The notes under the pieces were generated by a model. The model saw only the letters and a list, made by a program, of their open reading frames with translations, searched no databases and had not been told where the DNA came from. 64,000 nucleotides of DNA from Wuchereria bancrofti (taxonomy: Eukaryota > Nematoda > Chromadorea > Rhabditida > Onchocercidae): the NCBI GenBank assembly GCA_005281725.1, contig SSBO01000003.1:3647824-3711823 (forward strand), read 5' to 3'. The translations under genes were made by a program, and so were the position numbers. Below, piece by piece: positions 1-64,000 of this stretch. Position 1 is the first letter of the stretch. Each line of letters opens with the position of its first letter.

Positions 1-165
1 TGGTGAACATTTTAACCACTCTTTTTTGTTTAAAAAAGAAGGAAATTTTAGAAAATTTTAAAGATATAATAATCTTAATTGCTTTTGTAACAAATAAACA
101 TAATCAAACAAACACGAAAGCAATCATTAATTAGTTAAAATTCATCGTTGAGAAACTTTTAGGAA

Positions 166-1801
166 ATGATGTGGTACCAAGCATGCATTGTCTCATTAAC
201 TCTTCTTTTAATTGCTTCATTGGAAGTGACATTAGCCATGAGTTGCTGTAATCGGAAGAAAGACATCAACCATTGGTGTAAAATGAAGCTTTGCAACATT
301 CAATGCAACTTCCGAACAGGTAACTATGGTTGAAAAAAGATTTTTATGGTAGTTATAAATGCTCAACAAAACTAAAGAATAAATAATTTCGTAAACTTTT
401 TTAAAGCAATAAAAATTTTTTAAATTAAATTCAAATTATCATGAATTTTCAGATATTTTCTATCATTTTAGTGATTAATTTAACTGTGAAATAGTATTTT
501 TTATTTTTTGGAATTAAAAGATTTACATCAAAATAAGTTTTAACTTTTAGCATCTTAATGGCAGTCTTTGAGTAATCAATTCTTTCACAGTGTCCGAATT
601 TATTTAATTTGGGACACCAGCATTAATTAAGATTTGATTAAGAATATTTTTCCTTTCCTATTACAAAGTCCCAAGAAATGAAAAACTATAAAATTTAAAT
701 AAAAAAATCGAAAAACCAAAAAATCAATAAAATCTCTTAATTTTTCTTATATTTTAAAAGAAATTTGAAAACTTAATAATGCATTATAATAGTTAACTTC
801 AGATCTTAGATACTTATTCTCTTTGTACAATATTTGGTAATACAATGATGGATATATGGCAATGTGCTGGCGCAGGCCACAATCATAGGAAATGTTGTAC
901 AAAAAAGTAAGTTACTATAATAAAACTATCTTACAAAACAAAAAAAAGAAATTAAATTAATTTTTGTTAGTTATAACTAAATTTTGATTTAGCCAAAAAG
1001 AAATTTAAAAATTGAAAATTGACTTTTATTAGCAACAATATTAACATATTAGCATTTGATAAAAAACAGAATGAAATATTTTTGCTAGACAAAATTAAAT
1101 GAGACAAATTCTCCTAATATTATCAAATTTCAAGACACTTAATTTTAAAATATATTTAAAATAGAATTGATTCCATTGCTAAAATAAAGTGCATGTTGTT
1201 ATTATTCAGCTAAAAATAAAATCACCGATTCTCATTTTACTATAGTCACAAATTGTTTAGTTAGGAAAATTTTCCTTTAATATCTAAACTTATTATCTCA
1301 TCTTTTCAAACGAACTTCATATTACGAATGATTGAGATGCTAACATTAGCATAATGAATTTTAGCGCTTACTCAAAATTTTAATTAATTTTCATCACTGT
1401 CTTATTGATCGTATCATATAATATCAAACTAAACAATTGGACAGTTCAAACGAACGACTGACTGATTGGTTCCTTGACTTGGCTGACACTTTGGTTGATT
1501 TTGTAGAAATTTTTTGATACAAAAAAATTATTGATGAAATACTATGGCTGGATATTATGTTATGCATACGTTTGTGCGTGTCTGTCTGTCATCATTTTAC
1601 TTTATCTTAAATATTAATTCAATTTATTAATACTCGAAACGAATTTTCAGCGGAGTACCGCCAAATTGTCAAACCTATTGTAATGGCAAATCAATAAAAA
1701 ACATTGGAGACCTTAGTTGTATTTATTACGCCGATCCGATTCTGGCTTGTTTTAAAAAATATTATGAAAGTAATAGTTTTCTTGCAAAACTGGGAAACTG
1801 A
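166..1801 (+). CDS. Secreted DB-module protein (first of two)
   Basis: Three exons (166-319, 810-906, 1651-1801) join in phase to 133 residues. The first ~25 residues are hydrophobic (IVSLTLLLIASLEVTLA), a likely signal peptide. The mature part is cysteine-rich: SCC near residue 28, WC and KLCNIQC, then LC, a lone C, KCC, and GVPPNCQTYCNG followed by single cysteines in exon 3. CC followed by GVPxxCxxxC is the hallmark of the nematode DB module, whose role is unknown; family members are small secreted proteins. The start was chosen because CTTTTAG (a likely spliced-leader acceptor) ends two bases before ATGATG; the second ATG is equally possible. The exon 2 acceptor was taken at 808-809 because it restores phase; the AG at 801-802 gives a stop. 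Exon 3 lies inside the long duplicated block 1313-2449. Confidence 0.85.
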
Positions 1802-2449
1802 GTTATTCAGTGGATATTTGCATATTATCTGATAAACTGATAAGCAAACAAAAAGTGTTCGAAATGAGTGCTTTGCAAGACTGGAGCATATATTGCAAAC
1901 ATAATAATTTTGCCATTAAAAAGCATTAAAATTTTATAAGTGCATTATTTCTTATCTTATCACTGGTAAATCCGATGGCAATGATTAGTTAAAGTTGAAA
2001 TGGAAGTGATATTCCCTTCGATATATCTTAAAATGAAATGCAATAGTGACAAAAATTTTGGCAATGACAGAGTGATGACAAAAATTTTACCAACGATACA
2101 GTAATGATAATGATTATTCGGTTCCCACCGATCAGTTTAGCAATTATTTATAGTGATAATGATTCTAAGCCTCAATTATCTGTTCGAATCACTAATCGAA
2201 CTTTTGCAAAATTGGAGTAAAACCTTACTGCATTGTTTTTTCTTCGCTACGTAAATCCATCGATATCTGTGGAAAATAATTTCTGATTTGTTATAACTGC
2301 AACTAGTTTCAAATAATTTCGAAAAAGGCACTGGAGAATGATAAAGTGGTGATAAAAAATTGCATTAATAAAGAAGAAAGAAAAAATTGAATGAAACAAA
2401 ATGCTTCTTTATACATTTCATTCAATGTCGAGAACTGAAATTAATTTAA
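1313..2449. repeat. 1137-bp duplicated block, copy 1
   Basis: This block recurs at 10596-11732 in the same orientation at a constant offset of 9283 bases. Reading both through, I find no length difference and two substitutions (2094 C versus 11377 T, and 2372 A versus 11655 C). It starts in intron 2 of the first DB gene, contains its whole last exon and about 650 bases beyond, and stops at the edge of the BEL/Pao relic. No target-site duplication or terminal repeat is visible at either end, so it looks like a segmental duplication rather than a transposon. Confidence 0.95.
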
Positions 2450-2456
2450 TGCAGAA

Positions 2457-3990
2457 TCATTTTAGGAGAACAAAGAATAGAAGAGAAAAGTTCAGTGCGC
2501 GTTGCGTCTTATCCAAAAAAGCCTTGTGCAAAAAGCCTTGCAGTATATAAGCAATATTTTGAATCTGATTTGCCTCTGCTTGATTCTTTCCCGGAATGTT
2601 GTAATTGAATTCTTTGTCATTTGAGAGGAATTCTTTAACATTCATTGAAGTATCGTTGAAAATATCTTTCGTTTCCTTACATTTTTTGCAGGGGAATTTA
2701 TTAGTGATTTATTAGTACTTTTTATTGTCATAATATTGTCGACGTAAAGATTTTTTCTGATTTCATTGGAGAGTTTACTTTCAAAATTTTCCAGGTGATA
2801 ATTAAGAACAGTTAATAATAAATAAGGTAATTATACTACTCCAAATGGAACTCGCTGAAAGCGATAATGTCCCCTCTCTCCGAACATCCTTTATCCAAAG
2901 GAATTGAGTACAGTTTCTTTGTGCAGAGATAATTCCAATTGTAAGTCTCTCCCTCTCTCTCTCTCTCTCTCTCCCTAATTCGGGAATTAAAGATAGGTGA
3001 ACGATATAAGAAGTTCAGCTCTTTATTCCTTTTACATGTGATAATGTATTGTAAACAATTATAAGTCTGATTGTGCTCTTACTTGAAGTTATCACTTCAT
3101 GATAAGAGAAATAATGAATAACACCGATTTGATCCATTTCTGGGCACATAACTTTTCGATTAAATTATAATTTTGATTTCATCGTACTTGAAAAGTAGAT
3201 GTTCATTATACTGAAGTCGTTTTATTTTAGATTTTAATTTAAATGATCAAAACAACTCAAAGTTATTGCTTGATTCCTTCTAAGGTCAAACAACTTGATA
3301 TCTTTTATTGTTTTTCAATAATTTTTCCTTGAAATTTTTTTAATACTTGTTTATTACTATGAAGATTAGGCTGTTCTTGTATAGCAGCAATAAATTCAAA
3401 TTTCCAAAGTCGATCTATTTCTGATATGTCAGTATTAATAGTTGAAGCAGTAATTTGTTTCTCATTTTGAAGGACACAACATTCCATATACGCTGCTATT
3501 TTATTAGTGCATGAAATATAAGTTGTAACTTATTTTATAAACCACTTTCAGCTATTACTGGATTTATTTCTGGTATGGTATTATTGAGCTGACAGTAGTA
3601 TTGATCAAAGAAAATTATGAATTTATAGTCTAAGTTTTATCAAACTGAATAAATTTGAAGAAGTATTCAATTCCTTGAATTGAATAGATCAATTGATTCT
3701 AATTTCCTGTTTTACCTTGAAATGGAAATTAACTTGAAATATTTAATGCATAGCACTGATTTATGCTGATTACTTTTACTTGATTTATTTAGTTGTCAAC
3801 GATCTGCGACAACAGTATCTGATTCCACAATTTTTTGTTCCAATTCACACTTTGGCCACAATCACTTTCTCGTAGTATTCCTTTGCAATTTAATCGTTTT
3901 GTTACTTTCTTGAACATGCAGATTACTTGCGCACCATCGAATAAAATTTGCTTACAGGCATATCTATATCAAACTAACTACCTTTGTCCA
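2457..3990 (-). mobile_element. Decayed BEL/Pao LTR retrotransposon pol fragment
   Basis: On the - strand, short islands of BEL/Pao polyprotein appear in the expected order, broken by stops and frameshifts. A protease-like stretch with ILFD and GAQV lies near 3900-3980. Then come LWKFE and IQEQPN (3305-3487), RYQVV with Trp-to-stop changes in the PWK motif (~3260), GVIHY and KST (~3080-3150), RFQRVPFGVV of the reverse transcriptase (~2834-2863), the catalytic-type NLYVDN (~2735-2752) and EFLSNDKEFN (~2570-2640). Nothing could be expressed as a whole protein. No LTRs were recognised. A CT microsatellite (2946-2974) has expanded inside it. The low-coordinate end is cut off at the edge of the duplicated block. 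The family call is firm by motif order; exact limits are approximate. Confidence 0.85.
2946..2974. repeat. CT dinucleotide tract
   Basis: A run of CT with two CCC interruptions, lying within the BEL/Pao relic. Confidence 0.9.
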
Positions 3991-5812
3991 ATTTGTCTTT
4001 TCCTTGATTGTCCCAAAAGATCGATTTTCATTCTTATATTTGGTGTGATATAGCACCACCCACTGTATTACAATGAAGAAAGATATGCTTTTTCTTCTCT
4101 TTATTGTTTTCTCATTTCTTCAAATCAATTTTGTCAAGAATTGTCTTAACTTCACGACTAACCGTTCTTCTTGTCCTTCCTTCTATTGATATATTTTTTA
4201 TAGAATCAATAATTGCGACAAATTATCTTCTTTAGGAGAGATTTTGGTACTCGTTCATTTTGAACAGATTCGCCTTGGTATGGATAGCAATAGTATGGAG
4301 TAAACATGAAGTTTAGATATGTAAATAAGTATTTACATATATGAAGTTAAGTAAGTATTAGTAATAAATATGATAAATTAAAATTTTTTAGAATACGAAC
4401 CTTTATTCAACTTGTCAGTGATTCGTTTAAAAAGTTTTTAATGACTGTTCTTATTATTGTCATAACTTTACAATGTTAGTAATAGCTTTATTGTCTCTTT
4501 ACGATATCACACAGTATCACGCTTATACAATGATAAGAAAAAAACGAATTGCAATGTAAAACTCCACCAAATGTTCTCTAAATTGTCGTACTTTCTTTGT
4601 AATTGTCGTTCTTTTTTCACTACTGTTGCTGATTGTGCTGTGTTAAAAAGATGAAATTAAGTTGTTAAAAGTAAAATCAAGTAAACGAATACTTAGATGA
4701 ACCAATCGAAGCTTACTATTACGAAAAAACTGCTCAGAGAACTCCTTAGACAGTGAGCAATGGATTACAACAAAGCAAACGATTGATTACGGTGAGTGGA
4801 CAGCTGTCACCGTCGCATATTCTTTTGTCCTTTATACAGTAAAAATTGGTCTGTAACAAAATTACGTCAATTGCTCATAAAAGTGACTGACAAATTCATA
4901 GATCTCTGCAATATTTCCATTGCAAGTAGCTTTTTCGCTTTTTAATTAATTTGTAAAAGAAAATTAAAAAAGAATTAAAAAAAGTGCTAATCCCTTAACC
5001 ATTGAATATAGTTAGACTAGGAGCAATTTTGAACATATTAAACAATGCAAATTTTCTTTGTTAACAGATTTTAACAGTGCGCAACGAATGTTTGAGTAAA
5101 TGATTGCTCATTGAAGATTTAAAACTGAAACAATTCTTCTAGATTTGTCTAAACAAATTATCTTCTTTAGGAGTTATCTTCTTCTTCACACTACAAATTG
5201 TTATCTAAGGATTTAATGCAACATAATTAACATTTCGATTTTTTTTTCTTTTTCAATAATAACTGATATACCGTTAAAACAAAAAACGATCCATTGATGA
5301 CATTCCATTTTTTCGAAATTTTCAATGAGAAGATAGATGTACACGCAAAGGAATTAAATGATTACATATGTTGAACAGATATTTCGCAGAAAATATACTT
5401 TCTTTACATTTTCAAAGAGAAGAAAAAAATATTATGACAAATAATCATATAATCATCGGTAAAATGTATTGCATAAGAATACGGATACATGCATGCATGC
5501 AAATTCATGTTTGCAGGTGACAATTTAGGAAAAAAGTTGTAGCGGACGTTGATTAGGTAAGGAAATGAAATGAAAATGAATGTATCAAAAAGATTGTTGT
5601 ACGGTTAGGTCGCAATTGTAAGGGATGATAAAGTACCTATTTTAAGAAAAAATAATTTTAATTAAAATTGAATTTGATAATAAGATTAAAAAAAATATGT
5701 ATAAAAAATGACTTCAACTTGCTTATAAATGTTTCAATCTCTTTTAAATAATTTCAAAGGATTTTTAATATTTACTCTGAAATTCGAGCCAAAAAAAAGA
5801 AACAAAGGAAAA

Positions 5813-5846
5813 AGGTCGTTATTTAACGTTATTTATTTAACGACCT
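5813..5846. repeat. Short inverted repeat, 9-base perfect arms
   Basis: AGGTCGTTA (5813-5821) pairs with TAACGACCT (5838-5846). The loop contains a second copy of TTTAACG. The arms are GC-rich for the area. It could be a small hairpin or a protein-binding palindrome; no gene is near. Confidence 0.7.
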
Positions 5847-7487
5847 GTAAAATTTATCATTTCCCATAGTTGACATAAAATTCTAAAATAGTTTTTCGAA
5901 ATTATTGCATTTTTTTAGTGAAATATTTTGTAAATTTCTTATTCTATTTGTGCTATATAGGAAATTGAACAGAAATAAATGTTATTTAAGTTTACTAACG
6001 ATCAATCAAAAACGGCATATTTAAACGGAAGACACTAATATATTCATTTTTATCATTATCACTTCATAATCTTTTTTGCTCTACATAATTACGCATTTCT
6101 ATCAATTATCAGTTGCTTCTTAATCTGACAAATGATTATTTTTTTGGTTCTCAATGTAGACTAATTTTATTTTCATTTGTTTATTAATTATTGTTTAGAT
6201 AAATAAATGCTGAATTGGTTGATTTAATACTTCGCAATGTAATATTAATTTGAACTTGGTCACGAAAATTCAAAGAGAGAAACAAAATCAAAGTTAAATT
6301 TAATATAAGGAAAGAAGGGAGCATCAGGAAATCAGAGTTAATAAAAAAAGACAAATGGTAAAATTAAAGTTGTAAGGAAAGAAACAAACAGTAATATTGA
6401 AGTTAATATTAAAAAAGAAGAGGGAAAAGATTGAAACTTAAGCTGTATAAAAAAGAAGCAAAGATAGGATTAAATTCAATGTGAAAAAAAAGACAAAAAG
6501 TGGGAAGCTAAATGAAATAATAAATTTCATCCTACTCTTTTATTTATCTCTCTTACAAATGCTACTTTTGATCTTTCCATTATTTAATATATTATTAAAG
6601 AAGTTCTTAAAAATAATATTTTGTTAATTCAAGATTTCAAAATTAATAGGCGAAAACAGAAAAAAAAACTTAAGAAAAATGTTGTTTCGAATCAGGTCGA
6701 TAATTTGGGTCTGAAAAATATTTAAAGTAATTTTTTATTCGATATAAAATTAAGAGAGAAAAAACATTTCAACAATGACATAAAATGCAAAACATATAAA
6801 TGACAAGAAATTAAATTGTTAGCCAAAATACGTCGAAAATATCGAAGTAATTTTATAATACAAAAATGTGTTGAAATATTTCTGTATCATAAAATTAATT
6901 TCATTTAATCACATTCACTTTCACAACCACTGCAAATAACTCCGGAAAATTCGGCATTTGGATTTTATAAATATTTGATATTTGATATCCGATTGTGACA
7001 TTATGTTGTAAACGTCTAATATTTTTGAATCAAATGACAAGTCTCCTATAAGAATCTGATTGAAAAGATTTCAATCAAATGATGAAAGTTACAATTTTAA
7101 AGTTGTTGTAAATACATGAAAAATATAATTGAAAAACAAAAAAAGAAAAAAAATATTGTCGTATTGTTACATTATTAAACATTGCCAAAATTTTCTCCCT
7201 TTCAGCCATACAACAAATTGCACATTTCATTCAAAAACCTCATTAAACAACAATTTCATTTAAATTTTCTACGGATTATTGTGAATGGAAGAGAACCTGA
7301 TGATCAGTTTTAACTCCGGCATTCTTCTGACTATCGATCGTTCTATAACATTCTTCTACTGATAAACCTTTCATCAATTAATAAACAACTAAATTCGTAA
7401 AAGTTGATCACCGATTTAAACCAAAATAACTTTATCATCGTTAAGTTATTCCAAAACAAGAATCTTAGGGTTTTTTATTTGGTATGT

Positions 7488-7614
7488 AATATTTGGTATG
7501 TAGTTAAAGTTTTTTTACTCTTTACTCTAACCAAACCTTAGAGTAAAGAGTAAAAATCTAGAAATTATCGTGAGCCAAGTTGCACTAGCTAACTTTAACT
7601 ACATACCAAATATT
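7488..7614. repeat. Long nested inverted repeat (MITE-like or hairpin RNA-like)
   Basis: Outer arms of 24 bases (7488-7511 and 7591-7614) are perfect reverse complements. Inside them a second pair of 19-base arms (7512-7530 and 7538-7556) is also perfect, around the 7-base loop CCAAACC. The left outer and inner arms are contiguous, while on the right 34 unpaired bases (7557-7590) separate them. The fold would be a stem of 43 paired bases with a one-sided bulge. No transposase is present. A non-autonomous palindromic element or the fossil of one is likely; a structured RNA is possible. Confidence 0.85.
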
Positions 7615-8788
7615 CTCGAGGTTAGACTTATTCAAAATGTTTCTTATATCAAGCTTAATTGATCAGATAAGGTATAAGATTCGATTGGATCGATGAAATT
7701 TTCATCCTCAATTGTCCCAAATTAATGCAAATAAAATAATGCATTTAATTTTCACTTTACTTGTATTAAAATAAACTCTCATTGCAAAAACGATTAATAA
7801 TAATTAATATTTAATATTGCAATCATTTTGTTAACGAAATTTTGATTGTGAAATGACAATATACCTTTTCCTTATTATTATACATTTTTTGATTGAAACA
7901 CTCAAATCTTCGATTAAAATTGAAATGCAAATTTTTTTATTGTTTCATGAACTTAAGAGCAATTCATCGATCTCTTTAGAATAAAATTCTAAATTTTTTT
8001 ATTCCGTTATTAGAAATTGAGTTGAATAAGTGTTTGTAACTTAATGAAAAAAATTTGCAATAAATTTTGGATCAAATATTGCAACAAATTTGATGACTCT
8101 TTTTTTGTTATCTTTTTGAAAAAACGATGCTTTTAAATATGAAGACAAATAAACAAATGACCAAATTTGACTTCATTTTTTTCATTTCACTGATTATTTC
8201 AGTGTTATTACAAAATTGATTTATTTATTTGTAATGAAATTTATTTAGAATTTTATATTTCTTATCAAAGAAATGCAAACAAATTGAAGGAATGAAAAAT
8301 GTACAAAAATCAAAGATTCTCTCTTTTATTTGTTGAAAAATGAAAACAGATCAGGAATGATTGTAATTTGATGAAAAAATATACAATAAATTTTGGATCA
8401 AACATTGCAACAAATTTTTGATGAATCTTTTTTTTTTTTTTATTGTTCCTTGAGGAAAGTATGCTTATAAGTACGAAAAGAATAAAATGAATAGCCATAT
8501 TTGATGTAAAAGCTTCTTCTGCTGTAAATTATGATTTGAGCTAAACTTATGGTTGATTAGATACTTGGGACAATTTCTATGCTTTTATTTAATAGTCTGA
8601 ATAGCATTAGGCTTTCTAGCTAATTTCCTTATCTTTTCCCAGACAATTCCTTATCATAATTGTTAATCAATCTTTTCTAAAATGAACTAGAATTTGAAAT
8701 TATTATTATTTTTTAAACATTTTAACCATTCAAAATACTTGCAAGCCAATCTCAATTACATCTTTGCAGTTAATTGTTTATTTCAGAA

Positions 8789-9935
8789 ATGGACAATTCA
8801 CTCATCATTTTTGTGTTAACAGTTTTGGTGACATTAGCACAAGGAGACAGTTGGCATCGAATGTTTCTTATGGGAGACGAAAAACTTAGAGCAGAGAGTC
8901 CTGCAGATGCATTCTTCCGAGGGTGTTGCATGAAGGAATCTGTTAATGATTTCTGCACAAATAAAATGTGCAGTTTGAGTGGAATCGCTAGTATGACACA
9001 TTGGACGGTAATTTTTATTGCAATTTTCAAACCTACATAAAACCTGTAATTACTACTAATTAAATTTACCTGCTACTACTACTACTAATAGATATTAGAA
9101 TTAGATTTCATTGATATTACTGATAGACACTGAAATTGAATGATACTATCTTCTAAACATGAACTTCTCATCTGCAATGAATAGGCAAAATTAACTTTTC
9201 ACTCTTTGCACTTAAATCATCCGCAAGTTAAGTTGCTATTATTTAGATGCTAAAATTAAGACTGAGCAGAAAATTTACAAAAGTTGCAAGGAAAAAAATT
9301 TTTTCAAAAATTTAATTTGCAAAAGAAATAATTTGTAAAAGTTTTGTTTTCTTTTTTAAACTGAATTTTGCTTATTATTTTATAACTCCATTCTTCTATT
9401 ACAGTTTATGCTAAGTGTCAAACGATGCAAACCGCAACTGAAGAAAATTTTCAAATGTGCTTCGGATAACAAAAATCAGACCTCTTGTTGTACTGAACGG
9501 TAACTTATCATTACACAAACATTCTTGTGCTAATTAAAAATGTTAGATCAAAATTACTCTCAAGTTTCAAAATTTTTTCGCCTACTCTGTACTTATTTAA
9601 ACTTCAAACAAATTTTAATTTAGCTTTTTGAGTTATTATTATCATTATTACTATTATTATTACTATTGCTATTAATTATTTTCATTATTATTAGTACTAT
9701 TTTTGACACTATTGCTATTATTAATTTTATTCTTATTTATTATCACTCATTCATTCATTTTAATAATTTGACAAATTTCAGTGGTGTACCTAAACAGTGC
9801 ATAAACATTTGCAATGGAGCAAAAACATTAAGATTAGGAGAAACAAGCATTTTTTGCGCCCAGCATTCTAAGTCAATTCTTCAGTGCTTCAAAGAAAATT
9901 TTGTTCCTTTCCACGAACTTACTGAAATGGATTGA
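8789..9935 (+). CDS. Secreted DB-module protein (second of two)
   Basis: Three exons (8789-9007, 9405-9499, 9782-9935) give 155 residues. The N terminus (LIIFVLTVLVTLAQG) is a signal peptide. Cysteines follow the DB-module order: GCC near residue 50, FC and KMC, RC, KC, SCC, then GVPKQCINICNG, FC and QCF near the C terminus. The start is the first ATG after a TTTATTTCAG acceptor that ends two bases upstream, consistent with trans-splicing. Intron phases (0, then 2) match those at the corresponding joint of the first DB gene, so the two are old tandem paralogues with clearly diverged sequence. An AATAAA lies 81 bases after the stop. The function of the family is unknown; secretion is the only safe inference. 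Confidence 0.88.
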
Positions 9936-10015
9936 TAATTTTCTCATACAATAATGGAAATTGTTTATATGTTTATTTGCATATTATTCAGTTCCAAATT
10001 TGTTTTATTTTGGTG

Positions 10016-10021
10016 AATAAA
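10016..10021 (+). promoter_or_regulatory. Poly(A) signal of the second DB gene
   Basis: AATAAA, the first one after the stop codon at 9935. Confidence 0.6.
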
Positions 10022-10595
10022 ATACGATTCGATTTCTTATAGTTATGAAATAAAAGTCTGAAAATGTGACATTTCTGTTTGTTCTTGTTGCTTCATTTTC
10101 TTTATTTTTTTTATTTTAATATAATTTAAAATAAAAATTTTGCTTTCGTTACAGCATTGCAATTATTTATTTGCATTGAAAGTTAAGATTGAAAAAATTG
10201 CACTAAATAAAAATAAAAATATTCATTATTTTTTTCTACAAAATTTCAAAAACTGAAGTTTTATTTAAAATTTGACAGATTTCTGAGAAAAGAGAGAATA
10301 CATTTATTTTTTATAAATTTTGATAGACATAGAAAAATTTTAAGTTCTTTTTTCAGCATCTAAATTATATTTGATCGATGCACTTTTAATTAAATTACAT
10401 TTAGTTAGCAAAAAGATGAAGCAGCTAAAAAAATGAATTACGCTCATAAATTTGACATTAATTCATCACCGTCATATTTAGCCCTTTATACTTGAATAAA
10501 TGTCAAAGAGCACTTTTGAATTACAATTTAATGCATTTTTTCTTATTATGCCATATGTTGTTTTGTTTTTCATGCAGCATAGTACATAATTAAAA

Positions 10596-11732
10596 AACTT
10601 CATATTACGAATGATTGAGATGCTAACATTAGCATAATGAATTTTAGCGCTTACTCAAAATTTTAATTAATTTTCATCACTGTCTTATTGATCGTATCAT
10701 ATAATATCAAACTAAACAATTGGACAGTTCAAACGAACGACTGACTGATTGGTTCCTTGACTTGGCTGACACTTTGGTTGATTTTGTAGAAATTTTTTGA
10801 TACAAAAAAATTATTGATGAAATACTATGGCTGGATATTATGTTATGCATACGTTTGTGCGTGTCTGTCTGTCATCATTTTACTTTATCTTAAATATTAA
10901 TTCAATTTATTAATACTCGAAACGAATTTTCAGCGGAGTACCGCCAAATTGTCAAACCTATTGTAATGGCAAATCAATAAAAAACATTGGAGACCTTAGT
11001 TGTATTTATTACGCCGATCCGATTCTGGCTTGTTTTAAAAAATATTATGAAAGTAATAGTTTTCTTGCAAAACTGGGAAACTGAGTTATTCAGTGGATAT
11101 TTGCATATTATCTGATAAACTGATAAGCAAACAAAAAGTGTTCGAAATGAGTGCTTTGCAAGACTGGAGCATATATTGCAAACATAATAATTTTGCCATT
11201 AAAAAGCATTAAAATTTTATAAGTGCATTATTTCTTATCTTATCACTGGTAAATCCGATGGCAATGATTAGTTAAAGTTGAAATGGAAGTGATATTCCCT
11301 TCGATATATCTTAAAATGAAATGCAATAGTGACAAAAATTTTGGCAATGACAGAGTGATGACAAAAATTTTACCAATGATACAGTAATGATAATGATTAT
11401 TCGGTTCCCACCGATCAGTTTAGCAATTATTTATAGTGATAATGATTCTAAGCCTCAATTATCTGTTCGAATCACTAATCGAACTTTTGCAAAATTGGAG
11501 TAAAACCTTACTGCATTGTTTTTTCTTCGCTACGTAAATCCATCGATATCTGTGGAAAATAATTTCTGATTTGTTATAACTGCAACTAGTTTCAAATAAT
11601 TTCGAAAAAGGCACTGGAGAATGATAAAGTGGTGATAAAAAATTGCATTAATAACGAAGAAAGAAAAAATTGAATGAAACAAAATGCTTCTTTATACATT
11701 TCATTCAATGTCGAGAACTGAAATTAATTTAA
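10596..11732. repeat. 1137-bp duplicated block, copy 2
   Basis: Near-identical to 1313-2449, same orientation (two substitutions seen). Here it is not attached to exons 1 and 2 of the first DB gene, and its flanks differ from those of copy 1. Confidence 0.95.
10934..11084 (+). pseudogene. Orphan last exon of the first DB gene
   Basis: Identical to exon 3 of the first DB gene (1651-1801), with an intact TTTTCAG acceptor and an open frame from GVPPNC to the TGA. It has no exons 1 and 2 of its own. It needs a two-base overhang from an upstream exon. Exon 2 of the second DB gene (ending at 9499) supplies exactly that phase, so it could act as an alternative last exon for that gene. Otherwise it is a fragment left by the duplication. 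Confidence 0.75.
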
Positions 11733-13016
11733 GTAATTCTTTACATCAGATATTTTTTATAAAGAAAAGTGCAAAAACTTTAGAAATGAGAATCGTAGAA
11801 AGTAACAATCTTAAATTAACTAAACTTATTGAGTTGGAAATAAAATTGTAAATGCTCTTGCGAATAATTTTATTTAAATTGCTATTATTCAATATTTCAT
11901 CAATATTATCACGTGGTTATTCTTATTGCTGTCATTCTTATTTTATATCAAAACATTCCGAAACGTTTTTCTTGAGTTTAAAAAGACAGAAACAATAACA
12001 AATTATAGTGGCTATTAGCAAATACAATTTTTATCAGATTAAAACTTCGTTTCTATTTGAAGTTCTAGCGAATATTAATATTTTTTTCAAATCATTTTCT
12101 AATTCTAAATCATTTTGAGATAAATTTTTGCATATCAAACTTAACCATATCAATAGAAAATAAAGCTGTTAAAATGAACATTTCAAATTTAAAACAAATT
12201 TTGCAAAAATCCAAATTTTGTTTCTTTCAAATAGGTGCTAACTGTGCCTTAAATATCAAGTAATTTGACAAGGAAAAAAAAAGCTATGCAAATAATATTT
12301 TATGATAAGCAAAAAAATATTTATCTGTTAACTTTCCCAAAGCTTTAATTAATTTTAATGCTAAAATGAAAATATTAAAACAAAAAGTTAATGTTGCTTG
12401 TGACATTCTGCAATTCTAACTTTTATAAAATTTGAATTCAATAAACTTTCTGCAAAATTTATTTGTTGCAAAAAAATTATTTGCTTCAAATTAATTTCAA
12501 ACATTGACATTTGATTGAAATGAATACGGCACACATGTCGTTCATTCTTTCTTTTTTTTGCTCGCAAATAAACAAAACGAAATACTGCGACTATTTAAAA
12601 TATTAAAGAGGAAATTAATTAGTATTAGTTATTACAAAAATTCAAATTCAGTGAAAAGATCGCTTATAACGAGCACAATTTGACAGACAGAAAATTTTTT
12701 CATTCAATTTAATATTTGCTTACTTTTTTTCGTCTCTCCCTCTTTCTTTTAAACCTATAAAAGCTATGTTAGATGAAAAATGTTTAGCAAATGAAAGTGT
12801 TATTTTAAAGTTTTTATTTGCTTCCAATTCATATTTAATCAAAACCAAACAATACTAATTATATGGGTTTAATTTTTATGAATTTTTTTCCGTTACTTTT
12901 TATAACTACTATTGTTTGAGGCATAAATCAATATAATATCACTGATAAACATTCATCAATTTTTCATTTTTTCTAAAATTTTCATAATAGTTCGGAAAAG
13001 ACTACTATATGTAAAC

Positions 13017-13080
13017 TTGAAGAGTTAATTAATTTTAGACTGAATTAATTAATTTTTCGACTGAATTAATTAATTTTTCG
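13017..13080. repeat. 21-base tandem repeat, about three copies
   Basis: Unit GACTGAATTAATTAATTTTTC starts at 13038 and 13059, with a degenerate copy just before. Each unit holds the palindrome TTAATTAA. Confidence 0.75.
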
Positions 13081-16000
13081 TTTTGTTTACTTCTATTCAT
13101 TTGATGCAATCTAAAAATATTTTGTTTTTGTTTTTGTTTTATTCATGCTTCCAAATATTATGAAAATAATCTGCAACAATTTATCTTTGCTGTGAAAAAA
13201 AGATAAAGAAGCATTCATTCCGTGTTCAAATTGCAAACTTTTTTTCTAAATTGTTTTCTAACTTTTATAAAATTTGAGTTCAATAAACTTTCTGCAAAAT
13301 TTTAAAAGTAACTTTAAAAGTATTTTATTGATAAAGCGAAAAAATATGCTGCAAAAAAAATGCAAAAAAAACTTGCAGTTCAAAAGAAAATTATTACCGA
13401 GAACATAAGCATTAGCATTAATATATAGTTTGAAAATTAGAAGTTGAGCAGATATATAGTCAAGTTTTAAAACTTTTTAACATTTTGTTTGAAATTTAAA
13501 TTTGTATAGCAAAAAAGTTTCTATAATAATTATCAAACGTTTCCTTAATTTTTTATTGTTATCTTTTGCAAAAAAAATTCATAAAGTACTAAATAATTGA
13601 ACACAAAATTTCATATGTAATTATAAATTTGGACAAAATATTTGTGCAAAATGAATTTGAGTAAATATTAAGAAATTAAATGCAAATTTGAATATGCAAC
13701 TACGCTTATTTAATTTTGCCATATGAGTAGAATTATTAAAAGTGGTCAATAATTGATAATATTCTATGAATGAATTGCGGGAAAGGAAAAAAAGGAAAAA
13801 TTAAATAATTATATTTTTTTAGAATAATTATTATTTTCTCAATTGTTATTCATCATCATTCTTTTTCTTGTTCAAAATTACTTTTTTTCTTTCTTTTTTT
13901 ATTTTTCTATTTGAAAAATAAAAATTGCTATTCTTTTTTCTTTCTTTTTTTTTTTTTTTTGCATAAAGTAATGTGCGAAAATCTTTATTGCTTCTGCAAG
14001 AATAGCATTGTTAAATATTCAAACTAAGGCATCTAAAAATTGCCTTTTGAGCTTAAGTTAAATAGATATTTAGTAATTTTGACAGGAAAAGGAACAAAAA
14101 AATAATTCCAATTTTAGTAAAAAATAAAATTTTGGCATAACTAATTTCTAATTTTCTAATAACTAATATATTCAGATTACAATTTTAATATTATGATTTA
14201 TTATTTAATGTTATAATTTATTGTATTTTCTGTTACATTATTGAACCAGTGATAATATAATCTTATATTTCCTTTCTTTTTTTTTTTAATTTTTATCGAG
14301 AAAGAATTATTTTTAATTAAATTTTTTTTTTTTGTTTTTCTTTTTTTGACAACAATAGTGAATGATTAGTTTGTTTTAAGTTATAATTAATTATTCATGT
14401 TAGTTTATATTTTTAAATCACCTATCACATACATTTAAAAATTTTTAAATTCATTTTAACAAATACTGGAATGAATATTATTAACTTGTGCTAAAGGTAA
14501 TTGCTACATCATAACGATATCGTTTTATAGTTGAGAGAGAGGGGAAAAAAAAAGAAAAATAAAAGAAAAATTCATTTAATACTTGGAAAAAGTAAATTAG
14601 TTTTTAATGGTTTAGTACTTATTAGATTTCAATTTCAACTTTATATTCATTATTTTGCTAGCTTGGAAATGCTATATATTCAGTTATAATAATGTCTTAT
14701 TTTGGATGAAATGATACAAAAGTGTTCATTTTTTCTTTTTCTTTTTAACTCGATAATATCAGTTCTGTCATTTCATCATAATATTATAATTGCATGAAAT
14801 TAATTTAGAAAAACAAAAAAAAAAAAAATTTTTTTTGAATTGAAGTAGTAATAGTAATAGTTATTTGTTGTTCATTCTTGATTTTTTATTTTCTTCCATC
14901 GTTTTTTTTATTACATAAAGTAAAATTTTTATGATTATTCTCTTCAATTAAAAATTAGAAATCTACTTTTGAATTTAAATTTTAATTTGATATTAATAAA
15001 TATTTAATATTTGTTGTTTTATTTTATTTCCATTTATTAAAAAATTTTTTGCTTTCGTTTTATTTCTACTAGCAAATAGTTATAAATCATTAGAATGGTT
15101 TTACTTCTATAGCATTTAGCGATTTATCACTTTCCATCTTTTGTAAATGCATTTCATTTCTTAAAACATTTAGCCTTTCATCACGTAAGTAATTTTTTCT
15201 TTACGTAAGTGCTTCTTCTTTTTAAAGTATTTTAGTATATTTTGCCATCCTTGAAATACAAATATTCTTTTGTTAAAAAAAAAAAGAAACGAAAAATTTC
15301 TCTCACATTTAATGCTCATTTTAAAAGCATTTCTTCATTTAACTTTTACTACTACGCTTTTACTTTTTCTATTATGATTGTCATAATTAAAAATATTTTT
15401 ATTATATTTATCATCATTCATCATTTTATTCTGTCATGATTGCTATGATTAAATATTTTACTATAAATAATCAATATCTAATCTTTTATCATCATTCATT
15501 ATGATTATTACACTTCCTTTTCTCATATTCATTAGACTATGCTAATAAAGTGTTTAAAATATAAGAAAGTATTATCGGATTTAAACATTTACGACTACTA
15601 AATGTGATAACATTTTGATTAGTTTATTTGATATATCAATTTGTTATTTAAATTTATCAATTATCTCATTTATTTGAATTCTTCTATTTTCATTTCAAAG
15701 ATACATCATTTTTAATTATAGCTTAATGAAAATGTTATTTACATTACATTAGCTATAATTTTAAGTCATTTAGCACTATTTATTGTCGACAAGATTATAT
15801 AAGCTGTTCTATTTAAATGATTTAATTATTAATGCACTGACAATTTCAACTCTTAGTTATCAACATTATCACTAATCTTTTATTATTCTACATCTTGATC
15901 CTGATGATGTCAAACATTATTCACTTTATTATAACACTAGTTAATAATATTTTAAAAATATGTCGAAAGTTTGGTGAGCAATTTTTAGCACAAGTTTCAA

Positions 16001-18494
16001 AAGCTCGATTTAGTACTATTTACTACTACTAATCTATTCGAAATTAAATTATATATATAAAAGATAAAGAATATATAACCTTAAAAAAAATTATAGCTAA
16101 AATATTATTTTAATATAGCCTCTATTTACCTTACGTATAATTCATATTTTTAAATTTTGGTTTTGCATGATTTAACGACAAAGCATCTAGCGGTAACAAT
16201 TTCTTTTCACAATGATGAATTAAAGTCAGAATAATCGAAAGAATTCAATTACAAATTTCTTTATTAATGAAATTCTATTATTCAGTCTTCCATCGCTTGC
16301 TCTTGGCTATTCACTGTTTAAATAAAATTATATATTACTTCTCTCCCTCTTCTTCCATCACTAATTTCTTATTTCTATCTTTATAGTACTATTTCATGCT
16401 AATTTTAGAGAAAATTTGAAATTCATTAGCTTAATTAATTATTATTTCTGTTATTTACGAAAATTTTTGAACTCTATTATTTCTTATTTTAACCTTATCA
16501 TCATACCCTCTACTTGAAAAAAATTAACCTTATTATTTCTTTTATTTAAAATAAAAAATTTTAATCTTCCTCGTTTAGCTAATTATTCTTTCTTTTTCTT
16601 CCTCATTTCTTCAAACAAGAATTCATCCAATCGTTATAGTTAAATTTCATTTAGCCAATCTACAAAAACTTAACAAAATTTTTCATTTCACTTATTTTCA
16701 TGATTATTAATTACTACTCATTAATAATAAATTATTTGTTTGCCTAATATTTATTGCTGATCATGTAAGACTTTTAGTATACTTATAGCATATTGTCCAA
16801 GTATTTATTTAACTAATAATAAGACTTGTTTTTTCTTTTTTCTCTTTCCTCAGCATAAAAATTTCTTTTTTTTTTGAAAAGATCCTTTTCCCTCATATTG
16901 AATATCCAGCAAACACCAAAGTTTGTACTTTGCTTTTTCTTCTCCTTCTTTAAAAAAAAAAAATAAAAATTATTATTTTTTACTTCAACTGCTGTTAGTT
17001 ATCACTGCAAATTATATATTCGAAAAAAGAAAAAATGATATCTTTGCTATGATAGCAAAATTAAAAGTGATTGTAGTAAGTAGTAATGCTTTTATCATAA
17101 TGATAATAAAATAATAACAATGAGAGATGAATAAATACTCTCAGAAAATTATTTAATTCTTTTTTTTTTTCAATATTTTTCCTGATACGAATATGAAGAT
17201 CAGAGCCAGTCATGATAGTCTATTAAGAAACAATGAAATTATTATCATACAAATTAAAATCCAATCAAGTAAAGCATTATTTTCAGGATAAAATTAGAGA
17301 TATTTTAAATAACTTTTATTATTTTTTAAGTGATTTTATCTTATCAATTCAATAATCGTATTAATTACTTAGAATTGATACAATTTTGTTAATTATAATC
17401 AATTACTACAATCATTTTTGTTATTTTAATATCTGAATTTAATTTAAAATTTAATTTAAAGAATTTAAAATAAGAATTCTTTTCACGTAAATATTTTTTT
17501 CCGCTTTTGATGATTTAATAAATGTAAATGTTTTCATATTTTTATGTTTTGATTTGAACAAACTGAACAGTTAGTGCTATCTGAAATCTCACAGTTCATT
17601 AAATCATTCCTAAAAATTTTATTATTCGCAATTCCTAAGTGCCTAATTAGCTATTTTTATTATGAACAATTTTGTTATTTGCTATTTTTACTTTGTTTAC
17701 TGAAATACATTTTATTACAAAATTAAAACTTAATTTATGCATAAATCTAATATGAAAAATGAAATGGTAATAAAAGAGAAAGGAAAAGAAATAAAGAAGG
17801 GAAAAGGAAAAATATTTGAATTTTGCTATATATTGTCGTATTGAGAATGATTTAATGAGATAGCTTACACAAATATGGTCCTAATTATTTCTCATTTCTT
17901 TTTTTCTGAAAGTAAAGAAATAATATTTCAGATTAAAATATAATTCAAAAAGAAAAAACTTCCCTTTTTCTTTTTCCTCTCTCTCTCCCTTTCATCCTTC
18001 TTTTCTCTTTCATTTTTTCTATGCAAATAATTTAATTGCAAATTTAATAAATGTTTACTACTCATTTTTTCTTTTTTTTAAAGATTATTTTATCTAATGA
18101 TAATATTTTACTATGAATTATAATGCATGATAAAAAATGATAAATGATTACGACATTTCTTTTTTTTTTTGGCTATACTATTTTTTAACAAAAAGATATC
18201 TTAGAGGCATGTAAGATTAAATCAAGCGAAATATTTAAAAGGTTTGTTGACATAGTTTATAAAGGTATAACAGTTATTTATGGATATGTCTATGTCTTTT
18301 GTTCACAACAAAAAAAAGAGAAAAAAGATGGAAAAAAGTTTTTCTCAAATTTATGTAATAAATTTATTTTTTCTTTTTTAAAAAAAGACGACGAAGAAAA
18401 GAAGGAAATTTTTAATATTCGTAAAGAAGAGAGATATGGCATAAAATTAAAGCCATTTGTGTGATTATATTTTATTTACTTCGTTTTGAATTAG

Positions 18495-18495
<1 letters not shown>

Positions 18496-18535
<40 letters not shown>

Positions 18536-18540
18536 TGTGT
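18496..18540. repeat. TG microsatellite
   Basis: About 17 TG units followed by an interrupted GGGTGTGTGT end. Confidence 0.95.
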
Positions 18541-19474
18541 CCGTCTGTTCATGTGTAAAGACGATTGAATGCCCAAAGGATATTTTCATCTGAAACTTTC
18601 TTTTCTTTTTGCTTAAAATTATGTCATACATATTAAAGCTAAGTCAATTTTGTAATAGCATTTTTGCGTATGAAAAAAAGAATTTCCCAAATTTCCGGCT
18701 CAATTTCCGGCTTACTTTTTAACCGAATCAAAATATTTCACCTTATTATTGCGTAAGTGAATGATGAAGAGAAAACTTTTCAAATAAGCATTGCTAATAT
18801 ATGTTTTATGTTATGGAATAATATAAGAAATTTACAAAAAAAAAAAAAGATCGTGATTTAATTTTAATAAAATAATTATATTAGTGATAGAATAAAGAAA
18901 AAGTTTGAATAATTATGATAATATAATTTCCATTTTATAAATGCCCAATGATTTGCCAAGAAGAAGTTTTTAAAAACTGTATTTACATTTGAAATTATGC
19001 ATATGAAATCAAATTGATATAGAATAGTTAAAAATAATGTAATATTATACTTTTACTTATAAATAATTTCAACATTTAAAGATCGCAATTCCTTTTATAT
19101 AAATTAAATATTGCAGGAATTATTTCATTTCTCTCATACATGAAATCAAAATTTAATCAAATTTTTTTAAAAATATACATATATCTAAATTTATCTTTAT
19201 GCTATTTAAAAATATATACATATTTTAAAAATTTTTTAAATATTTATACATTTTGATTTTTTGCATATATCTGTACACTTATAATTAAAATACTCGAAAT
19301 ATTGAATTTTCTATCATTATTTTTATAAGAATTGAGCATAATTATTTAAACAAATAAAAATTTCACCATCATTTTAATCTTTTCAGAAAAAAGCAATCCT
19401 TTAAATTTAGATAGAATCGGAGAAAAAAAACTGGAAAACAAAAAAAAGAAAGAAAGAATTGAAATTTCAGTGAT

Positions 19475-22400
19475 ATGAGTTGGGCTGTACAACAAATAAC
19501 ATTGTATACAATTTGCATACCTATCATTTTTGCATTATGTATTTTGGCAGCATTCTGTAATGTACTGGTATTACTAGCACGAATTCAAATTAGAAATCGA
19601 AGTGGAGCATTGGAATTAACATTTTCATTGGCTGTATCAGATATTTGGACATCAATTGTTGTCGTTGCATCATTATTTCGAAATTCATATATGCCTGTTG
19701 TTTTGGGTATTAATTATTCATCCGTATGTTTCTCGCTTACTTTAGAGGTAATTAACTTTTCTGATATACATATGTATTTATTTCTTTATTTAATTTCAAA
19801 TAAAACAAGAAAAAATTGTAAAGTATTGCCAAAAAAAAGGAGAATTTTTATCGAAATTTGAATTATATTGCATTATTTTTTTTTCGTTATATTGCTTTCT
19901 TTTTTTTTTGTTAATTTATATCTTTTTTTTGTTAATTTTTCTTAGAATTTATTAATTAATAAATGGAAATATACTTCTGTTTTTTCTTCATTTTTTAATG
20001 GTTATTAAAAAATTTGATATATGAGAAAATTTTTAGCGCACTTTTCTTTTATTCATATTTTTCTATCTGAGCATATTACAAAATTATTATATTAATTAAT
20101 GTTTGAAATTAAATTTATTCTATCCTTATACTAAATAAGTAATAGATTCTTCAACAGATGAAAATTATTTTTTTAATTTTTGCATTATTTCAACATATAA
20201 TTTTTTCGAGTATAACAAGAATTGGAATAAAAGATTAATTTGATATTTAAATGACAATTGCACAACAAAAAAATGAAACATAACTAAGCATTAAAAATTT
20301 TTTGAGCATTTTTCAATATTATCCGTTTAATCATTCAATTCACTTGAAATAACTTTTTAATTAAATTTATGATTCAAGTCAATTCTTTGATAAAGTTGAA
20401 AAAAAAATGAATTGTTAGAAATGGAAATATGTGCGCAAATTAAAAATGTCTTTTTTTTAAAAAAGAAATTATTCCTAATCAAAATTTTATTTTTTTAAAC
20501 TTTAATTTTCTAATTTTTCTTTTTTCCAAATAAAGGAAAAAGCAAATAATTATTCAAATGTTACATTTTTGGAATTATATATTAAAAGCAGGGAATGATA
20601 TCAGTGGTTTTGTTAAATTAACTAAATTTTTAAATTTTTATATTATTTAAACTTTGCTACTGCAAATTTTTTCAAATAATTCTTCAGGCATTTCGAACAG
20701 GTGGATTATTAACTGGTCTTCTTCACCTGTCCACCTTAGCAGTTTATCATTTGGTATCTATCACACATCCATTTGATCATGGCAAATTATTAAATCAACA
20801 TAGAACTCGATTAATTGTTATTTTAATTTGGTCTTTACCGCCATTACTTCTTTTATTGTATTTTTCCGTTTGGCCTAATCAAGGATATCGAATTCAAAAT
20901 TGTTCGGTGGTGGAATTTTATGATATGCTTTACTTTCGAATGATAATTTCAATTCTTATTGTTGTACTTATGTTGTGTACCGGATTAATGTATTGGAAAT
21001 TGCTCAGGCGGCTAAATGAAGTTTGTCGAAGACTTCAATTTACTTATTTAATTTAAAAAAACAAATTTTTTCTATAAATCAGATCGAACTTTTTGTTTAT
21101 CAGTTTTTTTGTTTTCTATTTCTTTTTTTTTTTGCACATATAATACAATCAAACAAATATTGCTTAATGTAATTTATTTATTCAATTATTTTGCACAAAT
21201 ATAAATGCAGGAAATAGCATTATTTTTTATAAACTATTGAAAAAATTCGAAACAAAAATTTAGCAATGGGCTAAGCTAATTTAATAATACAAAAATTGTT
21301 TTGATTCTACAATTTTAATTTAGAAAGAGAATTTTAACACAAATATGACTGTATTTTTTCTTTTGTTTTTTCTTTTTTTCAAATAAATAATAAAATTATG
21401 ACAAAAAAGTTCTTTTTTATTATAATTAGACCAATTAATTTTAAGTGTCAAAAAAAATTAATTTAAATTAATCTTATTTTTGTTAATCTTATTTTTGTAC
21501 TATTATCAGAAGAAAAAATCTCAATAATAGCTGTAAATTTTTTTTTAGTCTTTTTCAAAATCCACAACAACAATACGTAAACATCGTATAGTGGTAGCAT
21601 CAGGTCTTATTTTTGGAACATTCGTCATAGGTTGGCTACCGGCGTCATTACTTTACATACTTACTGCGCAGGATATGCCACTTTATCATGTCAAAAGTAT
21701 TTGGCTAAATTTATTTGCTCTAACAACATTAATTCTAATTATGATTAAATCAATTACCAATCCGATCATCTATGCTACTAGGTAAATGTTAATTCTGAAT
21801 TTTTTTTAATTTTCAAAAAATTTTTTAATTTTTTTCAATCTTTTGTCTTTCATTCTTTTCTAAATAGAGAACAAAAAATTGAAAAAAATAGAATAAGCAA
21901 GACAAAAGAGATGAAATTTATAAGTTTCTAAAATTGTGCAATAAATTTTGAAAAGTTCCTCGAAATTTTTTCGAAAAAATTTTCAAAAAAATTCAAAATT
22001 TTTTCCATTCTTTTTTGTAATTAATAAAAAAATTAAAATGAGTAGTTACGAGGTAAATTACTACATTTAAAAATGAGAAAAAATTGAAAAGTTTAAAATT
22101 ATGAAATTTATTTAGCATGGAATTTATCCAGATTGCTAAAATCCAACAAGCTATTAACAATTTGAAATGAATATTATTTTTTATACAAAACATAAATGAT
22201 TGTTTCATTAAAAATTTTATCATTTGCAGAATTCCAGAAATTCGTCATTTAATTGATGAATGGCGAAATCATGTTGGAATTGGTAAGAATAGGACTAAAA
22301 ATGATAAACGAAATTGCGATGAACATGAAACATCATTTTGTAAAATTGGTGGAAGGAATAAAAATGAAATATCAAACTAAATTGAAAACTAGACAGATCG

Positions 22401-22538
22401 AAAGTAAATCAATTTTGGTGCCTGTTCCTGTCTTATTCAATTTCAATAATTGATTTCAAAAATCAGTATAAATTATTATAATTCATCATTCATTAATTTT
22501 CATTTACAGGGAAAATTGATTCGATCCGAAGGATATAA
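19475..22538 (+). CDS. Class A (rhodopsin-like) GPCR, orphan
   Basis: Five exons (19475-19747, 20688-21020, 21549-21781, 22230-22282, 22510-22538) give 306 residues. TM1 includes AFCNVLVLLA, TM2 LAVSDIW (the conserved LAxxD), TM4 a conserved Trp (LIWSLPP), TM6 FVIGWLP (in place of CWxP) and TM7 ends in NPIIY. A disulfide pair is possible between SSVC before TM3 and QNC in the second outer loop. Where class A receptors have D/ERY, this one reads AVYHL, so the usual G-protein ionic lock is missing. The inner loop before TM6 is short and basic (SFSKSTTTIRKHR) and the C-terminal tail is about 25 residues. The ATG follows a TTTCAG acceptor by four bases. I do not recognise the ligand group; a peptide or amine receptor is possible. 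The last exon rests only on phase and an in-frame stop. Confidence 0.85.
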
Positions 22539-23638
22539 ATGGATTTTGATCAATACAAGAATGCAAAAATGAATATTGAAATTCTTGAATAGCTTATTAA
22601 TTAGCATTAATTAAAAATTATTGCCTGTAAAAATTATGATATTTCACAAAATGATAGCAAAACTTGCTTGTTTGAAAAGCTACTGATTAATAAAATTTTG
22701 ATAAAAATTCAGGAAAAATGATCAGTGTAGAAATTTGCATATTTGGATGTTGTCTTATTTGAAAATATAAATTATTGTATTTCAATATTTTAAATGCCTT
22801 TTTTACATAATATTACAAATACGAAAGACTTTTATTAGTTCAAAACCAAAATTTAAATGTGGAAAACTTTAGTAAAATTTTAGTAAAAAAATTTAGAAAT
22901 AAAAATGTTGAACTTTCCAGGAAGACACACCTTATTAGTTTAGCAAAAATTAAAAATTGCTTCAAATATTTCATTTCTACCAAAATTCAAATTTAAATTC
23001 ACAAAAAATCATCACTGCTACAGCATACAGCAAATTATTTTTCGTAAAAATCAATACACACAATCATTTGTAAAGATTATTTATCAGCTAATTAATTTTC
23101 TAGCAATTATACAAGAAATTATTTAACATTGATCTGTTAAGGATACAGATTAACAAGAGCAAATTATCATAGAGGAAATGATTTAGTAAATCTCAATGAA
23201 TTTTATTTTGAAAGCAAAAATAAGCAAAAAAGAAAATGAAACATGAAACAATTAAGTTGTAAAACTTTTTGTGACTAATATAAATTGAAAAACTAAAAAA
23301 AATGCTAATTTTTGCATTTTCTTTGGTCAAATAAAAATCCAACTAAAATAACTTAAAAAAGCTTATAAATTTGAATATAACTCTAATTTATTCATAAAAA
23401 CATTCCATAAAAATACCAGTTTAAAAAAAGTTTTATTTTTTGGAAATCATAAGGCAGTTTTGTTTATTTTAATGCAAATTTTTATTGAAAATTTTTATTT
23501 TTGAACTATTAAAATTTTAAATGCATAAATTTTGTTCGTAAAAAAAGAAGAAAACGATGCAGTAATGGAATTTTTATTATTTATAATTTAACTTAAAACA
23601 ATAAATCGGTTGGTTGTTTCCAATAGCATAGGAAATTG

Positions 23639-26600
23639 ATGGCTGAGAAATCTTCCAAAGTAATTCATTCAGGTTCAAATTTTCTTTCATAATGTGGAAT
23701 TTTTATTATTTATAATTTAACTTTATTATTTGTAATTTAACTTTTTATTATTTATAATTTGACTTTCATAATGTATTTATTACAAAAAAGAAAATTTCTA
23801 CCTATCCCTTTTTATGCATTGTTATTCTAAAAATTTATAAAAAGAATTTACAAAAAAAAAAATGAAAAAACCAATTCCAATTTAGTACTGAAAAAATTTC
23901 AATTTCATCACCATTGATATTACAACTAATACTTTTTATCATTTGAACAAATAATAGTTTAATTAGAATATCAATAATCTTTTTTCATTAATTAAATTGT
24001 TATAATTTCTTAATTGATTTTTTTTTTCTTAAATTTTGGAGAAAAAACTAAATTTCAGAAACAGGAAACAAAAAAATTGCGACAGATGATATACCGAAAG
24101 GTTTAGAGGATGAAAAATATTTTCATGGTTTATTACCGCGTGAAGATTGCAATGAAATTTTGACAAAGGTATTACATTCACAATTAATATTTTGTTTTAA
24201 ATGCAATTAAAAAATAATGAGAAAAATTTTTGATTCAATTATTTATCTAATTAACTAATTTTGATTCATTTTATTCAAAATTTCACAGTTTTCTTTTTTT
24301 TTTCCTATGGGAAAGCAAAAGTATATTATTATGATAGCTAATAATAATCTTATGATAGGTTGGTGATTTCCTCGTACGTGTATCACAGCCACGACCAACT
24401 GATCCACGTGAAGTAATCATATCAGTACGCGTATCTAAAGGACAATCAGGACATTCAGTTGGTTCAAACTTATGTGATTTTCAGTATAAAAATTATTGCA
24501 TTAAAAACCACTCCAAAAATGTTCATAATTAAGTAAAATTTGAATCACTAAAAAATTTTTTTAAAATTACTTTAAGACTAAAATATTCAAAAAAAAACCC
24601 TTATTTTTTGTGAAACAATAATCCTTGTAGATTCGACATATAATAGTTAAAAAGCAAAAGCTTCCAAACGGTCAAATTGTATGGATTGCAATTGAAGCGA
24701 TCAAATTCACATCATTTTTCGAATTAATTGATCATTATGTGAAACGAGGCGATCCAATTAATCCTGAAGTAATAACTTTTTACCAGGAAGAAAAAAAAAA
24801 GAAAATAAGAAACACAAAGAAAACAAAATTGTAAATTGAAAAATTTCAGTAACTATTCAAAATTGTCTCAAAAATCTACAAGAAAAAAGATTTTTTGAAA
24901 GAAATTTATTAATAAATTGATAAGTGAAATTGGTTATTATAGAAAATATGAATTATCGATTTTCTCTCCTTTTTTGTTGCATTTTCAATAGCATAATTTT
25001 AATACAGTTGAAATGATTAAATCTTCTTTGAATTAATTATTTACATCATATTTGAATAATTAATTATCATTTTAGCTAAAGTGATAAGCAAAAGTAAACC
25101 ATTTCGTTGTCTTTTTTTACAAATTATTAAAATTATTTTTGAATAATTAAGGAACTTTTCAATAATATTCAATGATATGTTTATTGGTTGACTAGCAAAA
25201 TTGTTATTGAGATTAAATTGCTTAAGTTTTCCCACAAAATCTGCAAATTAAAAAATTTAAATCAATAAAATTTTATGAAAAAAAGGAAAGAAAAATTAAT
25301 CATCAACCGTGGGAATTTAGTTCATGATGATATTACATTTAATAAAAAAAAGGAAAAAAACTAAATGATTAAAACAATTTTGAAGCATATTTCACAATTT
25401 TTGCAATAATTAATTCAATTAATGCTTTTTCCTAAAAAAAAGTTTTTTAATTTGAAAAAAAGTTTAAAAAATATTCCTATTATACAGCTGGAAAACAGTG
25501 TATTGATTAAAGCAATTAATCGTCAACCATGGGAATTTAGTCATGATGATATTACACTTAATAAAATGCTTGGCTCTGGCGCATTTGGTGAAGTACGATC
25601 CGGTGAATTAACCATTAAGAAGAGAAAAATTGAATGTGCTGTGAAAATTGTTAGTACATAAAACGAAAGTAAAATTATACCTTTAAAAATAGAAATTTAA
25701 CTTTAATTCATATTTACCATCGATCAGTAAGTACGTACAGTTGGATTTAATTTTCTTACTAAAATTCAAGAATGAATGTACCAAAAAAAAATGAATTGTA
25801 TTGATTTTGCTGTTTTTGTATTGACTTTTATTTTTGCTTCTTTTATTTTAAAAAATTGTCTTATTTTTATTTTTGCATTAATTAGGCTAAACTTACGGTT
25901 ACGGAAGCGCAAATGGCATTTCGAAAAGAAAAAATTAAAGAAATGATGCATGAAGCACGTTTAATGCGTCATTATGATCATGATAATATTGTTCGCATTT
26001 ATGGTGTAGCAGTTGATCGTGAACCATTGATGATTGTGATCGAATTAGTAATGATAATATTATAAAATTGCATCGATGATTTTAAAAAAAAAGTCGAAAA
26101 ATTTTTTATCAGAACATTTAATTTCAAAAATCAAAAAGAAATAAAAGCAAAAGAAAGAAAATTGAAATTAAATTAATGAACTTCAAAGTTTTCTTAGCAA
26201 ATTGTAAATTATTTCTCTCTCTATGTCTATAAAATAGTATTAATATGATAACTAAGATATTCAATAATTAATGATAATTTGCAGATTAAAGGTGGATGTT
26301 TGTCAGATGATTTGAGGCAACGAAAAGGTAATATCACAGATGATGAAAAAGTTGAAAAGATGTGTCTCGGTGCAGCATATGGCTTGCAATATTTGCATTC
26401 AAAGAAATGCATTCATCGAGATATCGCAGCTCGAAATATTCTATATACAAAGGATAAAGTGGTCTGATTTATTCATCCTTTTCAATTTTTATTCATTTGT
26501 TTTCATTAAATTATTAAAAATTTCATTCTCTCATTTCATTATTTTTTTTATTTATTTATTAATTTACTTTTTTTCGGTGTTTTTTTATTAACATATTTAA

Positions 26601-27649
26601 TTAACAATTCACATATTTAATTAATCAAAAAAAAGGAGAAAAAACATATCGAAGTAATGTGGCAATTTTTATAGGCTAAAATAAGTGATTTTGGTATGTC
26701 ACGCGAGGGGACAATTTATAAGATGAAAACGTCGAAAAAAGTACCAATCAAATGGACAGCACCAGAAACTATTGCTACATTTGTTTATAGTTTGAAAACA
26801 GATGTTTATTCATTTAGTATAATGATATGTGAAATATTCACTGATGGTGAAGAACCGTACAAAGGATTGACTAATTCAGAAGTTAAAAAAATGGTTATTC
26901 ATATGAATCATTTGTCATCTTTGCTTTTTCTTTTTTGTTTTTGTACTTTTGTTTTTTTGAATAAAATTATGATATATGAAACATATAATTTAGGTATTAC
27001 GAGGAGAAAGGATGGAAATACCGGAAGCACCTGATGGTATATCATCATTAATTCGACATTGCTGGGATCAAAATGCGTCATCTCGTTGGACAATGAAAGC
27101 GGTAGTAATTTTTTTTTCTTTTTTATCAAAACAAGTTGATAACTTTCAGATCAAAAGAATGTATAACATATGTAAGTAAAATGAGCAAAAATTTTAGAAA
27201 TGTTTACTTTTTTCTGTTCTCTTTGCCCTTTTTAAAAAAAAAAATCAAAAAAAGCAAATGGTAAATATTTAAAAATTGTTTGAAATTTTGAATTGGCTTA
27301 ATTAAGCTTTAGATTGCTTAACAGATTTGAGATGCAAAAATATATATATACAATTATGATAGAAATTTTTGCTTTTTTTGATATTATATGTGCGCTTGTT
27401 TACATATTATATTTGCTTTTCCTATGCTTCAAAATAATTTTTTTTAAGGCAGTGAAAAAATTGGAAAAAATTGCTAAGCAAATTAATCCTCAAGGACTAC
27501 AATTGGACAATGTAACAGCAATTGCATTGGATTCAGGCAAAGATATGAGCTCATCCAAGAAAGCTATTAATTCCATTAAAAAAAGCACATCCTTAAAAAG
27601 CATTCCAGATAGTCCGACAATACAACATTTGGTAAGCACTCCTAATTGA
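23639..27649 (+). CDS. SH2-domain non-receptor tyrosine kinase (nematode FER-like family)
   Basis: Exons 24059-24168, 24359-24457, 24631-24768, 25488-25649, 25886-26047, 26285-26461, 26675-26893, 26994-27101 and 27449-27649 join in phase. A probable first exon is 23639-23672 (MAEKSSK...), the only ATG I found that supplies the needed phase; without it the gene is 5'-incomplete. The protein has about 469 residues. The SH2 domain runs from [10 protein letters not shown] through GDFLVRV (phosphotyrosine Arg) to [12 protein letters not shown]. The kinase has [12 protein letters not shown] (catalytic Lys), the EAR Glu, [11 protein letters not shown] and APE, so it should be active; the usual DVWSFG reads DVYSFS. 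SH2 followed directly by kinase, with no F-BAR domain, is the compact form greatly expanded in nematodes, often linked to sperm or embryonic functions. A basic Ser-rich tail follows. CATTTGGTAAGC near the stop is also a good donor, so a longer isoform is possible. Confidence 0.9.
25295..25347 (+). pseudogene. Frameshifted copy of part of kinase exon 4
   Basis: These 53 bases match 25515-25566 inside the real exon ([17 protein letters not shown]) with three substitutions and one inserted T that breaks the frame. It sits 193 bases before the intact exon, in its preceding intron, with no acceptor of its own. Confidence 0.8.
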
Positions 27650-29338
27650 TATAATAGCTAACAAATATAGTTTACTGATGTAAAAAGAAATTAATTAATT
27701 AATTAATTAATTATTAAATGCATACTTTATTCAAAGTTTTTTTTAACACTTAATTTCAATTAATTACTCAATGGCAATCAATAAAATGTATCATTAATTT
27801 GAAAAATTTCGATCAAATTTGATATACACAAAGAAATAAATAAGGCGTATAAAGTTAACACATACGAGTAAAATTAAAATAATATAAAATTATAAGTATA
27901 ACTAAAAAAATTTTTTTTTACCATTTAAAAGAAGAGAAAAAAGAATTTATCATATTAATGATTTCATTTAACTTTTAGAATAAAAGATTGCAAAACAAGA
28001 AAAAGAATAAATGATATTATTTTTCCTTCTCATTTTATGCCAATGAACTGTTTTAGTATTTCATTTCATTTCAATGATACTATATAATTTTAAAATGTTA
28101 ATTGCACTGCATATAATTAATAGGCGAAATATCTTAAAAAAGATTGTGAAAAAAAATCTAACAGTGCAATATACTTAAGCCTATTCAATTTCTCTGATGT
28201 AATAATTTTCCTAAGTTAATATTTAAATTTTCTGATGTGTTATTTCATTTCTTGATATTTAATGAAAAAAAAAAAACAGAAAAAGATACTAATAATGGAT
28301 GAAACAAGAAAAATAAAAAAAAATAAAACTAAAAAATTTTTTGACCGTATTTAAAGCAAGTTGAGATATTTTAAAAACAGTTGAGGTAAATTAAGAAATT
28401 CAAAATTGTTGCATAATTTAATCCAAAGATAACAAAATTTTGCATTTATTTTTGAATAGATAATTTTTATACAAAAAACTTTGCAACATTAGTGAAAAAA
28501 AATCAGCTAATCACTAATCAATCAATCAATAGTATTACTATAACAACAGAACTTTAAAATTATTATAGTTTGCAGTTGAAATCATACGCCAAAAACATTT
28601 GTAAAAGAAAAAAGATGAGGTCAAAGGTTATACAGTAACGTATAATTCCGTAAAGCATATCAAATAGCCTTTTAAGAAAGGAAAAAAAAACACACATATA
28701 TATTCAAACATACAGTTCAAAGTACATTTGAAACTATGCTTTGTAAACGACACGTTAATTAGTTTTCGATTGTAAACAATAGCAGAAAAAAAATTGAGGT
28801 CAAATATCAAAGCGATTAAAATTTTTTCTTTAAAGTAGAGGTAATTAAACAATAAGTGCAACAGTTAGTAGTGTGTGATTTTCATTTTTTTTAGCAATAT
28901 TTTAAACGTTCTGTTTAAAAAAAAATTTTTTTTTTGCTGGAAATTCTTGAATTACATTATCCTCAATAATAAATATATTCTTTTTTTTTGGAACATTAAA
29001 TCGGAATTTGAAATAATTGAAAAGAAAGTTTTTAAAAAAAGTAATTAGTAAACTGAAAAAATTCAACTAATTGGAAAATTTCTTCCTCTAAAAATTTGTA
29101 TGAAATAAATTTCCTAATGAAAATGATAATTGCATTATGAAGTATTATTTCATTATCACTGAAATTATCTTTTTTCTTTTTCCTCTCTCTTTCTTTCATT
29201 TTGTTAGAATATAACAATAGTAGAAAGATAGAAATGCAGTAATGATTAATTTTCTCCTTTTTTTTTCTAGAAAATTTTCCATTTTTTATTTTTTCTCGAA
29301 AATTTTTCTTTGAAAAAAAAAAAAAAAGAAAACTATCT
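27650..29338. other. Intergenic stretch between convergent genes
   Basis: Separates the ends of the kinase gene (+) and the bZIP gene (-). AT-rich, with ATTA repeats at 27690-27715 and A/T runs. AGGTCA-A-AGGTTA at 28618-28630 resembles a DR1 nuclear-receptor site. Bases 29285-29290 read AATAAA on the - strand, about 50 bases after the bZIP stop. No exon seen. Confidence 0.6.
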
Positions 29339-32300
29339 TTAAAGAATGTTAGCATTTTTAGCCGCATGTAATGCTTTAAGTTGTTCCAATTCTTGATTTA
29401 AACGACTCATCTCACGTCGAAGTTCATCATTTTCCGCTTCCAATTGTTGCGCTCGTTTGCTACGATATTCAAATTGAGCGCGACGATTTGCGCGACATCG
29501 TTTTGCTGCTTCATTATTACGCCGTCGACGATCAATGTACTGTTGCTAAAAATACTTCCTTGTAGTAATAAAGAAATATTTCCAAAAAAATTTAAGTTAT
29601 CAATTTTAAATTAGAATCGAATAATTGCAGCATTAATATGAATGAATAATCGATAATGTTTGATAATGTTACCTTGCTAGATGGTCGCGAGCGTAAAGCT
29701 TTAACAATTGCGGAATGTTTTGGTGCTGGACTAAGCTGTGATCTCATTGAATCAGTTGTACTGTTATTACTGATTGGTGATTCCATACTATCACTGCTAT
29801 CACTTTTAGTTGTTTTACCGGAATACATTCCGTCCGGCTTAGATGATACATCTGATATCACAGTTCGTGTTCCTGGTACTGTTAAGGCAGTACTCAAATT
29901 TACTGCCAAACTACTCAAACAGTTTTTCAAATCATTCTGCAAACAAATTATTTCATTCAACAAATTGAAATTTCAAAATAAAATTTCTTTTTGAAACTAT
30001 ACGATCGACTTAAATTTCAATAATTTGCACAATTTCAGCTATGAAAGCACAATAGCAAAATAATGGAAGCTTCGGACGATGTTGCAGTTTGTTTTTACAA
30101 TGCTGTTGAGGGAGCTAAACTATTTAAGCTTTCTAAATTAGTTATTAAGTTTCAAATTAATGTTGCATTTCAAGAAGATAGATAATTGACTTATCAACTT
30201 TAAGAATTAAAGGAAAGCCACATTTTGTATTGTTTTATGATAATACAATTTAAATAAATTTGAGTTTCAAATTATATATATTAAAAGAACTTTTTTGTAA
30301 TTTTAACTAAGGGAAAATATCATTTTTTTTTTTTTTTTTTTGTATTTAGTTTACATCTTTGGGTGATGAATTGTTGAGACCGGAATGAGTGTCGGTTCGA
30401 CTTTGTGCAACTAATGGTGAGGTTCGTTTAGTGGAAAGTAATGAGCCAAGCAAAGATCGTGGTTTATCATCCGTATCACTTTCTCTGGCTTTATCTGAAG
30501 AAGATGATGATTGTGCTAAAGTATCGTTCGATATTTGCTGTTCCGTTTCAATTTCTGTTGATAAATCCGGTTGTCGTTCCAATAATTCATATCGTAAAAT
30601 ATGTGATGATGAATCAGATGATGTTTCTATAAAAATGATGGATGAAATGATGCATTATGATATATTATCATATATTCATCGATCATATCAGTGATATATT
30701 ATCAAATAAGCAACCTTTATGAATAGTACTATGCATTGAGTAATCTAATGGTGTAATATCAGCTGTTGACGAATCAGGACTATAACTTTGCGTGGAACTT
30801 GTTGGATCACGCGAACTATGAAATGGTTGAAAAGCACCATGTCCAGAAGAAATTGTTGTTAATCCAGATGATGAACAATAATTCTGAAATAAATTTTTTT
30901 TTTCTTTTACACAACAAATAAATCTATTATAGAATGAAAAAAAAAAAAAAGGTCACGTCAAATATATCAAATGATACGTATCTGCTTCATACATTTATGT
31001 CATTGCTAAAATTAAGTTAAATTAACATTTTAAAAATTTATGAAAAATATTACTTTATTAAAATTAATGTATTATGTGTTAAAAGTAGTAACCTGTTGTA
31101 CTTGTTGTAGTGCAGCTTGAAGAGTGCATATTTGTAATGCAGGAAGTTGCTGTGCTGCAGATGCAGACACTTGTGATGTAGCATTAGCACCTGCAGGTGT
31201 TAAAAGTGATGTTGGAGCAGTCACAGATGATGGAAAAATTGGTGATGGAACAGAACCGGATGATGTAGTAAGTAAAGGTGTGGCAGTAAATAAATGTGTA
31301 GGAAACATTGCTGGTAATTTTGATGGTGGTACAATGACATTTGCCAAATTAGCTGCAAGTGTTGTCACCGATGAAACTGGTAACGATGGTACTGTTGGTA
31401 TCATCACATCAATATTATTCTTTCTTTGTGCTGTTGATACAATGACAGTATCATGAGCGGCAGATGTTACCAGGCGCAATGTTTGTTGTTCTTGCTGTTG
31501 TTGTTGTTGTTGTTGCTGTTGTTGTTGTTTTTGTTGTTGTTGTTGCTGTTGTTGTTGTTGCTGTTGTTGTTGTTGCTGTTGTTGTTGTTGTTGTTGTTGC
31601 TGTTGTTGTTGTTGCTGCTGTTTCAATCGATTCCTTAGTAGATTATTTTCTTTAGTTAATTCGAGTAGCTTTTGTTCCATAATCTAAAATTTAATTCGAA
31701 AAATTTAAATTTACAAATCTACATGAATTTGAAATACATAAATGTTACATTTATTTACCATCATTTACTTTTTTTCTTTTCATTCTACCAGGAATTCGTA
31801 TACTTCACAGTGAATAAAAAAAGTGTATTTTAAATATTGCAAATACCATATCATTCATACGACGCCTCTCACGTGACTTCTTTGTAATATCGTTGTTATG
31901 ACGTCGTTTTTCACAAAACATATCATCTCGAATACTTTCGTTTATGGATGGCCTGCTCCAGAATATATTTTTTTTTTTGTTAAGAAATAATCGAAATTTT
32001 TTAAAAAGTTTTTAACATCTTTATTTTATCTCGTTTATCATTTTTTTCCTTTTTTTTATGAGCAAATACGGTAACAATTAAATCTTATCTTTATATCTCA
32101 ATTAAATTCATTGGGGTTTTTTATCTTTTATTCTTATATTTCTAAAATTTGATTAAGTAAAATCAAGAAAATTTTATGAAATGAACAAACCGCCTATTTG
32201 AATTGATATTAGATGGTGCTGGTGAAATGGAAGTTTCAGAACTATTCGATGAATCAGATGGTCTTCGATCTATGTGATTAGTTGAACAGATTAGATTCAA

Positions 32301-32360
32301 ACCTCGTAACGATGAAGATGAATGTGAGCTTGAGCACGATTCAATATCTAATCCATCCAT
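29339..32360 (-). CDS. Transcription factor with two bZIP domains and a polyglutamine tract
   Basis: Seven exons, read on the - strand: 32360-32191, 31952-31847, 31683-31093, 30883-30715, 30626-30355, 29936-29673, 29545-29339. Every junction keeps phase, giving 592 residues. The first bZIP has basic residues 70-88 (CEKRRHNND then KKSRERRR) and a zipper with M94, L101, L108 and a-position N105; it resembles the NFIL3/CES-2 group, but the signature alanine pair is I79-T80. It is followed at once by 30 Gln, Lys and 12 Gln. A Ser/Thr/Pro-rich middle follows. The second bZIP is at the C terminus: DRRRRNNEAAKRCR (530-542) and leucines 559, 566, 573 and 580. The start ATG lies eight bases after an ATTGCAG acceptor. 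Two genes transcribed as one, or isoforms that use one domain each, cannot be excluded. Confidence 0.85.
31492..31620 (-). repeat. CAA/CAG trinucleotide tract coding polyglutamine
   Basis: Thirty Gln codons (31620-31531), one Lys codon (31528-31530), then twelve more Gln codons, mixed CAA and CAG, starting directly after the first zipper of the bZIP protein. The opposite strand shows long Leu and Val/Ala frames that are artefacts of this tract. Confidence 0.95.
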
Positions 32361-33284
32361 TACTCATCTGCAATTATCGCTTACCTTTATTTTTAATTTA
32401 CTCATTTTTAATATATTATCACAATTTTGTCATTTAAATGATGCTATTTGGATGAAAAAGAAAAAAAAGAAATTAAGGCAAATAATAAATTGAATCAGGC
32501 ATCATTGCTTTATTTAATTTTTCTCTTTTTTTCAATTAAAATGATTTTAAATCAATAATTTTACATACGTATAAACTAGAGTTGTAGAAAAAAAAATAAC
32601 ACAAATAAACAACGAAATAAAATGTTACCATCTTCAATTACTTTGTAATTTATTTTAAAAAATTTCATAATTGCAAGTTAATGAATTTTATTATTTAATG
32701 TTGACACTCAATTATATTGCTTAAATTGATAAAAGTAGTGTATAAGTGCAAGGTGTCGGCACTTATTAATTAAAAATCATTTTTATATTAATGCTCAAAG
32801 AGATGGAACGATTTCACGATAACTTATCAATAAAAATGGTGTTAATAATTTGAGCAATGATATTAACACGGTAATGATAAAGATAATTATCATCTAGGAT
32901 GTATGAAAGATATGATAAAGATATTGGCTATAAATGAATTTGAAAGCAGACATATGCCATGGTAATAATTATGTGATATTAATGCCAAAAATAATAGTGG
33001 TGATGCTAGAGATAGTAATTAATGATTAATAATAATGATGATCAATAATAGTGATTCTAATAACATTAATAATAAGTAGTAACAATGGCGATAATAATAA
33101 ATAATAATGATAAATAATAATAATAAGGTTATAGTAATATAAAAACAATGATAGTGATGACGTCATAGGGATGATTATAATGATAATGAAGTTTAGTGAA
33201 AACAAGTTTCTCGGGAAGTGAAAGATGAAAATGGAAGTGGAACTGGATACAGTAATGACACCGACGATGATTGGTAACCAAGAG

Positions 33285-33287
<3 letters not shown>

Positions 33288-33317
<30 letters not shown>
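33288..33317. repeat. TG microsatellite
   Basis: About 15 TG units. Confidence 0.95.
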
Positions 33318-33320
<3 letters not shown>

Positions 33321-36264
33321 TGGACCATCATTGAATTCGATTTGAAAAACAAGATTTTCTAAGTGTGGGTGTCTCGATGGAATTACATCGATTTCGTCCA
33401 TAAATAATAACAATAACAATGACCGGTTACGGTTTCACATAACCGGATATTGATATAAAAAAGAAAATGAAGGTCATTTAATTCTACGTATATACTTGCT
33501 AATGCTTTCACTTATTCATTTATCTAAATAAAAAAGAGAGAGGAAAAATCATTTCTGTTATTCTGTTTTACGTTTATTTTACTAAATCTTTAAAAGTAAG
33601 TTTGTTGAATAAAAATTAAGTGTCTAAAAATTGGTGCAATCAAGCTAGATGCTTCTTTTTTTTTTTTTCATTTCTATGTTTAGACACTATTTTTTATTGA
33701 ATTTTATGCGAACGTTTTAGATCATAAAAAAAATGATATCAAATTTGAAATTATCATTTTTAAATGAATTTTAAATGATTTAAATTAACACTGCGCATAA
33801 TGATTCAAATTGGTTGTTACCACTGAAAAAATATGTATGTAATCCGTATATGTTAGTTGCACTCGTATGATCAGATGTATAATAACTTTTTTCCAGATGC
33901 TTTTGTATACTTAATTTCTCCAAACCTAGAATTAATTCAAATTATTATTGGAATAATCAATAATCAAACGACTTGGAATTTATTCATTGAAATATTTTCT
34001 ATCAATTATCAATTTTGGATTATATTTAGCATTAGAAACTTTTTCTTTTCCTTTCTTTTTTTGACAGACAATAAAGCTTGCCTGAATTATATAGAACAAG
34101 ACCAGTTACAAACGATATATTTGTATTATTTTCATCATATGTCGAATGATCATATCGCTTTGTTAATTTTACTTTTCTCCTCTGAACATATCTAAAATAC
34201 CATTAGTAATGCTAAAATAAGCTCGCATTGTTTCAGAAAATTGTTGAATAAATTCGGAAAGTTTGCGATAAATTTCGTAAAGGTAAAGGTTTTGAAAATT
34301 AATTTTGATGAAGTTAGCATTAAATAATTATTAAATAAAAATATAATAAATAATTTATTCATAGTATTTTGAATGATATTTTTTCATATCTCAGAGAGAA
34401 AAAAAGAAAGAAAAGAAAATTATTTGAAAATTCTCAAAAAAAAAATATATAAAAATTATTTGTTAGATGACTTTATCTACATCTGATGATTTCTGATAAT
34501 TCTCTTGTCTGCAATAATTTCGGATAACTCATGGTATATTATGGTAATGATGATCATTCCCGGACAATTCCGCTATATTTGCTATAAACTCTAGATGATT
34601 TGTATTATATATGAAAATTCTAAATAATCTAAACAATTCTGGTACATCTGATGATTATAAATAATTCCGGTAGGAAATCTGAATGTTATTTGTTTCCTTT
34701 TTTTTTCTCCCAATTCATATCATCCATACATAATAAACTTTTTTTCTCTCATCATTCTTCTCCAAACGTAAAATTATCGAAATAATATAGGAAATTAAAT
34801 AGCGCATAGTAAGAGAAGTGAAAATCACATAGGGCGCAATTGTAATGTTAAATGATTAGTTACAAGGTCATTTACTTCATGCGCAAATGTATTTGTGTTT
34901 TTTTTTCTTTCCTTTCTCTTTCTTCCTTTCCCTTCTTCTTCTTCAGTATTACTACAGTGTACATTTTGCATCTGAGACATAATGGCAAAAAAAGAACCCC
35001 GTCCAAACAGTATGTCCGTGTTTTGGGCCTGTTATCTAATATTAGTACATAACAATCACACCTGTCTATATATTCGAATGTGGGAATTAGCCTTGAAATG
35101 ACAGGTAGAAATGGATGAAAGATGAAGGAAGTGGAAATGAATCAAATGAAATGAAAGGAAGGAACGAATGGGCAAAAGAAGTGATAGAAAAATAAAAAAA
35201 AAATTGATCAGTAGAGAATTTCCATTTCAATCGTAAAGAAAGACTTTTTTTTTGGATCAAAAAAAAGAAAAAAAAACTATTTTCCAAGGTAACAATTGAT
35301 TATTGCAAAAGAGATTTCATTCCTCAAATTTATGCATTTCCAATTTTTTTTTGTTGTGCGGTAAAATTGAAATATCAGAAATATATATGTAAATATGAAG
35401 TAGCTCAATAGACTTAAAGGAACTTTTTTATGGCGTTAAATTTTATAGCTAAAATATACTTTGATATTAAGAGAAAATTTTCTGATTAGAACACATTAGA
35501 AATAAATTTAATTGAAACTATTCATTAATATATCTTAATTTGATTATTTTCGATTTAAATTGTTACTGTTACTTTTGATTATTTTCGATTTAAATTGTTA
35601 CTGTTACTTCACTATTTGATTAAATATTTGGCATATTTAGTGTATATAATTAAATGTAACAAGAAACCAGAATATTAAGTATGAAATAAATTCATAACTG
35701 GTAACTTTCAGATAGAATAATTCAAATAACTGAATAAAACTAAATAAATTGCTAAGTTTTCACATGTATTTAAGAGTAGGGCTTTGTAATTTGAAACGCT
35801 GTTTGGAACTAATTAAATAAGCATTATAAAAATATGAATATAAGTTATCAATTTCATTCGTAATATTTTAATTCCGCTTATGAAATTTACATAATGCAGT
35901 TGAGAGTGTAAGGAGTAACAAGAAATCAAAATTACATAAGTATAAATTAATTACATATGTGTACAGATTAGTTGTAAGTGAAAAGTAGCAAAATTAAAAA
36001 AAAAATGTTCCATTTTTTTTTCTGTTTGATTTTGAAAAACGCTCATTGCCATAAAAATTGTAAAATGAAGGAATATAACGTATTTTACTAGTGAAATTCA
36101 AATAATTCAATCAAACAGCTGAAAGTTGTAAATAAAATTTTATTTTTTAAAAATTTAATAGAAATGACTCAAATTAATGAGTCAATTGATGAATAAATTA
36201 TGAAAAGATTGAAAAATTGATACAAATAGTGCATGGCGTGTATGTCTCTATCTGTGTTTGTGTC

Positions 36265-36332
36265 CGTGTGTGTGTGTGTGTGTGCGTGTGTGTGTGCGTG
36301 TGTGTGTGTGCGTGTGGGTGTGTGGTGTGTGG
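36265..36332. repeat. Interrupted TG microsatellite
   Basis: TG repeats broken by several CG steps (GTGCGTG), 68 bases, directly before the AGGTCA cluster. Confidence 0.95.
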
Positions 36333-36342
36333 AACAGTGAAC

Positions 36343-36400
36343 AGGTCACTGGAAGGACAAGCAGGGTCAGATTCCCGCCTCTGTGACCTTCGTAAGGTCA
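36343..36400. promoter_or_regulatory. Cluster of nuclear-receptor-type half-sites
   Basis: AGGTCA (36343-36348), AGGGTCA (36363-36369), TGACCTT (36384-36390) and AAGGTCA (36394-36400) occur within 58 bases. The last two form a perfect 7-base palindrome with a 3-base spacer (an everted repeat). The stretch is GC-richer than its surroundings. It lies about 4 kb upstream of the bZIP start. The sites are seen; regulatory use is inference. Confidence 0.4.
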
Positions 36401-38458
36401 ATGTCATTAATCGTCATATTATATGTATATCCTGCTTGCTATTCATTATTTTTTGATTCAAATTTGTCAGGAATATAATTGATTTCACTCACCTTTTGAT
36501 TATGAAAAATTCTTTATACTGAAATTAGCAAAATGAAATTTTTAAAATAAATGAAAAAGAAAAAAGATATAAGTAAATTAGGAACGAAAAAAAATTGAGA
36601 AAAAAAGTTCTGTAGAAAACAAATTTAAAGCATAGATAGAAAGAAAGAATGGAAAATTAATAAATAAACTGAACTTGCCAATTTTTAAAAATAAAAATTA
36701 AAAAAAATTAAAATATTTGTGAAAAACAAATTTGTTAAATATAAAAATTATAGCCAAAGAAAGAAAGCATAAAATAAAGTTTAGTCAGTTTTACTATTTT
36801 AAAATATAATTTACTTTGCAGTTTGTTTTCATACATTTCACATTACATCGTATTCATAATTTAAAATTTATAATATAGCTTTGTTGAATTGTCATTTTCT
36901 AAAATTTTCAAATGAGTTAACGGTTTGATTTGATCTATTGATAATATCTTGTAAAAAAATTCTCGTCTTTGTTTGTAATGAAAATAATGACGGAATTTTA
37001 AAATGAAAAGAGTAAACATTTAAATAAGAAATGGTTAGTAAATTTAATTGTATAAGTTAATTTTAGTAATGTCAAGTTCTTTCATTTGAATGCGATATTG
37101 ATTTACATGAAAAAATTTTTAAATTGCTACATGGGTCAACAGTAAAAGAGATAGTATGTGTTTAAAAAGGAAGATCAGGCAATTGTTATATGTGCCATAA
37201 AAATGGCTGAGAATGATATTTGCGCTCGATACCAATTTTTCAACAATTTAAAATCTGTTTTAATTTTGTTAAAAATGCATTCTGTTCCATTATATTACTA
37301 ATCAGTACTCAATCAAATAGATACATTTCTGAACTTTAGTCAAAAAACGACAAACAGATTAATGACTATTGGAAGTGACATGACCAAAAGGCACTCGGAC
37401 ATGACGTCCAACATGACTTCGAAAAAATCGCTGACAGATGTCTGGCGCACCAAAAAAAAAAAGTTAAGAGATATAAGGAGAGACAACACATGTCTTCGTA
37501 TCATAATCCACTGTCACTCGACACAGCAGGAGACATAAATGACAATTTATTCTCAGCGCAGACGAGCGTTGTCACCTCTATCATGTGGACATGAGAAAAA
37601 AACTCTTTGTGACAAATGGAAGACAGTATAAAGTTGCTTTCTTAAGTTTGAAACATTATCAACTATAATCTTTCTAGGACAACAAATGTATATATATCGC
37701 TATTGTGAATTTTCGATAATTTGTTTTTTATCCAAGATCATAGTTTAATTGAAAATTACATCTTAGCTAATTTATTAAATAACATGTGCTTTTCGTGTCA
37801 TAACAAATTGAATAATAGTAGCATATAGTTGAAAACAGGAAAGTGAGAAATAGACGTACGAAAAATGAGGAATAAACGCAAAAAAAATAGTCAGAATAAA
37901 TGGTTAAATGTGCGCAAAAAAGAAGGAAGAAAACAAATTTTTAAATTTTATAGTTAAATTTCTAAACTGTAAAGCATATAAATAATAACATTGATGTGAA
38001 ATAGAAGAATTAATTGTAATGAATTGAAATAAAGTGAAATTTTTAAGGAAAATATTGTAAAAATAATTGAATGAAACAAGAATGGAATAAGATGAAGCGT
38101 TAAAGAAATGATATAAATGAGAGATGAAAGATAAAATAATATGAGTAAAAGATATATGATAAAGTAACACTGTAATACAGGTAATAAATGATGGGAAAAA
38201 TCATGGAAAGAATGTGAAATATATTGATATACACCTCAAAGATTTCATCATTTAACAATAAAAAATTGAGGATTGAAATAGGATGAGTGAGGTTAACAAT
38301 TGTATAAATTCATCAATTATGGTGACATCGAGGTAGATTGAGGGCGGGGGAAAGGGTACTGTGCTGCTGTCCCTTGCTGAATAAATAAGAAAAAATGTTG
38401 CTGCATGCGGGAATTTGAATGAAAAAGTGGAAATAGACCAATGCGAACATAATTTATA

Positions 38459-38570
38459 CATACAATATACCATACATATGCACACATACACACACACATA
38501 CACACACATACACACACACATACACACACACATACACACACGCACACATACACACACACATACACACACC
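38459..38570. repeat. CACACATA / CA repeat
   Basis: About 110 bases of CA repeats with regular TACACA interruptions. It yields spurious Cys/Val frames on the - strand. Confidence 0.95.
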
Positions 38571-38934
38571 ACGTATATATACTGAATACGTATGATATTT
38601 CACGTCAATTTAAAATTTGAACATTAAAAATTTTGATGGCATATTAAAAATCTATGTTCTAATGATTAATTTTATGCTGTATAAGAAAAATTTCCTCAAA
38701 AGCTATGGTTTTTTTTTCTTTTTTCTTTTTGTAATCTAATAATTCGAAAAACATTAATTTTATACTATGTAAATTTGTATTTTTGTAACTGCAAAATTTA
38801 AACTGAAAAGTAAAATTTTAGCAATTTTTTTCTGAAAATTATCAAAAATGCATTATAAAGTTTCTCTTTCAATTTTCCAAGGATATAATTTGTTCTAATT
38901 TGATTAAATCCAATAGAATATAATTGAAAAATAA

Positions 38935-39012
38935 CAATAACAACGATAATAATAACAACAACAACAGCAACAACAACGATAACAATAACAACAACAATAA
39001 CAATAACAATCA
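38935..39012. repeat. AAC/AAT trinucleotide tract
   Basis: Alternating AACAAC and AATAAC units with a few AGC and GAT steps. Confidence 0.9.
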
Positions 39013-40614
39013 AATAGATCGATCGAATAAAATGGAAACGGAATGAAAGTGAAAATGACAACAATAAATAAGAATTATTCATTGTCTCTCCTATCTTAAT
39101 CAAAATGATCTTTCCCTCTTCACTCTTTACGTTTACATCCTGGTAGAATTTTTTAGAAAGTAAACTAAACCAACCAACTGAATAAATTAATTTTACAACA
39201 TATAAGCAAACACACAAACACACACACATACATCCATACATACAAAATGCGAAATTGACCTTTTGAGAAGTTCATTATACATTCTGTCACAAAAATTGTC
39301 CCCAAATAACGAACAAATTATTCTTCTGTAGTGCACAGAGAGAAAAGTTTGAAAAAAAAGAAGGAAAAATTTTCGTATATGAAATAATGAATAAATATGA
39401 AAATGATTGTATTTCCCGAGTAACCAAGCTATTCTTTAAAAAAATAATAAAAGTAAGAAAATAAGTAAAAAAACATTTATGAAAACAATTGATTAGTTCA
39501 ATTTCAATAAATAACATTTCTAAAATAATAGTTGAAAAAATTTTTATTTATCAATTTTTCAATTAAAAATTATTCTTTATAAAGTTTATCATTAATTTGA
39601 ATTTACTAAATCAACAATCATCTTTATTTCTAATGACTTATTATCATTAAGTTTGCTTATTATCATTAAGCATACCATTAATCTTCTCATAAGCTATATA
39701 AATGCCATCTTCCTATTAGCATTATCAATTATCTCAATGGCTGTTGGTTAAAATAATTCTTTGCATAATAAAAAAAATTTGTGTTTATTTATTTGTTTAT
39801 TCTAGGAAAAAAAATGAAACTTTGATTAAATACTGAGAATTATTTGTGCTTCAATAACTATGAAACATGTCATTGCCATCGCAATTTAAATTTTAGATCC
39901 ACAAAATTTTAGAACCACAATTTTAAAATCAGAATAACAAACATTACGGCTTTTCAGATGAACATTAATTTCAGTAGTCATAACTTTAGCCATTACTGAT
40001 AACTAATATGATGAGTATTATATGTAAAAACTATTTCACTTTCCATGTATATTCTTCTTTTTAAACGAAAAAACTGCAGTACTTTTATTTTTTTTTTTTG
40101 TTGGATTTCATAAAGAGATGGAAAGCATAGAAAAGTAATAAGTAATAGTAACAAAACATTATATTTTTACAAATATACATTAATTTTCATAAGTCATAGT
40201 TTAAAATGATTATTTCTAACAGTGTGCCATATGAGTGTGATACAATGAGGCTATTGGATGGATATTTCCGTCTAACATTTTTTATTTTTTAAAAAAGAAT
40301 GGAAAAAATTGTTCAGGAAAAAAAAAGGAAATGAATGTGAAATAATGAGAGGGGAATAGATAAGATATTTGTGAAATTTATCTCTGCAATAATCAAACTC
40401 ATTCCAATGATGGAAATAAAAATTCGTTTGCCTTTTTAAGAATCTTTCGTGAAGGGTAAAAGTTAGACATTTGAATGATTATAGAAACAGTAAATTGTAA
40501 TTGTATGTAAAAATATAGGTTAAATCCGGAAAAAAAAAATAATTACTGGTACGAAATGAAAGTGAAATTTATGAATGAATGTAAAGAAAATGAGAGTGAA
40601 AATTCTGAGAGAAT

Positions 40615-40705
40615 AAAAAGGGAAAGAGGATGAAAGAGAGAAAGAGAAAAGGAGAAGGATTAACAGGAGAGAAAGAGAAGGAAAGAGAGAAAGACAAGGA
40701 AAGAG
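40615..40705. repeat. GA-rich purine tract
   Basis: GAAAGAGAGAAAGAGAAAAGG-type repeats, almost all purine on the + strand. Confidence 0.85.
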
Positions 40706-43700
40706 CTCTTTCCTTTTCGTTAGAATGAGGACGGATCCGATGTGGCAGTGACACAATTACCTAAATTTTAAGGCCGGTTTTCATTAAATACATGTATATT
40801 ACTAGAGAGATATATGCATGTATCCCATTATTTACACTTCTTTTTCTTGTTTAACAAAAATCCTCCTTCTCTTTTAACCCGAAAACCTGAAAACGAAACT
40901 CCGGTTAGTTACGTAACATAGGAATGAATTGTGCACAAAATGCATTCAAGCTGAATTTCCGTCAGGAATAAAACGAAATGAAAAAGTTCTGATATGATAT
41001 GTTTGTTTATTTCTTCACTCATTTATTTATTTATTTATACAATTCATTCAAAATGATTAAATTCTCATTATCATTTATCTTATTATTTATAGCAATCATT
41101 AAAATAATGACCGAAATTGGTATTTGATAATTTGTTGGATTAGATTAGATAATTAAATTAAGCGAATCATACGATATAGAAATAAATGATAATATTTCGT
41201 CTTTCTACAATTAATTTCACCTTATTAAAAAAAAATCTTATTAAAAAAAAGACAAGAGTAATTGATAAGATCACATTTTTAACTCATAATTTAGGATATT
41301 TTTGTGGAAAAGAAATAGGATCAGTCAAAATGAACCAAAGTATTTCGGGTTGCTTTTGTTAATAAATTATTGAAAGAGGCGAGTGATGATCTTCTAAACT
41401 TAATGAGTATGTATGGTTTGGTTCAAGCTGTAAACAATGAACAAATGCTCCTCTTCATCTGCACTATTCTCGATCACACCAATTAACTTAAACCTAAGAG
41501 TCATTCTCAATCTATTACAAACTTAGATCAGCAAACATATTCAATTTGTAGCTAACCTATCATCATCATCATCATCACTAAATTCATCTGCTCCTTTTAA
41601 ATTCATATGCTTATCTATAAAAATATTTCTAACTGCAAATAATTGTAATTATTTCCATTATTATAGAATTAATATAAAGATTAATATAATTAATCATTAG
41701 ATGTTATATTAATAATATGTAAGTAAGCAATTGCTAATTGTAAAACATAAAATATGCAAATTGATTTTTTTTGAATAAGCAGATATTATCATGGGAAATG
41801 ATATGACCATAAAGATAAGAAAGAAAAAAAAAGGTTATTAAACAAGTTAGAGAAAAAATTAAGGTCAAGGATAAAGCAGGTTTCTCTCTCTATTAAAAAA
41901 AAGAAAAGAAAAGAAAGGAAAGAATAAAAAAGCTGAGAATAAAAGAAATCAATTAAAAACGAAAAAGATATCCTGATTCCATTGTCCTAATTTTGACCTG
42001 TTAGCATATTATTAATCTTTTTGTCTTTTAATAATCGATCATATCAGCTCATTAATATGCCATTTCATTCCCTTCTCTAATGTCCTTATTTTGCAAAAAA
42101 AAAGAAGAGAGGGAGGGACAGAGGAGAAAAACAAAAATTTCTTACCATATTTCAGGATTACCAAAATAATATCTTTCAAATAATTGAAATTTTCATGATT
42201 GACAATGGACGATAATGAATGAAATAAAATGAATTACGATAAAACACAATTGGCTGTGTTTCTTTGAAAATTCAAATTTGAGCTAACATTAAAATTTTTT
42301 TCTCATAAATTGGTCAAATCACATTATTATTTCACACATAATTTGATCGATCAATCGATCATCCAATCAGTCATTGAGTTCTCATTTTTGTACTTCGTAG
42401 TGATCAAAGCCTTTTATGTTAAGATTGACTTGAAATTTGCAAAAATAATGTCCAAAAATGATGCTAACGATCGGTTTATAGTTTATTATTTAAATTAGAT
42501 TGATTGGTAGGAAAAGAATTAATAATAGTTTGATTGATTGAGAAAAAAATTGACAACAATTAATTTTAAGTCATATTAGATTCTATCACAGTGATATAGT
42601 TGATAGAATGTTTAAGGTATGATAAATCAATTAATTAATTAAAAATTGCTAAAATTTTGGATTTTGTGATTTTTCATGTCTAAATTGTTTGTTGAAAACG
42701 AAATGTTCATTTTGCTTATAGTTGATAGGAGCTTCCAATTTTGATACATACTACATTTGTTTAAATATATGTGTGTATCTGTATCTGAATGAACCGGTTT
42801 TTTTTTTAAAATGTCCCAGTAGTAGAAATTAAATAAGCCGAATTAGGGTCAGCAATTTTAACATCCCTTCGTACATTTTTCCAATCACCGTACCGGCTCT
42901 TTTGAAAGCGAAAACGGATGTGAAATGTTTGTGTGTTGTTACATTTATTTTCGATGTTTGAATGTTCATTTACCGGTTCCTGTCACATTACAAGGAAAGC
43001 GATTTTGGGAAGACAAATTAAAGGTGCATTTATTCGTGTCAATAAAAACTATCCTTGCGGATCGTACGGATTTGCATCCTATTGTCAGAAGGTAGAAAAG
43101 AGGAAATCTTTGACCTTTCTTCATTTTCTCTCGAAAAATATCAATTTCAAAGCCATTGTCTAATTTATTTAAAAATAACTTTAAAATTACTAACAATAAA
43201 ATTATAATACAATAAAAGTAATTAATCTATGAAGAAAAATTTTCGATAATAGAAGAATATAGTATTTATGAAAAGTTTTTATTTATTAACTTGAATCTTT
43301 TAATGCTTTTCAAGAATTATACCAAAATATTATCACAAACTGTTTTTTTCTGAATCATAAACAATATATGCATAAAACTAAAACATTTAACAATGGAACT
43401 GCTGATGGATCCATTTAAATCAAACCATAAATAAGTTTGAATTCAAGTTTAATTCATTAGCACTACTGATTGTTTGCTAATGAATCAATGCTTATATGTA
43501 TTAAAAACAGAACTGAGGCGAAGTTATCAAATAATTTTCGATGTAACATTGTTATAATTTTTTATTTGAATTTCTCCTTTAAAATGCTAAATTTTATCGT
43601 CTAGTGACATTTGCGAAATTCATTCATCAATGCATTTTTGTAGATTCGACGAGCCTATATCAACTTGCACTACTGCACTGCTTTATTTTTTTGTTTTAAT

Positions 43701-44840
43701 TAGGCAAAACTTAAAGATACACTTGAAGGATGAAATGAGATGAAGGAACTGACAAACTAAGAAAAGTTGAAATTAGTAATTGACAAATTACTAATGTCCT
43801 GAAACAATCCTCAAAAAGGAGAAATAGCCAAAAAAAAGTTTGCGGTTTGTTTCCGGTCTCATACGCTGTCATTCAAACAAAATTCACAAAATCAAACAGA
43901 ATTAACAAATTTGGCTGCTTAAGTTTAAAATTACAAAGGTTATTTATAGGGGAAATTTCTTGTTTTCAAATGAATTGGGCAAAAATTATCAAATTAGTTT
44001 TGTTAATTGTTAGAAATTATTAAAATGAAATAGTGTTTCGAAACGTGAATTGGGTAAGCTTACCTGTGATGCTCAGTTTCTTCTGACACATCCAAAATTA
44101 TACAATTACCGCAGCGCACGTGTAACCCTTACTTATCACGAGAAATTGAAGTGCATCAGAATCAACGTTACGATGATTTCTTTTTATTATTTCATTATTA
44201 CTTCCAAAGTGTTCGAATGTATAATCAAAAGATGTTACTATCCTAAAAGGTCTCAGCATTTTTGATGCAAATATTAATTAGATGATCCAGTATTGATTGC
44301 TACACTATTGATCATAGTACCTTGCTCCGTTTAACTTGAAATAATTTCATTATTAAAGGATTCAACGAGAGTAAGTAACCAAACAAAATTAATTGTTGTC
44401 ACAATCAATATCCCATTTCTAACTTTAATAACATAATTAATGAATTTCAACGCAAACCTAACTAACATTTATCATTAAAATCAAAACTACCGTAAAAGAA
44501 TTGAAAAATGTGTTTCCATCTTAATAAAATATATGCTTTTTCATATGATACATTATTATCACTGCTATTATTATTAATATTCTTTTGCTTGTTATCATTG
44601 TTCTTACCATTGTTATTACTCTTGTTATTATTATTACTATCATTATAATTGTTATGTATTATTATTATTCCTCAGTTTAATTTCAAAGCAAACTTTTTTC
44701 AAATAACAAATAATTAAATGTGCCATTCAAATTGCAATACTTTCTTACGAGGAAACAAGTTCAAATAGTATTCGAATTCATGTATTCAATATGAGAAATA
44801 TATTCCTATGATTTGTTACGATTCTCGATGGATTCATTTT

Positions 44841-44970
44841 TTTAATAGTTGAAGTAACTCCAAATATCATATATAATTTGAATACTTTAAAAGTTCAAAT
44901 AGTATTCGAATATTATAAAATTTTTTTTTTAAAAAAAAAGCAGAGAATTACTTTGAGCACACTAAAGAAT
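44841..44970. repeat. 130-bp direct repeat, copy 1 (3' of the ferroportin stop)
   Basis: Matches 45723-45851 with one substitution and a one-base length change in a T run. It includes a copy of the last ~19 bases of ferroportin exon J (VLK end) and its splice donor, placed four bases beyond the ferroportin stop codon. Confidence 0.9.
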
Positions 44971-44974
44971 GTTG

Positions 44975-47900
44975 TTATTGCATATCCGAAGAACCAGACA
45001 TACGTTCTCTGGTGCTCTCGTTTGCTTTCACTAAAATATTTCCGGATTCATTATGGTTCTTTTCTGTATTGGTATTGACTGTTTCAACTTTTCCCTCCGT
45101 ATGATGAACAACCTGAAATTGTTTACAAAAAACGGCAGATTCAATCTTTAATTTTTTTTTTTTTGCTTTTTGAAAGAATTTGCAAATAATTAAATTATAC
45201 ATAAAATCGCACTTTCCTTTACTTATTACAAGTCATTCACATTTATAATAATTGCTCATATATCATTTATCTTTTTTAAAATAGATTTTGAGGAAAATTT
45301 TCATTCTTCACCACTTCAGCACAAAAGTTGACTAGTATTGATTAGTTTTGGAAAAATTTCTAGAATAAATTTGTCAAATATTAGCTTTTCATAAATTTAC
45401 CTTTATGCATAACCCTAGTAAAAGTCATAATAAGTAGCTTCCTTTTCATCTCATTCGTTATGATAATTTTTCTATCTATTTTAAATTAGAATTTACCGCA
45501 AAAATATAATAGCAAAAACATAAGAATCCACTGAATACAAATAATATGGATATAATGATAAGTATGCCAAATGTTTTTGGGTCCGGTAGTATTATGGTTA
45601 AGATATCCTAAAGAAAGAATAAATTTTGCAAATATTTTTATGAATCAGTTTAACATTGAAATAGACAATTTCTATATTTACAGAAAAGAGAGAAAAACAT
45701 AAAGAAATAAATTCATGATTTCTTTAATAGTTGAAGTAACTCCAAATATCATATATAATTTGAATACTTTAAAAGTTCAAATAGTACTCGAATATTATAA
45801 AATTTTTTTTTAAAAAAAAAGCAGAGAATTACTTTGAGCACACTAAAGAATTGTGCTATTGAATCTTGTACACCGAATACGGTATTTCGTTCTCTTTCAG
45901 GTACTTTTTCTTGCATAATTTGTGAAATTGACAAATCTGCCATATATAAGCCTAAAAGTTAATTGCATGTAATTTTCTAACCGTTAAAGGATTTCGAATT
46001 TTCAATTACTATAAAAAGACAATTGATGCATGAGTTAAACATTACTTACTTAAAAAAGGAAGAAGTTTATTGTTATCATCATTCCTTAATTTGGGAGCTT
46101 TTAATATAGATAAATTTAAAATTCATTACAGTTAAGCTTAATGATTGAAATAAATTCATTTCTATTTTAGCATATTACCTAATCTTGCTACCGCTATACC
46201 TATTAGCAGTGTGAAAGCGCTAATAATACAATGTCCATTTGATGTCCATGTTGACCAGTCAATATCATTTGGATCAGTTTCATTTTCATTTTTATCGCGA
46301 ACAAATGCAAAACTATCTTTTAATTGTTGCCACCAAATCTACAACAATTACCAACAACTTAAATAGACACAAAAAAAAGTTGTCATTTAAACTCATCTAC
46401 AAAAGAATTATGAGAATTAATAGAATAGTTGACAAATGAGAGTAATCATAGATTGTTTCATTTAATTTTTGAATTTAAATTATTATGGACTCATTTATCG
46501 ATTGAGTAAACATACAGCAAAAGTAATTTCTCTAAAATATGTTATTGGATCAAATGGTGAGCCAGGTAACCAAATAGAAACAATGCAAAGATATAAAGCC
46601 AGATGTTGAGCCTTGAAGAAAAAAAAATTATATCGGTAAAATGAAATGCAAGTACAAAAGTCTTCTCTTTTCATGCTTCAATATCTTAATAAAAAAATTA
46701 AATTTTGAAATAATTTAAACTTGATGCCTCATTTTCACTTTTCTTTCTTATACTATGGCTAATAATTTGATACTGGTATAGACAGTTGATATTTATTGAC
46801 CAACAAAAAAATTAAGCAGAGCAATTTAATTACCATACGTGCTAATAGCTCTCAAAAATTCCGTAAACTAATCATAATTGAACAAAATTCTCAAAAATTT
46901 CCCACACTTATCATTATAATAAAATCGAATTAAAACTTCATCTAAAAAATACAGTTAAGCCAATAAATCCGGATTTCATTGCCGAAGAATGAGTTTCGAT
47001 AAGAGAATATAAATATGCACCGATAATACCAAAAGCAGCACCAATACTTCTCAGAATGCCTAACCATAATGCTGATAAACCTTGTGATTTTGCGTAACCA
47101 ATGGCTATCTGAAACAAAAATGAAAACAAAATGACAAAGATTTAAAATATAAAATGCATCGACACTGCTATTTTTATTTTATAATTTTAATCATTCTATT
47201 TTTATATATTATTGCTATTTTATAATTTTGAATAATTCCAAAAATTCCAAAGCATATCAGCAAATAAAAAGCAGAATTGATTTTATTGATTATATTATCA
47301 AAATTTCTCGAAAGAAAAAGAGTACGCCATCAAATCCAAGCACAGTCATGTACAATAAAGTTAGACCAAATGCTGCTGGGAAAACATTTTGTTGATAATA
47401 AATGTAAAATAATGTAATCCATTTGCCAATTGTACGCTGTATGAAACCTGGACATTTCTTACAGCATTCAGTTTTTCTTTGTTCATCTATAAAATTTAAG
47501 AATTTAAAATTATTTCAAAATAATAATTAAACTTTAAACAAATGTTATTTTTATTACTCAAGAAAAAAGGTCACTTAGTTAATTAAGTAGTAATCTTTTC
47601 ATTAGCTGAATATGACTATGAAGAGGGAAAAATTGAAAAATTGGAAATTCAGAAATTAATTTAAAACTAAGTCAAAACTGAAAATTGGAAAGAATTTAAT
47701 AAAAAAAATAATCAATCTTTATTTTTATTTATTACTCACTTATTATTATAATTCTTTCACTTATATATTCCACAAAATCTCTTTCTCTCTATCTCTCTCT
47801 TGTCATATATTTTAATCCAATTAGAAGAGTTCAAATTAAGGCATTCTTTTTTTCTTCTCTTTTATTGCCCATACCATATACCCTACCACAATTCATAATG

Positions 47901-50709
47901 AGTGATAATTTCTAATCGGTTATTCTCAGTATTTTGCTATATTTTTATCCAAATAAAAACTATTAATTGTTTACGTTCAATTCATCAAGGACCATTGAAC
48001 TAGTTTCTTAATAACTGCAATTCTTTGTAATTATAAAAAATTCGCTGTAAATAATTTTCATTTTTGAAAGTGCTAATATGAACCGTATTGCTTATAATGG
48101 TGGTATTCAAGTCTCTTGATGCAATGGTAGCACGTCTGACTTCACGTTGAGATCAATCAGTGAACCTCACGTTCAGGTTGATTAGTGCGCTGCTTTTGTA
48201 GATTGCCCAGTGTTTAAATCAACGTCGAAGTTCACAAAGTCTGTCCCTTTTACTGATTACTAATGTACTTAAATCACGTCTCACTCAATTAGTATACTTC
48301 TTTTGCGGATTACCAATATCTTCGAGTTATTGTTACAGCTTTAAAAGTCTAATTTCAAATTTAATTTCGATTCTTTGAAATTCATGTTAGTACACAATTT
48401 TGCCTTTTTTTGTTTTTCAAATCAAAATTTACTTTCATTGATAATCATTAATAATGAATTTACCAGGAGAAGGTGATAAATCTCTTTTAGCAAATTCGGG
48501 TACTGCATTGTGAACTCTAATGATAATATATGCTTCCATAAATACTGATAACAAATTCCATACTACGAATATCATGCATGCAAAGCGGTAACTAATCGAA
48601 TTGATAATATAACCAGCTATAAAAGGTGATACTACTGATGATGATAGATCGATCATTTTCATCCATGCATTTGCAGCTAAAACAAAAAAAAAAAATTAAT
48701 AATAAGTAATTTCTAATTAGATAAAATAATAAAAGCTGTTGTAAATGCTATTATATAATTGTTTGCTTACCTTTTTTCTGTTTTTTCTCTTTTTTCCTGT
48801 TAAATTTTCATTTATTTATTAAATCTGTCAACTTTTTCCACTCCAATTTGAATGAATTCTTTAAGATTGAATTAGTAATTAATAATGCTTGGGCGAAATA
48901 AAATTATACCAGATAATGATGTTTCATCTTTTTTAGTTATTACAACAATCCAATCTTTGGTAAATGCCATTTTTTCCATTTCACTTGCTAAACAACTAAG
49001 CGAACAGGTAATTATCGATAAAACAATGCAAATGACATAGAGAATATGCCATAATAAAAAATGTGACTGAAAATTTTCCCTTTTAAAATTAAAATTTTGC
49101 CTAAATTTTCAAATAACGTAACAATAAACAAATTTATGTTAAATATATCAATTAAGAAAATATGAAATATCTCAGAGGATGGATGGANNNNNNNNNNNGA
49201 GGAAGGAAGGAAGGAAGGAAGGAAGGAAGGAATGGCATTCATAATGATCAAAATATTTTTATGAATAAGTTAACACAATAAAATTGATAAAGCTAATTTT
49301 ACAACAGCTGTGATAATAATAGGAATAATTATGAAGGTAATCATAATAACAATTAATGACAACAAATAATCACATACATTATAATTAGTGCTTATCTCAC
49401 TAATTGTAATACATGAAGCAAGCAATGCTGCTGATATTGCTACATTAGTATTATTTATAATTAACACTGTTATTATACCTGAAAATGGACCCATTATACA
49501 CTGATGATAACCACTACTTAAAGCCAATAATGACAGCGCTTAATTAGTTAATAAGTTGTGAGATAAAAGTAATTGCTGAATAAGAGTATTCTGAGTTAGA
49601 TTTTTTTTTAATTAAAATCTTATCGATTGTTTTACAAAATATTGATAGGAAAATGGAAAAAAGTGAAAGTTAAAAGTTTTAATTTAATTTACTGCGTTTT
49701 CTAGTATGATGATCCATCCAACTTCCAATTATTGAACCAAATGCCATAATAATTATTTCTTCGAATAACTGACTGAAACATACCAATCGAATACCGCCAA
49801 TGTATTCTAATATTAATACAAGCGCAAAAGTCCATAATCGATCACCCTATAATGAATACTGATTAAATCCTGCATTTATTTATTTCTTATTTTCAAACTT
49901 TCATTTCAAATTTATTGTTGATTGATATTTGCTATATGCAAATTTTTACAAGATTGACTATCACAACTTTCTCGAATTAAATCTTTCGAACAGTTCAATA
50001 AAATTTCGTTTAAATAAGCATTTCTTTTTTTCCAAATGCAAATTTGGAACTAACAATGCAAGAGATTGCATAAGCTGAATATAATCCAGTTAAGCTTGCT
50101 GATGGTAAGTTATGCCTCCTGCAAACACAATATTGTAACAAAAATATTATTCCTTTATTTAAGATAAAAGACCTAAAATTAGAGTTTAAATTCAAGCTGA
50201 AAAGTGAAAAAACAAGCAATTAAAATCTCATCACTTTTTAAAAATTTCTTGCACAATAGAATGTAAGAATTATTGTGCAGGTAACTAATATGGCCTAATG
50301 TATAATTTTGCTTAGTTTTAGAAATAATTTTTTTTAAAGCCACAATTGTTTTTAAGCCAGTAGTATTTTCATTTGAAAATTTTGCTCGAATTGAGAAAAA
50401 AGAACGAAAAACACATTTGTCTATAAAGTTATAATAAGTCCTGTAAATTTATAATTAAATTCTTAGGAAGAATCGATTATTTATTAATTAAAGATAACTT
50501 AAAAAATCTAAAGTATATTCTCTGTTGAGAGGATGGATGGTAAGACTTAAAAGAATGGCAAAGAATACTTTACCATTTCATGTATTTCTCCAAAAAACGA
50601 TTTGAATTGTTTAAATATGCTGGAAGCGAAATTTCGTCATTTCGAACTCACCATTGTCAAGTTCTAATAAAATTTGACACATTCACCTTTGTTCGTTATG
50701 AGACTGCAT
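44975..50709 (-). CDS. fpn: Ferroportin (SLC40 family iron exporter)
   Basis: Thirteen exons on the - strand: a candidate first exon 50709-50687 (MQSHNEQ), then 50118-50055, 49846-49693, 49478-49378, 49066-48910, 48676-48464, 47486-47326, 47108-46953, 46611-46516, 46338-46179, 45951-45833, 45607-45497, 45112-44975. All are in phase, about 550 residues (human ferroportin 571). Family landmarks in order: GDRLWTFALVL, GSIIGSWMDHHTRKR, NNTNVAISA, FTKDWIVVI, MKMIDLSSSVVSPF, WNLLSVFMEAY, LLYMTVLGFDG, SQGLSALWLGILRS, VSIWLPGSP, VARLGLYMADLS, QEKVPERERNTVFGVQDS and LPDPKTFGIL. It should export Fe2+ across the plasma membrane. The residue matching human Cys326 (hepcidin contact, GFDC) is Gly. The first exon is uncertain; an 8-base alternative (50581-50574, MKW) also fits the phase. 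Eleven Ns (49188-49198) lie in an intron. Confidence 0.93.
45723..45851. repeat. Direct repeat, copy 2 (overlaps ferroportin exon J)
   Basis: Source-like copy of 44841-44970: the 3' end of exon 45951-45833, its donor and the start of the following intron. Confidence 0.9.
48105..48345 (+). repeat. Degenerate tRNA-derived (SINE-like) sequence
   Basis: TTGATGCAATGGTAG (48117-48131) resembles a Pol III A box / tRNA D arm, and CACGTCTGACTTCA following it resembles a tRNA-Trp anticodon region. TTTAAATCAACGTC (48212-48225) and a second version, CTTAAATCACGTC (48268-48280), resemble T-arm (B box) sequence. Parts recur: TTAGTGCGCTGCTTTTGTAG near 48183 and TTAGTATACTTCTTTTGCGG near 48289. It cannot fold into a whole tRNA and lies within a ferroportin intron. 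A tRNA-derived SINE or a tRNA pseudogene is likely. Confidence 0.5.
49188..49232. repeat. Assembly gap (11 N) plus GGAA tract
   Basis: Ns at 49188-49198 are followed directly by a (GGAA)n run. The gap is probably a collapsed microsatellite in a ferroportin intron, not missing coding sequence. Confidence 0.9.
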
Positions 50710-51621
50710 GAGGTCCACAGTTCAAAGCAACCTTTCCTCGATTACTATATTAAAAGAATGAATGACAATTGCTAAACTGTTAGCTTTATATCAGAATAAC
50801 ACAGTGATTGTAAAGCAATTTATACGTGTAAATAATCTTCCACCAAATGATGAAAAATATTGCAGAGAGTGAATTTAAAGTTTCAATCAAATCAATTCTC
50901 CAATTCTTTCGCTCTGTAATACTTGATCCTGATAAACTAAACTTCTCTTTTTTTTTTACGAAAAAATCTAGACTAAAACATCTGAAATAAAAAATGGAAA
51001 AGAAAAGAGTACCTGAATATGCGCTTTCTCTATCGTACCACAATAATAATTCTCTCTTTTTTGATATCTTACTGCGAAGAAAATCTCGATAACCTCGATT
51101 CATACTTAACAAATGATTGTTGAGATGTTTAAAGACAAACTCAAGAGAAACCATTCAGCACAGAGCATTTTTTAACAAACAGAAATTTGGATGAACATGC
51201 ATAGTGTGCTTCTGCTTGACAGTTTTATAATGACCGTTTCTTTTTAACTCAACCACAGGACTATTTCGCAGTGATTTATTTTTCATTTTTTTTTTATTTA
51301 TTTTCTTTTGATTACCTTTATTTATTACTGTTTATTTATTTATTTTTATATATTACTGTTTATTTATTTTTCTTTTGAAACCTTAAAATGATTCTCGCAC
51401 GCGAACTTTTATTTCTGCCGCATTCTCGCAAGCGGAGATTTTTTCTGCCGCGTTCTCGCGAACGAACATTTATTTCTGCCGCGTTCCGTTAAAATTAACA
51501 AAATCATTTTGACGAAAAAAATGAAAAAATCTAGACTTTGTAAAATTTATAAAATTCACAATTTCCACAAAATAATTCATTGTTTTGTCAGTGAAGTTAG
51601 GTGAACGGACATCCAGAAGCG
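50710..51621. other. Shared upstream region between divergent genes
   Basis: Lies between the candidate ferroportin start (-) and the small membrane protein gene (+). A - strand open frame at 50786-51154 has no family match and does not supply the phase needed by ferroportin exon 50118-50055. The right half carries TTTATT repeats and a GC-rich tandem repeat. Confidence 0.5.
51391..51486. repeat. GC-rich ~30-base tandem repeat, three copies
   Basis: Units begin near 51391, 51422 and 51453, each of the form TTCTCGC-NN-GCGAAC then TTTATTTCTGCCGCGT, with a partial fourth start. They are rich in CpG in an AT-rich region and lie about 135-230 bases upstream of the next + strand ATG, so they may be promoter elements. 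Confidence 0.8.
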
Positions 51622-52127
51622 ATGTCAGCTCTTGAACCACGAGGAGTTATGTATACGTATGTCAGTAGTATTACATTTATTTCATTTCCAATTCGTCATA
51701 TTGATTTCAGATTTACTAATTATTAATGATATTTGAAATTTAAATTTTGGATTTCATTCCTTTACCTTTCTATATTATTAATCAAAATGTTGTGTTTTGT
51801 AATTTCGTTTCTTTTCCTTTTTTCTTTTTGGAAAAAAAATGAATACTCAATTCTTTTATTTTTTAAATCTGAAATTTCATACTGTGAAATTTAAAATTTA
51901 AATTTTAGACTGGAATTGGAAATTTCCTTACACCATTCATTATATTCTTTGTCATTGGAACAATCGTATCATTTGGGTTGACAATGTTACATATACCAAT
52001 GACAAATATGATTATTGATTACGTACGACAACGTGAGCTAACAAAGGAGGAAAAGAAGGAAGCAAAAAGGAGAGAGAAAGAAATGGAAGAAGAAGAAGAA
52101 AGAAAGGAATCAAATAGGAAAAAGTAG
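51622..52127 (+). CDS. Small single-span membrane protein with charged coiled tail
   Basis: Two exons (51622-51660 and 51909-52127) give 85 residues. The GTCAGT donor at 51661 was preferred over GTATGT at 51656 because only it keeps the frame open. The order is a short N terminus (MSALEPRGVMYTY), a hydrophobic span of about 22 residues (FLTPFIIFFVIGTIVSFGL), an amphipathic link (HIPMTNMIIDYVRQREL) and a Lys/Glu-rich tail (KKEAKRREKEMEEEEERK) likely to be helical. I do not recognise the family. It resembles small inner- or ER-membrane proteins with a cytosolic coiled tail. An AATAAA lies at 52166-52171. Confidence 0.65.
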
Positions 52128-52173
52128 TGTAGAAGTGATAAGCACAAATAAGTAATAATGATAAAAATAAATG

Positions 52174-52270
52174 ATTCTAGTGACAAAGATAAATATGAAT
52201 GAGAATGATAATTCTAGTGATAAAGACAAATATGAAGAAGAATGACAATTCTAGTGATAAAGATGATAGA
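52174..52270. repeat. 37-base tandem repeat, about 2.6 copies
   Basis: ATTCTAGTGAYAAAGA units start at 52174, 52211 and 52248, exactly 37 bases apart, just after the stop of the small membrane protein gene. Confidence 0.85.
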
Positions 52271-52936
52271 AAAAATGAAGTGATAAAATGAGTAGAAATG
52301 ATGCTAATCAATGAATAAGAGAAAAAATGACAGTAAAAATGACTTAGAGAAGAAGAAAAAGAAATAATTCATTTAAAAAAATGGAAATAAGAGCTAAAAA
52401 AAGTATTAGAATTGACAAAATTAAAAACTTAAATAAAATTGAATTTTGTCAAATCGATTTATTTGTATGCATTGTTGTAGCACAGCTATTAATAAAATTC
52501 ATTTTTGATTTTTTATAACACGTGAAAATCTTCGAGTCCAACAATCGTTCATTCTAAGCAATTCAATTTAAAGAAGCTATCAAACCGTTTATCACACATA
52601 ATTTAAGCTATCATGATTAATTTCTCTAAACACCATATTACTTCAAATTCTAATAATATATTTGGCTAATTATTTTGACTATTTATGATTAATTAATCAT
52701 TATTTTGCCATGGAAAATATTTTTAATTAAAATTTTGGGTTAAGACCGTAAAGCAAAAAATAAATCTACCAAATACTGTGATTGCTATTTCGTCAATGCT
52801 ACTCAAAGAATTATTTGAAGTGAGTATTGTCATTTGAGTATGTCACTCCATCTGTGACAAATAGCGATTAAAATAATATAAATTAAGTGACAGAAGTGAT
52901 CATTTTGTAATTTCATATTCTTGCAATCATTTAAAT

Positions 52937-53154
52937 ATGCTAATAAATCTTGTAATTTTGCATAATTAATGGCTAACTGAAACAAAAAGGAAAACAAAAA
53001 TAACCAATGAAAAAACTTCAATTTATCAAACTTAAGAGAATGTTACAATTTCAAAACACATTAATAGCGACAAATGTGCAAGCACAAAAATAAAAAATTG
53101 CAAATATAGAATGCATCGATACGGCCATTTTTATTTTATAATTTTAATCATTCT
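52937..53154 (-). pseudogene. Ferroportin gene fragment (second copy)
   Basis: On the - strand, LAINYAKLQDLLA after a TTTCAG-like acceptor mirrors the start of ferroportin exon 47108-46953 (IAIGYAKSQGLSA). The intron next to it also matches: GAAACAAAAA near 52978-52990, and the stretch ATGCATCGATACGGCCATTT to TTTAATCATTC (53110-53154) matches 47152-47200, with about 90 extra bases between. No other ferroportin exon follows, and the match stops at an N at 53155. It is a degenerate paralogue remnant. Confidence 0.75.
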
Positions 53155-53845
53155 NTTCCTCACATACTAACTCACAAGTTGTTATATCGAGGGCAGGTAT
53201 AACTCTATACCTACTGTCGACCTTTTCCACCCCCAAAAACTTATTGGATACCAACTTACAATTAAGAAATACAAAATCAAATATATTACAAGCTGGTATC
53301 CAATACACACAATAAATTGGTTAAAAAAATGAAAAAATAAAGAATTAGATAACATTGAAATAAAAATGAAAAACATATGTAGTAAAAGAGGTATAAAAAT
53401 AACAGGTAAAATAACATAAAATGTGATAAATAAACAAAATAGTTTCAACATTAATTGAATTAGAAACAAATAAAAAAATACAAAATCATTAGTTACAACT
53501 AAGAAACCATAAGAAATACCAAAATTTTCATAATATTAACTGAATTAGAAACAAATAAAATACAACAAATATTTAAAAAAGTTAGTTGCCCAGAGAGGGC
53601 AAAATTTAAAAAATAAGAAACAAAAGAAAAAAAGACTGATAAAAAACAACTGAATTCAAAAAAAATTGATCCTAAGTTATTTTCTAATTTTGTCTTCAAA
53701 AAAAAAAAATTCCTTTCAAAAACTTTTTGTTCCTCAAATGCCACCACAAACAATTAATGATATATATGCTAGCATAAAATGACTGAAAAATTCTCATGCC
53801 ACTTCACTATCTTTATAAAATATTGAATTCAGTTGTTTTTAGATT
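53155..53845. other. Ambiguous base, then unexplained AT-rich sequence
   Basis: The N at 53155 falls where the ferroportin-like match ends, so it may mark a join. Beyond it, TTGGATACCAACTT (near 53252-53266) and the imperfect reverse complement AAGCTGGTATCCAA (near 53290-53303) form an inverted repeat. Repeats of AACTGAATTAGAAACAAATAAAA occur near 53452 and 53540. No gene seen. Confidence 0.5.
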
Positions 53846-54130
53846 AAAAAAAAAACAAAATTTTTTGATAATTTTTTTTGATTTTCTTATTTTTTTTATT
53901 ATTTTTTTCGATTTTTTCTATTTTTTTATTTTTATTTTTTTTTTGTTTTTTATTTTTTTTATTTTCTTATTTTTTTGTTTTTTTTCATTTTTTTTATTTT
54001 TTTTGATTTTTTTATTTTTATTTTTTTTGTTTTTTATTTTTTTTTGATTTTTTTATTTTTTTTTATTTTTTTTATTTTTTTTTGATTTTTTTTTTTTTTT
54101 TTTTTATTTTTTTTTTATTTTTTATTTTTT
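53846..54130. repeat. T-rich low-complexity tract
   Basis: About 285 bases of T runs broken by single A, G or C. On the - strand it is an A-rich tract directly downstream of the GC-rich finger gene. The + strand frame MPLHYLYK...FFFF is an artefact of it. Confidence 0.9.
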
Positions 54131-54194
54131 GAGCAATACTAACCCGCTTGGCCGTACTTCATCGGGCAGAGGAATGGAGTGCTGGGACAGGCAG

Positions 54195-55725
54195 TTACTG
54201 TTCGGCCGCGTGGGGAAGGCCCATTGCTATCACTGGCCTGAAAAAAAATTCACTGATTAGAAAAACTATGAAATCCACTTTCTGAATATTTTGTTCTCTG
54301 TAACCATTCGAATTATCATTTCCTTTACTTTAAAATTTCACTTCTTAAATATTAGTAATTTGTCACCTGGAATGAAGAGGTGGTGTGCATCCTCTTCTCT
54401 CCCCACCAGGTCAAGTCTACGACGCTTGACCTGTCTTTCATTGATCACGGCCGCACACGCTCTCGGGCACCAATCAAGAGCGTGTATTTCCACTGCCGCT
54501 GTTCTTTGTGCGGCCGTGAATCCGGGTGGCAGCAGGACGTAGTGGCCACAACGGGCGCAAAAACCTGAAATATTTATAATTAATTAGTCGGCTAAGCTTT
54601 AGACGAAACACATATGCAAACATTTTCAAAAACTGATTGAGAATTCCACTTAGAAATACTTACCGTCCTGCTTATGCATCCGTGTGGCGTGAATACGCCA
54701 CCCTTTGAGCGTTGCAAACTGCCTGCCGCAGATGCCACACACTGAAAATAGAAATGATTAGAAGATACTGTCACATAAAGTGTTTTTTAAAGCATGTTAA
54801 GAAAAATATTTGTGATATTTCACTCATAAATATGATTTTATCAGTAAATGATCAAAGTATAATTATATTCCTTTAAAATATTATAGACATAAAGTCATCT
54901 TCTAATGTTATTAAAATTATAAATTACCGATGTTGCTGTCATCATTTGCTTGAACCACCGTGTATGGCTCTGCTCGCGGCACTAGCAACTCCCGTCGGAG
55001 CTGCTCCGGAAGGTCCCCTAAATCAGCGGGGCGAAACTCTTCCGGTACTGCCGTAGCCAGCGACCCATGCGTTGCACGAACCGGAATTTTAATCGTCCTC
55101 GTTCTTCTGAAATAGTTTCAAATTTAGTTTGAATTATTTAGCATGTAAAATTAATAATTGTCCTAGTTATTACTTTGTTTACTGCATAGTTACTACATTC
55201 ATTCTAGAAATTAGAACTTACAGAACGAGTTCGCGAAACGATTCAACCGGTTCCGCATCCGCATTTGTCTCCATTGGTGCCGCCGGCACCTCAGGTTCAT
55301 CGCTGTCATCATCAGGCAGAGGAGCCCACTCTGCACCTGATGGCCAATTCTCGGCCTCATCATCAGTTTCGGGCAGAGGGGCCCACTCTGCCTCTTCCTC
55401 GTTAAATGCCGGCTCCTGAGGTGCCGGTTCCTCTCTACTTCGCCCTTCGACCTCCAACCTCCTCTCCGCCTCCTCCAAGCGGGTTAGGAGCAAGTTTTCA
55501 ACCTGAAAAGACCACATTTTACTGTCTTAACTTAAATTAAGAGTACTTACTATAACTCTCTTTATAATCCTTATTGATGACAAAAAAGAAAAGAGAATTA
55601 ATTACCTGCTCTTTTTCGCGCATATACTCCTGTAATGCACGAAGCATTACAGGCTGCCTTTGCAAATATTCCAGAACATCGGAAATATCCGCATGCTCTG
55701 GATTTTGGGCGCCGGACAAACTCAT
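54195..55725 (-). CDS. GC-rich-exon gene with C2H2 finger and acidic coiled-coil region, unknown function
   Basis: Six exons on the - strand (55725-55606, 55502-55222, 55106-54928, 54741-54664, 54564-54367, 54232-54195) join in phase to 297 residues. Exons are clearly GC-rich while the introns are as AT-rich as the neighbourhood. The start ATG lies one base after a TTTTTCAG acceptor. Residues ~20-70 look helical (LEYLQRQPVMLRALQEYM, then LLLTRLEEAERRLEVEGR). An acidic stretch repeats EWAPLP twice. A classic C2H2 finger is at C195, C198, H211 and H216 (VCGICGRQFATLKGWRIH), followed by a CARCGH pair (C222, C225) and a basic RQVKRRRLDLVGREE end. Finger spacing and sequence recall the N-terminal fingers of R2/R4-type non-LTR elements, but no reverse transcriptase follows. 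The last small exon is the weakest part. Confidence 0.7.
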
Positions 55726-57557
55726 TCTGAAAAATTATAAAATAAACCAAATATTAACCAGATGCAAATTGATAATAAAATAACGCCAAATTATACGTCC
55801 CAATTTTATCAAAAAATTGATCACAATACTACTTATACTAAACGTCAAATAATTACAATTTTTTCCCTTAACCCAGTTTTAATTTAAGCAAAGAAAAAAA
55901 GCGAAAAAATCATTAACGAAAACATAAGTAATACTCTCTCGCGCTCGGGAAATATCTCACTGAATGTGCACAAAAATGGATGTACACTGTTCAATATTTT
56001 TGCATCTCCGCACGGAATATCATTTGATCACTTTTTTATTCTCTAGCATATCCCAATTTGACATCATCATACTATGCTTGTTGTTTCTTTTATTTTTCTT
56101 TTAATGCAAATTTCTGTTAAATTTCTTAAATGAATTGAGTAATGGATAATCAAATAAACATTAATTGCAATTTCACTTCGAAATTATATATGATTCTTTC
56201 AGTAATTTTTCTTTTCTTATTCTAATTTCTACATTTGCTCATCGTTCGTTAATAATATATTTATGCTATTATGGAAGCAATTAGTTAATCCAATATTGTA
56301 GTGAAATTATTGCTTACTACGTTGAAATCACGTTCATATTTCTTATGTATTTTTTTTATTAAATTATGGGTGCATTAAGAATCATTCAGTTTTTCATTCC
56401 CTTTTTTGTTTCCATTACATGTCTAAATAGCATTTGATTATTTCCACACGAATCGTTTGTTTTGAGGTATGATGTTGAATAAGAAATTATTGATTCAAGC
56501 TAATTAGCCATTTATTATTTTTAATTACTATGAAAAGAATTAGTAATTTCTAGTTGTTGTGATACCAATTCATTTGAATAACAATTTATAAGATTGTGCA
56601 TTACTACTTCTAATCATTAGTTAATAATATATTAATTTTGTCTGATTTTTCTGTTTTGATTAAAGTTTCAGAGATAATTTCTGAAATTTTTGAGGTTAAA
56701 ATGTTAGTAATGGGTGATAACGGTTATTCAAATATTGTAAAAATCGCTCATATCATATACATTATGGACTGCGGAGAGTATTCCCTGTTCTCATGGGGCT
56801 TTCTTCCACTTCATCAAATTAAATAACTTCCGGTATTTCTCGAAGCTAATAGATTACTTGTTGTGGTAAAATAAATATTGAAATGTTTCTCCGCATGCTT
56901 TCTAATTGAAATTTTTTTCTTTTTTCTCTCTTTTCGAGAGACCAGAAGATACAAATCAATAATTCGGATTTATAAGACTCTTTCCTGAAACACTAAATCT
57001 AAGTTGATCTGATTTTCAATATACCACAACTAGTGCCTCCATTAATCAAAAAATTTTGTTTCGCAATCTTCCCACTCTGATTGACAGACTTCCTGAAATT
57101 GATCTTCCGATTATATTTTGGAGAACTTCGCACACCTTTATCCTTTTGTAGTTGTTTTAAATTTTGAGCAACACATAGGGCTACAATTAGTTAGACTTCC
57201 GTTGTACTTGCTAATGTGCACTCCAGTAGGCATCTGTGATTTTAAAGTGACTTCGTAAATTTCTGGCTGCTCACGTAATTGCTGAAATTACACCAAAGAT
57301 ATTTGTGTGATTGACGGAAGTGATGAATGCTTTATTTAAGAAAAAATTTTCTAAGAATAATAGCATTTGTGCGTCAACTTAAACGTTCCCAGTGTTTTCC
57401 GATGCTCAGATCTTAAGAAAGGTCTGAACTTTTAACGACATGAGTATAAAACCAATGCAGTGAGAAACGTGAAAAACGCATTTAAACGAATCACAAACTA
57501 ATTTTTCAAATTGAACTAAAAAAACAATTAATTTTCTGATTTCATCATTACTTATGT
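55726..57557. other. Intergenic stretch
   Basis: No supportable gene. Bases 57025-57290 on the - strand have coding-like but broken frames (for example REQPEIYEVTLKSQMPTGVH, then a shifted VAQNLKQLQKDKG), without a recognised family. The rest is ordinary AT-rich sequence. Confidence 0.5.
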
Positions 57558-57563
57558 TTATTA
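57558..57563 (-). promoter_or_regulatory. Poly(A) signal of RPN9 gene
   Basis: AATAAA on the - strand, 44 bases after the stop codon. Confidence 0.6.
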
Positions 57564-57606
57564 TTCCAGGTTCATGATAACAATACAAGTTAATCAACAG
57601 GTAGCA

Positions 57607-60600
57607 TCACGTTTTAGTCAGTATTTCTCTGGCGTTATTACGAACAATAGCTTCCATTCCTTCAACTTCAGCACACCAGGCTCCAATACGATCACTCATT
57701 GCCAGGATCTGATTTTGAAAAATGTGAAACAAGTTTACATACTAGGTTTGGTGAGCAACCAGTATAAATCTTTTGACATAGTATTACATTTCAGTGTTAA
57801 CCTTATTTTAGATTTCACTAAATCATTAATAATTAGGGCTCAAGAGATTTTACAAGCTGAACAACTTTAGAAAGCAAAACACAAATGTCTAGCTTCAACC
57901 TCGAAATACTGAGGAAAGTGGAGGAAAAGAAAAAAGTGAAAGTACCTGTTGCGGAGAAAGTACCCTTGGCTGTACCCATGTAATATTAACTAGTTCCTCC
58001 ACTTGATCAATTGAACCTTGCACTAGTCCTTTACTTAGTGCTCTCATTACAAGAGCCTCAACTCTATTAAGATCAATCTGGGCTTTTTCAGCAATTTCTT
58101 TAAATGAGATGTATCGTTCTTTTGATGGACGAGCCAAAGCAATCTATAAATTTTATGAATGAAGTTTTGAAGTCCAAAATTGAAATAATCAAGTTTATAC
58201 GCAAATTCTAAATTCACAACTATGTCAATGATGAGTTAAAAAACACTGAGCAAAAGAATTACCTCCATCAAACTCAATAAGCGAATTTTATCTTCTAGAA
58301 GATCCTGATGATCCTTCAAATCATCCCATTCGGCCCATTGTGGACGATATTCGTTAAATTTATTAAGGTCGCCTGCATTGAAAGCGTATAACACATCAAT
58401 GATCCATTTTTCACGAGTTCCTTCCAACGATTTCAGGATCGGATGTGCCAGCTATAATTAAACAAAACCAAAATTTATTTAAATAAAAAAAAGAAAGAAA
58501 ACTGTATGATACCAACATACAGAAAATCTTTTACTATCCCACAATTTATCTGCCCTAATCGAATCTAATCATGTATCAAGAAGGCTTTCAGTGTTTGCAG
58601 AATGAAACCTGAGAGATATTCATCGCAATACAAAATTTAGCATAAAAGAGAAAGATGAGCTGAATCGAGAACAAGGGATGATATTTAAAAATGTGCTAGA
58701 ATTGTAAATTGAAGAGAAAAAAACGAAAATTCATTGGAAAAAGGAACTCTACCAATTCGCCAAAATTGTAAACATTATCACCCAGTAGGGCAGCAAATCC
58801 TAGTAATACTGCTTGCAATTGCTTCTCAGATTGCGATAACTTTGCCTGATCTTCACAACCCAAATAACGTAAGGCTTCACGATAATAGCCAGCGTAGTTA
58901 CCAATTTCCTTTAGATAAATAGAAGAAACCTAAAAAAATTTCATATTCTCCTCAACGAAGAGACTTTCTACTATTGAAGTCTATAATCTCTAGAATTAAA
59001 AACTTGACGGTCACTCTGATTTCCAAAAAAAAAAAAAAACCTTATAAAAGGGTCCGTGCACTGGTGTAACTCCGGGCAATTCGTCTAACAGTACCTGAGT
59101 TTCCTCAATCATTTTCTGGAAAATGAAGATTTTTCAATTTCTATAATGGCAAGATGATCAAATATAAAAATAAGAGTATTTTTTAAATGCAGTTGAAATG
59201 TTTTACTTATACATTCATGCTTTGTAATAAAGTAAAAACAAGCTGAATAGAAAGAAAGACTAGCAGTCAGCACCCTCACGACTTGAATGTCGACGCAACG
59301 ATCTTTGCAGTCTTTATGCATCAGACGCAATTCAATCTGTCCTGTTCGTACACGCACTACGGCTTGCTTGTCTTTCGAAATTGTCCTTTCAATTTTATTC
59401 AAAAACGCAAATGCAGCATCTCTATCTACAACAAATAAATTACAATAATATTAATATTTCAGAAAGTGTATTAAACAAAATCTCCTGCTTCATTTTAGTT
59501 TCAAAACCTTACATTTTCGCTATTGCTACTCCTTGTAGCTTATCATGCTTGCCAATATAAATAAAAATTTCTCATAATATTTCATAGTAAAATTTCTTAA
59601 CGTAAGGAGATATTATTCATTATTTAGTTGCATCAATAAAATAAATGGCCAAATTCCGACGGTAGTATTAAATTAAATTCATTAAAGTTAATTACTTCGA
59701 AAGTTAATTTCAACAAACTAATTTATTACAGACTGAACGAAGATGCCTTTTAATTCTTCGGATATTACTGATCTCTATTAATCAACATTTGAAAGAAAAT
59801 GACATGGTTTCTTATTTTTTATGAATGCTTCTTGTAGTGACAACAGCATGTAAGATACTCAGTAAAGAAGGTAATACCGTAAAAACTAATCCACTATCCA
59901 TCGAAGCATAATTATGCTCATGAATGATAAAATTCCTTACTTTTTACAAAAATTGATTTTGCCACCGGAATGACAATTTCAACAAGCTGTAACGGATTTA
60001 TTCGATGCTCAAATTCATTGATGAAGTTATCATAAAATTCTTTCAAATCAATTGTTTGGATAAATGCATCATTACTTATTACTTTTCGCAATTCCACAGT
60101 TAATTGATGCCAAAGCCTGGAAAATCAATTTCGAATAACTTGGAAAGATGCTATGAAGATTTTGGCCTAATTTGGCCACAGTTCTCCGTGAACTCTACAA
60201 AAAACTACATTTCCCCATAAATAAAAACAATCAAAAAGGTTGCTCTAAAAAGGAAACATAATCACAAACTATCAAGATAACATTGGGGAGATGGAGTTAA
60301 GTAAAATGCTGTGACAAAAACAAATTTATTTTATTTGTTAACTTCAAAAACGGAAATCTTTCAACGATTCCACTTCTTTCAAAGCTAAATTATTAGCTTA
60401 CTCCATGTGACTTAAACTTTCTAATATAAATCTATCTCTATTTGGTGAATAAATAAATAATTTCAAATGCAACATTTCCTCAGAAAAACCAGTACACAAT
60501 TTACAATCTCTCAGTAACTTATTCGTTATGATACAAAAGCTTACTTTCTGAAATAGAGTTGTTCGAGCTTTTGCCAAATATCAGCAATAACATCATGTGA

Positions 60601-60645
60601 AACACTTTTATTTTTCACCAAATATGCTTCAACTCTTTCCGACAT
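57607..60645 (-). CDS. rpn-9: 26S proteasome regulatory subunit RPN9 / PSMD13
   Basis: Eight exons on the - strand (60645-60545, 60116-59941, 59425-59274, 59115-59041, 58929-58753, 58451-58263, 58143-57946, 57708-57607) join in phase to 389 residues; human PSMD13 has 376. Landmarks include QLYFRKLWHQLT, FINEFEHRINPLQLVEI, LLDELPGVTPVHGPFYK, GNYAGYYREALRYLGC, NVYNFGEL then LAHPILKSL, and the PCI domain with FKEIAEKAQIDLNRVEALVMRALSKGLVQGSID (helix and winged-helix part) ending in TWVQPRVLSPQQ. It is a scaffold subunit of the 19S lid, acting in cytosol and nucleus in ubiquitin-dependent protein breakdown. At exon 59274 the donor after AGG was taken because it keeps the family spacing. The gene appears intact and ordinary. 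Confidence 0.95.
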
Positions 60646-61605
60646 TTGCCAGTAGTTCGATTTTGATTACCGTTTGGTTTTGCAATAATCTGAAATAATA
60701 AGTTCTAATGTCTGAAAATTGTTTACATTAGTACAACACTAAATGTACCTTTTCCATAAAATGAACATAATGAGAATGTTACAAGATTAAAGCTACAGAA
60801 ATACTTTAAATGATAGTGTGATTGCATCACCCAAAATTAAGTATCTGGTCCTAATTAACTTAATGAGTCATATATATATGTATTGTGTGTGTATGTGACA
60901 TTATGCAAATTGAGAATTGAGCATATTGATAAAGATTAATCAGATAAACATTATTCTAATTCCTAAGTAAAATTATTGACGCACAACAACACCCTCTCCC
61001 TTCCCCCATTCCCTCCCCACATTTCGGACAAGCCACCGAAACCAATGTTTCAATTGCATAAACCTATAGCAACTTGAATTCAAACCCAACCGGTGATGTA
61101 TTGCCGCGGGAAATTTGAATATTTCCTTATTCAGTCCTCATTGTAGGGAAGTGTTTGAAGAAATGGTTAAAATAACTAAGTATAACTATTTGAACATTTT
61201 TCATTTCAAAATATTAGAAGAATAACTGTTCACAATAAGTGTTAAAAATTAAGAGTTAATTTAAGGGACAAAAAAAAAATGATCGAAATAAGCACTCAGA
61301 ATATCGGTCTTGGATTTAAACTCTTGCTATTTTATCATAGTTATCATTTCAAATAATTATTATTGTCATCATTTTACTAGTATTGTCACGCGATTGTCGT
61401 CAAAATTCGTTAAAATGCTATGATCAGTCTGATTGATATTTGCACGAAATGATTGCAGAAAAGAAATATAACCGATTAGCATCTTTATTACTCTCATTTT
61501 TGTTTCAATTACAATATTTATTTATACTTTATCTCACTATTTTTCTCTCTCACATCCTTCCATCTCTTATTCAAAATTTATGCAAAAATTCAGTTAGTGC
61601 TCCCG
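60646..61605. other. Divergent promoter region, RPN9 (-) and coiled-coil gene (+)
   Basis: About 960 bases between two start codons. It has a short GC-richer patch at 60988-61110 with a C-rich run, and an E2F-like motif at 61106-61113. No exon seen. Confidence 0.6.
61106..61113 (-). promoter_or_regulatory. E2F-like site
   Basis: GCGGGAAA on +, that is TTTCCCGC on -, an exact match to the E2F/DP consensus, inside GCCGCGGGAAATTT, about 490 bases upstream of the coiled-coil gene. The motif is seen; use is inference. Confidence 0.35.
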
Positions 61606-63270
61606 ATGCAACTGGAGGATGATTCATCATCTTTGCGATCATCGATACGAAGTTATCGATCGTCCAGATTAAGTGCTGTTAGTAGTGAGGTAAGAATTGT
61701 TATGTGAGGAGTAAACAATCCAAGAAAAAAGTTGTTACTATTAATTATTATTACCATTATTATTATTTATTATTACCATCAATCATCATTGTTATGATTT
61801 TGTTCGTCACTGTTATATTCATAACAATAATTACTAAATTAATATCAGCTACATTATTGCAAGTTCTACCTAATTATTCATCATATATGTTTATTTTCAG
61901 GCTAGCGATAAAAGACGTTCTCTTCGTGGTCGACGTTCAAGTATGTCTGTAAAAGAAGTTGTAGATGGTGCTGAAGTTACTGTAAGTTCAGAATTGAATT
62001 GAAATGCAACATTTGTTATGGTATTGATTATTCTCAATTTTTTTTATTGCGCAAATTTTCTCCAAATCCACAGCGGGATTCTAGACAAGGCAAGCTAAAT
62101 CATTAAACGGACAGACATGTATCTGTTTTGCTAAAGATTTTCTATAAAATTTCATCATTAATTGAATACATTTTTGTCAACAATTTTTTTTATTCTAAAA
62201 AGGCTTGATTTCATTTTCTGAGAAGTAATACGTTAAAAATATCTTAGCATTAATGAATGATATATGCTGGAAGACATTGTTACTTATAATCTTGAAGTTA
62301 TCATTCTACAAGGAATTATGATTATTTTCTAGAAAGATGTGATTATTGGAGACGACATGACTAAAGTAAATGAAGGCCATTCTTCTCTTGTGTCTGCAAA
62401 AATAGCTGCTATAGAAGAAGAAGGAGAACATTTGATGAATTATATGAAAAAATTAAACAATGAAAAAGAACAGTGGGATAAAATGCTTCAGAATTACGAA
62501 AAGAGTGCCGATATCGCAAAGAAGTTCGTAATTTCATGAACTTTGATCAGTTAATTGATTTAAATCGTTATATTTATACCAATATTGATGAACTACTTTG
62601 ATAATCTTGTTAATTTTCAGACTGATATAGACGTTTGAACAGGAAGATAATGTAGAATGATAATAATTGGTAAATATTGAGCTGGAATGTAAGACTTCTA
62701 ATTCCAAAATGGAAGAATTGTTTTTGATTATTCTAACTTGAGGTTGTAATTTTTTTTTCTTGTGAAAACCTTTGGTTTAAATAAGTACATTTATAGAGAG
62801 ATGGATAAACCGATTCTATTTAGTCCAAAGCGTGTAGAAGAAGTACGCATTGAGTATATGGGTATCAGAGACGCTCCATCATCTATCGAAATTGCTCTAG
62901 CAATGAAGCCATCCTTACAAAAGAAAGCTGAATCACAGGTTTATATTTTCTTTTTTCTTGAAGTGATTTATGCTAGATATTAAAGAAAAAAAAATTAGAA
63001 TTCCAAATTTGGAAAAAATTCGTTTGATTTCCTCTTAAATTTTACCAATTATTTCAGGCATTACAAAACCAAAAGCTGAAAGCAGAGATAAAGGCTGCTG
63101 AAGAACGATTTCATCGATTGCAAGAATTGATCGAAATACAAGAAAAATATTTGAATTACCAAAGCAAAGATGAGCTTTTAGCACAAAAAGCTGAATGTGA
63201 TGCTGTCCTTTTGCAAATTGAAAACTGGGTGGCAAAGCATGGATTTTCTGAACGTCTTGCTGCTATTTAA
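61606..63270 (+). CDS. Coiled-coil protein with basic RRxS N-terminus, possible kinetochore DSN1/KNL-3-like
   Basis: Five exons (61606-61689, 61901-61981, 62333-62523, 62797-62938, 63058-63270) join in phase to 236 residues. The N terminus is Ser/Arg-rich with candidate basophilic kinase sites (SIRSYRSSRLS, KRRSLRGRRSSMS). A helical segment follows (IAAIEEEGEHLMNYMKKLNNEKEQWDKML), then PILFSPKRVEEVRIEYMG, and a C-terminal coiled coil (QKLKAEIKAAEERFHRLQEL to KAECDAVLLQIENWVAKHG). The ATG follows a TTCAG acceptor by 12 bases. Basic RRxS sites before helices recall DSN1-type subunits of the MIS12 complex, and the length suits, but no diagnostic motif was recognised, so the functional label is a guess. 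The donor GTTCGT at 62524 is weak but keeps phase. Confidence 0.75.
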
Positions 63271-64000
63271 AGCTGCTAATTGATATCACAATCTTGTCAT
63301 AACTGCTTTTTTAAATATATTTTTTGCTTATTTTTGTGGAATTTCATCATTCTCATACTAATATGTAGTACGCGTGAGAGCTGTTTAAAGCTTCTTTTTC
63401 TTCAATTGATATCTGCTAATGCAAACTTTATTTAGAACTCTGTGTGTAGCTTTCGGATATGACTCAAAAGCATATAAATCTTAGTGAAGTAGCAAGTGGG
63501 ATGATAACTTGTCGATAACTAAGGTTAATGTATTAGCTGTAAAAGAAAGAAGTAACAGCGAAAAATGTATATTAAAAAAAAATGTCGTACTGAAATTTAT
63601 GACATAATTTTTTAAATTATTTGATTATTTGAATAATTGCTAGTTATATGTTGCAGAATAGAAATTAGGCCACAATTAAATGCACATTTCAAATTACTTC
63701 GCTGATTGATATTTCAAAATTCTAGAAGATTTCTTTTCATTTAATTAGAGTATTGATAACGAGTAATTCAAAAAGGAAAAAAAAGTATTGCTAAGTTATA
63801 TGCAACGTTTTTGTTTGGTATGTATACATGACTTTTCAACTTTCAATCTATACCTAATGGTTCTGTTCTGATGAATATGATATGTGTTCAGGCTTTTATG
63901 ATGTCAAACAAAAACATTCTTTTTTTTCAAGAAAAGCCAAAATATCATTTAACAATGTGAATATTGAAAAGGTGCCATAAAATAAAATCTTTCATCAATT
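63271..64000. other. Downstream flank to window end
   Basis: AT-rich with no exon recognised. AATAAA occurs at 63981-63986, too far to assign to the preceding gene. Confidence 0.5.

Follow-up and report, generated by a model that had tools for sequence, protein, structure and literature searches.

NFIL3 and Vrille have been studied as clock, immune and developmental regulators with one bZIP domain: Vrille is a body-clock protein of flies and NFIL3 a regulator of immune cells in vertebrates. The target sites of the NFIL3/Vrille/ATF-2 family are of the D-box or TTAYGTAA type. In C. elegans, the counterpart of Vrille and NFIL3 is reported to be ATF-2 (PMC4232591; PMC12521169), and the accessible text of both papers makes no mention of a second bZIP in this protein. 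NFIL3 is reported to have been born from PAR in stem bilaterians (PMC4736632), again with no mention of a second bZIP in the accessible part of the paper. In the open-licence papers searched, we found one passing mention of a pair of VRI candidates that each have two bZIPs (PMC9939569, accessible part) and no account of the two-bZIP design as a family trait or as the ancestral state of the NFIL3/Vrille family, of a second-zipper remnant in single-bZIP members or of the loss of the first basic region in filarial worms.

The gene described here lies on the minus strand of the window, the whole stretch of 64,000 nucleotides of W. bancrofti DNA that was analysed, and all features below are on this strand. 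Exon edges were located by reading positions 27000-35500. Seven exons between 29339 and 32360, separated by GT-AG introns, splice without a break of frame into a single open reading frame of 592 codons and a stop, with its ATG at 32360 and its stop at 29339. AG acceptors precede all seven exons, GT donors follow exons 1-6, and the incoming phases of exons 1-7 are 0,2,0,0,1,0,0. The GC content is 0.36-0.41 in exons versus 0.18-0.24 in introns. The coding part of exon 1 (32191..32360) specifies residues 1-56 and part of codon 57, exon 2 (31847..31952) residues 57-92 including basic region 1, and exon 3 (31093..31683) residues 93-289 with zipper 1, a glutamine tract and the start of the linker. 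The linker continues through exon 4 (30715..30883), exon 5 (30355..30626) and exon 6 (29673..29936); the last of these, with 264 nt and phase 0-0, could be skipped without a change of frame. Exon 7 (29339..29545), placed by splice sites and Pfam, holds the second bZIP and the C terminus (residues 525-592 and stop). The N terminus looks complete, since a TGA in the same frame sits directly upstream of the ATG together with the acceptor ATTGCAG, which likely receives a spliced leader. Downstream of the last exon, the string search returned one AATAAA in the stretch covered (29285..29290), the likely poly(A) signal. Exon 3 opens with ATTATG ahead of zipper 1, and basic region 1 sits in exon 2; a transcript beginning at exon 3 would therefore yield a protein that lacks basic region 1.

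Pfam bZIP_2 (PF07716, cut-off 22.3 bits) recognises both ends of the predicted protein. The C-terminal domain, bZIP2 (residues 525-576, 29390..29545), reaches 40.5 bits in Pfam and 91 bits against a bZIP2 profile built from 18 seeds to which the W. bancrofti protein does not belong. It comprises the basic region RRRRNNEAAKRCRANRR, of the RRRxNNxAAxxCR type, and a leucine zipper of four to five heptads, and it falls within the bZIP2 clade described below. Its resemblance to solved bZIPs is weak, the best match being 8k86 (E 9.1e-4). When the W. bancrofti genome (86.5 Mb, 108 contigs) was searched with this domain, it matched once at 99%, in exon 7, and three other matches had 36-41% identity. 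The N-terminal domain, bZIP1, scores 36.5 bits on its own, lies close to the N terminus as expected of the NFIL3/Vrille/ATF-2 family and matches the solved NFIL3 structure 8k86 with an E value of 3.8e-11. Thus, the seven in-phase exons, the 592 residues and the second bZIP at the C terminus read from this DNA in the preliminary description stand. It had also called the N-terminal domain a complete NFIL3/CES-2-like bZIP. The NFIL3 type is borne out by the 8k86 match; "complete" is too strong because an intron divides the domain between basic region and zipper, because the core is altered and because the zipper ends in a glutamine tract. Basic region 1 (residues 68-88, 31859..31921 by arithmetic) reads NNDITKKSR instead of the intact NNxAAxxSR. 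The changes A3I and A4T, numbered from the invariant Asn, hit the DNA-contacting core, and Y-7F and W-6C accompany them. Zipper 1 (residues 93-112, KLLELTKENNLLRNRL, 31624..31683 by heptad reading and arithmetic) spans about three heptads and is abutted by a tract with 44 Gln in residues 114-159 (31483..31620, by arithmetic). Since it is so short, it may dimerise weakly alone. A low-complexity linker of about 400 residues joins the two domains, and 458 residues separate their invariant Asn. The linker carries a nematode motif, SLLGSLLSTKRTSPLVAQSRTD (30391..30456, by arithmetic), with an LxxLL core (LGSLL).

Both domains recur in one chain far beyond this worm. The first protein search returned 42 matches, 28 of them nematode or nematode-like; nine homologues at 91-100% query coverage (Onchocerca, Setaria, Dirofilaria, Thelazia, two Toxocara models, Parascaris, Syphacia and Steinernema) share the two domains and their order, the Dirofilaria protein P0003 with a weak bZIP1 match of 31 bits. 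A profile search (best 120 of 359) added C. elegans ATF-2 and others, together with molluscs, a brachiopod, flatworms and a crinoid, and a search with the crinoid protein (best 120 of 2025) extended the set to starfish, sea urchins, hemichordates, an annelid and amphioxus. Each protein search scored some 8000 candidates; cnidarians and mammalian NFIL3 were not among the matches listed, an absence that carries no meaning. Two domain profiles were built from 18 diverse proteins, and presence was scored when both exceeded 30 bits. By this measure 158 of the 233 collected proteins, the W. bancrofti protein included, have both domains. Removal of two rotifer PAR tandems leaves 156 of 233, namely 49 nematode proteins (W. 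bancrofti included; the Logan records P0013, P0056, P0074, P0075 and P0083 were assigned to them by sequence) and 107 others, a proportion that is no frequency in nature because the queries were themselves two-bZIP proteins. The groups represented are nematodes, molluscs, a brachiopod, an annelid, flatworms, echinoderms, a hemichordate and amphioxus. A Pfam check of ten proteins selected from the 233 gave two bZIP_2 stretches in 8/8 two-domain representatives, and a single stretch in both of the single-bZIP proteins included, from a mosquito and a fish. Short Logan contigs carry open reading frames with both domains (for example P0056, 406 aa on 1505 nt, and P0092, 511 aa on 2587 nt); they look like cDNA and presumably derive from RNA.

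The two heads are told apart by conserved residues. At position 7, bZIP1 has Ser in all 107 non-nematode and 45 of the 49 nematode proteins, and bZIP2 has Cys in 101/107 and 49/49, respectively. Outside nematodes, the a-position Asn is retained in 101/107 zippers 1 and 105/107 zippers 2, and both basic regions are intact in 101/107 proteins, basic region 2 being altered in four amphioxus proteins and two others. Chance or a prediction artefact was rejected as the source of the two-domain chain because the chain is conserved. Nematode homologues from Trichinella to Caenorhabditis keep both domains in one chain, which upholds the earlier proposal of one gene with two bZIPs; of the checks it had recommended, the look at C. 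elegans and filarial orthologues found both domains, including in C. elegans ATF-2. Judged by sequence, the gene is an orthologue of C. elegans atf-2 and a member of the NFIL3/Vrille family, and the distribution of homologues indicates that the two-bZIP design is old, widespread and not unique to W. bancrofti.

A tree of 56 domain sequences and 57 columns was run with and without a long C/EBP row. Without it, the bZIP1 rows form one clade (96/94), which takes in the VRI and NFIL3-like rows, and the bZIP2 rows another (95/90). With it, bZIP2 remains one group (96/93) with all sampled phyla and an inner order broadly by phylum, and the bZIP1 rows are not one group (they are in 29% of bootstrap trees). 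Since bZIP2 forms a single clade, it probably arose once, before these phyla diverged. This timing fits the dating of NFIL3 to stem bilaterians (PMC4736632, accessible part). As to its source, PAR, bZIP1 by internal duplication and two other bZIPs of the worm genome are all compatible with the 57 columns: a bZIP2+PAR grouping has a support of 28/0, and groupings of bZIP1 with PAR or with bZIP2 are not rejected (p-AU 0.50 and 0.43). The Rotaria proteins P0039 and P0040 resemble the W. bancrofti protein in having two bZIPs in one chain; they differ in that both are PAR-like and similar to each other (pairing 92/66), which probably reflects a separate local duplication, and they were left out of the counts. 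Lampetra P0148 was also rejected as a two-bZIP member, as it has two bZIP1-type copies and lacks bZIP2.

Single-bZIP relatives appear to carry a trace of the second head. Thirty-seven proteins in which bZIP1 is full but bZIP2 is not are mostly arthropod Vrille or NFIL3, and include fish and reptile NFIL3-like proteins and one from the hemichordate Ptychodera. In the tail of 37/37, the best match to the bZIP2 profile is the zipper, mainly its distal part, and it lies above 100/100 shuffles each. Of P0005, P0113 and P0148, set aside by hand and then checked, one has such a match (P0113, 5.1 bits, equalled by 0/100 shuffles), bringing the total to 38/40; it is absent from the lamprey protein P0148 and the truncated nematode model P0005. 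The match is short, with scores of 3.5 to 25 bits that are lowest in bees, wasps and ants. It stops 2-39 residues before the end of the protein, P0122 (114) and P0127 (72) being the exceptions. A linker motif noticed in this analysis rather than in print, P-x-KLR-x-K, occurs in 34/37 single-bZIP proteins and in 89/107 two-bZIP proteins from outside nematodes, which supports orthology of the two groups; it was found in 0/79 nematode proteins, W. bancrofti included. As any coiled coil outscores shuffles, we infer homology of the tails from position, register and the P-x-KLR motif, and it is on these grounds that single-bZIP Vrille and fish and reptile NFIL3-like proteins would keep a half zipper in place of bZIP2. 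In a Daphnia study, removal of the annotated bZIP from Vrille reduced but did not abolish activation of Dsx1, for which the authors suggest heterodimer formation (PMC5667737, accessible part). A C-terminal zipper could explain this residual activity.

In filarial worms and their spirurid relatives, the first head has changed unevenly. Among the W. bancrofti, O. ochengi, Setaria and Thelazia proteins, compared with a shortened poly-Q in the linker, mean identity is 0.51 in basic region 1, 0.86 in zipper 1, 0.97 in basic region 2, 0.90 in zipper 2 and 0.69 in the linker. When spirurids are compared with ascarids, the identity of zipper 1 (0.65) does not exceed that of basic region 1 (0.70), and the contrast is therefore limited to spirurids. 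Elsewhere, basic region 1 is highly conserved: its identity of 0.94-0.98 in Caenorhabditis, Strongylida and Trichuris/Trichinella equals or exceeds that of 366/380, 326/367 and 258/269 comparison windows, respectively, and the spirurid value does so for just 66/514. A3I, A4T, Y-7F and W-6C are absent from 145 non-spirurid two-bZIP proteins (the 158 minus four spirurids, two rotifer proteins and seven doubtful or register-shifted rows). By this alignment, the NNDITKKSR change is lineage-specific in an otherwise orthologous protein. Other spirurids have their own changes in basic region 1, whereas the four spirurids with bZIP2 in the set preserve every bZIP2 residue that does not vary outside their group. 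Under a fixed rule, basic region 1 is intact in 41 of 79 nematode proteins, and lost or altered with a recognisable zipper 1 in 16 (the doubtful models P0003 and P0006 among them); 8 proteins start inside it, and the other 14 gave no zipper-1 match. This tally includes the partial or doubtful models P0003, P0006, P0065 and P0069 and several of the 14 without a match, and the rule scores Setaria P0002 as intact even though its basic region 1 is changed elsewhere. Where the basic region goes and the zipper is kept, dimer contacts rather than DNA contacts would thus be constrained in the weaker head.

These observations bear on several alternative explanations. Two adjacent genes might have been falsely joined, or the locus might chiefly yield single-domain isoforms, with the ATG of exon 3 giving an N terminus with zipper 1 only. 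Some models have such a shape: in three strongyloidid proteins zipper 1 is present and basic region 1 absent, and the Logan proteins P0063 and P0066 (strongylid-like, starting MAMEQ) and P0071 and P0073 (starting MEQ) begin at most two residues from the position of the exon 2/3 junction of W. bancrofti, starts that may reflect true isoforms, broken contigs or gene models. Yet both domains lie in one chain in many nematode species and in other phyla, several times on cDNA-sized contigs, every junction is in phase, and the four AATAAA strings within introns are of the kind expected by chance in AT-rich DNA. The two-gene reading was rejected because homologues carry both domains in one chain, and we consider false joining or a predominance of single-domain isoforms highly improbable. 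A more serious objection is that bZIP1 is merely dying in filarial worms, an unused remnant on an ordinary single-bZIP factor. Basic region 1 is indeed among the faster-changing spirurid stretches and shows states unseen in the 145 non-spirurid proteins, models from strongyloidids, Meloidogyne, Bursaphelenchus, Globodera, Pristionchus and Mesorhabditis have lost it, and the two parts of the domain have diverged to a similar extent between spirurids and ascarids. A dead domain, however, should lose both parts. The retention of zipper 1, which within spirurids exceeds the linker in identity and remains recognisable in the 16 models without an intact basic region, counts against a remnant, and we regard this explanation as rather unlikely.

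The preliminary description had envisaged pairing within the molecule or bridging of two DNA sites, and both are possible on sequence grounds. If zipper 1 folded onto zipper 2 of the same chain, a single-chain pseudo-dimer would form; with basic region 1 decayed, it would act as a built-in dominant negative, keeping bZIP2 covered up to its release. The 458 residues between the two invariant Asn give enough length for such a fold-back, the loss of one basic region leaves zippers in place, and mixed pairing is chemically allowed, with Asn facing Asn at a29 and favourable g-e' charges. Heptad positions were assigned by the standard bZIP register, and the resulting g-e' scores in the W. bancrofti protein are 2 for zipper 1 with itself, 4 for zipper 2 with itself and 3 for the mixed pair, so that the charges hardly discriminate between mixed and homotypic pairs; the highest score nevertheless belongs to the zipper 2 self-pair. 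Moreover, co-adapted zippers as a sign of internal pairing were sought in 22 chosen species and none were found: mixed pairs score 2.82 within proteins versus 2.85 between proteins (permutation fraction 0.72). Fold-back thus appears unlikely to us, if less so than decay into a remnant, and given the charge scores and the missing co-adaptation, self-pairing of each zipper in trans is the simplest reading. We lean slightly towards an ancestral bilaterian two-bZIP design that has been kept, with a homodimer held together at two places. In worms, bZIP2 with its Cys in the basic core would read DNA and pair with itself in trans. Zipper 1 would contact its counterpart in that same partner chain, or else another bZIP protein, and this contact would raise dimer stability and select partners. 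Basic region 1 of W. bancrofti, of NFIL3 type with Ser in the core, would read DNA poorly. In proteins with two intact basic regions, such as those of C. elegans, molluscs and starfish, the dimer could be bivalent and occupy two PAR/NFIL3-type sites at once.

More tentatively, and with somewhat less confidence, we suggest that the bilaterian ancestor possessed a bivalent, two-headed NFIL3/Vrille factor, that today's single-bZIP forms are reduced and that two-point dimerisation has been conserved. The tail of arthropod Vrille and vertebrate NFIL3-like proteins would then be a working fossil, half of zipper 2, and several nematode lines, filarial worms included, would be shedding basic region 1 instead. 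One reading head would be dispensable per line and zipper sequence of both heads would be kept, making two-point dimerisation the conserved mechanism. If descent from a two-bZIP protein and the remnants are real, the C-terminal tails of NFIL3 and Vrille become candidate dimerisation elements and C. elegans ATF-2 a tractable model of a two-headed bZIP protein. The repeated one-sided loss of a basic region would amount to a natural experiment that shows which bZIP parts are indispensable.

Compared with known systems, the W. bancrofti protein is closest to C. elegans ATF-2 (K08F8.2, Q21361; P0058), which has the same order of domains (bZIP1 52-103, bZIP2 328-386) and the nematode linker motif. 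Unlike the W. bancrofti protein, ATF-2 has 401 residues, an intact basic region 1 and no poly-Q after zipper 1. With ATF-2 in the databases showing two Pfam bZIP_2 domains and the VRI candidates mentioned in the accessible part of PMC9939569, the architecture is not unique, and the initial impression that no described animal factor is built this way does not hold. Mollusc, brachiopod, annelid, flatworm, echinoderm, hemichordate and amphioxus proteins carry both domains in the W. bancrofti order, and the 12 non-nematode proteins sampled in the tree place their bZIP2 in the same clade as that of W. bancrofti; most of them (89/107) are set apart from nematodes by the P-x-KLR-x-K motif. Arthropod Vrille and vertebrate NFIL3-like/nfil3-6 proteins, in turn, share with W. 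bancrofti a bZIP1 of the same clade but have one full bZIP (as scanned with Pfam in two proteins), with a half zipper where the W. bancrofti protein has bZIP2.

The linker joining the two bZIP domains of the Wuchereria bancrofti atf-2 orthologue carries a short motif, SLLGSLLSTKRTSPLVAQSRTD, with an LxxLL core (30391-30456, minus strand). A strict pattern for this motif matched 42 of the 79 nematode proteins, the window's own variant falling outside it, and a looser pattern matched 49 of the 79. Among the 107 non-nematode proteins with both bZIPs, no match to the looser pattern was found. A nuclear receptor or cofactor could be the binding partner of this motif.

Immediately C-terminal of zipper 1 lies a tract of 44 glutamines encoded by CAA and CAG codons (31483-31620, minus strand). 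Shorter tracts, 5-21 glutamines within the matched stretch, occur at roughly the same position in nine relatives. Exon 6 of the linker (29673-29936, minus strand) comprises 264 nt in phase 0-0. Because two Toxocara gene models, P0008 and the doubtful P0006, differ in the presence of this segment, exon 6 may be a cassette exon.

In the ENA records P0152 and P0161, basic region 2 has decayed (e.g. KRRRYSEQAMQHN) and zipper 2 is retained; bZIP1 is intact in both. Neighbouring the two-bZIP gene in the window is an open frame on the plus strand (26675-27034) with a KWTAPE motif, which we take to be protein tyrosine kinase domain-like. On contig C12 of genome G000, the near-identical bZIP exons of two loci (L007 and L008), presumably C/EBP-like, lie approx. 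34 kb apart and apparently arose by local duplication.

Doubled bZIPs were also seen in other proteins. The lamprey protein P0148 (Lampetra planeri) contains the NFIL3-type bZIP1 twice (residues 59-119 and 300-357), whereas nothing in it matched bZIP2; this reflects either a doubling of another kind or a gene-model artefact. In Rotaria, P0039 and P0040 combine two mutually similar PAR-like bZIPs in a single chain; these rotifer tandems are probably two-bZIP proteins of independent origin.
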